Source: Bacteroidales bacterium Bact_14
GTDB taxonomy: Bacteria; Bacteroidota; Bacteroidia; Bacteroidales; UBA932
Direction: 5' to 3'
Assembly: GCA_001602865.1 (NCBI GenBank)
Contig: LUZF01000002.1
Coordinates: 1-46,139, forward strand
Length of the DNA: 46,139 bases
Shown: positions 1-46,139 of the stretch, piece by piece
Numbering within the stretch: the stretch's first letter is position 1
Layout of the letters: each line of letters begins with the position of its first letter
Notes under the pieces: generated by a model
Databases searched by the model: none
The model's input: only the letters and a program-made list of their open reading frames with translations
What the model was told of the DNA's origin: nothing
Program-made: the position numbers and the translations under genes

Positions 1-1
1 C

Positions 2-811
2 GACGCCTACCGGATGCCGGAGGCGGCGCCGACCGCGCTCCGCAGCGGCGTGACCGCGGACGGCCTCGCCTGGAGCGTCCGCTTCGACGAAGCGGGAGCG
101 CTCTGCTCCTACACCCTCGGCGGCCGCGAGCTGCTCTCCGCGCCGCTGCAGCCCTGCTTTGCCCGCGCGCCGATCGAGAATGACCTCGGCGCGCACCTCG
201 AGCGCCGGATGGGCGCCTGGATGGATCCGGCGACCTGGCCCGCCAAGGTCAACGTCGCCTACGAGGTGCTCGAAGACGGCACGCTCGTCGTGACCGAGAC
301 GATGTCCGAGATCCGGGAAGGCGCGCCGGACCTCTTCCGCTTCGGTATGGAGTTCGCGATGCCGGGCGACTATTCCGTGCTCGAATTCTACGGCAAGGGC
401 CCCTTCGAGAACTACGCCGACCGTCAGTCCGCCGCCCTCGTGGGCCTGTACCGCCAGTCCGTGGCGGAGCAGTACCACTACGGCTATGCCAAGCCGCAGG
501 AATCCGGTACCCACGTGGGAATGAAATGGATGCGCGTCGTCGATGAGGACGGCTGCGGCCTGGAGATCTCCGCACCCGCCCGCTTCTCCGCCTCCGCCCT
601 CCCGATCGCGCGCGAGACCCTCGACTCGACCCGCAGCGGCATCAAGCACTCCCTCGAACTCCCCGAGGACGGCCAGACCCACGTCAACGTGGACCTCGTC
701 CAGATGGGCCTCGGCAGCATCAACTCCTGGGGCGCCCTCCCGCGCGAGGAATACCGCATCCACCCCGCCGACCGCAGCTTCACCTTCGTCATCAAACCCG
801 TACACAATTGA
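2..811 (+). CDS. beta-galactosidase, GH2 family, C-terminal part (5' end outside window)
   Basis: The reading frame is open from the first bases, so the gene starts upstream of the window; 269 residues are visible. They match the last domain of LacZ-type GH2 beta-galactosidases (the 'small chain' beta-sandwich, domain 5): the hallmark GKGPFENYADR is followed by VGLYRQSV, a QYHYGYAKPQESG segment and a closing Gly-rich strand. In this family the domain completes the active-site cleft, while the catalytic glutamates lie in the missing upstream part. The stop TGA is separated by one base from the next ATG, so it is co-transcribed with the secreted esterase; together they look like the end of a glycan-degradation locus. 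Substrate is not decidable from this domain alone. Confidence 0.9.
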   Translation, partial: DAYRMPEAAPTALRSGVTADGLAWSVRFDEAGALCSYTLGGRELLSAPLQPCFARAPIENDLGAHLERRMGAWMDPATWPAKVNVAYEVLEDGTLVVTETMSEIREGAPDLFRFGMEFAMPGDYSVLEFYGKGPFENYADRQSAALVGLYRQSVAEQYHYGYAKPQESGTHVGMKWMRVVDEDGCGLEISAPARFSASALPIARETLDSTRSGIKHSLELPEDGQTHVNVDLVQMGLGSINSWGALPREEYRIHPADRSFTFVIKPVHN

Positions 812-812
812 T

Positions 813-1997
813 ATGAAACGAATTACCCTGATCCTCAGCGCAGCCTTCTGCCTGCTTGCCGCTTCGCTGTCCGCGCAGGAAGTCCAGAACTTCCGCCCGT
901 CCAGCATCGTCTCCCCCGAAATCAAGGCCGACACCGTCACCTTCCGGCTCTACGCCCCCTACGCGACGGTCGTCACGGTCAACCCCTCCTGGCTCAACAC
1001 CCTCCCCGCCGGCGCTCCCGAAAAGGCGATGCGCAAGGACTTCAACGGGGTCTGGAGCGTCAGCTATCCCCTGCCGGCCTCCGAGCTCTACTATTACACC
1101 TTCACGGTCGACGGCGTGCGGACCCTCGACCCGGCGAACAACTTCGTCCTCCGCGACGTCGGCAACTTTATGAACGCCCTCATCGTCCCCGGCGAGCGCG
1201 GTGACCTCTATGCGGAGGCGAACCACAAGGGCAACATCGAGGAAGTCTGGTACTACTCCGCGACCAACGATATGAACCGCCGGATGACGGTCTACACGCC
1301 CTACGGCTATGACCGTTACAACCGCAGCAAGAAGTATCCGGTCCTCTACCTCCTCCACGGTGGCGGCGGCGACGAGACCGCCTGGGCGACCCTGGGCCGT
1401 ACCCGCCAGATCCTGGACAACCTGATCGAGCAGGGCAAGGCGACCCCGATGCTGGTCGTGATGCCGAACGGCAACCCGAACCAGTACGCCGCCCCGACCC
1501 TCCACATCCCGGTCAACGCCAACGCGAAACGCTACCAGAACAGCTTCGACAACTACGAATCCCTGACGGCCGACATCGTCCCCTTCATCGAGAAGAACTA
1601 CAACGTCATCCGTGACCGGCGCGGCCGCGCCGTCGGCGGCCTCTCGATGGGCGGCGGCCAGTCCTTCTACGAAGGCTTCCGCCACGTCGACATCTTCGGC
1701 GCCGTCGGCATCTTCAGCTCCGGCCTGATCGGCGGCACCTCCGCCGGCATGGCCGCGTTCGACGCCGAACGCGAAATGCCCGGCATCTTCACGGCGCCGG
1801 CCAAGTACAACCGCTTCAGCGTCCTGTACCTCTCCTGCGGCCAGCAGGATCCCCGCATCGCAGGTATGGAGGAGTTCGTCAGCAGGCTCGAGGGCCTCGG
1901 CTACAAGAACGTCTCCTACGAGTCCTTCCCGGGTGCCCACGAGTGGCACGTCTGGCGCGAAAGCCTGACCAGCTACGTAAAACTGTTATTTAAGTAG
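813..1997 (+). CDS. secreted esterase with N-terminal CBM48-like domain (feruloyl/acetyl-xylan esterase type)
   Basis: 394 residues from the ATG one base after the beta-galactosidase stop. An in-frame upstream extension exists but lies inside the previous gene, and only this ATG gives a clean signal peptide (MKRITLILSA, cleavage near LSAQ). Residues about 35-125 form an Ig-like/CBM48-type domain (TVTFRLYAPYATVVTV). Residues about 150-394 are an esterase-D type alpha/beta hydrolase: oxyanion region LLHGGGGDETAW, nucleophile elbow GGLSMGGG (Ser278), likely acid Asp346 in GQQDPR and His376 in GAHEWHVW. This architecture is common in Bacteroidales xylan-degrading loci, where it removes ferulate or acetate side chains. 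That substrate is a family inference; the neighbour suggests a galactose-containing hemicellulose. Confidence 0.88.
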   Translation: MKRITLILSAAFCLLAASLSAQEVQNFRPSSIVSPEIKADTVTFRLYAPYATVVTVNPSWLNTLPAGAPEKAMRKDFNGVWSVSYPLPASELYYYTFTVDGVRTLDPANNFVLRDVGNFMNALIVPGERGDLYAEANHKGNIEEVWYYSATNDMNRRMTVYTPYGYDRYNRSKKYPVLYLLHGGGGDETAWATLGRTRQILDNLIEQGKATPMLVVMPNGNPNQYAAPTLHIPVNANAKRYQNSFDNYESLTADIVPFIEKNYNVIRDRRGRAVGGLSMGGGQSFYEGFRHVDIFGAVGIFSSGLIGGTSAGMAAFDAEREMPGIFTAPAKYNRFSVLYLSCGQQDPRIAGMEEFVSRLEGLGYKNVSYESFPGAHEWHVWRESLTSYVKLLFK

Positions 1998-2010
1998 ATA
2001 TACAAAAAAG

Positions 2011-2073
2011 CAGAAAGAACTATTTTTCTGAGTCGGCATTTTTCTGACGATCTCAGGAAAATAGTTCTTTCTG
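2011..2073. terminator. long hairpin between convergent genes (bidirectional terminator)
   Basis: Two 22-base arms (2011-2032 and 2052-2073) are complementary except for one G-U wobble and are separated by a 19-base loop. The hairpin lies 13 bases after the esterase stop and 25 bases before the end of the oppositely read dnaK, with A-rich sequence at its left side. Position and symmetry fit a shared terminator for both genes. Confidence 0.75.
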
Positions 2074-2098
2074 CGATACTGAGGCAGCGCTATCTTAA

Positions 2099-3967
2099 CT
2101 ACTGCTCGTCGGGAGCTTCCGGACCCGGCTGAGGACCGGGCTGCGGGCCCGGCTGCGGGCCGGCCTGGGCGCCGGACATACTCTGGTAGAGCTCGCCCAT
2201 CACCCGGTTCAGCTCCTCGGTGTAGCGGTCGATGTCGGCCACGTTCTGGTTCTTGACCGCTTCCTTGAGGCCGTTCAGCGGAGCCTCGACGGCCGCCTTC
2301 TTGTCGGCGGGCACCTTGTCCCCGTTCTCGCGGAGGAACTTCTCGCACTGGAAGCTCAGGGCGTCGGCGTTGTTGATCTTGTCAACCCGCTCCTTCTCCG
2401 CCTTGTCGGCGGCCTCGTTGGCCTTCGCCTCGTCACGCATCCGCTGGATCTCAGCCTCGGACAAGCCGGAGGAAGCCTCGATGCGGATCTTCTGCTCCTT
2501 GCCCGTCGCCTTGTCCTTCGCGGACACGGACAGGATGCCGTTGGTATCGATGTCGAAGGAAACCTCGATCTGAGGGATGCCACGCGGGGCCGGCGCAATG
2601 CCGTCGAGGTGGAATACACCGATCTGCTTGTTGTCCTTCGCCATCGGGCGCTCGCCCTGCAGGACGCGGATTTCGACGGAAGGCTGGTTGTCGGCCGCGG
2701 TCGAGAAGATCTGGTCCTTGTGGATAGGAATGGTCGTATTGGATTCGATGAGCCGGGTCATCACGCCGCCGAGGGTCTCGATGCCGAGGGACAGCGGAGT
2801 CACGTCGAGCAGCAGTACGTCCTTCACGTCGCCGGCGAGGACACCGCCCTGGATGGAGGCGCCGATCGCGACGACCTCGTCCGGGTTCACGCTCTTGTTG
2901 GGCTCCTTGCCGAAGAAGTTCTTCACGAGCTCCTGGATCTTCGGGATACGGGTCGAACCGCCCACAAGGAGGACCTCGTCAATCTCGGACGCCGACAGAT
3001 GGGCGTCGGCGAGGGCCTTGCGGCAAGGCTCGATGCTGCGCTGGAAGAGCGCATCGCAGAGCTGCTCGAACTTCGCGCGGGTCAGGGTCTTCACGAGGTG
3101 CTTCGGAATCCCGTCGACCGGCATGATGTACGGCAGGTTGATCTCCGCCGCGGTCTGGTTCGAGAGTTCGATCTTCGCCTTCTCGGCCGCTTCCTTGAGG
3201 CGCTGGAGGGCCATCGGGTCCTTCTTCAGGTCGATGCCGCCGTTCTCGGAGGCGAATTCGCCGGCGAGCCAGTCGATGATGACCTGGTCGAAGTCGTCGC
3301 CGCCGAGGTGGGTGTCGCCGTTGGTGGACTTCACTTCGAAGACACCGTCGCCGAGCTCGAGGATGGAGATATCGAACGTACCGCCGCCGAGGTCGTAGAC
3401 CGCGACCTTCATATTCTTGTTCTTCTTGTCAAGGCCATAGGCAAGCGCAGCCGCCGTAGGCTCGTTGATGATACGCTTGACGTCGAGGCCCGCGATCTTG
3501 CCGGCCTCCTTGGTCGCCTGGCGCTGCGAGTCGGAGAAGTACGCCGGAACCGTGATGACGGCTTCCGTAACGTCCTGGCGCAGATAGTCTTCGGCAATCT
3601 TCTTCATCTTCTGGAGGATGATGGCGGAGATTTCCTGCGGGGTGTAGAGACGGCCGTTGATGTCGACGCGCGGGGTGTTGTTGTCGCCGCGGACGACCTG
3701 GTAAGGCACGCGCTCGACTTCCTTACCGACCTGGTCGTAAGTTTCGCCCATGAAACGCTTGATGGAGAACACGGTGTTCTTCGGGTTCGTGATCGCCTGG
3801 CGCTTCGCGGCGTTGCCGACCTTGCGCTCGCCGCCGTCGGTGAATGCCACGACGGACGGGGTCGTACGGGTACCTTCCTCGTTGATGATGACAGTAGGCT
3901 GGTTGCCTTCCATAACGGAAACGCACGAATTCGTGGTTCCGAGGTCAATTCCGATAATCTTTCCCAT
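2099..3967 (-). CDS. dnaK: chaperone protein DnaK (Hsp70)
   Basis: 622 residues, full length for the family. The ATPase domain opens with [18 protein letters not shown], contains the phosphate loop [12 protein letters not shown] and the [13 protein letters not shown] signature. The substrate-binding domain follows ([23 protein letters not shown]), then an alpha-helical lid. It folds nascent and stress-damaged proteins in the cytoplasm with DnaJ and GrpE, neither of which is in this window. The extreme C-terminus is unusual: a short tandem PQPG repeat (about residues 598-616) ends in APDEQ rather than a simple acidic tail. The gene is transcribed alone, away from the pseudouridine synthase. 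I could not assign its promoter; the 5' region up to about 4070 has no clean TAnnTTTG box. Confidence 0.98.
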
Positions 3968-4070
3968 AATGTATTTCCTTTTTTATTGTTTTCGACAGTT
4001 TTTTCAACGCCTCCCATCCATATCGAAAGCTGTGCCACCTGTTATTTTCTGCCATTTTGTCATAATATCG

Positions 4071-4140
4071 GAACGTGAATCTGTCTTTTGGCCGGCCCAT
4101 AAAAAAGGGACAGGGCCGGCCAAAAGACAGATTCCCGTTC
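4071..4140. repeat. 28-bp-arm palindrome between divergent genes
   Basis: Left arm 4071-4098 and right arm 4113-4140 are complementary at 27 of 28 positions (mismatch 4076/4135); the core of 22 pairs is perfect. The loop is 14 bases and A-rich. Unlike the other large hairpins here it lies between two gene starts (dnaK leftward, pseudouridine synthase rightward), so it does not terminate either gene. It could insulate the two promoters, form a cruciform, or be a remnant of a small repeat element. Confidence 0.8.
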
Positions 4141-4170
4141 TATACCTTTTTAAATGAATAATATAAGTGT

Positions 4171-4178
4171 TAACTTTG
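4171..4178 (+). promoter_or_regulatory. -7 promoter box TAACTTTG for the pseudouridine synthase
   Basis: Exact match to the Bacteroidetes -7 consensus TAnnTTTG. The expected transcription start is within a few bases of the ATG at 4185, so the message would be leaderless or nearly so. This is why ATG 4185 is preferred over the in-frame GTG at 4167, which would overlap the box. Confidence 0.7.
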
Positions 4179-4184
4179 TCATAT

Positions 4185-4928
4185 ATGGAATACAGGAAGT
4201 TATCGGAAGAAGAGTTCAAGGATCTGGCGGAACGGATTCTTTATGAGGACAATCATATCCTGGCGATCAACAAGCGCGCGGGAGAGATCGTGCAGGGGGA
4301 CAAGACCGGGGACGAATGCCTGGCGGAGACGCTGAAGGCGTTCATCGCCCAGCGGGACGCCAAGCCCGGCAAGGTCTTCCTCGGCGTGCCGCACCGCCTC
4401 GACCGCCCCGTCTGCGGCATCTGCCTCTTCGCGAAGACAAGCAAGGCCCTCGAGCGCCTCTCGGAGCTTTTCCGCACCGGCGCCGTCCACAAGACCTACC
4501 TCGCCCTCTGCTGCGCGAAACCGGAGCAGCCGCAGGCGCTGCTGGAAAACTGGATGACCCGCAACGAAGCCCAGAACAAGGCCTACATCGTCCGCAAGCC
4601 CGCCGGCGAAGCCAAACTGGCCCGCCTCGAGTACCGCTACCTCGGCAGCACGGAGCGCTACCACCTCCTGGAAGTCCGCCTCCTGACCGGCCGCCACCAC
4701 CAGATCCGCTGCCAGCTCTCCCACATCGGCTGTCCCATCAAAGGCGACCTGAAATACGGCGCGCCCCGTTCCAACCCAGACGGCGGCATCAGCCTCCAGG
4801 CCCACAGCATCTCCTTCCTCCACCCGGTCAAGAAGACGCAGCTCGACATCACTGCGCCGCTCCCCTCTTCCTGGAAAGGCGTCGCTCCCCTGCTGAAATC
4901 AAGTCAGGAACTCAGCGAGGTCCGGTAA
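4185..4928 (+). CDS. RluA-family RNA pseudouridine synthase
   Basis: 247 residues. It carries the RluA catalytic motif as HRLDRPVCGICLF, where the Asp is the nucleophile that isomerises uridine in rRNA or tRNA. The downstream GRHHQIRCQL (motif III) and the closing HPV motif (ISFLHPVKK) also match RluA/RluD/TruC relatives. No S4 domain is present and the protein is short, as in single-domain members. The exact target RNA cannot be told from sequence. The start is ATG 4185, just after a -7 promoter box. The last 25 bases overlap the tail of the oppositely oriented AraC regulator, so the two transcripts must be antisense at their ends. Confidence 0.92.
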   Translation: MEYRKLSEEEFKDLAERILYEDNHILAINKRAGEIVQGDKTGDECLAETLKAFIAQRDAKPGKVFLGVPHRLDRPVCGICLFAKTSKALERLSELFRTGAVHKTYLALCCAKPEQPQALLENWMTRNEAQNKAYIVRKPAGEAKLARLEYRYLGSTERYHLLEVRLLTGRHHQIRCQLSHIGCPIKGDLKYGAPRSNPDGGISLQAHSISFLHPVKKTQLDITAPLPSSWKGVAPLLKSSQELSEVR

Positions 4929-5839
4929 CGCTGGAGCCACTCGCTCGGCGTCTCATTCATAAACAGCCGGAACGCCATATTGTAGGACACGACCGTATGG
5001 AAGCCTGACATCATCGCCAGTTCTTCCACCTTCAGCCGCGGATCGCGCTTCGCCAGGTCCGTCGAATACCGGACCCGGTAATAATTCACAAACTGGCGGA
5101 AATTTCTGCCCGACAACGCATTGATGGTCCGTGACAGGTAAACTTTATTGGTAAAGATCCGCTTCGCGAAACTCTCCAGGTCGAACGACTCGTCCAGGAA
5201 GGGCTTCTTCTCCTCCATAAACGCGATGGCCCGCTTGTACAGGGACATCATCTTCCGGTTCTCGATCGAGCAGTCATATTCCAGGGGATCGCGCAGGTTC
5301 GTGCGCGCGATCGTGCGCATCACGCGAACCTGCTTCTCCGTCAGCAGCAGCGTCCTTTCCTTCAACCGCAGTCGCAGGGACAGCCACACTACCCCGAACT
5401 GCATCATTCCCACCGCGACAGCCATCCACCAGGAGCGGACCTCCACCGTTGAAACAGCCACCAGCCAGAGCGCATAAAGCCCATTGGAAAGGTCCACCAC
5501 CGTGTTATAAACTTCATCACTCCGGAATAACCTGCGCACGCGAAGCAATTTCAGCCACAGGCGCACAAACATATCCACACCCAGCGCGAAGGACACAAAG
5601 AGCCGCAGCCACGACGGAGCCAGCGCAGCGAGCAAAGTGCCGGCGCCCAGGAAGACCCACGCCCGTATCTGGATCCACCGGCTGTTTTCACCGGGAAAAG
5701 GAGCCATCACGAGCAGCACGCCTCCCCCATACAAAGCAAGCGGAACCACGTGCAAGAAGAAATCTTTGTGGAATAAGAATAATAGTACTGCCCAGCCAAA
5801 CGTAGCGGACAGGCAAAGAAAAACAGATTGACTCTTCAT
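4904..5839 (-). CDS. membrane-anchored AraC-family transcriptional regulator
   Basis: 311 residues. The first about 175 residues hold several hydrophobic segments (for example SVFLCLSATFGWAVLLFLF and later ones separated by short basic loops), a predicted multi-pass membrane domain. The last about 100 residues are an AraC-type double helix-turn-helix: SFAKRIFTNKVYLSRTIN, then NYYRVRYSTDL and a second helix pair ending FMNETPSEWLQRYR. This architecture, a membrane sensor joined directly to AraC DNA-binding, is frequent in Bacteroidales; ligand and targets are unknown. The 174-base upstream gap contains a small inverted repeat that might be its operator. The 3' end overlaps the pseudouridine synthase by 25 bases. 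Confidence 0.85.
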   Translation of the reverse strand: MKSQSVFLCLSATFGWAVLLFLFHKDFFLHVVPLALYGGGVLLVMAPFPGENSRWIQIRAWVFLGAGTLLAALAPSWLRLFVSFALGVDMFVRLWLKLLRVRRLFRSDEVYNTVVDLSNGLYALWLVAVSTVEVRSWWMAVAVGMMQFGVVWLSLRLRLKERTLLLTEKQVRVMRTIARTNLRDPLEYDCSIENRKMMSLYKRAIAFMEEKKPFLDESFDLESFAKRIFTNKVYLSRTINALSGRNFRQFVNYYRVRYSTDLAKRDPRLKVEELAMMSGFHTVVSYNMAFRLFMNETPSEWLQRYRTSLSS

Positions 5840-5884
5840 ATCTCAGGACCGTTAATTCGTTTCCGGTCCCAAAATAAAGAAAGG

Positions 5885-5913
5885 CCACTTTTCGCCGGTG
5901 GTCTGAAAAGTGG
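5885..5913. promoter_or_regulatory. small inverted repeat upstream of the AraC regulator
   Basis: Nine-base arms (5885-5893 and 5905-5913, CCACTTTTC/GAAAAGTGG) separated by 11 bases, within the 174-base region between two leftward genes. It sits about 45-75 bases upstream of the regulator's start, where an operator could lie. No exact TAnnTTTG box is visible nearby, so a regulatory role is only a guess. The rest of 5840-6013 is AT-rich and shows no gene. Confidence 0.35.
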
Positions 5914-6013
5914 TCTAAAACAAAAGTCGTGATATTTAAATCGTAAGAAGAAATAAACGAAGAAGCTACTATAGATATTGATACATTAGAAAATGAAACA
6001 TATCTCAAATCTA

Positions 6014-7642
6014 CTATGCTGATTTTATTAGTTCAGAAGGAGACTGGCCGTAATACTCTTTAAAGGAGGTGGACAAAAACGCCGCGGAGGAGAAGCCGGT
6101 AAGCTGCGCAATCTGCGGAAGCGTCTTTCCGCCCTGGAGCATCAGCTCGCGCGCCGCGATCATCCGCCGCGCCTTCAGGATCGCGGAGGGAGAGACGCCG
6201 ATTTCCTGCTGCAACTTCCGGTTGACGTGCACGCGGGAAAGCAAAAGACGGGAGGCGATATTCTGGACAGAGAAATCCTGATCCGGATAGCAGTCCTCAA
6301 TCATATTCCAGACCTTCAAGGAGAATTCCGGAGCATTGGCATTCTTCAGCTTATTTATTGCTTCGAGAATATCTTCACGGGACGGAGGAACGGCGGCGGA
6401 AGAATCGAGAGGCGGCGTGTCCGGCTTTTTGGCAGGACTGACTTGTTCAGCCGGAGTGACAGGAAGTCTTTCAGCGGAAGGCGTGACAATAGGAACGCTG
6501 GCCGGTTTCACGGACACACGACGGGAAACAAGGAATCGCCCAAGAATAAAACCGGCAAGTCCAACGGTGAGTATGAACAGCAAATGCCAGAACGAAAAAC
6601 CGCGGCTATCAGACTTATGAAGGACCTCCGGTTCCTGGCTCCAAGGAAGGGCCAAAGGAGCGGAATCTGTCAGGATTGCAGCCAGCCCACGAGGACCACC
6701 GAAATAGAAAACAGTGTTTTCGCCAAGTTGCTTTGTTCCGCAGGAGAAGGATTCGCCCGCGAAATAAGCATTAGGTCCTGAAACATTAGGATTTGAAACA
6801 TTCAGGCGCTCTACGCCATTGGAAGTAGCAATCAGAATCGCATCTTTCCCATCAAACAAGAGCGCTTTGATTCGATTCGAGATTAATCCGTCCACAGCAG
6901 AATAGCGCGTCCACGCGCCCTGCGCCCAACAATAGAGCCCCTGGCCGGTACCCGCCCAGAGATCTCCCCCCTCGAGGGCCAACAGGCAGGTCGGCACATC
7001 CGGAAGCGGAGGCGTAACCGACGCTACCGCTCCTGAACCGGAGACAGAGACGACCCTCCGGCTGTCCGCCCCGATAACATAGACCAAGCCTTCTCGGGCC
7101 AGCGTCATCGTTGCTACCGGTTCACGGATATCTCCCAGAAGAACCGGCGACGATTCATCGATCCGATAAATCTTTCCGTCCGCCGTCGCGAAGATCAGCG
7201 TACCAGTCTCATACCCTGGCAGGATTTGCGTAATCGGGGAGTCAGGTTTATTTCCCTGCGAATATCCCTGCGTCGAAGAGTAACGCCCCAACCTGCCATC
7301 CGCATACAATATATAAAGGAGGCTCGGCGAAACGAAAGTCAGCTGCGAGATCCGGTCCGACAACAGATGGTTCGACCGGACGGAATAATGGATTCTTTTC
7401 CCGTTGCGCCCGATGCGAAGGATCCCCTCATCTTCGGTCCCGATCCACAGGGACTCGTCCGAAGGGCCGACGGCAATCGCCGTGATAGCGCCGAAAGAAT
7501 GGCCGGTTACTGCCTCCGGATCGAGGGACAAGAACTCCCCGTCCATCGGAATCTGCGCGTTCGATGAGGAGGAGAGCAGTAGGCAAAAAGCGACAAATAA
7601 CCCTTTGAAACCGCGTTTTGTTTCAAAATCTAAATGTTTCAA
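6014..7642 (-). CDS. beta-propeller sensor / transmembrane / AraC regulator lacking kinase and receiver
   Basis: 542 residues. A signal-like segment (GLFVAFCLLLSSSSNAQ) leads into about 320 residues of propeller repeats in the style of the Reg_prop domains of hybrid two-component sensors (LWIGTEDEGILRI, DLWAGTGQGLYCW, ILIATSNGVERL). One membrane helix follows at about 350-372, then a Pro-rich cytoplasmic linker (about 376-420), then an AraC helix-turn-helix domain (about 440-542; LLLSRVHVNRKL, IAQLTGFSSAAFL). No histidine kinase or receiver domain lies between membrane and DNA-binding parts. It starts 12 bases after the OmpA-like gene and is probably in its operon. No ATG is available in frame; the likely start is TTG 7642, inside a 16-bp tandem duplication. 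Base composition is less GC-biased than in the neighbours. Confidence 0.82.
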   Translation of the reverse strand: MKHLDFETKRGFKGLFVAFCLLLSSSSNAQIPMDGEFLSLDPEAVTGHSFGAITAIAVGPSDESLWIGTEDEGILRIGRNGKRIHYSVRSNHLLSDRISQLTFVSPSLLYILYADGRLGRYSSTQGYSQGNKPDSPITQILPGYETGTLIFATADGKIYRIDESSPVLLGDIREPVATMTLAREGLVYVIGADSRRVVSVSGSGAVASVTPPLPDVPTCLLALEGGDLWAGTGQGLYCWAQGAWTRYSAVDGLISNRIKALLFDGKDAILIATSNGVERLNVSNPNVSGPNAYFAGESFSCGTKQLGENTVFYFGGPRGLAAILTDSAPLALPWSQEPEVLHKSDSRGFSFWHLLFILTVGLAGFILGRFLVSRRVSVKPASVPIVTPSAERLPVTPAEQVSPAKKPDTPPLDSSAAVPPSREDILEAINKLKNANAPEFSLKVWNMIEDCYPDQDFSVQNIASRLLLSRVHVNRKLQQEIGVSPSAILKARRMIAARELMLQGGKTLPQIAQLTGFSSAAFLSTSFKEYYGQSPSELIKSA

Positions 7643-7650
7643 AATCTAAA
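7619..7650. repeat. perfect 16-bp tandem duplication over a gene start
   Basis: The unit TGTTTCAAAATCTAAA occurs twice in direct succession (7619-7634, 7635-7650). It spans the TTG start and first codons of the propeller/AraC regulator. Because 16 is not a multiple of three, gain or loss of one unit changes which upstream triplets are in frame. Confidence 0.9.
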
Positions 7651-7654
7651 AGGA

Positions 7655-9532
7655 TTATTTTGTCCGGAACAGGTAAATGATTGACGCCTGCAGGTTGGAA
7701 GGGAGCTGCCAGGTAAAGGTGTTGCTCATTTTGTACACCATATCGCCCTGGCTGTTTCTTTCAGACAGGTCGAAAGCCGTATGGATGGGACCGATTCCGC
7801 CGGCCAGCTTCAACCGCCAGGGCGAAAGGGAAGATCCCAATACGAAAGAGTAGCCGCCGCCCAGGGTCAGATAATAGATATTCCCCGACCAGCCTTTCTT
7901 CGCCCCGACAAGGTCGTATTTACCACCGCCCACGCTCGCAGATACGAGCCATCCCTTCATATAGGGGCCGTTGTCATTGAAATAATAGGCGGCGCCGAGA
8001 TCGCCCAGCATCAGGCTGTTTTTCCGACCGCCGGAGAACGGCATATCGTTATAGACGGCGTCTGCAATGATTGTCCAATGTCTTGATACAGGCACTTCCA
8101 GGCCCACATTGAAGGCCGTCAGCGCATCGTAAAGCAGGTTCGTCGATACGCCGAACAACGGCTTGACAAACTCGCCGACCTCAAGTTTTACTTCAGGTTT
8201 AATCTCCTCAGGCTCAGGAACTTCCACGACCGGTTCTTCTTCAGGCTCTTCTTCGAGCTCTTCCTCGACCTCCTCAGCAGCCTCCTCTATTTGCTCTTCC
8301 ACGACCTCTTCGACCTCTACGACCTCTTCTACCTCTTCTACGGCCTCCTCAACTGCCTCTTCCACGACTTCCTCTTCCGGCGCCTCTTCGATCACCGGCT
8401 CTTCCACGACAGGCTCCTGCGGCGCGACGACCGGCTTCGGGGCGGCCTTCAGCGCGAGGACTTCGACGCGGCGGAGATCCGCCATCTGGTTCTGGATGAG
8501 GGACTGCCAGGTACGGCCGCCGTCCAGCTTCTTCAAGGCGCTTTCCTTCGCGGAAGGAAGCATCGTACCATCCTGCACGATTCGGAGCACCTCTTCGCGG
8601 TCAGCGCCGTCATACGTGGCCTTTACAGCCTTGGCGAACCCTTCCCAGTCTTCACCGAGGTCCAGGGTTGAAATCATATTCACAGGAATACCGGTCTGTT
8701 TCGAGAGGAAATCACGCATCGTCGCGGACCTTCTCTTCGAGAACGACATATTGACAGCCTCCGTACCTTCCGGAGATGCGTAGCTCACGATCGCCAGCGA
8801 ATCGGCGCCGGCCGCAACCGCCCGGCGGATATGGTCAATCTCTCCGGCATTGCCGGCATATTCCTGCTGCAGCGCGGACGACGAACGGTTGAAGTAGATT
8901 GCATACGCGCCCTCCGGGACGATCTTCTCCGGAGCCGCAGGCGTCACGACGGGCTGTTCCTGCCGCTCGCCGATCTCGGAATAGTAAATCCGCAGCTTGA
9001 CGGAACGCAACCAGGGGAATGCATATTTATATAGGTCATCCCAGGCTTCTCCCGCATACAGGTCCTGCAGGAGTTCCTTGCGGTTCGGAGAGGCGTTGCG
9101 CACGATCTGCGCCGCTTCGTTCTTGTAGGGTTCCGTCGACCTGCGCAGGTAATCGGCGACGCCGTCCCAGTCTTCGGGAACTTCTTCCACCTGCCATACG
9201 GAAGCAGGGAGCGACGGGAAACGTTCGGAGAGGGACTGTTTCAACCATTCGGCACGCTCGTGCGCGACGCGCGCGTTGGCGGCATAAGGTCCGTCGGGCG
9301 AAGAGGACGCGCGCAACTCGATCCGCTGGATATTCGCGGACCTTTCCGCGAGGATGGTCTCCAGTTTGGCGAGATTCTCCGCGTTCGGATTCAGTCGCGG
9401 GTCCACCTCCACCTTGCCGATGCGGTACCGGAAAGATACCTCGTCGGGGGCGGGCGCGGTGCTCACCTGGACCGGCTGGGCCGACAGGCTGAACGCCAGG
9501 GGGAGCGCAACGAATAATCGGAACAATCGCAT
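7655..9532 (-). CDS. outer-membrane protein: two OmpA-like domains, acidic linker, DUF3575 beta-barrel
   Basis: 625 residues from ATG 9532 with a signal peptide (MRLFRLFVALPLAFSLSAQ). Two OmpA/Pal-type units follow (about 35-180 and 208-360), each with the pattern of a helix carrying SFSKRRSATMRDFL-like residues and a GEDWEGFAKAV-like segment (DWDGVADYL in the first), suggesting internal duplication. Residues about 365-450 are a low-complexity linker of almost only Glu, Val, Ala and Pro. The C-terminal about 170 residues (GVSTNLLYDALTAFNVGLEV onward, ending in FRTK) resemble DUF3575, a predicted barrel. Such proteins are thought to sit in the outer membrane and touch peptidoglycan. A -7 box lies at 9541-9548. 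An upstream extension is rejected because it would cross that box. Confidence 0.85.
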   Translation of the reverse strand: MRLFRLFVALPLAFSLSAQPVQVSTAPAPDEVSFRYRIGKVEVDPRLNPNAENLAKLETILAERSANIQRIELRASSSPDGPYAANARVAHERAEWLKQSLSERFPSLPASVWQVEEVPEDWDGVADYLRRSTEPYKNEAAQIVRNASPNRKELLQDLYAGEAWDDLYKYAFPWLRSVKLRIYYSEIGERQEQPVVTPAAPEKIVPEGAYAIYFNRSSSALQQEYAGNAGEIDHIRRAVAAGADSLAIVSYASPEGTEAVNMSFSKRRSATMRDFLSKQTGIPVNMISTLDLGEDWEGFAKAVKATYDGADREEVLRIVQDGTMLPSAKESALKKLDGGRTWQSLIQNQMADLRRVEVLALKAAPKPVVAPQEPVVEEPVIEEAPEEEVVEEAVEEAVEEVEEVVEVEEVVEEQIEEAAEEVEEELEEEPEEEPVVEVPEPEEIKPEVKLEVGEFVKPLFGVSTNLLYDALTAFNVGLEVPVSRHWTIIADAVYNDMPFSGGRKNSLMLGDLGAAYYFNDNGPYMKGWLVSASVGGGKYDLVGAKKGWSGNIYYLTLGGGYSFVLGSSLSPWRLKLAGGIGPIHTAFDLSERNSQGDMVYKMSNTFTWQLPSNLQASIIYLFRTK

Positions 9533-9540
9533 AATCGTCC

Positions 9541-9548
9541 CAAATATA
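9541..9548 (-). promoter_or_regulatory. -7 promoter box TATATTTG for the OmpA/DUF3575 gene
   Basis: Exact TAnnTTTG on the minus strand, nine bases before ATG 9532, giving an almost leaderless transcript. It lies just past the terminator of the upstream leuS-yitT operon, so the OmpA gene and the AraC regulator form their own unit. Confidence 0.7.
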
Positions 9549-9569
9549 GAGAATCCCCAAGAATGTTGC

Positions 9570-9607
9570 AAAAAAAATCCCGAAAAAGATACATATCTTC
9601 CTCGGGA
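9570..9607 (-). terminator. rho-independent terminator of the leuS-yitT operon
   Basis: On the minus strand, 14-base arms (9594-9607 and 9578-9591, two G-U wobbles) form a hairpin followed by a run of eight T (9570-9577 read in reverse). It begins 13 bases after the stop of the second YitT gene. Confidence 0.78.
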
Positions 9608-9620
9608 ACCCCTGATTTCG

Positions 9621-10568
9621 CTATTCGGAGGGTTTCTTTGCGGAGAGTTTGATCGGGTCGAACCCACGGCCGTAGACGCCCGTGACGGAGGCGACGGACA
9701 GGAAGGCGTCGGGGTCGATGGCCTTGACGAGACGGAGGAGCAGGTTCAGGTCGGTCTTGCGCGTGACGACCATCACGATCTCCGCCGGCTGCTTGGTAAA
9801 CCAGCCGCGGCCGTCGATGATGGTCACGCCGCGGTGGAGTTCCGTGACGATCGCATCCGCAATTTCCGCGTATTTCTTGGAATTGATGAAGACCTGGACG
9901 GACTGGCGCGAGCCGGAAAGGTACAGGTCGAGGACGGTGCTGCAGATCGTGATGAGGATCAGACCGTAGACCACCGTCGTGATCTTCTCCGTAAACGGGA
10001 GAAGCACTCCCTCCGCGGTATAGGAAGGCACCAGCAGGGAGGAAAGGATGATGACGACGTCGATCCAGAGGATCATCCGGCCCGGAGAGACGTTCCGGTA
10101 CTTGTTGACCACCAGCGCGATGATGTCCGTGCCGCCGGTGCTGCCCCCCTGGGAAATCGTCATACCGATGCCGGCGCCCGCCATGATGCCGCCCATAATG
10201 GTGCACATCAGCTTGCCGTTGGCGATGGCCAGGGTCTGGATGATGTCCGCGGGGATCGCATTCTGGAGCACGTTGAGCCCGACGGAGGCGAGGATGATGG
10301 CGAATACCGACTTTACGCCGAAGCTCTTGCCCAGGGTGAAGAGGGCGATGATGAGCAGGACGACGTTGAGCGCGAAGTAGGTATAGCCCATCTTGATGAG
10401 GCCGCCGGTGGCGTACTGGAGGATGGAGGAGATACCCGTGACGCCGCCGCCGACGAGGTTGTTCGGCACCAGGAAGACGGTCCAGCCGAGGACGTACATC
10501 GCGATGCCCAGCGTGATCAGGAGGTACTCCTTGACGGCTGTGAGGATGGTTTTCTGTTTATTCGCCAT
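9621..10568 (-). CDS. YitT family membrane protein (DUF161 + DUF2179), second copy
   Basis: 315 residues. The N-terminal about 200 residues carry five to six hydrophobic segments with the family's repeated GGxxG motifs (VPNNLVGGGVTGISSILQY, ISQGGSTGGTDIIALVVN). The C-terminal soluble domain is DUF2179 (RGVTIIDGRGWFTKQPAEIV). It is an inner-membrane protein of unknown transported substrate. It overlaps the preceding paralogue by 11 bases and is the last gene of the operon before a terminator. It resembles its neighbour in order and motifs, so the pair arose by tandem duplication; divergence is considerable, suggesting an old event or a heterodimer. Confidence 0.9.
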   Translation of the reverse strand: MANKQKTILTAVKEYLLITLGIAMYVLGWTVFLVPNNLVGGGVTGISSILQYATGGLIKMGYTYFALNVVLLIIALFTLGKSFGVKSVFAIILASVGLNVLQNAIPADIIQTLAIANGKLMCTIMGGIMAGAGIGMTISQGGSTGGTDIIALVVNKYRNVSPGRMILWIDVVIILSSLLVPSYTAEGVLLPFTEKITTVVYGLILITICSTVLDLYLSGSRQSVQVFINSKKYAEIADAIVTELHRGVTIIDGRGWFTKQPAEIVMVVTRKTDLNLLLRLVKAIDPDAFLSVASVTGVYGRGFDPIKLSAKKPSE

Positions 10569-11499
10569 TGTCGTTTTCTTTTGCCTTGTTTTTTCTGTAC
10601 AGCCCGACCTTCATCTCCTCAAAGCCTTCGCCGAACACGCTCTTGGCGCTTGTCACGGAGATGAAAGCCTTGTTGTCCAGGGACTTGATCACCTTGGAGA
10701 TCTCGGGGAGCTCGCGCTTCCGGAGCAGGACGAGCAGGACCTGCTTGTCCTGCTTGGTAAACCAGCCGACCGCCTTGAGGGCGGTCACGCCGCGGTCCAT
10801 CCGCTTGTTGATGTAGTCCGCGATCTGCGGGTATTTTTCGGAGAAGATCAGGAGCTGGACCGTAGACTGGCGGCCCAGCATCACGTAATCCAGCGTCGTC
10901 GCACTGACCATCATCATGATGAAACCGTAGATGACGTCCGCGAAGACCTTGCCCGGGAGGAGGAGCAGCGCGGCGATGATGACCATATCCATATAGATGT
11001 ACATCTGCCCGATGGAGACGGGCCAGTACTTGTTCACGACGAAGGCGACGATGTCGCTGCCGCCGGTGCTGCCGCCGTAGATGAAGATGATGGCCAGGCC
11101 CACGCCTTCCATCAGACCGCCGACCACGGGGAGGACCAGCTTCTCCGGGATGTACAGGAAATTACCTTCCACGGAGTGGAGGAAATCAAACTGCGGGAGC
11201 ACCTCGAAGAGGATGGTCGTCAGGGCGATGCAGTAGAGCGTCTTGATGCCGAAACGTGCGCCGAAGACGATCAGGGCCACGACGAGCAGGAAGACATTGA
11301 CCACGCCGTAAGACAGCGAGACCTGGATGGCGCCGTTCGTCGCATATTGGATGATGGTGCAGAGACCGATCAGGCCGCCGCTGGTGAAGTTGTTCGGAAT
11401 GATGAAACACTCCCACGCCAGGCAGAAGATGAGGCAGCCGAACGACATCGCCAGGTATTCCCAGATGCGGAAAAGGATCTTTCGGGTCTTCGGGGTCAT
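10558..11499 (-). CDS. YitT family membrane protein (DUF161 + DUF2179), first copy
   Basis: 313 residues with the same layout as the next gene: membrane part with IPNNFTSGGLIGLCTIIQY and IYGGSTGGSDIVAFVVN, then DUF2179 with RGVTALKAVGWFTKQDKQV. It starts three bases after the leuS stop, so translation is probably coupled. The function of YitT proteins is not established; they are predicted inner-membrane permeases. Asp residues often replace GAC by GAT before ATG here (for example the Tyr-Met-Asp-Met stretch near 10990), part of a CATG-avoidance pattern. Confidence 0.9.
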   Translation of the reverse strand: MTPKTRKILFRIWEYLAMSFGCLIFCLAWECFIIPNNFTSGGLIGLCTIIQYATNGAIQVSLSYGVVNVFLLVVALIVFGARFGIKTLYCIALTTILFEVLPQFDFLHSVEGNFLYIPEKLVLPVVGGLMEGVGLAIIFIYGGSTGGSDIVAFVVNKYWPVSIGQMYIYMDMVIIAALLLLPGKVFADVIYGFIMMMVSATTLDYVMLGRQSTVQLLIFSEKYPQIADYINKRMDRGVTALKAVGWFTKQDKQVLLVLLRKRELPEISKVIKSLDNKAFISVTSAKSVFGEGFEEMKVGLYRKNKAKENDNGE

Positions 11500-11502
11500 A
11501 CG

Positions 11503-14232
11503 CTATTTCAGGACGATGTTGACAATCTTACCGGGGACGACGATGACCTTGACGATGGTCTGGTCGCCCACGTATTTGGCCGTCTGGTCCAGCGGGCGCA
11601 CGGCGGCTTCGACGCCGTCCTTGTCCAGGCTCTTCGGCAGGTCCACGGTGAAGCGGGTCTTGCCGTTGAAGGAGACGGCGTAGGTGCAGCTGTCCTCGAC
11701 CGTGTAGCTTTCGACGTACTCCGGGAAGGACGCGTCCGCGACGCTGGTCTCGTGGCCGAGGCGGTGCCATAGCTCCTCGCAGATGTGCGGGGCGAAGGGG
11801 CTGAGGAGGATGACCATCGGCTCCAGGATCGCCCGCTTGTTGCACTTCAGCGCGCCGAGCTCGTTGGCGGCGATCATAAAGGCGCTGACGGTCGTGTTGA
11901 AGGAGAAGGCTTCGATGTCCTCCTGCTCCTTGCCGATGAGCTTGTGGAGGGCCTTCAGTTCCTCGCGGGTCGGCTCACCGTCGCTGACGAGGCACGTGTC
12001 GCCGTCGTAGAAGAAGCGCCAGAAGCGCTTCAGGAAGCGGTGGACGCCGTCGATGCCCTTGGTGTCCCAGGGCTTGCTCTGCTCGAGCGGGCCGAGGAAC
12101 ATCTCGTAGAGACGGAGCGTATCGGCGCCGTAAGTATCGCAGATGTCGTCCGGGTTGACGACGTTGTACATACTCTTGCTCATCTTTTCGACGGCCCAGC
12201 CGCAGATGTACTCCCCATCCTCGAGGATGAAATCCGCGTCGGCGAACTCCGGCCGCCAGGCCTTGAAGCCGGCCAGGTCGAGCCTGTCATTGCGCACCAG
12301 GCTGATGTCCACGTGGATTTCCGTCGTCTGGTAACCGTCCTTGAGGCCGGCGGAGACGAAGGTGTTCGTCCCGACGACGCGGTAGACGAAGCTCGAACGG
12401 CCCTGGATCATGCCCTGGTTGATGAGCTTGCGGAAAGGCTCGTCCTCGCAGACGTATCCGCGGTCGAAGAGGAACTTGTTCCAGAAGCGGGAATAGATGA
12501 GGTGGCCGGTCGCGTGCTCCGTGCCGCCGATGTACAGGTCCACGCTGCGCCAGTATTCGTCCGCCTCGCGGCTCACCAGGGCGTTGTCGTTGTGGGGATC
12601 CATATAGCGCAGGTAGTAGGCGCTGGAGCCGGCGAAGCCCGGCATCGTACTCTTCTCCAGCGGCCAGCCCTCGTAGGTCCAGTCCTTTGCGCGGGCGAGC
12701 GGCGGTTCGCCGTTCTCGGCCGGCTTGAACTCGGAGATCTCCGGCAGGGTCAGCGGGAGTTTCTCCAGCGGAAGCGCCGTCGGGATGCCATCCTTGTAAT
12801 ACACCGGGAAGGGCTCGCCCCAGTAGCGCTGGCGCGAGAAGATCGCGTCGCGCAGACGGTAGTTCGTCTTGCGGCGGCCGAGGCCCTTCGCCTCGACATA
12901 ATCCTTGGCGGTCTCGATCGCGACCTTCACTTCCAGCCCGTTCAGGAAGCCGGAGTTGCACATCTTTCCTTCCTTCGCGTCGAAACTTTCCTCGCTGACG
13001 TCACACCCCTCGATGATAGGGACGATCGGCAGGTTGAATTTCTTCGCAAACGCGTAGTCGCGGCTGTCGTGGGCCGGGACGGCCATAATGGCACCCGTGC
13101 CGTAGCCGGCGAGGACATATTCGGAAATCCAGATGGGAATCTTCTCACCCGTGACGGGATTGGTTCCGTAAGAACCTGTAAACACGCCTGTTACTGTTTT
13201 CGTTTCGGCGATGCGCTCGCGCTCGGTCTTCTTCTTGACATAGGTCAGGTACTCGTCCACGGCGGCCCGCTGGGCGGGCACGGTCAGGGCGTCGACCAGC
13301 GCGCTCTCCGGCGCCAGGACCATAAAGGTCACGCCGTAGATCGTGTCCACGCGGGTCGTGAAGACCGTCACCGGGAGCTGCTGCTCCCCGCAGAGGAACT
13401 CCAGTTCCGTGCCTTCCGACTTGCCGATCCAGTTGCGCTGCATCTCCTTCAGGGAGTCCGTCCAGTCGAGCTTATCCAGGCCCGCGAGCAGCCGCTCCGC
13501 ATAGGCGGAAACGCGCAGCTGCCACTGCGTCATCTTCTTCTGCTCCACGGGATAGCCGCCGCGCACGGAGAGGCCGTCCTTGACCTCGTCGTTCGCGAGC
13601 ACGGTCCCGAGCTGCGGGCACCAGTTCACGGCGGTCTCGCCCTGGTAGGCGATTCTCCAGCGCATCAGGAGGTCCGATTTCTCCTTCTCGGAGGCGGCGT
13701 TCCAGCGCTCCGGGGTCACATCCCCGTACCCGGTCGTCTCCAGCCGGGCGACGAGCTCGCGGATCGGGCGCGCCTTGTCGGCGTCGGGATCATACCAGCT
13801 GTCGAACATCTCGAGGAACGCCCACTGCGTCCATTTATAATAGGCGGGGTCGCAGGTGCGGACCTCGCGGTCCCAGTCATAGGAAAAGCCGATGCGGTCG
13901 AGCTGGCTGCGGTAGCGGGCGATGTTGCGGGTCGTCGTCACCTCCGGGTGCTGGCCCGTCTGGATGGCGTACTGCTCCGCGGGAAGGCCGAAAGAGTCGT
14001 ACCCCATCGGATGGAGCACATTGTACCCCTGGAGCCGCTTGTACCGGGAGAAGATGTCGCTGGCGATGTAGCCCAGCGGATGACCGACGTGCAGGCCCGC
14101 ACCCGAAGGATACGGGAACATATCCAGTACATAAAACTTCTTCCGGGAAGGGTCCTCCTTCGCCTGGAATGTCTTGTTCTCAGCCCACCAGGACTGCCAT
14201 TTCTGCTCGATTGACTTGAAATCGTACTCCAT
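11503..14232 (-). CDS. leuS: leucyl-tRNA synthetase
   Basis: 909 residues from ATG 14232 ([16 protein letters not shown]), the usual bacterial LeuRS start; a 13-residue extension is unlikely as it would overlap the previous gene. The class I HIGH motif is [16 protein letters not shown] and the second signature is [14 protein letters not shown]. The inserted editing domain (CP1) is present at about residues 225-420, including [15 protein letters not shown] and [18 protein letters not shown], whose Asp discriminates misacylated tRNA. A tRNA-binding anticodon domain and a small C-terminal domain follow. It charges tRNA-Leu in the cytoplasm. It is third in a five-gene operon, 10 bases after the M28-like gene. 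Confidence 0.98.
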
Positions 14233-14242
14233 GCTTCTAATT

Positions 14243-15565
14243 CTATTTTTTCTCCAGCCGGAATTCGACATACAGCGAAATCTCGGCTTTCACTTTCTTG
14301 CCCAGCACCGACCCGGCCTTCCAGTCGGGGGATGCGTTGATGACCCGCAAGGCCTCGTCGTCCAGCAGCGGATCCACGCCGCGCAGCACCTTGGCCTCGG
14401 TCACCTTGCCCCGCTCGTCGATGATGAAATCGACGAGCACGCGGCCCTGGATGCCCTGGCGCACCGCCGCATCCGGATACCGCAGGTATTTGTAGACCCA
14501 TCGCTCGAGGAAGACCTTCGGGTCCGCACTGCCGAGGAAGGTCGGCCGGCGGTCGCAGTCGTAGTAAGGGACGACGTTGTCTTCCGTGGAAGAGCGCTTT
14601 TTCAGCTCGTCCGCCGCGTTGAAGATGGGTTTCGGTCCGTTGATGAGCGAGACGGCGTAATTGTAGATGTATTCGAGTTCACGTTCCATATCCTCGTACT
14701 GGAGGATGGACTCCGTGTCCCGTTCGGTGTTGTGTTCCGGATAGCGGCCGCTGGTGAAATAAACCGACGGGATGCCGGCCGCGTAGAAGGCACGGTGGTC
14801 GGAGGGATAGGGCTCCTCCGCCGTCAGGGTCGGCTGCACCGGCTGCAGGGTCCCCGCCAGCGCGGTCACGATCGCGTTCATATCCGGATTCGAGGACGTG
14901 TAGGCGTAAAAACCGGACGTCCCGGTCCCCAGCATATCGAGGTTGATCATCGCATCGACGTTCGCGGTATCCGAGAACGAGCGGTTCAGGAAGTACCAGG
15001 CGCCGGCATTGTTCAGCGACGAGCCGCCGAAGCCGACCAGCAGCACGGAGCGGCGCAGCAGGCGGAAATTGGTCCGCAGCATCCGGCCCAGCTCGATCAG
15101 CATCGCCAGCCCGGAGGCATTTCCGTTCGCGCCGGGATAGATGCGCTCGTGCTTCACGCCGTCGATGGTAATCTCGCCCGGCGCGAGGTTGTCCAGGCGC
15201 GCGCCGATGACGATGTAATGGTCTTTCAGTTCCTTGTCATAGCCCGGGATGAAACCGATGACATTCCGGGAAGTAAGGGTATCCCCGCTCTCCTGGCGGA
15301 CGCCGAAAAGGTCGCCCTCCCGGGCGGAGACCAGGTCGATGCCCTGCTTCTCGAAGGCCTCGCCCAGGTACACGGCCGCTTCCTTCTCCCCGTCGGTCCC
15401 GGCGCCGCGGCCCTCCAGCACGCGGGCGGAAAGGAAACCGATGTGGCGCCGCATCGCCGAGACAGTCTCGCTGTCCGAGAGCGTCGAATACGGAGCACGG
15501 AACTGGGCGGAGGCGGTGCCTGCCCAGAGCAACAGAAGGATACAGAGGCCGGGGATTCTTTTCAT
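14243..15565 (-). CDS. M28-fold protein with degenerate metal site, fused to a TonB C-terminal domain
   Basis: 440 residues with signal peptide (cleaved near TASAQ). Residues about 30-310 follow the M28 aminopeptidase fold, but the zinc-ligand positions are mostly changed. The usual GAHxDH is GARLDN (Arg123 for His); the usual GADDNASG is GANGNASG (Asn147 for Asp); the catalytic EE pair is replaced by FGGSS around 179-183. Only NLDML (Asp210) and SDHRAF (His257) remain. Residues about 345-440 are a TonB/energy-transducer-like domain ([31 protein letters not shown]). It is therefore probably a periplasmic binding or scaffold protein rather than an active peptidase. It lies between a SPOR lipoprotein and leuS with 3- and 10-base gaps. 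Confidence 0.85.
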
Positions 15566-15568
15566 ACG

Positions 15569-16129
15569 CTAATAGTTTACCAGAATCCAGGAGTCCGCAG
15601 GAACGGTCCCGCCGCCGACGAGGGTCTTGTACGAGGCCACAATCTCATCCACACCGTCGGAAGGACAGGCCCCGACCGCAGTCCGGCGGGCCGAGAACGG
15701 AATCAGCTCGGATTCATACCCCTGGGAGAGCAATTTTGCTGCCAGACTTTCGGCATTCTCCCGCTCCGCGAACGAACCGGTGATGATATAATAATTGTGG
15801 GAGAGCGCGGCGGGCAGCTTCAGCCCCAGCGTGGATACGGAATTCACGAGGCAGCCGGCGGCCCGCAGGGCCGTGAACGACGTGGCGTCCGGTTTCGGGG
15901 CCGCCGCGACCGCTTCCTGCGCCTCGTGCGCTTCCTCCTCCGCCGCTTCGCGCGCCTCTTCCGCCGCCATCACCCGCGCCTGGATCGCATCCCGTTTCGC
16001 GGCAAGGTCCGCGGACGTCGGACGCCCGGCCACGCGGCGCATGAAATCACATCCGCCGAGCATCAGGGAGCCCAGAATCAAAACGCTGACAGACAGACTG
16101 CCAAGCCACTTTTTTGTCACTTTTGCCAT
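15569..16129 (-). CDS. SPOR-like cell-envelope lipoprotein
   Basis: 186 residues. The signal peptide ends in a lipobox (LMLGGC, Cys27). An Ala/Glu-rich segment (about 47-78) looks like a coiled coil. Residues about 110-150 (HNYYIITGSFAERENAESLA) match the SPOR fold, which binds denuded peptidoglycan at division sites. ATG 16129 is chosen because the upstream alternative (16138) falls inside the -7 promoter box. It is first in the operon with the M28-like protein, leuS and the YitT pair, and is divergent from phoH. SPOR assignment is by pattern; the domain is short and divergent. Confidence 0.78.
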   Translation of the reverse strand: MAKVTKKWLGSLSVSVLILGSLMLGGCDFMRRVAGRPTSADLAAKRDAIQARVMAAEEAREAAEEEAHEAQEAVAAAPKPDATSFTALRAAGCLVNSVSTLGLKLPAALSHNYYIITGSFAERENAESLAAKLLSQGYESELIPFSARRTAVGACPSDGVDEIVASYKTLVGGGTVPADSWILVNY

Positions 16130-16135
16130 AACTCG

Positions 16136-16143
16136 CAAATTTA
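16136..16143 (-). promoter_or_regulatory. -7 promoter box TAAATTTG for the SPOR-leuS-yitT operon
   Basis: Exact minus-strand match, seven bases before ATG 16129, implying a leaderless or very short leader. It is back to back with the phoH promoter 27 bases away. Confidence 0.68.
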
Positions 16144-16169
16144 ATGAATTATCCGTGACAAAAAAACCC

Positions 16170-16177
16170 TATCTTTG
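16170..16177 (+). promoter_or_regulatory. -7 promoter box TATCTTTG for phoH
   Basis: Exact TAnnTTTG, eight bases before ATG 16185. It fixes the phoH start; the in-frame region upstream runs into the SPOR gene. Confidence 0.7.
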
Positions 16178-16184
16178 TGCTGAT

Positions 16185-17126
16185 ATGAAGAAAACCATCC
16201 ATCTCGACGCGGCGGACCCCATCGAAATCTACGGGGCCGGGAACAAAATCCTGGAAGAATTCTGCTCCTATTTCCCGGAGCTCAAAGTCGTCGCCCGAGG
16301 CACGGACATCATGCTGGATGGAACGCCCGGGGATATCGAGTCGTTCGAAGTCAAGTTCGCGGAGCTCGTCGAGCGCCGCCACCGCAAGATGAACCTGACC
16401 GTCTACGACGTGGAGGACATCTTCGACGCCGAATCCGACCCGGATAAATTCCGCCTCAACGCCGACTCCATCATCATCCACTCGACCGAAGGCAAGCCCA
16501 TCCGCGCGCGCAACAAGACCCAGCAGGAGATGGTGCGGGCCTATTTCGAGAACGACCTGATCTTCGCCGTCGGCCCCGCCGGCACCGGCAAGACCTACGT
16601 CGCCATCGCCCTCGCGGTGCGCGCCCTAAAGAACCGGGAGATCAAGCGCATCATCCTGACGCGCCCCGCCGTCGAAGCCGGCGAGCGCCTCGGCTTCCTC
16701 CCCGGCGACCTGAAGGACAAACTCGACCCCTACCTCCAGCCGCTCTATGACGCGCTCGGCGATATGATTCCCGCGCGCCGGCTGCAGGAATTCATCGCCG
16801 ACGGCATCATCCAGATCGCCCCGCTCGCCTATATGCGCGGCCGGACGCTGGACCGCGCCTGCGTCATCCTGGACGAAGCCCAGAACACCAACCTCGGCCA
16901 GCTCAAGATGTTCCTCACCCGTATGGGCAACGACGCCAAATTCATCGTAACCGGCGACGCGACCCAGGTGGACCTCCCCCACCGCGACGATTCCGGCCTG
17001 CTCAAGGGCATCTCCCTCGTCAAGGACATCAAGGGCGTCAAGACCATCTTCTTCACCTCCGAGGACATCGTCCGCCACCCCCTGGTAGCAAAAATAGTAA
17101 AGGCCTTCGACCGGGAAACCCGGTGA
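16185..17126 (+). CDS. phoH: PhoH-like ATPase
   Basis: 313 residues. Walker A is GPAGTGKT (about 130-137) and Walker B is VILDEAQN (about 227-234), inside a PhoH/RecA-like core with the family segments LTRPAVEAGERLGFLPGD and TGDATQVDLP. PhoH proteins are cytoplasmic ATPases linked to RNA metabolism; in Bacteria the gene often sits near ybeY, which is not seen here. The N-terminal about 100 residues form the usual KH-like extension. The gene stands alone, divergent from the SPOR operon and convergent with the TPR gene. Its final codons and stop are part of the terminator hairpin at 17099-17134. Confidence 0.95.
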   Translation: MKKTIHLDAADPIEIYGAGNKILEEFCSYFPELKVVARGTDIMLDGTPGDIESFEVKFAELVERRHRKMNLTVYDVEDIFDAESDPDKFRLNADSIIIHSTEGKPIRARNKTQQEMVRAYFENDLIFAVGPAGTGKTYVAIALAVRALKNREIKRIILTRPAVEAGERLGFLPGDLKDKLDPYLQPLYDALGDMIPARRLQEFIADGIIQIAPLAYMRGRTLDRACVILDEAQNTNLGQLKMFLTRMGNDAKFIVTGDATQVDLPHRDDSGLLKGISLVKDIKGVKTIFFTSEDIVRHPLVAKIVKAFDRETR

Positions 17127-17134
17127 AGGCCTTT
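17099..17134. terminator. hairpin overlapping the end of phoH
   Basis: Arms 17099-17115 and 17119-17134 pair over 16 positions with one bulged G and a three-base loop. The left arm is the coding tail of phoH and the right arm begins within its last codons, so the stop codon lies in the stem. Followed by T-rich sequence in both directions; it serves phoH and probably the convergent TPR gene. Confidence 0.75.
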
Positions 17135-17154
17135 GCCTTAAGTTTCAACGACTT

Positions 17155-18537
17155 TTATTCGCCGCGGACGATGGCGTCGTACTTGTTGTACGCCTCCATG
17201 AACTTCGGGTCCTCATCGCGGAAGCGATAGCAGGCATTCTTGAGGTACTCGGCGACGCTGACCTTCACGTCATTGTCCTTGGTCACCTCGAAAGCCTTCT
17301 CGAACGGCGCGATGGCGTTCTTCAGGGTCGTCTCGAACTCTGCGACGAGCGCGGCATACTTCGCGTCGTCAAGCTCCTGCTGGGCCTTGTCCTGCAGGTC
17401 GACGGCCTTGTTGTACCAGTACACACCCTCGCCCACGTAACCGAACTCGTAGTTCGGGTTGATGTCGGCGCACTTGCGGTAGGCCGCGACGGCGGCGTCC
17501 TCGTTGCCGAGCTGGACGTTGATGTTGCCTTCCACATAATAGAGGGAAGCGTTGTTCGGCTCATTGGCCTTGGCCTGGTTGATCAGGTCGAAGAGCTTGC
17601 CGGTGTCCTCGTTGTTGTCGATGTAGTAGTTGATCAGGCCGATCAGGATGCTCTGGCTGTCAGGGAACTTGGCAAAACCTTGCTCCAGGTACTGCTTCGC
17701 CTTGGCCGGATCGTCCTTCTCGGAGATGTTGGCCAGCTTGGCAAATACCTCGCCGCCTTCACCGTAGAAGTTGTAACCCAGGCACTTCTCGAACATCTGC
17801 TTGGCACGGGCCATATCGCCGGCGGAGTGGGCCACGAAACCTGCGTTGTAGTAGGCCGAGGTATCCAGCTGGCCGCCGAGGGCGGACACGTCCGCGGACT
17901 GCTCGAAGAGCTTGCTGGCCTCGGAGCCCTTACCGAGGTTGTAGAGGTTGAACGCCTCGTCGGAGAGCTTGTCGGAGATGCTGTTGAAAGCCTTGTCCAG
18001 GTCCTTCTTCTTGCTGCCCTTGGTATCGAGGGCCGCCGCCTTCTTGTAGGCGTCAACCGCCTTGGTGAGGGCGTCCGGGACGACCGGGCGGGTCACTTCG
18101 ACGATGGCGAGCCTGTCTCCGTTGAAATAGAAGTTGTGGGTACCGTAGTCCTCTTTGGTGAGCTGCATACCGTTGACAACCACTTCTTCCGTGGAGCGCG
18201 GACGGGCGTTGCCCGTCACGAGCGCGAGTTCCTGCCTGCCGGCGCCGATCCAGGCGTTGCCCGCCGGAGCGTCATAAGCAGCGACATATGCCTGACCGAG
18301 CTTGATCAGGTTGGCTACGTTGTTCTTCTTTGCAACGGCAGCCTCAGCGGCGTCGACAGCCGCCTTCTTGGCTTCCAGGGCGCGGGCAGCGCTGTTACCG
18401 CCGCCACCGGGGCCACCCATGCCACGCGGAGCTCCACCGGGGCCACCGCCACCAGGGCCACCCATTCCACCGCCCGGCTGGGCGTATGCGAAGGAAATCG
18501 AGGCAACAAGTGCCAAAGTCATCAGAATCTTTTTCAT
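17155..18537 (-). CDS. secreted TPR-repeat protein with glycine-rich N-terminus
   Basis: 460 residues. The signal peptide MKKILMTLALVASISFAYA is followed at once by about 28 residues of Gly/Pro/Met (MGGPGGGG repeated). Several tetratricopeptide repeats span about 160-400 (for example AYYNAGFVAHSAGDMARAKQ, LYYVEGNINVQLGNEDAAVA). The protein is predicted periplasmic or outer-membrane-associated and would act as a protein-interaction scaffold; no enzyme motif is visible. It starts 14 bases after the gyrA stop and is co-transcribed with it, a pairing I know from other Bacteroidetes. The Gly-rich segment is low complexity and may be a flexible spacer. Confidence 0.85.
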   Translation of the reverse strand: MKKILMTLALVASISFAYAQPGGGMGGPGGGGPGGAPRGMGGPGGGGNSAARALEAKKAAVDAAEAAVAKKNNVANLIKLGQAYVAAYDAPAGNAWIGAGRQELALVTGNARPRSTEEVVVNGMQLTKEDYGTHNFYFNGDRLAIVEVTRPVVPDALTKAVDAYKKAAALDTKGSKKKDLDKAFNSISDKLSDEAFNLYNLGKGSEASKLFEQSADVSALGGQLDTSAYYNAGFVAHSAGDMARAKQMFEKCLGYNFYGEGGEVFAKLANISEKDDPAKAKQYLEQGFAKFPDSQSILIGLINYYIDNNEDTGKLFDLINQAKANEPNNASLYYVEGNINVQLGNEDAAVAAYRKCADINPNYEFGYVGEGVYWYNKAVDLQDKAQQELDDAKYAALVAEFETTLKNAIAPFEKAFEVTKDNDVKVSVAEYLKNACYRFRDEDPKFMEAYNKYDAIVRGE

Positions 18538-18551
18538 AATGTTAATTTTTA

Positions 18552-21080
18552 TTAGTTGTTAGTAATTGTTTCTTCTGTCGCCACTTCCTCTTCCTCCTCG
18601 GCGCCGGCCACGACGGATACCGCCGCAATCACGTCCCCTTCCCGGAGGTTAATGAGTCTGACGCCCTGCGTGGCCCTTCCGGCCTCCCTGATGTCGGTCA
18701 CTTTCATACGGATCGTGATTCCGGACTGGTTGATAATCATCAGGTCGTTTTCCTCTTTCACGGTCTTGATAGCAACGAGCGTGCCAGTCTTTTCCGTGAT
18801 GTTGATCGTCTTGACGCCGCGGGCGCCACGGCTGGTCAGCCGGTACTCGTCCGGGGCGGTACGCTTGCCGAAACCGCGCTCGCTGACGACGAGGACTGTA
18901 TTCTCCTTGGCATCAGGGGCTTGCGGGTCGTAGGAGATCGCGCCGACGACTTCGTCGCCCTCGGAGAGGGTGATGCCGCGGACGCCGGAGGCGCTGCGGC
19001 CCAGGGCCCTGGCGTCGGCCTCGTTGAAGCGGACGCAGCGGCCGTCGCGGCCGGCGATCATGATCTCGTGGTTGCCGTTGGTCAGGAGCGCGTCGAGCAG
19101 CTCGTCGCCATCCTTGACGGTTACGGCGATGATGCCCTTGTTGCGGCTGCGCTTGTTGGAGTATTCCGAGAGGGCGGTCTTCTTGATCGTTCCGTTCTTG
19201 GTCACGAGGACCACGAAGTTGTTCGAAGTGTATTCCGGATCCTCGATGGATTTCGCATTGAGATAGGTCTTGATCCGGTCGTCGGGTTCGATCGGCATCA
19301 GGTTCTGGACGGCGCGGCCCTTGGAGGTCTTGTTGCCTTCCGGAAGTTCGTAGACCTTCATACGGTAGCAGAGGCCCTTCTGGGTGAAGAAGAGCATCGT
19401 GCTGTGCATGTTGGCGACGTAGATGTGCTCGATGAAGTCCTCGTCGCGGGTCGCGCTGCCCTTCACGCCGACGCCGCCGCGGTTCTGGGTGCGGTATTCG
19501 GTCAGCGGGGTGCGCTTGATGTAGCCGAGGTGGGAAATCGTGATTACGACGTCCTCGTCCGGATAGAAGTCCTCCGGGTTGAAGTCGTCGGCGGAGAAGA
19601 CGATCTCCGAGCGGCGCGGGTCGGCGTGGCGGGCCTTCAGGTCCATCGTCTCCTGCTTCACGATCGCGAGCTGCTCTTCCTCGCTGCCGAGGACTTTCTC
19701 GCAGTAGGCGATGAACTTCTCGAGCTCGTCGTATTCCGCCTGGAGCTTGGTCTTTTCGAGGCCGGTCAGCTGGCGGAGGCGCATCTCGATGATGGCGGAC
19801 GCCTGCGGATCCGTGAAGCCGAAGGTCTCCATCAGGCGGGCCTTCGCGTCGTCGACGCTCTTCGAGGTCTTGATGATCTGGACGATTTCGTCAATCACGT
19901 CGATGGCCTTGAGGAGGCCTTCGAGGATGTGGGCGCGCTTGCGGGCCTTTTCCAGCTCGAAGCGGGTCCGGCGGACGACGACTTCGTGGCGGAACTCGAC
20001 GAAGTTGCGGATCAGGTCCTTGAGGGACAGGGTCTGCGGACGGCCTTTCACCAGGGCGACGTTGTTGATCGCGAAGCTGCTCTGGAGGGCCGTATATTTG
20101 AATAAGGTATTCAGGACGACGTTGGAGTTGGCGCCCGCCTTGAGGCGGAAGACCACCCGGACGCCCTCGCGCGAGGTCTCGTCGTTGATATAGGAGATGC
20201 CGTCGATGCGCTTGTCCTCGACCATCTGGCCGATGCGCTCGATCATATCCTTCTTGTTGACCATATACGGGATCTCGGTCGCGACGATGGTCTCGCGGCC
20301 GTTCTCGCCGACTTCGATCTCGGTCTTCGCGCGGACGACGACCTTGCCGCGTCCGGTCTCATAGGCGTCGATGATGCCCTGGCGGCCCTGGATGATGCCT
20401 CCGGTCGGGAAGTCCGGACCCTTGACATACTGCATCAGGCCTTCGGTCGTAATCTCAGGGTCGTCGATGTAGGCGCAGATCGCGTCGCAGACCTCCCCGA
20501 GGTTGTGGGGCGCCATATTCGTCGCCATACCGACCGCGATGCCGGACGAGCCGTTGAGCAGCAGCAGCGGAGCCTTGGTCGGAAGGACCGTCGGCTCGAG
20601 GATCGTATCGTCGAAGTTCAGCTGGAAGTCGACCGTATCCTTGTCCAGGTCGGCCAGGACGTCTTCCGTAATCTTTTCCAGCTTCGCTTCCGTATATCGC
20701 ATCGCCGCCACCGGATCTCCGTCCATCGAGCCGAAGTTGCCCTGGCCGAAGATGAGGGGGTAGCGCTGGTTCCAAGGCTGCGCCAGGCGGGCCATCGCGT
20801 CGTAGACGCTCGAGTCGCCGTGCGGATGGAATTTGCCGAGCACCTCGCCGACGATACGCGCAGACTTCTTCGTCTGGCCGCCGTAGCCGATGCCCATGCC
20901 GTCCATGCCGAAGAGCACGCGGCGCTGCACCGGTTTCAGGCCGTCCCGGACATCCGGGAGGGCGCGGGACACGATGACGGACATCGAGTAGTCGATGTAC
21001 GCAGAGCGCATCTCCTGGTCGATTTCGACCGGTTCGATATAGCCGTGAATCTGCTCTTCTTTCAGTTCCTCATTCTCCAT
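18552..21080 (-). CDS. gyrA: DNA gyrase subunit A
   Basis: 842 residues from ATG 21080 ([10 protein letters not shown]); an upstream extension overlaps the promoter region and is rejected. The breakage-reunion domain has [20 protein letters not shown], the quinolone-resistance region [10 protein letters not shown] with the wild-type-like Ser90 and Asp94, and the catalytic tyrosine in MRYTEAK (Tyr129). The C-terminal beta-pinwheel shows six blade repeats (for example [20 protein letters not shown]), with QNRGGVG in place of the canonical GyrA box. With GyrB it introduces negative supercoils; gyrB is not in the window. It is the first gene of an operon with the TPR protein. Confidence 0.97.
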
Positions 21081-21116
21081 AAATCTTCTCCAAATATTCG
21101 CTTCAATATAAACATA

Positions 21117-21124
21117 CAAATTTA
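21117..21124 (-). promoter_or_regulatory. -7 promoter box TAAATTTG for gyrA
   Basis: Exact minus-strand match 36 bases before ATG 21080, giving a leader of about 30 bases, longer than for most genes here. It stands back to back with the promoter of the Clp-domain gene. Confidence 0.65.
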
Positions 21125-21138
21125 GTGAAAATATTTTA

Positions 21139-21146
21139 TATTTTTG
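21139..21146 (+). promoter_or_regulatory. -7 promoter box TATTTTTG for the Clp N-domain gene
   Basis: Exact TAnnTTTG, five bases before ATG 21152. It supports that ATG over the in-frame GTG at 21125. Confidence 0.65.
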
Positions 21147-21151
21147 CAGTG

Positions 21152-21688
21152 ATGAAGCTAGAACTGTCCGAAGAAATCACAAAGATCCTGGAGTACGCGA
21201 AGAATGAGGCGATGCGGACCGGATCCTACCAGGCCGGCACCGGCCATCTGCTGCTGGGTCTCCTCCGCCACGGCGACAACGACGCCTGCCGCATCCTGGC
21301 GCAGGCGGGCGTAGACCCGGCCGCGCTGAAGCTCCACCTGGACGGGAAGCTCTTCCGCCGCGCGGGCATCCCCTACGTCGAGGAAGAGCGCATCGGCTTC
21401 TCGCGGGACGCGGAAAACACGATGAGCCTCGCCTTCCTGGAGGCCTCGATGGCATCGCAGCGCGAGGTGCGCGCCGTCCACCTCCTGCTCTCCGCCGTCC
21501 GCTGCCCCGGCAGCCTCTGCACGGACTTCCTCGAGCAGCACGGCGTCAGCTACGCAAAGCTGGCGGAAGCGATGCGCGCGGCGGGGCTGCTGCAGCCCGA
21601 GGTCCGGGAAGAGAAAGAAGAAAAGCCTGCGGAACGGCTGCTCGATGTGCTCGAGCTGATCGGCCGCGAAAACCAGATATTCAGCTGA
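21152..21688 (+). CDS. stand-alone Clp N-terminal (Clp R) domain protein
   Basis: 178 residues. It has the double Clp-repeat N-domain of ClpA/ClpC: EEITKILEYAKNEAMRTGS, then GTGHLLLGLLRHGDNDACRIL and the second repeat LAFLEASMASQREVRAVHLLLS. The AAA+ modules of ClpC are absent, so it cannot unfold substrates itself. Such isolated N-domains are seen as adaptor-like or decoy partners of Clp ATPases; that role is inference. The tail (about 150-178) is charged and Glu-rich. It is separated by one base from the alpha/beta hydrolase and shares its promoter. Confidence 0.85.
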   Translation: MKLELSEEITKILEYAKNEAMRTGSYQAGTGHLLLGLLRHGDNDACRILAQAGVDPAALKLHLDGKLFRRAGIPYVEEERIGFSRDAENTMSLAFLEASMASQREVRAVHLLLSAVRCPGSLCTDFLEQHGVSYAKLAEAMRAAGLLQPEVREEKEEKPAERLLDVLELIGRENQIFS

Positions 21689-21689
21689 G

Positions 21690-22643
21690 ATGAAAAAGAA
21701 CCTTCTTACCGCGGGCGTGGCCGGGATGGCCCTCCTCTGCACGGTGCCGGACCTGGAAGCCCAGGAGTTCGAGCCTTCCGGCGTCTATCTGTATGCGGAA
21801 AAAGACGGGCAGGAGCTGTCCCTGAGCATCTATGATCCTGCGCCCGGCAGCCAGACCAGGCTCGACGGCAGGAGCAAGCCGACCATCATCTTCTTGTTCG
21901 GCGGCGGCTTTAAGGAAGGGACGCGCGACAACGTGTTCTACCACCCCTGGTACCGCCGGCTGACGGAGAACGGCTACCGGGTCATCTCCATCGACTACCG
22001 CCTCGGCCTGAAGGACGTCACCAAGCTGGGCATCTTCCAGAACAAGCTCCTGGAAGACGCGATCCGGCTCGCCGTGGACGATCTTTTCAGCGCCACGGCC
22101 TTCCTGCTGGACAACGCGGAGAGCCTCGGCATCGAGCCGGACAACATCGTCGTCAGCGGCTCCTCCGCCGGCGCGATCACGTCCCTCCAGGCGGACTGGG
22201 AGGTCTGCAACCGTGCGCCGGCCGCGCGCATCCTGCCGGCGGACTTCCGCTACGCCGGCGTGATGGCCTTCTCCGGCGCCATCTTCTCCCGCAGCGGACT
22301 CCCCTCCTACCTCCGGGAGCCGGCGCCGACGCTGTTCTTCCACGGCACCGCGGACAAGCTCGTCCCTTACAAGCAGATCTCCTTCCTGCGCATCCATTTC
22401 GCCGGCTCCGACAAGCTCAGCAGCATCTTCCGGCGCAAGGGTTACAATTACAACATTTTCCGTTTCCTGGGCAACACCCACGAAATCGCCGCCTCCATGG
22501 AGCACAACTTCGACCGGGAGATCGAATTCCTGGAGACCAACGTGATCCGGCGCGAAAAAAGGATCATCGACTTGTCCATCGACGATCCTTCGATCGAAAG
22601 GCCGGATTGGGCGACCAAAACCAGCAAGGATATCTATCAGTAG
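21690..22643 (+). CDS. secreted alpha/beta hydrolase (esterase/lipase family)
   Basis: 317 residues with a signal peptide (MKKNLLTAGVAGMALLC, cleavage after LEA). The oxyanion region is IIFLFGGGFKEGTRD and the nucleophile elbow is VSGSSAGA. The acid is likely Asp in FHGTADKLVP and the base His in FLGNTHEIA. It resembles carboxylesterase/BD-FAE-like enzymes, so it may release small acyl groups from glycans or esters; the substrate is not determinable. It is co-transcribed with the Clp N-domain protein at a one-base spacing, an odd pairing of a cytoplasmic and an exported protein. Its stop lies three bases from that of the convergent nucleoside phosphorylase. Confidence 0.85.
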   Translation: MKKNLLTAGVAGMALLCTVPDLEAQEFEPSGVYLYAEKDGQELSLSIYDPAPGSQTRLDGRSKPTIIFLFGGGFKEGTRDNVFYHPWYRRLTENGYRVISIDYRLGLKDVTKLGIFQNKLLEDAIRLAVDDLFSATAFLLDNAESLGIEPDNIVVSGSSAGAITSLQADWEVCNRAPAARILPADFRYAGVMAFSGAIFSRSGLPSYLREPAPTLFFHGTADKLVPYKQISFLRIHFAGSDKLSSIFRRKGYNYNIFRFLGNTHEIAASMEHNFDREIEFLETNVIRREKRIIDLSIDDPSIERPDWATKTSKDIYQ

Positions 22644-22646
22644 CGC

Positions 22647-23516
22647 CTACATCGTCAGGCGGTCCAGCGCCAGGCCGACGAGCGAATGGACCATCGGTTT
22701 GTAATCGGTATTGCTGCTCTTCAGGTAGCGGTTTGCGATGATGCAGCAGACCGTGCCGGCTTCGTGGCCCATATGGCGCGCGAGGCCCGCGATGGCCGAT
22801 CCCTCCATCTCGAAATTCGCTATCCGGTAGCCGTCGAAGGAGAAGGTCTCGAAATCCCGGATCATATCAGGCATCGCGAGCGGGAGCCGCACGACGCGGC
22901 CCTGGGGCCCGTAGAAGCCCGAGGCGGAGATGGTCATTCCCTTGACGGTGCAGTCTTCGAAGCGCCGGATCATATCCTCGCCCGCCTTGGCGAAATACGG
23001 ATCCGGGAGGTGCTTATTCCACTTGACGTGCTTCTTGAACGCCTCTTCCATCGCGAGGTTGGAGATGCTGTCGCGGTCGGCGTACCAGTTCAGCAGGCCG
23101 TCGCAGCCGATGGAGTAGTGGGAGAAGACGCTGGCGCCGATCGGGATGTCGGGGTGGATCGCGCCGCTGGTCCCGATGCGCAGGATCTTGAGTTTCCGCA
23201 GCTCCGGCCGGACCTCGCGGGTCGCGAAGTCCACGTTGGCGAGCGCGTCCAGCTCGGTCATCACGATGTCGATGTTGTCCGTGCCGATGCCGGTCGAGAG
23301 GGCGGTCACGCGCTTTCCGTGGTAGCTGCCCGTCAGGGAGTGGAATTCCCGGGAGGAATGCTCGCACTCGATGTCCGTGAAGTAGTCCTTGAAGAAGTCG
23401 ATGCGGCTCTGGTCGCCGACGAGGACGACGATGTCGGCGAGCTCTTCCGGGCGGAGGTGGATATGGAACGCCGAGCCGTCGGCGTTGATGATGAGTTCGG
23501 ATTCTGCGATTCTCAT
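22647..23516 (-). CDS. nucleoside phosphorylase (PNP/UDP family)
   Basis: 289 residues. Family motifs: VVLVGDQSRIDFFKDYF near the start, STGIGTDNIDIVMTEL, the phosphate/ribose region LRIGTSGAIHPDIPIG, and the closing NFEMEGSAIAGLA. The enzyme cleaves a nucleoside with phosphate to free base and ribose-1-phosphate; uridine phosphorylase-like activity is most likely but the base specificity is not certain. It is a single gene with its own promoter (-7 box at 23539-23546), divergent from the DUF4293 gene. Confidence 0.92.
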   Translation of the reverse strand: MRIAESELIINADGSAFHIHLRPEELADIVVLVGDQSRIDFFKDYFTDIECEHSSREFHSLTGSYHGKRVTALSTGIGTDNIDIVMTELDALANVDFATREVRPELRKLKILRIGTSGAIHPDIPIGASVFSHYSIGCDGLLNWYADRDSISNLAMEEAFKKHVKWNKHLPDPYFAKAGEDMIRRFEDCTVKGMTISASGFYGPQGRVVRLPLAMPDMIRDFETFSFDGYRIANFEMEGSAIAGLARHMGHEAGTVCCIIANRYLKSSNTDYKPMVHSLVGLALDRLTM

Positions 23517-23538
23517 GGCTGTCGTGTCTAGGGTTACG

Positions 23539-23546
23539 CAAATGTA
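23539..23546 (-). promoter_or_regulatory. -7 promoter box TACATTTG for the nucleoside phosphorylase
   Basis: Exact minus-strand match 22 bases before ATG 23516, with an expected leader of roughly 16 bases. Confidence 0.65.
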
Positions 23547-23567
23547 GGTTTTTGCGGCGGTTTTTCC

Positions 23568-23575
23568 TATTTTTG
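23568..23575 (+). promoter_or_regulatory. -7 promoter box TATTTTTG for the DUF4293 gene
   Basis: Exact TAnnTTTG 21 bases before ATG 23597. It favours that ATG over an in-frame upstream start at 23552, which would lie upstream of the box. Confidence 0.65.
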
Positions 23576-23596
23576 TCCCACAAAACCGAAATCCCT

Positions 23597-24028
23597 ATGT
23601 GGCAACGCATCCAAACCCTGTACCTGCTGCTCTCGACGGTCCTCGTCGGCCTGCTCTTCTTCGTCAACAAGGCCGTCATCCCCGGCGCCGACGGCATCGC
23701 GCAGGAAATCACCTACACGGTCTATACGCCTTACCTGATTCTGTTGATCGTCATTACCCTGCTGCACCTGATCGCGCTGACGACCTTCCGCGTGCGTGTC
23801 CTGCAGATGCGGACGGCGATGTTCGCCGCCCTGGTGACCCTCGGCCTGCTGGGCTGGCTGGCCGTGGACTATTTCACGGCGGATCCGGGCGTGGTTTTCC
23901 GCGTCAGCGTGCTCTTCCCGCTCGCCGCGATCGTGCTGGACGTGCTCGCCGCGCGCAGCATCCTCGCCGACCAGCTGATGGTCGAGAGCGTGGGACGGCT
24001 CCGCAGCCGCCGGAAAAACGGGAAATAG
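23597..24028 (+). CDS. DUF4293 family membrane protein
   Basis: 143 residues beginning MWQRIQTLYLLLSTVLVGLL, the characteristic start of DUF4293, a small four-helix membrane protein confined to Bacteroidetes. Four hydrophobic segments are visible (about 7-24, 43-60, 72-88 and 97-120) with a basic C-terminal tail (RLRSRRKNGK). Function is unknown. Its TAG stop directly abuts the stop of the convergent LytTR gene with no base between. Confidence 0.88.
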   Translation: MWQRIQTLYLLLSTVLVGLLFFVNKAVIPGADGIAQEITYTVYTPYLILLIVITLLHLIALTTFRVRVLQMRTAMFAALVTLGLLGWLAVDYFTADPGVVFRVSVLFPLAAIVLDVLAARSILADQLMVESVGRLRSRRKNGK

Positions 24029-24910
24029 CTAGCGGGAGTTGAAGCGCCGCAGGACGTTCTCTTCGTACGTTTTCGTTACCGGAATCGGATCCGAATCCTC
24101 GAGGTCCAGTTCAATCGTGTACCCTTCCTTCTGGCGCGTCAGGACCTTGACGTGCGTCATATTGACGATGTACTTGCGGTGGCAGCGGACCAGTTCGCTG
24201 TCGAGGAAGCTCTCCTCGACGGTCTTCAGGCGGCAGCGCAGCATATACTGCTTCAGCATCCCCTTCGCGTCGGCGTACCAGACCTTGATGTAATTGTCGT
24301 CTGACTCGATGTAGTACAGGTTCGAGGAGCTGATGGAGAGCCGCAGCGCGCCGCTGTTGTCGAAGAGCGTGATCTTCTTCTCCTGCTGCGGGGTCAGCGT
24401 CTCGTCGGAGACGACGCTGCCGTAGTTCATCAGCCGGATGGTGTTGTCCTTGTCGTTCAGGGCGAAGTACATCCCGGCGAGGATGTACGGGATGCCGAGG
24501 GAGACCGTCGCATACACCAGCGCATTCAGGAAGACGGAATGGAGTTTCGTGCCGGCCAGGTCGATCAGGCCCGCCCTGTCGGCGAGGACGGTGAAACAGG
24601 TGTAGAGGGCGCAGACGACGATGACTTCCGCAAGATTCCAGAGGATGTAATGGCTGAAACGCATCTCGAAGCGCTCGCGGGTCTTGTACATCAGGCGCTT
24701 GCTCAGCGAGACGAGCAGGAACGACAGGAGGAAGAAGAGGACCGTGTACGCGAAGGCTTCGGAGGCGCCCAGCTGGAACCAGGCGTTGTGGGAGAACGGC
24801 ACGCTGACCAGCATGAACACGACGGAGAAGAAGAACGTGAAGTTCACCGTCGAGATCAGCTGCTCTTTCCCCAGCAGATAACCGGGCAGTCTGTCGTTCC
24901 AGGAAATCAT
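24029..24910 (-). CDS. membrane-anchored LytTR-type transcriptional regulator
   Basis: 293 residues. The N-terminal half has four hydrophobic segments (for example FTFFFSVVFMLVSVPF, YTVLFFLLSFLLVSLS). The C-terminal about 100 residues form a LytTR DNA-binding domain: YYIESDDNYIKVWYADAKG, VEESFLDSELVRCHRKYIVN, then HVKVLTRQKEGYTIELD. There is no receiver domain, so regulation would come from the membrane part directly. Start ATG 24910 is followed upstream by a -7 box at five bases. It is divergent from fabF, and its targets are unknown. Confidence 0.87.
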   Translation of the reverse strand: MISWNDRLPGYLLGKEQLISTVNFTFFFSVVFMLVSVPFSHNAWFQLGASEAFAYTVLFFLLSFLLVSLSKRLMYKTRERFEMRFSHYILWNLAEVIVVCALYTCFTVLADRAGLIDLAGTKLHSVFLNALVYATVSLGIPYILAGMYFALNDKDNTIRLMNYGSVVSDETLTPQQEKKITLFDNSGALRLSISSSNLYYIESDDNYIKVWYADAKGMLKQYMLRCRLKTVEESFLDSELVRCHRKYIVNMTHVKVLTRQKEGYTIELDLEDSDPIPVTKTYEENVLRRFNSR

Positions 24911-24914
24911 CGCG

Positions 24915-24922
24915 CAAATATA
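24915..24922 (-). promoter_or_regulatory. -7 promoter box TATATTTG for the LytTR gene
   Basis: Exact minus-strand match five bases upstream of ATG 24910; predicted transcript is leaderless. Confidence 0.65.
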
Positions 24923-24960
24923 GTGAATCCTGCGGAATTGATAAAATTCAGGAAAATGCC

Positions 24961-24968
24961 TACCTTTG
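24961..24968 (+). promoter_or_regulatory. -7 promoter box TACCTTTG for fabF
   Basis: Exact TAnnTTTG 16 bases before ATG 24985, so the leader is about 10 bases. Confidence 0.68.
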
Positions 24969-24984
24969 CAGTCCCTTTTTAATT

Positions 24985-26247
24985 ATGGATACGAAAATTA
25001 GAAGAGTAGCCGTAACCGGACTCGGCGTCCTGACCCCGGTCGGAAATGATGTCCCCACCTTCTGGAAGAACCTCATCGGCGGCGTCTGCGGCATTGACTA
25101 TATCACTGAATTCCCTGTCGAGGAACTCCTCGTCAAGATCGGCGGCAAGATCCACGATTTCGACCCCGAGCAGTACGGGATGGACAAGCCGTTCATCCGC
25201 AAGCAGGATCCCTTTACCATTTACGCGATGGCGTCCGCCTGGCAGGCGATGCGCGACTCCGGCCTCGTCGCCGAGGGCGAAGGACAGAACATCGACCCGA
25301 TGCGCCTGGGCGTCTATGTCAGCTCCGGCATCGGCGGTTTCAGCACCATCTACACCGAAGTCGGCAAAATGTACGAGGACCCTTCAGGCAAGTGGCTGTC
25401 CCCGAACTTCATCCCGACGATGATCAGCAACATCGCCGCCGGCCAGATCGCCATCCGCTACCACGCCCAGGGCCCGAACATCAACGTCGTGACCGCCTGC
25501 GCCTCCTCGACGCACGCCCTCGGCGAGGCGTTCCGCGCCATCCGCCACGGCTACGCCGACGCCATCATCGCCGGCGGCTCCGACCACTGCACGATTCCGA
25601 TCGGCCTCGCCGGCTTCGCCAACGCCCGCGCCATCAGCCGTGCGGAGGACCCGAAATACGCCTCCCTGCCGTTCAACGCCAACCGCGGCGGCTTCGTGAT
25701 GGCGGACGGTTCCGCGATGCTGATCCTGGAAGAGTATGAACACGCCGTCGCGCGCGGCGCGCACATCTATGCGGAGCTGGTGGGCTACGGCAGCACCTGC
25801 GACGCTTACCACGCGACCGCCCCGCGTCCGGACGGCACGACCCAGGCCGCCTGCATCCGCCAGGCCCTCGACGAAGCCGCCTTCGACGAGGCCCGCGACA
25901 CGGTCTACATCAACGCCCACGGCACCGGCACCCGCCTCAACGACGTCTCCGAGACCAAGGCCTTCAAGCTCGCCCTCGGCGACTACGCCTACCGCTGCCA
26001 CATCTCCTCGACCAAGTCGATGCACGGCCATATGTTCGGCGCGACCGGCGCCGCCGAAGCCGTCGTCACGGTCCTCACCCTCGAGCGCGGCATCATCCCC
26101 CCGACCATCAACCTCGACACCCCGGACCCGGAGTGCGACCTCGACTACACCCCGAACCACGCCGTCGAAGCCCCCGTCAACCTGGGCCTCAGCGACTCCT
26201 TCGGCTTCGGCGGCCATAACGCCTGTCTGGCTTTCAGAAAAATCTAG
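24985..26247 (+). CDS. fabF: beta-ketoacyl-ACP synthase II (KAS II)
   Basis: 420 residues, normal for FabF. The active-site cysteine is in VTACASSTHALGEA (Cys172), with His312 in NAHGTGTRLND and Lys344/His349 in SSTKSMHGHMFGATGA, reproducing the E. coli spacing. It condenses malonyl-ACP with acyl-ACP in fatty-acid elongation. No acpP or other fab gene is adjacent. The conserved end GHNACLAFRKI is notable because an inverted, slightly diverged copy of the last 12 codons lies at 33684-33719. The gene end forms a hairpin with the following bases (26229-26264). Confidence 0.96.
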   Translation: MDTKIRRVAVTGLGVLTPVGNDVPTFWKNLIGGVCGIDYITEFPVEELLVKIGGKIHDFDPEQYGMDKPFIRKQDPFTIYAMASAWQAMRDSGLVAEGEGQNIDPMRLGVYVSSGIGGFSTIYTEVGKMYEDPSGKWLSPNFIPTMISNIAAGQIAIRYHAQGPNINVVTACASSTHALGEAFRAIRHGYADAIIAGGSDHCTIPIGLAGFANARAISRAEDPKYASLPFNANRGGFVMADGSAMLILEEYEHAVARGAHIYAELVGYGSTCDAYHATAPRPDGTTQAACIRQALDEAAFDEARDTVYINAHGTGTRLNDVSETKAFKLALGDYAYRCHISSTKSMHGHMFGATGAAEAVVTVLTLERGIIPPTINLDTPDPECDLDYTPNHAVEAPVNLGLSDSFGFGGHNACLAFRKI

Positions 26248-26264
26248 CGGTTTTTCTAAAAGCC
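26229..26264 (+). terminator. hairpin using the fabF coding tail as left arm
   Basis: Arms of 14 bases, GGCTTTCAGAAAAA (26229-26242) and TTTTTCTAAAAGCC (26251-26264), pair with one G-U wobble; the fabF stop is in the loop. The right arm is thus an imperfect inverted copy of the gene end. A T-run after the stem is weak, so terminator strength is uncertain. Confidence 0.55.
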
Positions 26265-26269
26265 CCACT

Positions 26270-26449
26270 TCTCAACCCCCTGTCGCTTCGCGAGTATCGG
26301 GTGTCGCAGGTGCGAAAATGATGGGGGTACCTGCAGCGATTTATGGGCTGGAGAACGGATTTGCGTCGCAGGTGTCGTATGCTTTATCGCACCTGCGACA
26401 CTTTAGCGGACGCTGAAAGACTGAAAGAGGCTGCCTAGGCAGCCTCTTT
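26270..26449. repeat. 180-bp intergenic repeat, copy 1
   Basis: This stretch matches 33728-33907 at 177 of 180 positions in the same orientation. It fills the fabF-prfA gap and runs 15 bases into the prfA end. Inside are 15-base inverted arms (26301-26315 and 26387-26401, GTGTCGCAGGTGCGA) and a further direct copy of GTCGCAGGT near 26364. Its right end (26412-26438) is an inverted copy of the prfA tail, reading A-E-R-L-K-E-A-A-stop on the plus strand. No open reading frame of note is present, so it would be non-autonomous if mobile. Confidence 0.9.
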
Positions 26450-26462
26450 CAGTCTTTCAGCG
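26411..26462. terminator. 52-bp perfect palindrome at the prfA stop
   Basis: Two perfect 26-base arms without a loop, centred on CCTAGG at 26436/26437. The right half is the last codons and stop of prfA, the left half their exact inverted copy. It very likely terminates prfA and blocks read-through from fabF. A flawless 52-base palindrome is unusual and suggests recent template-switch repair or copying. Confidence 0.8.
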
Positions 26463-27523
26463 TTTTCAGCGATCTGGAGCTGTTCGATGCATTCGAAGAT
26501 GTCGCCGTCCATGAAGACGGGGAGGTTGTACATGCTCCAGCCGGTGCGGTGGTCCGTGACGCGGCCCTGGGGGTAGTTGTAGGTGCGGATCTTGGCGGAG
26601 CGGTCGCCGGTCGAGACCATGGTCTTGCGCTTCGCGGCGATCTCGTCGAGATACTTCTGGTGCTCCATGTTGTAGATGCGGGAGCGGAGCTCCTCCATCG
26701 CGCGCTCGGCATTCTTGAGCTGGGAGCGCTCCTCCTGGCACTGGACCACGATGCCGGTCGGGATGTGGGTCAGACGGACGGCGGAGTAGGTCGTGTTCAC
26801 GCCCTGGCCGCCGGGGCCGGAGGCGCAGAAGAGGTCCTTGCGGATGTCGTTGGGATCGATGGTCACGTCGAACTCGCCGGCCTCGGGGAAGACGGCGACG
26901 GACGCGGCGGACGTCTGGATGCGGCCCTGGGTCTCGGTCTGGGGCACGCGCTGGACGCGGTGGACGCCGGACTCATATTTCATAATGCCGTAGACGCCTT
27001 CCGTGGCGGAGGAGAGCTTGAAGACGATCTGCTTGAAGCCGCCGGCGGTGCCGGGGGCCTGGTCGCTGACCTCGAGCTTCCAGCCGCGGGATTCGGCGAA
27101 ATGCTGGTACATCCGGAAGAGGTCGCCGGCGAAGATGGCGGCCTCGTCGCCGCCGGTGCCGCCGCGGATCTCGACCATCGCGTTCTTCGCGTCGTCCGGA
27201 TCCGCCGGGATGAGCATCAGCTTGATGTCATCCTCCATTTTCGGGAGCTTCTCCTGGATCTCGGCGATCTCCTCGCGGGCCATCTCCTTCAGTTCGTCGT
27301 CCTTCTCATTCATAAAGACATCCTTCGCAGAGGCTAGGTTGTCCAGCATACGCTTGTACTCGAGCCCGGTCTTGATGATCGGTTCGAGCTGCTTGTAATC
27401 CTTGTTGAGCTGGACGAACTTCTTCATATCGGCCATCACTTCCGGGCTCGCGAGCTGCTCCTGCAGCGAGGCGAACTTGTCCTGGAGGGACAGCACTTTT
27501 TCCAGCAATGTATTCTCTGCCAT
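26435..27523 (-). CDS. prfA: peptide chain release factor 1
   Basis: 362 residues. It carries the codon-recognition PxT motif of RF1 (Pro194-Gln-Thr196 in RVPQTETQGR) and the hydrolysis motif GGQ (238-240 in ASGPGGQGVNTT). It terminates translation at UAA and UAG on the ribosome. The gene begins one base after the stop of the acyltransferase-like gene and is its operon partner. The final codons form half of a perfect palindrome, and the same tail sequence is found inverted in both copies of the 180-bp repeat. Confidence 0.97.
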   Translation of the reverse strand: MAENTLLEKVLSLQDKFASLQEQLASPEVMADMKKFVQLNKDYKQLEPIIKTGLEYKRMLDNLASAKDVFMNEKDDELKEMAREEIAEIQEKLPKMEDDIKLMLIPADPDDAKNAMVEIRGGTGGDEAAIFAGDLFRMYQHFAESRGWKLEVSDQAPGTAGGFKQIVFKLSSATEGVYGIMKYESGVHRVQRVPQTETQGRIQTSAASVAVFPEAGEFDVTIDPNDIRKDLFCASGPGGQGVNTTYSAVRLTHIPTGIVVQCQEERSQLKNAERAMEELRSRIYNMEHQKYLDEIAAKRKTMVSTGDRSAKIRTYNYPQGRVTDHRTGWSMYNLPVFMDGDIFECIEQLQIAENAERLKEAA

Positions 27524-27524
27524 A

Positions 27525-28643
27525 TCAGTCGATTGTCTTAATGTAACAGCGGCGCCGCATAAAATCCTCGTGGTCGTAGCTGCTCCAGATGTTCACGGCG
27601 CTGTTGCTTTCGATCTGGGGATTCGAGATGCCCCACTTCGAGCCGTACAGCTTCGCCTTGTCGGCGAGGATGCAATGGTACACGGCCGAAACGCCCTTGT
27701 TCTGCCACTTCGGCACGGCGCCGTTGACCATCAGGTCGAGCGTTTCATAGTTGCGCAGGGCGCGGAGCAGGTAGTACCAGCCGAACGGGAACAGCCGGCC
27801 CCGGGCCTTCTGGAGGGCCTCGGAAATCGAAGGGAACGAGATGCCGAAGGCGACCAGCTCGTCATTCTCGTCGAAGATGATGCTGGAGCACTTGTCCGAC
27901 AGGAACTGCAGCATCGAGGAGGCTTCCTCCACGATCTCCTCGTCCGTCAGCGGGATGAAATTGTAGACCGCGCTGGCGAAGCTCTCGTTGTACACCTCGA
28001 AGAACTTGCGGACCATCGCCGGATCCTTCTTCAGCTTCTCGATGCTTCCCTCGTGGAGGTTGTAGCGCTCCATCAGCAGCTTCGAGATGCGGACGGCCTT
28101 CTCGGGCACGCCCTTGTCCGCCGCCATCTTGTACTGGAGCCAGTCGCATTCCTTCTCGAAGCCCAGCTTCTTCAGGAGCGTATTGTAATAGGGATAGTTG
28201 TAGAGGCAGTTGAAGGGCGGGACGTTTTCATAGCCCTCGATGAGCATCCCCTGCTTGCCGAAGGTGTTGTAGTAAAGCGGGCCGTGGATTTCGGTCATTC
28301 CCTCTTCCTTCGCCCAGGCTTCGGCGGTGCTGATCAGCAGGCGGGCGACTTCGAGGTCATCGATGGTGTCGAACCAGCCGAAACGCGCCCGTTTCTTGTC
28401 GTAGAGCTCATTGTAGCGGGGGTTGATCATCCCGCAGATGCGGCCGACCACCTTCTTCCCGTCCAGCACCATCCACATCCGGCGCTTGCAGTACGACAGG
28501 GTCGAGACCCGGGTCAGGGACTTGACCTGGTCGGAATTCAGGGCCGGGACATACTGCTTGCAGTCCTTGTACAGGTCCAGCGGGAATTGGATGAACCTGC
28601 GGAGGTCCCTCCTCGTCAAAACTTCTACAACTTGGTAACTCAT
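27525..28643 (-). CDS. GNAT-fold acyltransferase-like protein
   Basis: 372 residues. I recognise the general layout of a Bacteroidetes family of large GNAT-like proteins: an N-terminal FIQFPLDLYKDCKQYVPAL segment, a core with VVGRICGMINPRYNEL and FGWFDTIDDLEVARLLI, and a second GNAT-like half ending WGISNPQIESNSAVNIW. No specific substrate can be named, and the acetyl-CoA loop is poorly conserved by eye. It is the first gene of the pair with prfA (one-base gap). Its promoter -7 box is at 28675-28682. Confidence 0.7.
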   Translation of the reverse strand: MSYQVVEVLTRRDLRRFIQFPLDLYKDCKQYVPALNSDQVKSLTRVSTLSYCKRRMWMVLDGKKVVGRICGMINPRYNELYDKKRARFGWFDTIDDLEVARLLISTAEAWAKEEGMTEIHGPLYYNTFGKQGMLIEGYENVPPFNCLYNYPYYNTLLKKLGFEKECDWLQYKMAADKGVPEKAVRISKLLMERYNLHEGSIEKLKKDPAMVRKFFEVYNESFASAVYNFIPLTDEEIVEEASSMLQFLSDKCSSIIFDENDELVAFGISFPSISEALQKARGRLFPFGWYYLLRALRNYETLDLMVNGAVPKWQNKGVSAVYHCILADKAKLYGSKWGISNPQIESNSAVNIWSSYDHEDFMRRRCYIKTID

Positions 28644-28674
28644 CCGTTCTGCTGTTAATAATCAAGTAAGTCTG

Positions 28675-28682
28675 CAAAGTTA
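28675..28682 (-). promoter_or_regulatory. -7 promoter box TAACTTTG for the acyltransferase-prfA pair
   Basis: Exact minus-strand match 32 bases before ATG 28643, implying a leader of about 25 bases. Confidence 0.68.
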
Positions 28683-28712
28683 ACAAAAAAAGCCGATATG
28701 TTTTTTTCAACA

Positions 28713-29423
28713 TTACTGCAATATGGCGGTGATGGCTGCCTGGGCGCAGACGCAGCCGAAGACGGCCGGCATATAGGACAGGGTCCCGACCTGGGACTTC
28801 TTGTTGCGGCTTTCCTCCAGGGTCACGGACTCCCGGCGCGGCATCTCCTCCGAATAGACGGCGAGGAAGCCTTCCCGGATGTCGAGCTTGTGGAGGCGCT
28901 TGCGGAGCATATGCGCGAGCGGACAGTAGCGCGTCTTCGAAATGTCCGCGACGCGGACTTTCGTGGCGTCGCACTTCGCCCCCGCCCCCATCGACGAGAC
29001 CATCGGAATCCCTCGCGCCAGGCAATACTGGATCAGGCAGATCTTCGGGCTGAGCGTGTCAATCGCATCCACCAGGAAATCCAGCTTGTACGGATCCAGG
29101 AGCGATGCGACGGAAGCCTCATCCAGGTAAGCCTCCACCGTGTCCACCTGCAGCGTGGGGTTGATGTCTTTCAGCCGTTCCGCGAGCACGGCGCACTTGG
29201 AGCGCCCGACGGTCGAGGTCAGCGCCAGCAGCTGGCGGTTGCGGTTGGTGTCGCTGACGCGGTCGCTGTCCAGCAGGACCAGGTGGCCCACGCCGGCGCG
29301 TGCAAGCATCTCCGCGGCGTAGGCGCCGACGCCTCCGCAGCCGATGACGGCGAGCGTCGAGCCGGCGAGGCGGGCCAGCCCCGCGCTGCCGATCAGGAGT
29401 TCCGTGCGTTCCGTCCAGGCCAT
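28713..29423 (-). CDS. tcdA: tRNA threonylcarbamoyladenosine dehydratase-like (ThiF/MoeB family)
   Basis: 236 residues with the E1-like nucleotide site IGCGGVGAYAAEML (Gly28-Gly33), LLDSDRVSDTNRNRQ for the adenylation site, and VDAIDTLSPKICLI. The C-terminal half has the TcdA/YgdL features (SMGAGAKCDATKVRVADI, YSEEMPRR). The enzyme adenylates and dehydrates the t6A base at tRNA position 37 to the cyclic form. It follows mazG by four bases and shares its promoter. There is no MoaD/ThiS-type partner nearby, which favours TcdA over a sulfur-carrier E1. Confidence 0.9.
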   Translation of the reverse strand: MAWTERTELLIGSAGLARLAGSTLAVIGCGGVGAYAAEMLARAGVGHLVLLDSDRVSDTNRNRQLLALTSTVGRSKCAVLAERLKDINPTLQVDTVEAYLDEASVASLLDPYKLDFLVDAIDTLSPKICLIQYCLARGIPMVSSMGAGAKCDATKVRVADISKTRYCPLAHMLRKRLHKLDIREGFLAVYSEEMPRRESVTLEESRNKKSQVGTLSYMPAVFGCVCAQAAITAILQ

Positions 29424-29427
29424 GGCG

Positions 29428-30216
29428 TTACAGTCCCTTGCTTTTGCCTTCGTCCCAGATGGCGTCCATCTCTGCGAGGGTCAGGTCCGTGAGCTTGATG
29501 CCCTTCTTCAGCGTGTTCTCCTCGAGGTAGGTAAAGCGGCGGCGGAACTTCTCGCAGGCACGGTTCAGCGCGACCTCGGGGTCGATGCCGTAGAGCCGGG
29601 AGGCGTTGATGACCGCGAACATCAGGTCGCCGAATTCCTCCTCCATATGGGCGGGATCGCCCTCGCCCGCGGCTTCCTCCACTTCGCCGAGCTCCTCGTG
29701 GACCTTGTCCCAGACATCCTCCTTCTGCTCCCAGTCGAAGCCGCAGCCGCGGGCCTTCTCCTGCATGGAATGGGCCTTCAGGATGGCGGGCATCGCGACG
29801 GGGATGCCGGACATGATGGTCTTGTTGCCGTTCTTCTCCTTGGCCTTGACCAGCTCCCAGGTGTCGGCGATGTCCTTGGCGCTGAGCTTCCTGCGGTCGT
29901 CGCCGAAGACGTGGGGATGGCGGAATACCATCTTCTCGCAGACGCTGTTGATGCTGTCTGCGATGTCGAAATCTCCCTTTTCCTGGGCGATGCGGGCGTA
30001 GAAGACCATATGGTAGAGGAGGTCGCCGATCTCCTTGGAGGTCGCTTTCGCGTCGCCGCGGAGAATTGCGTCACTCAGTTCGTAGACCTCTTCCTCGGTC
30101 AGCGGGCGGATGGATTCCATCGTCTGGGCCGCATTCCAGGGGCACTCTTCCCGCAGCCGGTCCATGATGTCCAGCAGCCGCGCGAACTGTTCCAGCTTTT
30201 CGTCTTTTGTATGCAT
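29428..30216 (-). CDS. mazG: nucleoside triphosphate pyrophosphohydrolase MazG
   Basis: 262 residues, as long as the two-domain E. coli enzyme. The first domain has LREECPWNAAQTMESIRP and EEEVYELSDAI, the EExxE-type metal ligands; the second has VHEELGEVEEA and EEEFGDLMFAVINASRL. It hydrolyses (d)NTPs to monophosphates, cleaning the nucleotide pool and lowering alarmone levels in some bacteria. Start ATG 30216 is preferred over TTG 30219. A promoter overlaps face to face with that of the divergent CoA-transferase gene. Confidence 0.95.
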   Translation of the reverse strand: MHTKDEKLEQFARLLDIMDRLREECPWNAAQTMESIRPLTEEEVYELSDAILRGDAKATSKEIGDLLYHMVFYARIAQEKGDFDIADSINSVCEKMVFRHPHVFGDDRRKLSAKDIADTWELVKAKEKNGNKTIMSGIPVAMPAILKAHSMQEKARGCGFDWEQKEDVWDKVHEELGEVEEAAGEGDPAHMEEEFGDLMFAVINASRLYGIDPEVALNRACEKFRRRFTYLEENTLKKGIKLTDLTLAEMDAIWDEGKSKGL

Positions 30217-30229
30217 CAAATAATGTTTC

Positions 30230-30237
30230 TATCTTTG
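30230..30237 (+). promoter_or_regulatory. -7 promoter box TATCTTTG for the CoA-transferase
   Basis: Exact TAnnTTTG with a TTTG at 30206-30209, 20 bases upstream, matching the -33/-7 spacing of Bacteroidetes promoters. The start codon is 29 bases downstream. Confidence 0.7.
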
Positions 30238-30243
30238 TGTTCA

Positions 30244-30251
30244 CAAAGTTA
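30244..30251 (-). promoter_or_regulatory. -7 promoter box TAACTTTG for mazG
   Basis: Exact minus-strand match, separated by only six bases from the opposing box at 30230-30237. The two boxes form an imperfect palindrome, so the two polymerases cannot bind together. The mazG ATG is 27 bases downstream. Confidence 0.7.
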
Positions 30252-30266
30252 GCAATAATTACGCAG

Positions 30267-31568
30267 ATGAAAGACATCCGTTTCGTTTCCGCCGATGAGG
30301 CCGTCAGCCACATCCCCTCCCATTGCCATGTCCACCTGAGCAGCGTGGCCAGCGTTCCGCACATCCTGATCCAGGCGCTCTGCCGCCGCGCGGACGCGGG
30401 GGACGTGGAGGACCTGCATTTCCACCATTTCCACACCGAAGGCCCGGCGCCGTACTCGGAGCCGCGCTACGAGGGGAAATTCTTCGAGCAGGGCTTCTTC
30501 GTGGGACCGAACGTGCGGGCGAACGTGAACGCCGGTTACGCCGACTACCTCCCGGCCCACCTCGGCGAGAGCCAGAAGATGTACCGCGAGGGCGCGATCA
30601 AGCTCGGCGCGGCCCTGGTCCAGATCTCCCGGCCGAACAAGGACGGATACGTCTCGCTGGGCACCTCCGTGGACTGCTCCATCGCGGCCATCGAGAGCGC
30701 GGCCGTGCGCATCGGCGTCGTGAATCCCCACGTCCCCTTCGCCCACGGCGACCTCGTCTCCATCGACAGCTTCGACTACCTCGTCGAGGATGACACCCCG
30801 CTGGTGACCAAGGACTTCGCGGAGCCGACCCCGACCGAGGTGCTGATCGGCAAGAACTGCGCGGCGCTCGTCGACGACGGCGCGTGCATCCAGATGGGCA
30901 TCGGCGCCCTGCCGAACGCCCTCGCCGCCCAGCTCGTGAACCACAAGAACCTCGGCGTCCACACCGAAATGTTCGCCGACGGCATCCTGCGCCTCATCAA
31001 GAAAGGCGTCGTGACCGGCGCCTGCAAGAAGATCGACACCGGCAAGGTCGTCGCCTCCTTCCTCCTGGGCTCCCAGGAAGTCTACTCTTTCATCGACGAC
31101 AACCCCGACGTCCTGATGAAGGACATCAAATACACCAACGATCCCTGGATTATCTCCCGCAACCCGAAGATGATGGCCATCAACTCCGCCACCGAAGTGG
31201 ACATCACCGGCCAGATCAGCGCCGACTCCATCGGCACGCGCATCTTCTCCGGCACCGGCGGCCAGCTCGACTTCGTCAAGGGTGCGACCATGGCCGAAGG
31301 GGGCAAGTCCATCACCGCCTTCGCCTCCCGCACCAACAAGGGCAAGAACAAGATCGTCAGCTTCCTGAACCCCGGCGCCGGCGTCGTCACCCCCCGCGCA
31401 GACGCCCACTGGATCGTCACCGAGTACGGCGCCGTCGACCTCTATGGCAAATCCCTCCAGGAGCGCGCCAAACTCCTCATCTCCATCGCCCACCCCGACG
31501 ACCGCGAAATGCTGGATCGCGAAGCCTTCGAACGCTTCGGTCCGCACTATCATAATTTCAGCATCTGA
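30267..31568 (+). CDS. acetyl-CoA hydrolase/transferase family CoA-transferase
   Basis: 433 residues from ATG 30267. The family signature GIGALPNALAAQL (about 211-223) is followed by the probable catalytic glutamate in GVHTEMFADG (Glu234), which forms a glutamyl-CoA thioester. The end has GAVDLYGKSLQERAKLLI. By length and motifs it is close to 4-hydroxybutyrate or butyryl/acetate CoA-transferases. It moves CoA between acetate and another acyl acid in fermentation. With the acetate kinase and phosphotransacylase at the right end of the window it fits short-chain fatty acid metabolism; the exact acyl substrate is not decidable. Confidence 0.9.
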   Translation: MKDIRFVSADEAVSHIPSHCHVHLSSVASVPHILIQALCRRADAGDVEDLHFHHFHTEGPAPYSEPRYEGKFFEQGFFVGPNVRANVNAGYADYLPAHLGESQKMYREGAIKLGAALVQISRPNKDGYVSLGTSVDCSIAAIESAAVRIGVVNPHVPFAHGDLVSIDSFDYLVEDDTPLVTKDFAEPTPTEVLIGKNCAALVDDGACIQMGIGALPNALAAQLVNHKNLGVHTEMFADGILRLIKKGVVTGACKKIDTGKVVASFLLGSQEVYSFIDDNPDVLMKDIKYTNDPWIISRNPKMMAINSATEVDITGQISADSIGTRIFSGTGGQLDFVKGATMAEGGKSITAFASRTNKGKNKIVSFLNPGAGVVTPRADAHWIVTEYGAVDLYGKSLQERAKLLISIAHPDDREMLDREAFERFGPHYHNFSI

Positions 31569-31613
31569 CCACATCTAACCACATCTAACACATAACTACT
31601 AACCACAATTACT

Positions 31614-31754
31614 ATGGAAACCGGAAACAAGGAGATCTATTCGCCCCCTCAGTCCGAGGCGCTTGATCTTATACCGTCAACAACGCTACTGGACAGTTCG
31701 ACAGAAAGATACCGTTTGAGCGGCAACAGTTATGATGATGAAGATTTTGCATAG
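31614..31754 (+). CDS. 46-residue small protein upstream of the fimbrillin-like gene
   Basis: The peptide starts METGNKEIYSPPQSEALDLI and ends SGNSYDDEDFA. It follows the pattern of a class of tiny Bacteroidales proteins I recognise by layout: a Y-x-x-P motif near the start, a short hydrophobic I/L run, a Ser/Gly-rich spacer and an acidic Tyr-Asp-Asp tail. Such peptides are often encoded just before surface lipoproteins. No function is established to my knowledge. The stop overlaps the Shine-Dalgarno-like AGGAGG of the next gene, so translation may be coupled. Ten-base tandem copies of CCACATCTAA (about 31570-31589) lie upstream; no -7 box is seen. Confidence 0.6.
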   Translation: METGNKEIYSPPQSEALDLIPSTTLLDSSTERYRLSGNSYDDEDFA

Positions 31755-31758
31755 GAGG
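31753..31758 (+). promoter_or_regulatory. strong Shine-Dalgarno AGGAGG overlapping a stop codon
   Basis: AGGAGG lies eight bases before ATG 31767 and shares its first two bases with the TAG stop of the small upstream protein. A canonical site like this is rare in Bacteroidetes, where most genes in this window have none. Confidence 0.65.
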
Positions 31759-31766
31759 CCTTTGCT

Positions 31767-33623
31767 ATGAAGAGAACTATCCTTTTTGTCTTTATCGCCA
31801 TGCTGGCGGCCAGTGCCTGTGTAAAGGAACCTCTAGCCGTTGAAACAACCGAGGAATCATCCCAGGAGGCGCCTGTTGATGCTATTCTCACGTCATTTAC
31901 CGCCACGGCGGAAGGCGCGGTCACGAAAACGGACTTGTACGGAAACGATGCCGAAGGCTATGCCGTGCGATGGCGGGAATGGGATGCGATTCACGTTACG
32001 GATGCCGCCGGGAATACCGGTACATACAGGGCATTAGCAGGGGGAGAGATCACTACCTCGTTTACAATCAAAGGGTCCAGCAATGTCAATACTTCCCGTC
32101 CACCATTCATCGCGTATTACCCGGAAACCATCCGCGAGGCCGCTCGCATCTGGCCTTCTGAACAGGATTATATGGACGACGGAGTTGTACCGCTTCTCAA
32201 GACTGTCCCGATGCGCGGCCTGGCAGAGTCCATTGTCAGAGACGAAGAAAATGTATTCAACATTACGACAGATTTTACCTTCAAGAATCTTGGCGGCCTG
32301 ATACGCTTAAATTTGAAATCCACCACCCCCGGGACCACTGTTGGGAAGATTATCCTTTCTGCAGATGAAGGGATGAGCGGTCCGTTCAATATCGCCGCGG
32401 ATGGCCTTACGGCCGAAATAGAATCCGGCACAGGCGACGTGACGCTTTATGTTGTCAATGTATCACACGGATTTGCCGTTTCGCTCAGTTCGGAACCCAA
32501 GCCTTTCTATATTGCCGTTCCTGCGGGTACATACAACAATCTGAAGGTTACCGTCGTTCAGGACAATATGTCTGCCCAAACCAAGACCGCCAAGGTCCCT
32601 ATCGTCGTAGAGCGGAGCAAAATCACGGATATCACGCTTACTTTCAACGACTTCGCGCTTGAGACTACGAATCTCAGCGCCTCCGCGACAGCCAACTGCT
32701 ATGTGGTTGGCCGTGCCGGGTCGTACAAGTTCCGGGCCGACGTCGCGGGCAATGGAGCTGCGGATTTAAGTGGAATCAGCAAAACGATCAGCTCCGTCAA
32801 TTCCGCGGAACTGCTGTGGGCGACGATCGAGACGCAGTCGCCTCCAGGCAATACCCAGCTTATTCGGAATGTCCGTTATAGCGACGGCTTTGTTTTCTTT
32901 GATACCGGAGTGAAATATATAGAAGGGAATGCGCTGATTGCTGTCAAGGATGCCTCTTCCAATATTCTTTGGAGTTGGCATATCTGGTTCGAGAGTGATG
33001 ATCTGGAAGCGCTCAGACAGAGGTTTGGCTCCAACGTCGTGTTTATGGACAGAAATCTCGGCGCCATTGAGAATTATCACCGGACGGATTATTACTTCGA
33101 TTTCGGTATGTACTATGAATGGGGCCGCAAGGATCCGTTCCCGCATCAGGTTAATTCAAGCAGAACTCAGACCGTGGCCAGGAGGGGGAGTCGCACGACG
33201 ACCACTTTGGAAAGCCTGTCACTTGCCGGAACCATTGCCAACCCTACCGCAGTCTCCTCCGGTGGCATCAGTGGTGCCACATGGGATACCGATTCCAAGA
33301 ACATCTTCGACCCTTGCCCTCCGGGCTGGAAGGTTCCGAAACCGATTCAGTTTACAGCCCAGATTGCAGGCAAGGGCGTATGGCAGTCAGGCGTCGGTGC
33401 TACAATCACATACGGTGGTCACACAGCCTGGTACCCTGCCGCCGGTGCATTTGCCCATGGATCGACTAATTATTATCACCAAGGGGAAGGGGCCTACCTG
33501 TATACGACTACCTCTGCGTATTCCAGATCCTTCGACCTCTCTTCATCCTTATATGGATCGATGCAGGATAAGGATTCGTATTGGGCGTGTAGCGTCCGTT
33601 GCGTAAAGGAATTCGAGCCGTAA
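31767..33623 (+). CDS. fimbrillin-like lipoprotein with C-terminal FISUMP-like domain
   Basis: 618 residues. The signal peptide ends in a lipobox (AASAC, Cys18). Residues about 35-320 follow the fimbrillin/Mfa-like layout: an early ILTSFTATAE strand, KTDLYG, WREWDAIHVTD, and a second beta domain near FTFKNLGGLIRLNLKS. The C-terminal about 190 residues match the Fibrobacter-succinogenes-major-paralogous style: YYFDFGMYYEWGRKDPFP, FDPCPPGWKVP and a final YWACSVRCVKE with paired cysteines. It is probably exported to the outer surface as an adhesin or fimbrial subunit. Codon use is less GC-biased than in the flanking genes, which suggests either horizontal gain or surface-gene drift. Confidence 0.8.
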   Translation: MKRTILFVFIAMLAASACVKEPLAVETTEESSQEAPVDAILTSFTATAEGAVTKTDLYGNDAEGYAVRWREWDAIHVTDAAGNTGTYRALAGGEITTSFTIKGSSNVNTSRPPFIAYYPETIREAARIWPSEQDYMDDGVVPLLKTVPMRGLAESIVRDEENVFNITTDFTFKNLGGLIRLNLKSTTPGTTVGKIILSADEGMSGPFNIAADGLTAEIESGTGDVTLYVVNVSHGFAVSLSSEPKPFYIAVPAGTYNNLKVTVVQDNMSAQTKTAKVPIVVERSKITDITLTFNDFALETTNLSASATANCYVVGRAGSYKFRADVAGNGAADLSGISKTISSVNSAELLWATIETQSPPGNTQLIRNVRYSDGFVFFDTGVKYIEGNALIAVKDASSNILWSWHIWFESDDLEALRQRFGSNVVFMDRNLGAIENYHRTDYYFDFGMYYEWGRKDPFPHQVNSSRTQTVARRGSRTTTTLESLSLAGTIANPTAVSSGGISGATWDTDSKNIFDPCPPGWKVPKPIQFTAQIAGKGVWQSGVGATITYGGHTAWYPAAGAFAHGSTNYYHQGEGAYLYTTTSAYSRSFDLSSSLYGSMQDKDSYWACSVRCVKEFEP

Positions 33624-33637
33624 TCGATAATATGAAT

Positions 33638-33677
33638 AAAAAAGAGGCCCTCTGAGCGTTCAGGGGGCCTCTTTTTT
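33638..33677. terminator. terminator after the fimbrillin-like gene
   Basis: Eighteen-base arms (33638-33655 and 33660-33677) with one G-U wobble and a four-base loop; A-run on the left and T-run on the right make it a strong bidirectional rho-independent terminator. Confidence 0.88.
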
Positions 33678-33683
33678 ATTTTA

Positions 33684-33719
33684 CTAGATTTTCCTGAAAG
33701 CCAGGCAGGCGTTGTGGCC
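33684..33719 (-). pseudogene. fragment: last 12 codons of a fabF gene, inverted
   Basis: Read on the minus strand this spells G-H-N-A-C-L-A-F-R-K-I-stop, identical in protein to the end of fabF and 33 of 36 bases identical in DNA. It extends by three codons (ATG GCC AGA) that do not match fabF. The fragment is directly adjacent to the second 180-bp repeat and inverted relative to the orientation of fabF in copy 1. It has no independent function that I can see. Confidence 0.8.
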
Positions 33720-33727
33720 TCTGGCCA

Positions 33728-33907
33728 TCTCAACCCCCTGTCGCTTCGCGAGTATCGGGTGTCGCAGGTGCGAAAATGATGGGGGTACCTGCAGCGATTT
33801 ATGGGCAGGAGAACGGATTTGCGTCGCAGGTGTCGCATGCTTTATCGTACCTGCGACACTTTAGCGGACGCTGAAAGACTGAAAGAGGCTGCCTAGGCAG
33901 CCTCTTT
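33728..33907. repeat. 180-bp intergenic repeat, copy 2
   Basis: It differs from 26270-26449 at three positions only. It ends six bases before the stop of the GH2 fusion gene. Like copy 1 it holds an inverted prfA tail (33870-33896, plus strand, A-E-R-L-K-E-A-A-stop) although prfA is 7.4 kb away. The 26-base palindrome at the right end can serve as terminator for the GH2 gene. The gap 33624-33913 holds only this repeat, the fabF fragment and the terminator of the lipoprotein. Confidence 0.9.
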
Positions 33908-33913
33908 TTGTTT

Positions 33914-36900
33914 CTATTTAAAATGGTTGTAAATCACGACCGGGCGGGTGCGGCGGATGGACATGGAGGGGAACCACATGTCGTCGGCGGTGATGCCACA
34001 TTTCTCGATGGCTTCGACGCAGTACTCGAGGCGGCCGAAGTTTGAGTCGACATTGTTGGTGCCGAAGGTAAACTTGATGCCGCGGGACTTTGCCTTGCGG
34101 ATGATATCCAGGCTTGGAATCTTGTAGCGCGGATTGATCTCGAGGGCGATCTGGTACTTCTGGAGGACGTCCAGGACGCGGTCGACGCGGGCCGGGGTCC
34201 AGTACTTGTCATAATCGGCCTGCATGTCTTCCGGGATGTATGTCGGATTCGCGAAAATATCCGCGGGCTCGTTGGTCAGGATGAGGACAGACTGGTTCAC
34301 GATCTGCTCCATATAACCTTCCTTGTCGATGTCGTCGTAATGGACTTCCTCCGCACGGTAGATGCGGCTGTTGCGGCCTTTGTGGTCGATGATCGTCATC
34401 GCATCCGTGAAGAGGTAATCGAACGCGCCGAGGGCTTCCTGGGAGAAGGTAGCGGTCCACTTGCGACCCTCGCCCTGCACGCCGCGGAGGAACGGCATAT
34501 CCTTCACCTCATCCAGGTAGGCATACACTTCCTCGTCATTGGCGAGCATGCGACCCACGCCGCCTTCCCCGGCATTCGGGGCCACGCCGTAGTTGATGCC
34601 ATAATTCATCGACATCGCGTGGGCCATCTCCTTCGTCAGGTCACCCTTGAGGTGGACGTGATAGTCGATCACCGGGAAATCCTGCTGCTGGAGGCGGATG
34701 ATGGCATCATTCTGCTCATCCACCGGCGGCATTTTGGCATCGGGGTTGGTCGCATCCGCGGGAAGCGCCTTCACGTGGAGGTCCTTGAAATGGACGATTC
34801 CCTCCGCGCCGGCGATGCGGATGCCGCCCTTGCCGAGCAGCTGGCGGTTGTGCTTCGCAGTGCGGTACGGGATCGCCGGCTCGGTATAGCAGACGACCTC
34901 CGTCCCGTTCACTTTCACGGAAATGTTCTTGCCGCGGACGGCGAGTTCCAGGTCGAACCATTCGCCGTCTTCGGCGAGCGAACGGTAGAGGTTGCGCACG
35001 GAGGCGAGGCTGCCGGTCTTGCGCGTCCCGTCTATCGGGCCGTTGTGGAGCAGGACCTCGTATCCGCCGCCCTTACCGTCGGTGTGAAAAAAAACCGAAG
35101 CGCTGGCCCCCTTCTCCGCAAGGACTTTGGTGTCCAGCACGAAATTGGTGTATTCGCCGCCCAGCTCGCGGGCCTTGTTCTCGGCCACGGCGAACTCGGA
35201 CATACAGTCGATTACCTTCTGATTCGCGGCAGCGACGCGCTCCACATCCATCTTGACGACTTCGCGGTCATAGGTCATCAGGCCGTTGACCTCGATTTCG
35301 ACGTCGGTGGTCTGGGTATAGACCGCCGCGGAGCAGCCCTCGCGCACCAGGTCTTCCAGCATCGCGGCGTACTCCACATAGGCGTCGGTCACTTCGGAGC
35401 CGCTCTTGTACTGGACGTAGCCCCAGTTCTTGTCCTTCTGCCAGAGATGGCCTTCCACCGGGAAGCCGATACCGCCGTACTCGCCGAGCACGTTGACCAT
35501 GTCAGGATCGGTGATGCGGAGGGCCGGGTGGGGGTAATTGTGGCTGTCGAGGATGTCGCCGACGCCCTCGAACCAGTTGCCGCCGGAGGCCATGTTGACG
35601 AGGCGCGTGCGGTCCTGGGCATAAGTGAAATCGACCACTTCCGGAGTATCGAACTGCGACCAGGCCTCGTTGAACGGGACCCAGACGACGATGCTCTGGA
35701 ACTTCTTCAGCTGGGCCATGATCTCGCTCCATTCCTTATAATAATTGGCTTTCGCCTCGTCGGTGACCTTGCTGTCATCCTCGCGCGTCGCATACGCACG
35801 CGTCTTCCAGTGGCTGCTGCGGTTGTCGGTGAAGGACGGCATGTCCTGCCAGACGAGCACGCCGAGCTGGTCGCAGGCGTAGAACCAGGTGAAGGGCTCG
35901 ACCTTGATGTGCTTGCGGATCATATTGAAGCCGTGGGCCTTGGTCTGCTCGATGTCGTAACGCATCGCTTCGTCAGTCGGCGGCGTATAGAGGCCGTCCG
36001 GCCACCAGCCCTGGTCCAGCGGGCCATATTGGAAGAGGAACTCGTTGTTCAGCGCCAGGCGCAGATGGCCCTCGGCGTCGCGCTCCTTGGAGATCTTGCG
36101 CATCGCGGTGTAGGCGTCCACCTTGTCCACCACCTTGCCGTTACGGACGATGCTGAGGCGCAGGCCGTAGAGGTACGGGGAATCCGGGCTCCAAAGCTGC
36201 ATATCCGGCACGCTGAGCTTGACCTCGACGTTCTTGCTGCCGGCCGCTTCCCCGCTCGCCAGGACCTTGCGGGAAGGCTTCTCCGTCGAGTAGCCGACGG
36301 CGCCGTCGAGCAGCTCGACGCGGACCTGGTCGCCGCCCCGGAGGGCGTCGGTCGCAACGCTGACGCTCAGCGAGGCGTTGTCGATGTCGGAGACGACATC
36401 GTAGTCCACGATGCGGCTCTCGGCCACCGGCTCGAGCCAGACGCTCTTCCAGATGCCGGTCACCGCGGTGTACCAGATGCCGCTCGGGTGGAGTACCTGC
36501 TTGCCGTGGGGCTGGAATTCGGTGATGTCGGTCGCATCGGAAACCTTGAGGACGAGCTTCTGCCCGCCATTCTCCAGGTACGGCGTGATGTCATATTCAA
36601 ACGCGGTATAGGCGCCGGTATGGGTCTCCAGCGGAATGCCGTTGATGGAGGCTTCGGCCTTCCAGTCGACGCCGTCGAAATGGAGCAGCACCCGCTTGCC
36701 CTTCCAGGCGCGCGGAATCTCGAAGGAGGTGCTGTACCAGAGTGCGTCGTCCGGAGTCACCGTGCGGCCGACGCCCGACAGGGCGGACTCCACGGAGAAG
36801 GGGACGAGGATCTGGCCGTCCGCTTCCGGCATCGCGGTCGCGGCGATCGGGGTGATGGCATAGTCCCAGAGGCCGTTCAGCGACTTCCAGTCGGAACGGA

Positions 36901-37078
36901 CCATCTGCGGGCGCGGGTACTCCGGGTGGACATTCGCCGGGGAGACTTCCGCCGCCCAGCGGGTCTTGATGTTGTCTCCGGCCGGGGCCCAGCCGGTCAC
37001 GGGCTCCTGCTTGCAGGAAACCAGGCCCAGCGCAAGCGCCGCGAGGATCAGAAGAATGCTGCGTGTTTTCATATGCAT
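33914..37078 (-). CDS. lipoprotein fusing GH2 glycosidase, DUF1080 lectin-like domain and PHP-type hydrolase
   Basis: 1054 residues in one uninterrupted frame. A lipobox (LVSC, Cys22) anchors it. Residues about 45-340 are the GH2 sugar-binding and Ig-like domains; about 340-620 the TIM barrel with acid/base Glu471 (VPFNEAWSQF) and nucleophile Glu533 (VLGEYGG), both intact. Residues about 635-775 are a DUF1080/3-keto-glucoside hydrolase-like jelly roll (SVFFHTDGKGGGYEVLLHNG). Residues about 800-1054 start with VIDYHVHLKGD (His807, His809) and resemble PHP/amidohydrolase enzymes (KFTFGTNNVDSNFGRL). It starts five bases after rsmD in the same operon. An alternative start is ATG 37072. Substrate is unknown. 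Confidence 0.85.
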   Translation of the reverse strand: MHMKTRSILLILAALALGLVSCKQEPVTGWAPAGDNIKTRWAAEVSPANVHPEYPRPQMVRSDWKSLNGLWDYAITPIAATAMPEADGQILVPFSVESALSGVGRTVTPDDALWYSTSFEIPRAWKGKRVLLHFDGVDWKAEASINGIPLETHTGAYTAFEYDITPYLENGGQKLVLKVSDATDITEFQPHGKQVLHPSGIWYTAVTGIWKSVWLEPVAESRIVDYDVVSDIDNASLSVSVATDALRGGDQVRVELLDGAVGYSTEKPSRKVLASGEAAGSKNVEVKLSVPDMQLWSPDSPYLYGLRLSIVRNGKVVDKVDAYTAMRKISKERDAEGHLRLALNNEFLFQYGPLDQGWWPDGLYTPPTDEAMRYDIEQTKAHGFNMIRKHIKVEPFTWFYACDQLGVLVWQDMPSFTDNRSSHWKTRAYATREDDSKVTDEAKANYYKEWSEIMAQLKKFQSIVVWVPFNEAWSQFDTPEVVDFTYAQDRTRLVNMASGGNWFEGVGDILDSHNYPHPALRITDPDMVNVLGEYGGIGFPVEGHLWQKDKNWGYVQYKSGSEVTDAYVEYAAMLEDLVREGCSAAVYTQTTDVEIEVNGLMTYDREVVKMDVERVAAANQKVIDCMSEFAVAENKARELGGEYTNFVLDTKVLAEKGASASVFFHTDGKGGGYEVLLHNGPIDGTRKTGSLASVRNLYRSLAEDGEWFDLELAVRGKNISVKVNGTEVVCYTEPAIPYRTAKHNRQLLGKGGIRIAGAEGIVHFKDLHVKALPADATNPDAKMPPVDEQNDAIIRLQQQDFPVIDYHVHLKGDLTKEMAHAMSMNYGINYGVAPNAGEGGVGRMLANDEEVYAYLDEVKDMPFLRGVQGEGRKWTATFSQEALGAFDYLFTDAMTIIDHKGRNSRIYRAEEVHYDDIDKEGYMEQIVNQSVLILTNEPADIFANPTYIPEDMQADYDKYWTPARVDRVLDVLQKYQIALEINPRYKIPSLDIIRKAKSRGIKFTFGTNNVDSNFGRLEYCVEAIEKCGITADDMWFPSMSIRRTRPVVIYNHFK

Positions 37079-37083
37079 CTTGT

Positions 37084-37620
37084 TTAATGTTTTTCAAAGA
37101 AAGAGAAATGGACGCGGCCGTACACCTTTTCCTTGACGAAGTACGGATGGTCCGTGTAGGAATGTTCATCCCCGTGTTCCAGGACGAGGTAGCGCTCCGG
37201 GTAGAGGATGTCCGCTTCGAACACCCGGTCCGGGAAGGACTCCAGCCCCTCCGTCGCATAGGGCGGATCGGCGAACACCAGGTCGAACTTCTGCGCGCAG
37301 CGCGGCAGGAAGTCGAATACGTTGTCCCGGACGACCGTGACGGCGTCCAGGCCGAGACGGGCGGCCTCCGCCTTGATGAAGGCCGCATTCTCGCGCGCCA
37401 TCTCGACGCTCAGGACCCGGGCGGCTCCCCGGGAAGCGAACTCGAAGGCGACGGCGCCGGTCCCGCCGAAGAGGTCCAGCACCTTGAGGTCCTCGAATTC
37501 GTATTCGTTGTTCAGGACATTGAACAGGCCTTCGCGGGCAAAGTCGGTCGTCGGACGCGCCTTGTACCCGGCCGGCGGCAGGATGCTCCGCCCCTTCAGC
37601 CTGCCCCCGATAATCCTCAT
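37084..37620 (-). CDS. rsmD: 16S rRNA (guanine966-N2)-methyltransferase RsmD
   Basis: 178 residues. The opening RIIGGRLKGRSI and KARPTTDFAREGLFNVL are RsmD hallmarks; the SAM-binding motif is VLDLFGGTGAVAFEF and the catalytic motif FADPPYATEG. It methylates G966 in helix 31 of 16S rRNA during small-subunit assembly. It overlaps the DUF3822 gene by four bases (ATGA), and the GH2 fusion follows by five. Confidence 0.95.
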   Translation of the reverse strand: MRIIGGRLKGRSILPPAGYKARPTTDFAREGLFNVLNNEYEFEDLKVLDLFGGTGAVAFEFASRGAARVLSVEMARENAAFIKAEAARLGLDAVTVVRDNVFDFLPRCAQKFDLVFADPPYATEGLESFPDRVFEADILYPERYLVLEHGDEHSYTDHPYFVKEKVYGRVHFSFFEKH

Positions 37621-38078
37621 AACGACTCCACGGACTTGAAATACCGGCAGAGGGAAATCTCCTCCGCCTCTTTCAGGGGCGTCCGGAAATACAGGGTCGT
37701 CACCTCCGGATTCAGCTGCAGCGACTTCATCACCGCGAAGATGTAATACTCGGCGGTCACGAACTCCGGCGCCGGGAACACGTTCGCGAACAGCAGCTGC
37801 TCCCCCGCCGCGACGGCGAAACTCAGGCAGCCGTCCTGCCAGGCCGCGGCGATCCGGTAATGCTCCGGGATCCCCGGCAACGCCTGCAGCAGCGTCAGCA
37901 GCTCCGGAGGCTCCTTCCCGCCGGGGACATAGACGAGCACGGAATCATACGCAGGCAGGGCCGCGCTTGCCACGGCCTCGTCCTCCCCGAGGGGGAAAAC
38001 CTCTGAAAGAAAACACCTTGGGTCCTTCTCATCGTAGAAACGAGTCGGCACCAAGGTGCATTTAGGTATTTGAGTCAT
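37617..38078 (-). CDS. DUF3822 family protein
   Basis: 153 residues. The family is confined to Bacteroidetes and regularly lies just before rsmD, as here. It resembles a shortened actin/ASKHA-like fold (LFANVFPAPEFVTAEYYIFAV, TLYFRTPL), but no nucleotide motif is evident. The protein is probably cytoplasmic; function unknown. It overlaps rsmD by four bases and starts four bases after the membrane protein. Confidence 0.75.
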   Translation of the reverse strand: MTQIPKCTLVPTRFYDEKDPRCFLSEVFPLGEDEAVASAALPAYDSVLVYVPGGKEPPELLTLLQALPGIPEHYRIAAAWQDGCLSFAVAAGEQLLFANVFPAPEFVTAEYYIFAVMKSLQLNPEVTTLYFRTPLKEAEEISLCRYFKSVESL

Positions 38079-38082
38079 TATA

Positions 38083-38778
38083 CTACTCCCAGTTGCCCGC
38101 GTTGTTGTTCGGGGCGGTCACGCTGCCGACCTGGAGACCTTCGTACTTGTTCTGGTCCCTTCTCTCGGCATCGAGGTTGATCCGCAGCTGGTTGTCCATT
38201 CCCTTCAGGAGGGACTTGTAAGGCATCTTGGCCTCGAACAGAGGCACCTGGACACCGGAAACGGTCTTGATCACCGCGTCCATCTGGACAGGTTCGCCGT
38301 CGGAGAACGGAATGTTCTTCAGGAGGTCCGGGTTGAAATCGTCGCGGTCGGTAAAGAGGCTGGTCTTGACGGGGACCTTGTTCTTGACGCTGAACACGAG
38401 GTTCTGGTCGCCCTTCTGATACATCTCATACAGTTTCTCGGCGGTAATGCCGCGGTTGGCTTTCTTGACGGCCTCGGTATGGGACACGGCGAGGGAGTCA
38501 TCCTGGGAGCCGATCTGCATCACGACCTCCATCTCACCGTTCTTGTAGAAATCGGCCAGGGAGTCGATGGAAGCGGTGAAACGGTTGTGGACACTCTTGA
38601 AGGCGACCTCGAGGTCACGGATGTCCTTCAGGTTCTGGATGGCGACTTTCTCGCGCTGGGCTTTCTCCTTGTTGAACTTAACAGGCTGCATGATGCTGGA
38701 GACATTCACCCAAACGAGCAGCACGATGATGGCGGGAAGCACCAGCCAGGTCAAAAGTTTTTTGAGAATTCCGTTCAT
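38083..38778 (-). CDS. conserved single-pass membrane protein of unknown function
   Basis: 231 residues. One hydrophobic helix near the start (LLTWLVLPAIIVLLVWVNVS), then a helical stretch FNKEKAQREKVAIQNLKDIR, and a mostly polar domain that would face the periplasm. I know the type as a conserved Bacteroidales protein found beside the DUF3822-rsmD pair; no function can be given. It is first in the leftward operon, with a -7 box at 38812-38819. Confidence 0.7.
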   Translation of the reverse strand: MNGILKKLLTWLVLPAIIVLLVWVNVSSIMQPVKFNKEKAQREKVAIQNLKDIRDLEVAFKSVHNRFTASIDSLADFYKNGEMEVVMQIGSQDDSLAVSHTEAVKKANRGITAEKLYEMYQKGDQNLVFSVKNKVPVKTSLFTDRDDFNPDLLKNIPFSDGEPVQMDAVIKTVSGVQVPLFEAKMPYKSLLKGMDNQLRINLDAERRDQNKYEGLQVGSVTAPNNNAGNWE

Positions 38779-38811
38779 ATTCTAGAATTTATTATAATTC
38801 GATGCGTCGGA

Positions 38812-38819
38812 CAAAGTTA
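38812..38819 (-). promoter_or_regulatory. -7 promoter box TAACTTTG for the membrane-protein/rsmD operon
   Basis: Exact minus-strand match 34 bases before ATG 38778. Confidence 0.68.
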
Positions 38820-38851
38820 AAAAATTCATTTATGAAATGCAATATTCTTTG

Positions 38852-38859
38852 TAAATTTG
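38852..38859 (+). promoter_or_regulatory. -7 promoter box TAAATTTG for the nrnA operon
   Basis: Exact TAnnTTTG 20 bases before ATG 38879. It heads a run of six rightward genes ending at 44753. Confidence 0.68.
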
Positions 38860-38878
38860 CATTCGAAAAATCCAGCGT

Positions 38879-39910
38879 ATGGAGGACAGGTTCCCGGAAT
38901 TCATCATCCGCGCGAGGCAGATCGCGCTCGTGACCCACACGCATCCCGACGGGGATGCCGTGGGCAGCACGCTGGCCCTCCTTTCTTTCCTGGAGGAGAA
39001 CTGCGGCAAGCGCGCCGTGAAGGTCCTGTACCCGACTCCCTGGCCGGACCCGGTGGACTTCCTCTTCGACGGCGTCCGCGACCGCGCCCTGGTCTGGGAG
39101 AAGGATCCCCACGAAACCACGCGCTGGATCGCCGGCAGCGACCTCATCATCGCCCTGGATTTCAACGCCTTCAACCGCGCCGGCGGGATGGAGGAAGCCC
39201 TACGCGCCTCCGCCGCCGAAAAGGTTCTGGTCGACCATCACCTCAACCCCGACCGGGAGGCCTTCAGCCTGTGTTTCTCCCGCACGGAAATCTCGTCCGC
39301 CAGCGAACTGCTGTTCCAGCTCCTGCTGACGCTCCCCCAGAGCGGCGGCCTCGCCCGGAACCTGCCCAGGCGCAGCCTGGACGCCCTGATGACCGGCATC
39401 ACGACCGACACCAACAACTTCGCCAACTCCGTCTACCCTTCGACCCTGGAGGCGACTTCGGAGCTGCTGGCGGCCGGCGCCGACCGGGAAACCATCCTGG
39501 AGCACCTCTACCACAGCTTCCGCGAAAACCGCCTCCGGCTGATCGGCCATATGCTCGACAAGAAACTGGTCCTGCTGCCGAACGGCCTCGCCTATATGGT
39601 CCTCGACGCGCAGACGGCCGCCGATTTCGACATCCGCGAAGGCGAACTGGAAGGCCTGGTCAACATTCCCCTGTCGCTGGCGCAGGTCCGGATGAGCGTG
39701 TTCCTCCGCCAGGAGGGAGACCTCTTCCGCGTGTCCATCCGCACGAAGCGGGGCTGCTCCGCGAACCGCTGCGCGATGGAACAGTTCCACGGCGGAGGCC
39801 ACGAGCAGGCCGCCGGCGGCAAGCTCTTCTTCCCAGCCGACATCCCGACGCCCGCCGATGCCGCCGCCTACATTGAAACGCATACAAAGCCCTACCTGAA
39901 TGAAGATTAA
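38879..39910 (+). CDS. nrnA: DHH/DHHA1 phosphoesterase (NrnA-like oligoribonuclease / pAp phosphatase)
   Basis: 343 residues. The metal-binding motifs are THTHPDGDAVGS (about 19-30), ALDFNAFNR, the DHH in LVDHHLNPDRE (Asp119-His121) and TDTNNF. The DHHA1 half ends with GGGHEQAAGGKLF. NrnA cleaves short oligoribonucleotides and the byproduct pAp; pApA or c-di-AMP products are possible for relatives, and sequence does not separate these. It begins the operon and overlaps the next gene by 11 bases. Confidence 0.9.
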   Translation: MEDRFPEFIIRARQIALVTHTHPDGDAVGSTLALLSFLEENCGKRAVKVLYPTPWPDPVDFLFDGVRDRALVWEKDPHETTRWIAGSDLIIALDFNAFNRAGGMEEALRASAAEKVLVDHHLNPDREAFSLCFSRTEISSASELLFQLLLTLPQSGGLARNLPRRSLDALMTGITTDTNNFANSVYPSTLEATSELLAAGADRETILEHLYHSFRENRLRLIGHMLDKKLVLLPNGLAYMVLDAQTAADFDIREGELEGLVNIPLSLAQVRMSVFLRQEGDLFRVSIRTKRGCSANRCAMEQFHGGGHEQAAGGKLFFPADIPTPADAAAYIETHTKPYLNED

Positions 39911-40442
39911 CCCCATACTGGCCCTCGTCGTCCTCGTCTGCGCAGCCGCCTCCTGCGCCAAGGAAGGCATCGCCCTGACCTACCTCAACCAGGATGCGCA
40001 GATCGAGAAGTACGTCTCGGACCAGCTCAGCAAGATCGAGGGAAGCCGGGCGTCGTTCGAGAACGACACCGCGCGGCTGGTGGTCCGCGAAGGCAGCGGC
40101 GAAGTGCTGCGCGACGGCGGCACCGTTGCCTTCTACTATGCCGGCTACGTCTTCACGGGCAGCCTGTCGACCCTCTTCGCCACGAACAACGAAGACGTGG
40201 CGCAGAGCGCGGGCTGGTCGGGCCTCTCCGGCGAAGACCGTTACTCCGTCCAGGTGGCGGACCTCTCCGGCGGCCAGCTCCTCGAGGGCCTGCGCCGCGG
40301 CCTGGTCGGCGTCCGTCCCGGCGAGGAGTGCCTCATCCTATTTAATGGTAAATTGGGCTATGGCAGGAAGGTCCAAGGCACGATTCCTGCAGGGTCAGCC
40401 CTGGCCTATCACATTTGGGTCATCGACATTGAGAACAAGTAA
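39900..40442 (+). CDS. FKBP-type peptidyl-prolyl isomerase lipoprotein
   Basis: 180 residues with lipobox AASC (Cys19). The FKBP domain spans about 75-178: GTVAFYYAGYVFTG, LLEGLRRGLVGVRPGEECLI, FNGKLGYGRK and AYHIWVIDIE. It would catalyse proline cis-trans isomerisation on folding envelope proteins. The start overlaps the nrnA end by 11 bases, so it is translationally coupled. A second FKBP lipoprotein follows six bases later. Confidence 0.88.
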   Translation: MKINPILALVVLVCAAASCAKEGIALTYLNQDAQIEKYVSDQLSKIEGSRASFENDTARLVVREGSGEVLRDGGTVAFYYAGYVFTGSLSTLFATNNEDVAQSAGWSGLSGEDRYSVQVADLSGGQLLEGLRRGLVGVRPGEECLILFNGKLGYGRKVQGTIPAGSALAYHIWVIDIENK

Positions 40443-40448
40443 CAGCAG

Positions 40449-41483
40449 ATGAAGCTTAGAAATACCATCGGAATCCTGGCCCTGGCGGTCCTCGCGGCCT
40501 CCTGCGCAAAAAGCTATTCGCTTCCCGCCAACCTCACTTCCAAGAAACTTTTCGACGCCTGGGTCCAGGTCAACGCCCCCACCTCCGCGGAGACGGAGCT
40601 CGGCTGCCGCATCATCGAAGATGAACCCGGCACCGGCGCGCTCGTCGGCGATGTCCTGGATCACCCGTACGTCTACATCGAATACACCGTCTCCGACCTC
40701 GACGGCAACATCGCCTCGACGACCTGCGAAACGACGGCCCGCCGCCTCGGCACTTACTCCGAATCGACCTACTACGGCCCGGTTGTCGCCGACCGCCTCA
40801 ACGCCGATTCCTACGGCCGCTACACGGTCTGCCCCGGCCTGGACGAAGCCCTCTCCACGATGCGCGTGGGCGGCCGCCGCAAGGTCGCCGTCCCCGGCTG
40901 GCTGACGGGAACGACCCGCTATTCCGACCCGGAGGATTACTACAAGAACGAGAGCGGCTCCCACCTGATGTACGACGTCCGCGTCGTGGACGCCGTGTAT
41001 GATCTGGAAGCCTATCAGATCAAGGAGATCGAGCGCTATATGGAGACCCACCTCCACAAGGTGGACTCGACCCTCTACGGCTACTATTATATCCAGACCC
41101 AGGCCCCCAAGAACACGGACAAGTGGGAGGCCAACGACGTCATCTACGTCAACTACACCGGCCGCCTGCTGAACGGCCACGTCTTCGACACGACGATCAA
41201 GGACACCGCCAAGCGCTACGGCCTCTACGATGCGACGAAGACCTACGAGCCGATGTACGTAACCAGCATCTCCGGTGATTACAAAGACGTTACGATCACA
41301 ACCAGCAACTCCGGCGCCATCTACGGCTTCGGCTATGCGATGACCACGATGCACCTCGGCGAGAAAGGGACGGCCGTCTTCTACGCCGCCCTCGGCTACG
41401 GCAACTCCGCCCAGGGCACGTCCATCCCTGCTTACGCCCCCCTGCGTTTCGACTTCGAGATCGTACGGAAGAAAGAGAACTAA
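40449..41483 (+). CDS. double-domain FKBP-type peptidyl-prolyl isomerase lipoprotein
   Basis: 344 residues with lipobox AASC (Cys19). Two FKBP-like halves are seen. The first (about 75-190) has VYIEYTVSDLDGNIAST, LDEALSTMRVGGRRKVAVPG and SHLMYDVRVVDAV. The second (about 225-342) has VIYVNYTGRLLNGHVFDTT, MTTMHLGEKGTAVFYAALGY and LRFDFEIVRK. Only the second keeps the typical VxVxYTGxLxxG-xxFD pattern, so the first may be non-catalytic. It is a periplasm-facing lipoprotein next to its shorter relative; the pair may share client proteins. Confidence 0.85.
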   Translation: MKLRNTIGILALAVLAASCAKSYSLPANLTSKKLFDAWVQVNAPTSAETELGCRIIEDEPGTGALVGDVLDHPYVYIEYTVSDLDGNIASTTCETTARRLGTYSESTYYGPVVADRLNADSYGRYTVCPGLDEALSTMRVGGRRKVAVPGWLTGTTRYSDPEDYYKNESGSHLMYDVRVVDAVYDLEAYQIKEIERYMETHLHKVDSTLYGYYYIQTQAPKNTDKWEANDVIYVNYTGRLLNGHVFDTTIKDTAKRYGLYDATKTYEPMYVTSISGDYKDVTITTSNSGAIYGFGYAMTTMHLGEKGTAVFYAALGYGNSAQGTSIPAYAPLRFDFEIVRKKEN

Positions 41484-41489
41484 CGGACG

Positions 41490-42887
41490 ATGGCAGCAGG
41501 CGCAGGTGCGGCTCCGACCCAGCTCGGAACCCTTGGAATCGGGAAACTCCTGAAGATGTACGCAGTCCCGGGCATCATCGCCCAGACTGCGGCTTCTTTG
41601 TATAACATCGTCGACAGCGTCTACATCGGCCACATCAAGGACGTCGGCTCCTACGCCATCTCCGGCCTCGCCGTCTCCTTCCCGCTGATGAACCTGTCCG
41701 CCGCCCTCGGGACCCTCGTCGGCGTCGGCGCAATGACGCTGATCTCCGTGATGCTGGGCCAGAAGAACTACGAGACCGCAGGCAAGGTGCTCGGCAACGT
41801 GCTGACCCTCAACGTCGCCATCGGTATCACCTTCACCACCTTCGCCCTCATCTTCCTCGAGCCCATCCTCCGCTTCTTCGGGGCCAGCGACAATACCCTC
41901 CCCTTCGCCTCGAAGTATATGACCATCATCCTGCTGGGCAATGTCTTCACGCACCTCTACTTCGGCTTCAACGGTGCCCTCCGCGCCGCCGGGCATCCCA
42001 AAACGGCGATGGGACTCACGCTGTTCACGGTAACATCCAACGCCATCCTCGACCCGATCTTCATCTTCGGGCTGAAGATGGGCATCCAGGGCGCCGCGCT
42101 CGCGACCATCCTCTGCCAGATGATGGCGCTCACCTATTCCTTCCGCTTCTTCCTGGACAGGAACAGCTTCCTCCATTTCCCGCGGCCGCTGTTCCGGCTC
42201 GACTGGCGCATCGCCAAATCCTCCCTCAGCATCGGCCTGGGACCGTTCCTGATGAATGCGGCCGCCTGCATCGTGGCCATCTTCATCAACCAGCAGCTCG
42301 GCAAGTACGGCGGCGACCTCGCCATCGGCGCCTACGGCATCATCAACCGCATCACCTTCATCTTCATTATGATCGTGATGGGCTTCAACCAGGGAATGCA
42401 ACCGATCGCCGGATACAACTACGGCGCGCGCCAGTACACCCGTGTGCGCCAGGTCTTCACCCTGACGGCGAAATGGGCCGTCCTGATCACCACGGTCTGC
42501 TTCCTCATCTCGGAACTGATCCCCGGCGCCGCCGTGGGCATCTTCACCAACGACCCGGAACTCCGCCGGATGGCCACCCACGGCATCCGCATCATGAACG
42601 CCGGCGTCGCCCTGGTCGGCTTCGGCATCGTGGCCTCCAGCCTCTTCCAGAGCCTCGGGATGGTGAAAATCTCCATTTTCCTGTCCCTGAGCCGGCAGCT
42701 CCTGTTCCTCGTTCCGCTGATCTACATCCTGCCGGATTTCCTCGCCGAGACGGGTGTCTGGCTGAGTTTCCCGATTTCGGACACCCTGTCCGTCCTCTTT
42801 TCCGCGTATTTCATCATCCGACTTTTCAGAAAACTCGCCAAACTCCGGGACGGCGACGAACCGGACATCCTTGGCAGCAACATCTAG
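41490..42887 (+). CDS. MATE family efflux transporter
   Basis: 465 residues, with about twelve hydrophobic segments in the two six-helix halves of MATE proteins. Typical parts: YAVPGIIAQTAASLYNIVDS near the start, GIGVGAMTLISVMLG-like loop (VGVGAMTLISVMLGQKNYE), and MGFNQGMQPIAGYNYGA in the second half. It exports cationic or drug-like compounds in exchange for Na+ or H+ across the inner membrane; the substrate is unknown. It is six bases after the FKBP gene and four before the kinase-like gene. Confidence 0.93.
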   Translation: MAAGAGAAPTQLGTLGIGKLLKMYAVPGIIAQTAASLYNIVDSVYIGHIKDVGSYAISGLAVSFPLMNLSAALGTLVGVGAMTLISVMLGQKNYETAGKVLGNVLTLNVAIGITFTTFALIFLEPILRFFGASDNTLPFASKYMTIILLGNVFTHLYFGFNGALRAAGHPKTAMGLTLFTVTSNAILDPIFIFGLKMGIQGAALATILCQMMALTYSFRFFLDRNSFLHFPRPLFRLDWRIAKSSLSIGLGPFLMNAAACIVAIFINQQLGKYGGDLAIGAYGIINRITFIFIMIVMGFNQGMQPIAGYNYGARQYTRVRQVFTLTAKWAVLITTVCFLISELIPGAAVGIFTNDPELRRMATHGIRIMNAGVALVGFGIVASSLFQSLGMVKISIFLSLSRQLLFLVPLIYILPDFLAETGVWLSFPISDTLSVLFSAYFIIRLFRKLAKLRDGDEPDILGSNI

Positions 42888-42891
42888 CCCT

Positions 42892-43473
42892 ATGGATAAC
42901 CCCCTCATCATCAACATCGGAAGGCAGTACGGCAGCGGCGGCCGCCGCGTAGCCGCCGCCATCGGCGAAAAGCTGGGCATCCCCGTCTATGACAAGGAGT
43001 TGATCATCGCCGCCGCGAAGAAGAGCGGCTACAGCCCGGAGGTCTTCCGCCGCAAGGACGAGAAGAAGCGCTTCTTCAGTTTCTTCAGCAACAGCGGCAT
43101 CGATGACAACGAGGTGTTCCGCATCCAGAGCGAGGTCATCCGCGACCTTGCGGCCCAGGGCCCCGCGATCTTCCTCGGCCGCGCCTCGGACTACGTCCTC
43201 CGCGACCGGCGCTGCCTCAACGTCTTCCTGAGCTGCCCGCTCGGGCTGCGGCGCAAGTACATCGCGGAGCGCCGCTCCGTCGATGAAGCGCAGGCCGAAG
43301 CCATCTGCCAGCGCGAGGACAAGGAGCGCGAGAACTACTACAACTTCTTCACGTTCAGGAACTGGGGCGTCGCATCCAACTACGACCTGTGCCTGGACAC
43401 CTCCCTCCTCGGCATCGAAGGCACCGCCGATTTCATCATCGATTTCGCCCGCCGGAGCGGCTTCCCGGTATGA
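42892..43473 (+). CDS. cytidylate kinase-like family protein
   Basis: 193 residues from ATG 42892 (MDNPLIINIGRQYGSGGRRV); an upstream start inside the MATE gene is unlikely. The P-loop is GRQYGSGGRRVA (about 10-21), followed by YDKELIIAAAKKSG. The acceptor region resembles the cytidylate-kinase-2 family (QGPAIFLGRASDYVLRDR, RRKYIAERRSVDEAQAE). The physiological substrate of this family is not established. It overlaps the serine hydrolase start by four bases. Confidence 0.85.
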   Translation: MDNPLIINIGRQYGSGGRRVAAAIGEKLGIPVYDKELIIAAAKKSGYSPEVFRRKDEKKRFFSFFSNSGIDDNEVFRIQSEVIRDLAAQGPAIFLGRASDYVLRDRRCLNVFLSCPLGLRRKYIAERRSVDEAQAEAICQREDKERENYYNFFTFRNWGVASNYDLCLDTSLLGIEGTADFIIDFARRSGFPV

Positions 43474-44753
43474 CGCGGAAGCGCCTGACCGTGCTGCTCG
43501 TCGCCGCCGGGTCCCTCGCGGTCCTGGCCGCGGGCCTCTGGCTCCGCTCCGCCTCCCACGCCGCGCCGGAGCCCCCCGCCCCCAAGATCCCCGTCATCCT
43601 CAACGAGACCCTGACCAACGAACTCTCCGACACCGCGGACCTGCGGGGCCTGGACGCCGCCGTGGCCCGCTATCTGCGGAACAACCACATCCACGGCGCC
43701 TCCCTGGCCATTATGCGCCGCGACTCCCTCGTCTACGCCAAAGGCTACGGAGAGGCCGACAAGGGCGTTCCCGTCGCCCCCAACACCCTCTTCCGCCTCG
43801 CCTCCGTCTCTAAACTCATCACCGCCACCGGCATTATGGTCCTCGTGGACCGCGGCAGCCTGTCGATCGACGACAAGGTCTTCGGCCCCGACGGCATCCT
43901 GAAAGAATTCAACGACTGCTACCGCGACAAGAAATACGAGCGCATCACCGTCGAGCACCTGCTCCGCCACGAAGGAGGCTTCTCCTCGCGCGTCCCGGAT
44001 CCGATGTTCTCGACCCGCACGCTGATGCAGCAGCACGGCTGGGCGCTTCCGCCGACCCCGGACGTCCTCCTCAAGGCCGTCCTGCGGCAGAACCTGACCT
44101 ACGTCCCGGGCACGACGCCCCAATACTCCAACCTCGGCTACCTGATCCTGACCCTCGTCATCGAAAAGGTCACGGGCCGCCCCTACGAGGAATGGATGCA
44201 GGAAAACGTGCTCCACCCCGCCGGCTGCCACGAGTTCCACCTCGCCCGCAATTTCTACGAAGGGAAATACCCCACGGAGACCCGCTACTACCTGCCCTCC
44301 AACGAGATAGCCGTCCCCTGCTATGACAACAGCGGCCAGCTGGTCGAGCGCTGCTACGGCGGCAACGACATCCACGGCCTCCTCGGCGCCGGCGCCTGGG
44401 TCGCCTCCATCCCCGAGCTCCTCCGCTTCGTCGCCACCATCGACGGCCGCAGCGAAGTCCCGGACATCATCTCCTTCGACCGCGTCGCCGATATGACCGA
44501 ATGGTTCGACGACCAGACCTACTCCCTCGGCTGGAACGACACCAAGGAAACCGGCGAATGGACCCGCACCGGCTCCTTCTCCGGCACCAGCGCCCTCATC
44601 AAGTACTACCCCGACGGCGAATGCTGGATCATGGTCCTCAACACCAGCACCTACCGCGGCAACCGCCAATCCTCCCAGACCGGACTCCTCTTCCACGACC
44701 TCCGCCGCGACTACTCCCGCTTTCTCCCCCACCGCGACTTCTTCTTCGAATAA
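43470..44753 (+). CDS. class C beta-lactamase-type serine hydrolase
   Basis: 427 residues. It begins at ATG 43470, in an ATGA overlap with the previous stop. A hydrophobic helix (LTVLLVAAGSLAVLAAGLWL) anchors or exports it. The catalytic motif SxxK is ASVSKL (Ser112, Lys115) and the YxN motif is QYSNLGYL (Tyr219). The third motif of class C enzymes (KTG or HTG) is not clear; RTGSFSG near the C-terminus is a candidate. This family includes D-alanyl-D-alanine peptidases and esterases as well as lactamases, so resistance should not be assumed. Last gene of the six-gene operon. Confidence 0.87.
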   Translation: MTRKRLTVLLVAAGSLAVLAAGLWLRSASHAAPEPPAPKIPVILNETLTNELSDTADLRGLDAAVARYLRNNHIHGASLAIMRRDSLVYAKGYGEADKGVPVAPNTLFRLASVSKLITATGIMVLVDRGSLSIDDKVFGPDGILKEFNDCYRDKKYERITVEHLLRHEGGFSSRVPDPMFSTRTLMQQHGWALPPTPDVLLKAVLRQNLTYVPGTTPQYSNLGYLILTLVIEKVTGRPYEEWMQENVLHPAGCHEFHLARNFYEGKYPTETRYYLPSNEIAVPCYDNSGQLVERCYGGNDIHGLLGAGAWVASIPELLRFVATIDGRSEVPDIISFDRVADMTEWFDDQTYSLGWNDTKETGEWTRTGSFSGTSALIKYYPDGECWIMVLNTSTYRGNRQSSQTGLLFHDLRRDYSRFLPHRDFFFE

Positions 44754-44759
44754 GCGCGA

Positions 44760-44879
44760 CGCGTCAGGGTACAATTATCCCCCTTGAAACTATGCCACCC
44801 TCGGCACTATAAGAGGGAGGGGCCCTTCGGGAGGGGTCGCGTAGCGACGTTTCAAGGGGGATAATTGTACCCTGACGCG
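44760..44879. mobile_element. 120-bp element with perfect 31-bp terminal inverted repeats (MITE-like or giant terminator)
   Basis: Left arm 44760-44790 and right arm 44849-44879 are perfectly complementary over 31 bases. The 58-base interior holds smaller hairpins, including GTCGC-GTA-GCGAC just before the right arm. The element exactly fills the gap between two convergent gene ends. I see no target-site duplication, and no transposase could be encoded. It may be a non-autonomous repeat element acting as a terminator. Confidence 0.6.
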
Positions 44880-44880
44880 A

Positions 44881-45792
44881 TTAGCGGTTGACGAACATGA
44901 CCGCTTCGGCGATGGAGTTGAGCTTGGTGTCGACGCTGTCGGCGCGGCTGGCGAGGATGCAAGGGGCGGTCGTGCCGACGAGCATACCGGCCTGGCGGAC
45001 ATCCTTGGCGAGCTTGGAGTTGGTCTTCCAGAAGACGTTCGCGGACTCGATGTTCGGGAAGACGAGGCAGTCGGCGTCGCCGGCGACTTCGCTCTTGAGC
45101 TTCTTGATTTCCACGGACTCCTGGTCGATCGCGACGTCCAGCGCGAGCGGACCGTCACCGATGCAGCCCTTGATCTGGCCGCGGTCGCACATCTTGGCGA
45201 GCATCGAGCCTTCCATGCAGGCGGGCATCGAATCGAGCATCTGCTCGGAAGCGGCGATGAAGGCCACCTTCGGTTTCTCGATGCCGAAGGAATGGGCCAC
45301 ATCCACGATGAAACCGGTCATCTTCACCTTCTGGCGGAACTCCGGCGCGGGGATCACGGCCATGTCGGTGATGAAAATCAGCTTGTGGTAGTTCGGGTTC
45401 TCGATGACGCCGACGTGGCTCAGGAGGCCCTTCGCCGGCAGGAGGCCGGTCTCCTTGTTCAGGATGGCGCGGAGGAACTTGTCCGTCGAGCAGAGGCCCT
45501 TCATCAGGACATCGCCCTGCCCGTCGTGGACGAGCTGGACCGCCTGCGCAACCGCCTTCAGCTCATTGGGGTTGTGGACGATCTCGAACTTGGCGACATC
45601 GATGCTGAGGTCGTCGCAGACCGACTTGATCATCGCCTCGTCACCGACGAGGGTCGCTTTGACAAAGCCTTTGTCCACGGCCAGGCTGATGGCCTCGATG
45701 GAATGGGAATCAACGGCCCAGGCGCCTACCAGGCGCTTGCAGATACCTTTGGACTTTAAAGTCTCAAATACGTCTGAAAAAGTGGTAATCAT
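44881..45792 (-). CDS. phosphate acetyl/butyryltransferase
   Basis: 303 residues. It belongs to the Pta/Ptb family of about 300 residues: LVGAWAVDSHSIEAISLAVD, GQGDVLMKGLCSTDKFLRA, LLSHVGVIENPNYHKLIFIT and GPLALDVAIDQESVEI. By length and motifs it is closer to Ptb-like enzymes than to long Pta. It exchanges acyl-CoA and acyl-phosphate, working with the kinase gene 20 bases upstream to make ATP and acetate, or butyrate. The acyl chain preferred cannot be read from sequence. Confidence 0.9.
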   Translation of the reverse strand: MITTFSDVFETLKSKGICKRLVGAWAVDSHSIEAISLAVDKGFVKATLVGDEAMIKSVCDDLSIDVAKFEIVHNPNELKAVAQAVQLVHDGQGDVLMKGLCSTDKFLRAILNKETGLLPAKGLLSHVGVIENPNYHKLIFITDMAVIPAPEFRQKVKMTGFIVDVAHSFGIEKPKVAFIAASEQMLDSMPACMEGSMLAKMCDRGQIKGCIGDGPLALDVAIDQESVEIKKLKSEVAGDADCLVFPNIESANVFWKTNSKLAKDVRQAGMLVGTTAPCILASRADSVDTKLNSIAEAVMFVNR

Positions 45793-45812
45793 TTTGGGTT
45801 ATGGTTTTTGTG

Positions 45813-46139
45813 TTATTCTTCATTGCCGAGGACGAGGTGCATCGTGTCGCGGGCGATGACGAGCTCCTCGTTCGTGGATACGACGACGACCTTGACCTTG
45901 GAATCCGGGGCGGAGATGATCTTGTCCTCGCCGGGGGCGGCGTTGGCGTCGAAGTCGAACTTCAGGCCCACGTAGTCGAAGTTCTCGCAGACGCGGCGGC
46001 GCAGGCGGGGGTTGTTCTCGCCGATGCCGGCGGTAAAGACGATCAGGTCGACGCCGTCCATTTCCGCGATGTAGGAACCGATGATCTTGATCACGTCGTG
46101 GGTGAAGATCTTGAGGGCGAGCTTCGCGCGCTCGTTGCC
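45813..46139 (-). CDS. ackA: acetate kinase, C-terminal part (5' end outside window)
   Basis: 109 codons are visible, open to the window edge. The segment IGSYIAEMDGVDLIVFTAGIGENN with the following CENFDYVGLKFDFDAN and VVVVSTNEELVIARDT is the typical AckA C-terminus, including the ATP-site FTAGIGEN. It phosphorylates acetate reversibly with ATP. It precedes the phosphotransacylase by 20 bases on the same strand, forming the usual substrate-level phosphorylation pair. Butyrate kinase is less likely from the motif spelling. Confidence 0.9.
   Translation of the reverse strand, partial: GNERAKLALKIFTHDVIKIIGSYIAEMDGVDLIVFTAGIGENNPRLRRRVCENFDYVGLKFDFDANAAPGEDKIISAPDSKVKVVVVSTNEELVIARDTMHLVLGNEE

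Follow-up and report, generated by a model that had tools for sequence, protein, structure and literature searches.

Described M28 aminopeptidases include those of Vibrio/Aeromonas proteolytica (AAP, 1amp), Streptomyces griseus (1cp7), and Aneurinibacillus (2ek8). The M28 fold is also known in non-peptidase use, in transferrin receptor 1 and nicalin. In other peptidase families, an aminopeptidase fold is reused as a binding platform by the eukaryotic proteins Tma108 (M1) and Ebp1 (M24): Tma108 holds nascent chains with its substrate pocket, while Ebp1 keeps two of the five metal residues (PMC11266112). TonB energy transducers, for which we follow the published definitions of the TonB domains and the SHLS motif, have a C-terminal domain (CTD) that binds by beta-strand addition (PMC12204202). 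Pseudopeptidases and TonB_C-bearing proteins are already known kinds. In the open-licence papers searched, nothing describes the two combined in a single orthologous gene whose activity a bacterial family lost many times independently: no paper joins M28 and TonB C-terminal domains, none treats Cryptobacteroides together with peptidase and TonB, the family is not mentioned, and M28 is absent from a 2024 review of inactive metallopeptidases.

Domain layout and predicted structure

The gene analyzed here is located on contig LUZF01000002.1 of Bact_14, in a stretch of 46,139 nucleotides (the window). It encodes a protein with a signal peptide, an M28 aminopeptidase fold, a short linker, and an intact TonB_C domain:

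14243..15565, minus strand: fusion gene (M28-TonB_C, 440 aa), probable pseudo-aminopeptidase
15506..15565, minus strand: signal peptide, residues 1-20, with predicted cleavage before Gln21
14669..15265, minus strand: M28 peptidase domain, residues 101-299 (Pfam PF04389, AlphaFold2, Foldseek)
14531..14629, minus strand: linker, residues 313-345, the least conserved part and not proline-rich
14255..14488, minus strand: TonB_C domain, residues 360-437 (PF03544 and TIGR01352, both above cut-off)

The original prediction had recognized an M28 fold followed by a TonB C-terminal domain, and both score above their Pfam cut-offs: Peptidase_M28 with 76.8 bits (cut-off 21.3; E 2.3e-21) and TonB_C with 61.7 bits (cut-off 24.6; E 9.5e-17). 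In NCBIfam, tonB_Cterm lies above its cut-off and no peptidase family does so for this protein. The N-terminus looks like a signal peptide that follows the Q-rule of Bacteroidetes, i.e., cleavage before Gln (PMC5837995). Gln21 is nearly invariant in the family alignment, and an AxA-Q-like pattern is present in 79 of the 98 sequences of the genus set, which comprises the sequences with the R-G-S pattern described below (some genomes being counted from both collections).

An AlphaFold2 model built from an alignment of 51 family members has a mean pLDDT of 91, with lower values near residues 321-330, within the linker. The top Foldseek matches of this model are the M28 aminopeptidases 2anp, 1tkf, 3b35, and 1amp (E about 1e-14 to 1e-15; TM-score by target 0.72-0.77). 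Vibrio/Aeromonas and Streptomyces aminopeptidases are among the matches, and glutaminyl cyclases and transferrin receptor follow at lower ranks. Both profile and fold thus place the protein in peptidase family M28. A profile from 51 relatives of the fusion also matches eukaryotic non-peptidase homologues such as transferrin receptor. Compared to 1amp, 1cp7, and 2ek8, the fusion shares the fold over the whole M28 domain and keeps D125, D210, the SDH motif, and D283, but five of the six metal/catalytic residues are replaced and a TonB_C domain is added at the C-terminus. It differs from transferrin receptor 1 and nicalin in being bacterial, predicted to be soluble, and combined with another domain, and its substitutions arose independently.

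Loss of the metal and catalytic residues

The ligands of active M28 enzymes are assigned after AAP. Six essential positions (123, 148, 182, 183, 210, and 279) were placed by alignment to 2ek8 and 1amp, by a profile alignment from 51 relatives, and by alignment to intact orthologues. At these positions the Bact_14 protein has R, G, S, S, D, and N, where active enzymes have H, D, E, E, D, and H. Five of the six essential residues are gone and only the ligand Asp210 remains:

15197..15199, minus strand: Arg123, replacing the first metal-ligand His (all 98 genus sequences have R, all 19 intact fusions have H)
15122..15124, minus strand: Gly148, replacing the bridging Asp (all 98 genus sequences have G, all 19 intact fusions have D)
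15017..15022, minus strand: Ser182-Ser183, replacing the general-base Glu and a ligand Glu (all 98 genus sequences have Ser at 182, whereas 183 varies)
14936..14938, minus strand: Asp210, the only metal ligand kept (conserved as Asp except in a few sequences of the genus)
14729..14731, minus strand: Asn279, replacing the last ligand His (aligned with 2ek8 and LapA; the genus has N, D, G, or other residues here)

An active M28 metallopeptidase has five ligands, at 123, 148, 183, 210, and 279, where this protein has R, G, S, D, and N, and a general-base Glu, where it has Ser182. The exchange of His for Arg123, the replacement of the Glu pair around 179-183 (at Ser182 and Ser183), and the retention of Asp210 had all been proposed from the sequence and agree with the alignments. 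Two other positions needed correction. The bridging Asp had been equated with Asn147, which is one residue off: it is the residue preceding the conserved Asn of PGADDNASG and corresponds to Gly148 in the alignments to 2ek8, 1amp, and the intact fusions. His257, listed earlier as a retained ligand, sits in the SDH motif, which is also present in active members, and is not a metal-ligand position. The counterpart of the last ligand His is Asn279, with YHTPND of 2ek8 aligned over HNTERD. Alignment to active M28 members thus bears out the loss of ligands and reveals a site more degraded than proposed. Replacement ligands from neighboring residues were considered and rejected, as neither His257 nor His278 is conserved across the genus.

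The fusion is widespread in the bacterial family of Bact_14 (family f1), with some match in 198 of 200 genomes and the full-length fusion in most of them; about ten genera show partial matches only. Among the matches listed, the full-length fusion is seen only in this family. For the order (about 240 additional genomes) and the phylum (396 genomes), the listed matches span one domain or the other but not both, with a single exception whose frame runs through four stops. The nearest named relatives include Candidatus Cryptobacteroides species. An annotation artefact was ruled out as the origin of the fusion, since full-length family members have a single open frame without internal stops.

All six residues are intact in nineteen fusions, which come from genera g5, g12, g14, g17, and g19; the model of one intact orthologue (L178) has 1amp as its best match. 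Intact and degenerate copies occupy the same place upstream of leuS and thus represent one orthologous gene. A quick tree (123 sequences, outside M28 enzymes as root, six site columns masked) gives 12 losses without regain, or nine when forks under 80 are collapsed. A more careful tree of 70 sequences, made with a mixture model, also gives 12 losses without regain, and 11 when forks under 95 are collapsed. If regain is allowed, at least seven (quick tree) and nine (mixture-model tree) changes are needed. These counts imply about 12 independent losses on the best trees and nine to 11 with weak forks collapsed, given a tentative deep branching of the family.

The site strings differ by lineage (NDKERR, HAGEDR, HAMEDR, QSGNNG, HDKEDH, RAGEDR, and others). 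The sister genus g18 (L101-L103) has HDSEDN or HNSEDN. In HDSEDN the general base and the last His are gone and the rest is present, and this form is plausibly a step towards the RGSxDN of the Bact_14 genus. In genus g17, three sequences (L106, L108, and L109) keep the five metal ligands and have Lys as general base; judged from its residues, this form is possibly metal-binding yet dead, and may be a useful control.

Every sequence of the Bact_14 genus set has Arg123, Gly148, and Ser182, whereas residues 183 and 279 vary freely. The genus also has Asn at 126, Asn at 147, and Tyr at 275, where the intact fusions have His, Asp, and His, respectively. The pocket is thus partly fixed in a new state and partly released, which is not the pattern of random decay. 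Sequencing or assembly error was rejected as the source of the lost residues, because identical residues occur in some ninety species-level genomes. By the NG86 method, with saturated pairs excluded, pairwise dN/dS of the M28 part ranges from 0.015 to 0.11 between degenerate copies and from 0.04 to 0.09 between intact ones, and the mean column entropy in the genus is 1.06 for the M28 part and 1.01 for TonB_C. With dN/dS as low as in intact homologues, the protein appears to be a maintained pseudoenzyme: as in a pseudopeptidase, the catalytic residues are lost, and the protein is conserved across species under purifying selection. We consider it very probable that the fusion protein is catalytically dead. 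A pseudo-peptidase had been the core of the original prediction, and the genus-wide invariant substitutions and the purifying selection strengthen it. Relatives that keep all ligands had been named as evidence to the contrary. They exist outside the genus only, as intact orthologous fusions in other genera, so the inactivity belongs to lineages and not to the fusion as such.

Deviating copies were also encountered. In a 1.5 Mb genome of the same genus, a 320-aa protein (L170) represents the M28 part alone, with TonB_C gone; its site has decayed further (S, S, S, R, A, D), it forms a long branch in the tree, and its gene still lies between the SPOR gene and leuS. Genome G045 contains two close degenerate copies (L173 and L175; NNGRNY) on different contigs, one of them apparently without the TonB part. 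This pair may reflect a strain mixture in the assembly.

Gene neighborhood and the TonB_C domain

The fusion gene is flanked by two genes on the same strand:

11503..14271, minus strand: leuS (leucyl-tRNA synthetase), directly downstream of the fusion; likely true start MEYDF at 14232
15569..16138, minus strand: SPOR-domain lipoprotein gene, directly upstream of the fusion (SPOR 24.9 bits, cut-off 21; lipobox LGGC)

Among the loci with enough flank, leuS directly follows the fusion in the same orientation in 96/96 genus loci and in 79/89 other family loci. The SPOR lipoprotein gene adjoins the fusion in 93 of the 98 genus loci, and across much of the family a SPOR-type lipoprotein is encoded upstream in the same orientation. 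The usual order in other genera is SPOR lipoprotein, gcvT, often a small VOC-like gene, the fusion, and leuS (gcvT and the VOC-like gene were named from their sequence, not by family search). The proposal that the fusion is encoded with the SPOR lipoprotein therefore applies to the genus, where the two are adjacent, and not to direct neighbors elsewhere, where gcvT usually stands between them; leuS is the constant neighbor. We downgraded SPOR adjacency as functional evidence because gcvT intervenes in other genera and the constant neighbors are housekeeping genes (leuS, gcvT), which makes the context uninformative on function. Two tandem YitT/DUF2179 membrane-protein genes, conserved in the genus, follow leuS (9621-11499).

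The TonB_C domain is complete and under selection. Bacteroidota TonB transducers share a complete TonB_C with the fusion, but the fusion lacks their N-terminal anchor, SHLS motif, and periplasm-spanning spacer. TonB domains I and II are absent, with no anchoring helix, motor motif, or proline-rich spacer. In place of an N-terminal anchor with the SxHxLxS motif there is a predicted signal peptide with a Q-rule site, no His precedes the predicted cleavage site in 89 of the 98 genus sequences, and the linker of the Bact_14 protein is about 50 residues long with 9% Pro. Elsewhere, the same genome encodes a dedicated TonB, anchored and with a PPPPPEAP spacer (L254, contig C15), to which the TonB_C of the fusion is 38% identical, and an ExbB/ExbD locus followed by a second anchored TonB-like protein (L253, contig C28). 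It also encodes a separate M28 protein with an intact-looking motif set (L250). Given the missing domains I and II and the separate TonB and ExbB/ExbD, force transduction by the fusion is unlikely, and the link to envelope energetics that had been suggested is not supported.

Proposed role and alternative explanations

The protein is probably a soluble periplasmic pseudo-aminopeptidase with a binding or adaptor role, which would bind with its altered pocket and dock via TonB_C. Precedents for such a role are Tma108, Ebp1, and M28 homologues like transferrin receptor. Its ancestor would have been an M28-TonB_C aminopeptidase in the same bacterial family that was still active and linked to leuS. 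On the way to the Bact_14 genus, the general-base Glu and the last His were probably lost first, a state still present in g18. Losses at the first His, bridging Asp, and ligand Glu would have followed, and the pocket would then have been fixed anew with Arg123, Asn126, Asn147, Gly148, Ser182, and Tyr275. Since it is fixed in a new state, the pocket most likely binds something without cutting it, plausibly the N-terminus of a peptide or exported protein. A Sec signal peptide cleaved before Gln would deliver the protein in soluble form to the periplasm. There, docking to a partner peptide is the most likely task of TonB_C, by beta-strand addition and without transmission of force, a candidate being the TonB-box region of an outer-membrane receptor; the domain could also be purely structural. 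A more specific version, a periplasmic peptide-reading pseudo-aminopeptidase that has the invariant Arg in place of zinc and holds the N-termini of exported proteins or peptides, whose TonB_C docks it to outer-membrane receptors, and whose family repeatedly switched from docked peptidase to docked peptide receptor, is speculative and quite doubtful as a whole.

The dead reading has to be weighed against a still-active hydrolase with a rearranged site, for example with a single metal on Asp210, His257, His278, and a nearby acidic residue. These three residues are all found in the Bact_14 protein, the structural neighbors include single-zinc glutaminyl cyclases of the same fold, and PDB entry 2anp, titled a functional E151H mutant, indicates that a hydrolase can stay active after loss of its general base, which counts against a dead protein. 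Across the genus, however, Tyr often takes the place of His278, Asn, Tyr, or Gln sometimes that of His257, and position 279 is variable, so that no alternative ligand set is conserved, and the invariant Arg at the first ligand position would repel a metal; residual activity of this kind is very unlikely. Slightly less credit still is due to neutral decay, in which the M28 half is a relic being lost and only the TonB_C half (or export) matters. In its favor, the family has repeatedly lost catalysis, and copies that consist of M28 alone or have decayed further, such as L170 (SSSRAD), occur in a few genomes. Against this, the M28 part shares its low dN/dS with intact homologues, its column entropy in the genus is near that of TonB_C, and L170 dropped TonB_C and kept M28, the reverse of what decay of the M28 half predicts.

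A TonB-like energy transducer or other motor-coupled protein is scarcely credible, even with TonB_C well above the curated cut-offs: a Q-rule signal peptide stands in place of the anchoring helix, the SHLS motif needed for motor binding would call for a His that most genus sequences lack before the Gln, the linker is short and not proline-rich, and a dedicated TonB and ExbB/ExbD are encoded elsewhere. A decoy or regulator, i.e., a dead protein that tunes an active M28 by competing for its substrates, or the dedicated TonB by competing for its receptors, is unlikely, though less so than these three. The same genome has both potential targets (L250 and L254), and pseudoenzymes are known to regulate active relatives (PMC11266112); on the other side, no link between the genes was observed and they lie on different contigs.

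The preferred reading, a soluble binding protein, would make the fusion a clear case of a TonB_C domain on a (predicted) soluble exported protein, and it raises the question of what such unanchored domains bind. One orthologous gene, usually beside leuS, is intact in some genera and apparently dead in others, with recognizable intermediates, and its about nine to 12 independent losses provide a controlled series for what replaces catalysis as an enzyme becomes a pseudoenzyme. This gut-type Bacteroidales gene is thus a natural experiment in the change from enzyme to non-enzyme.
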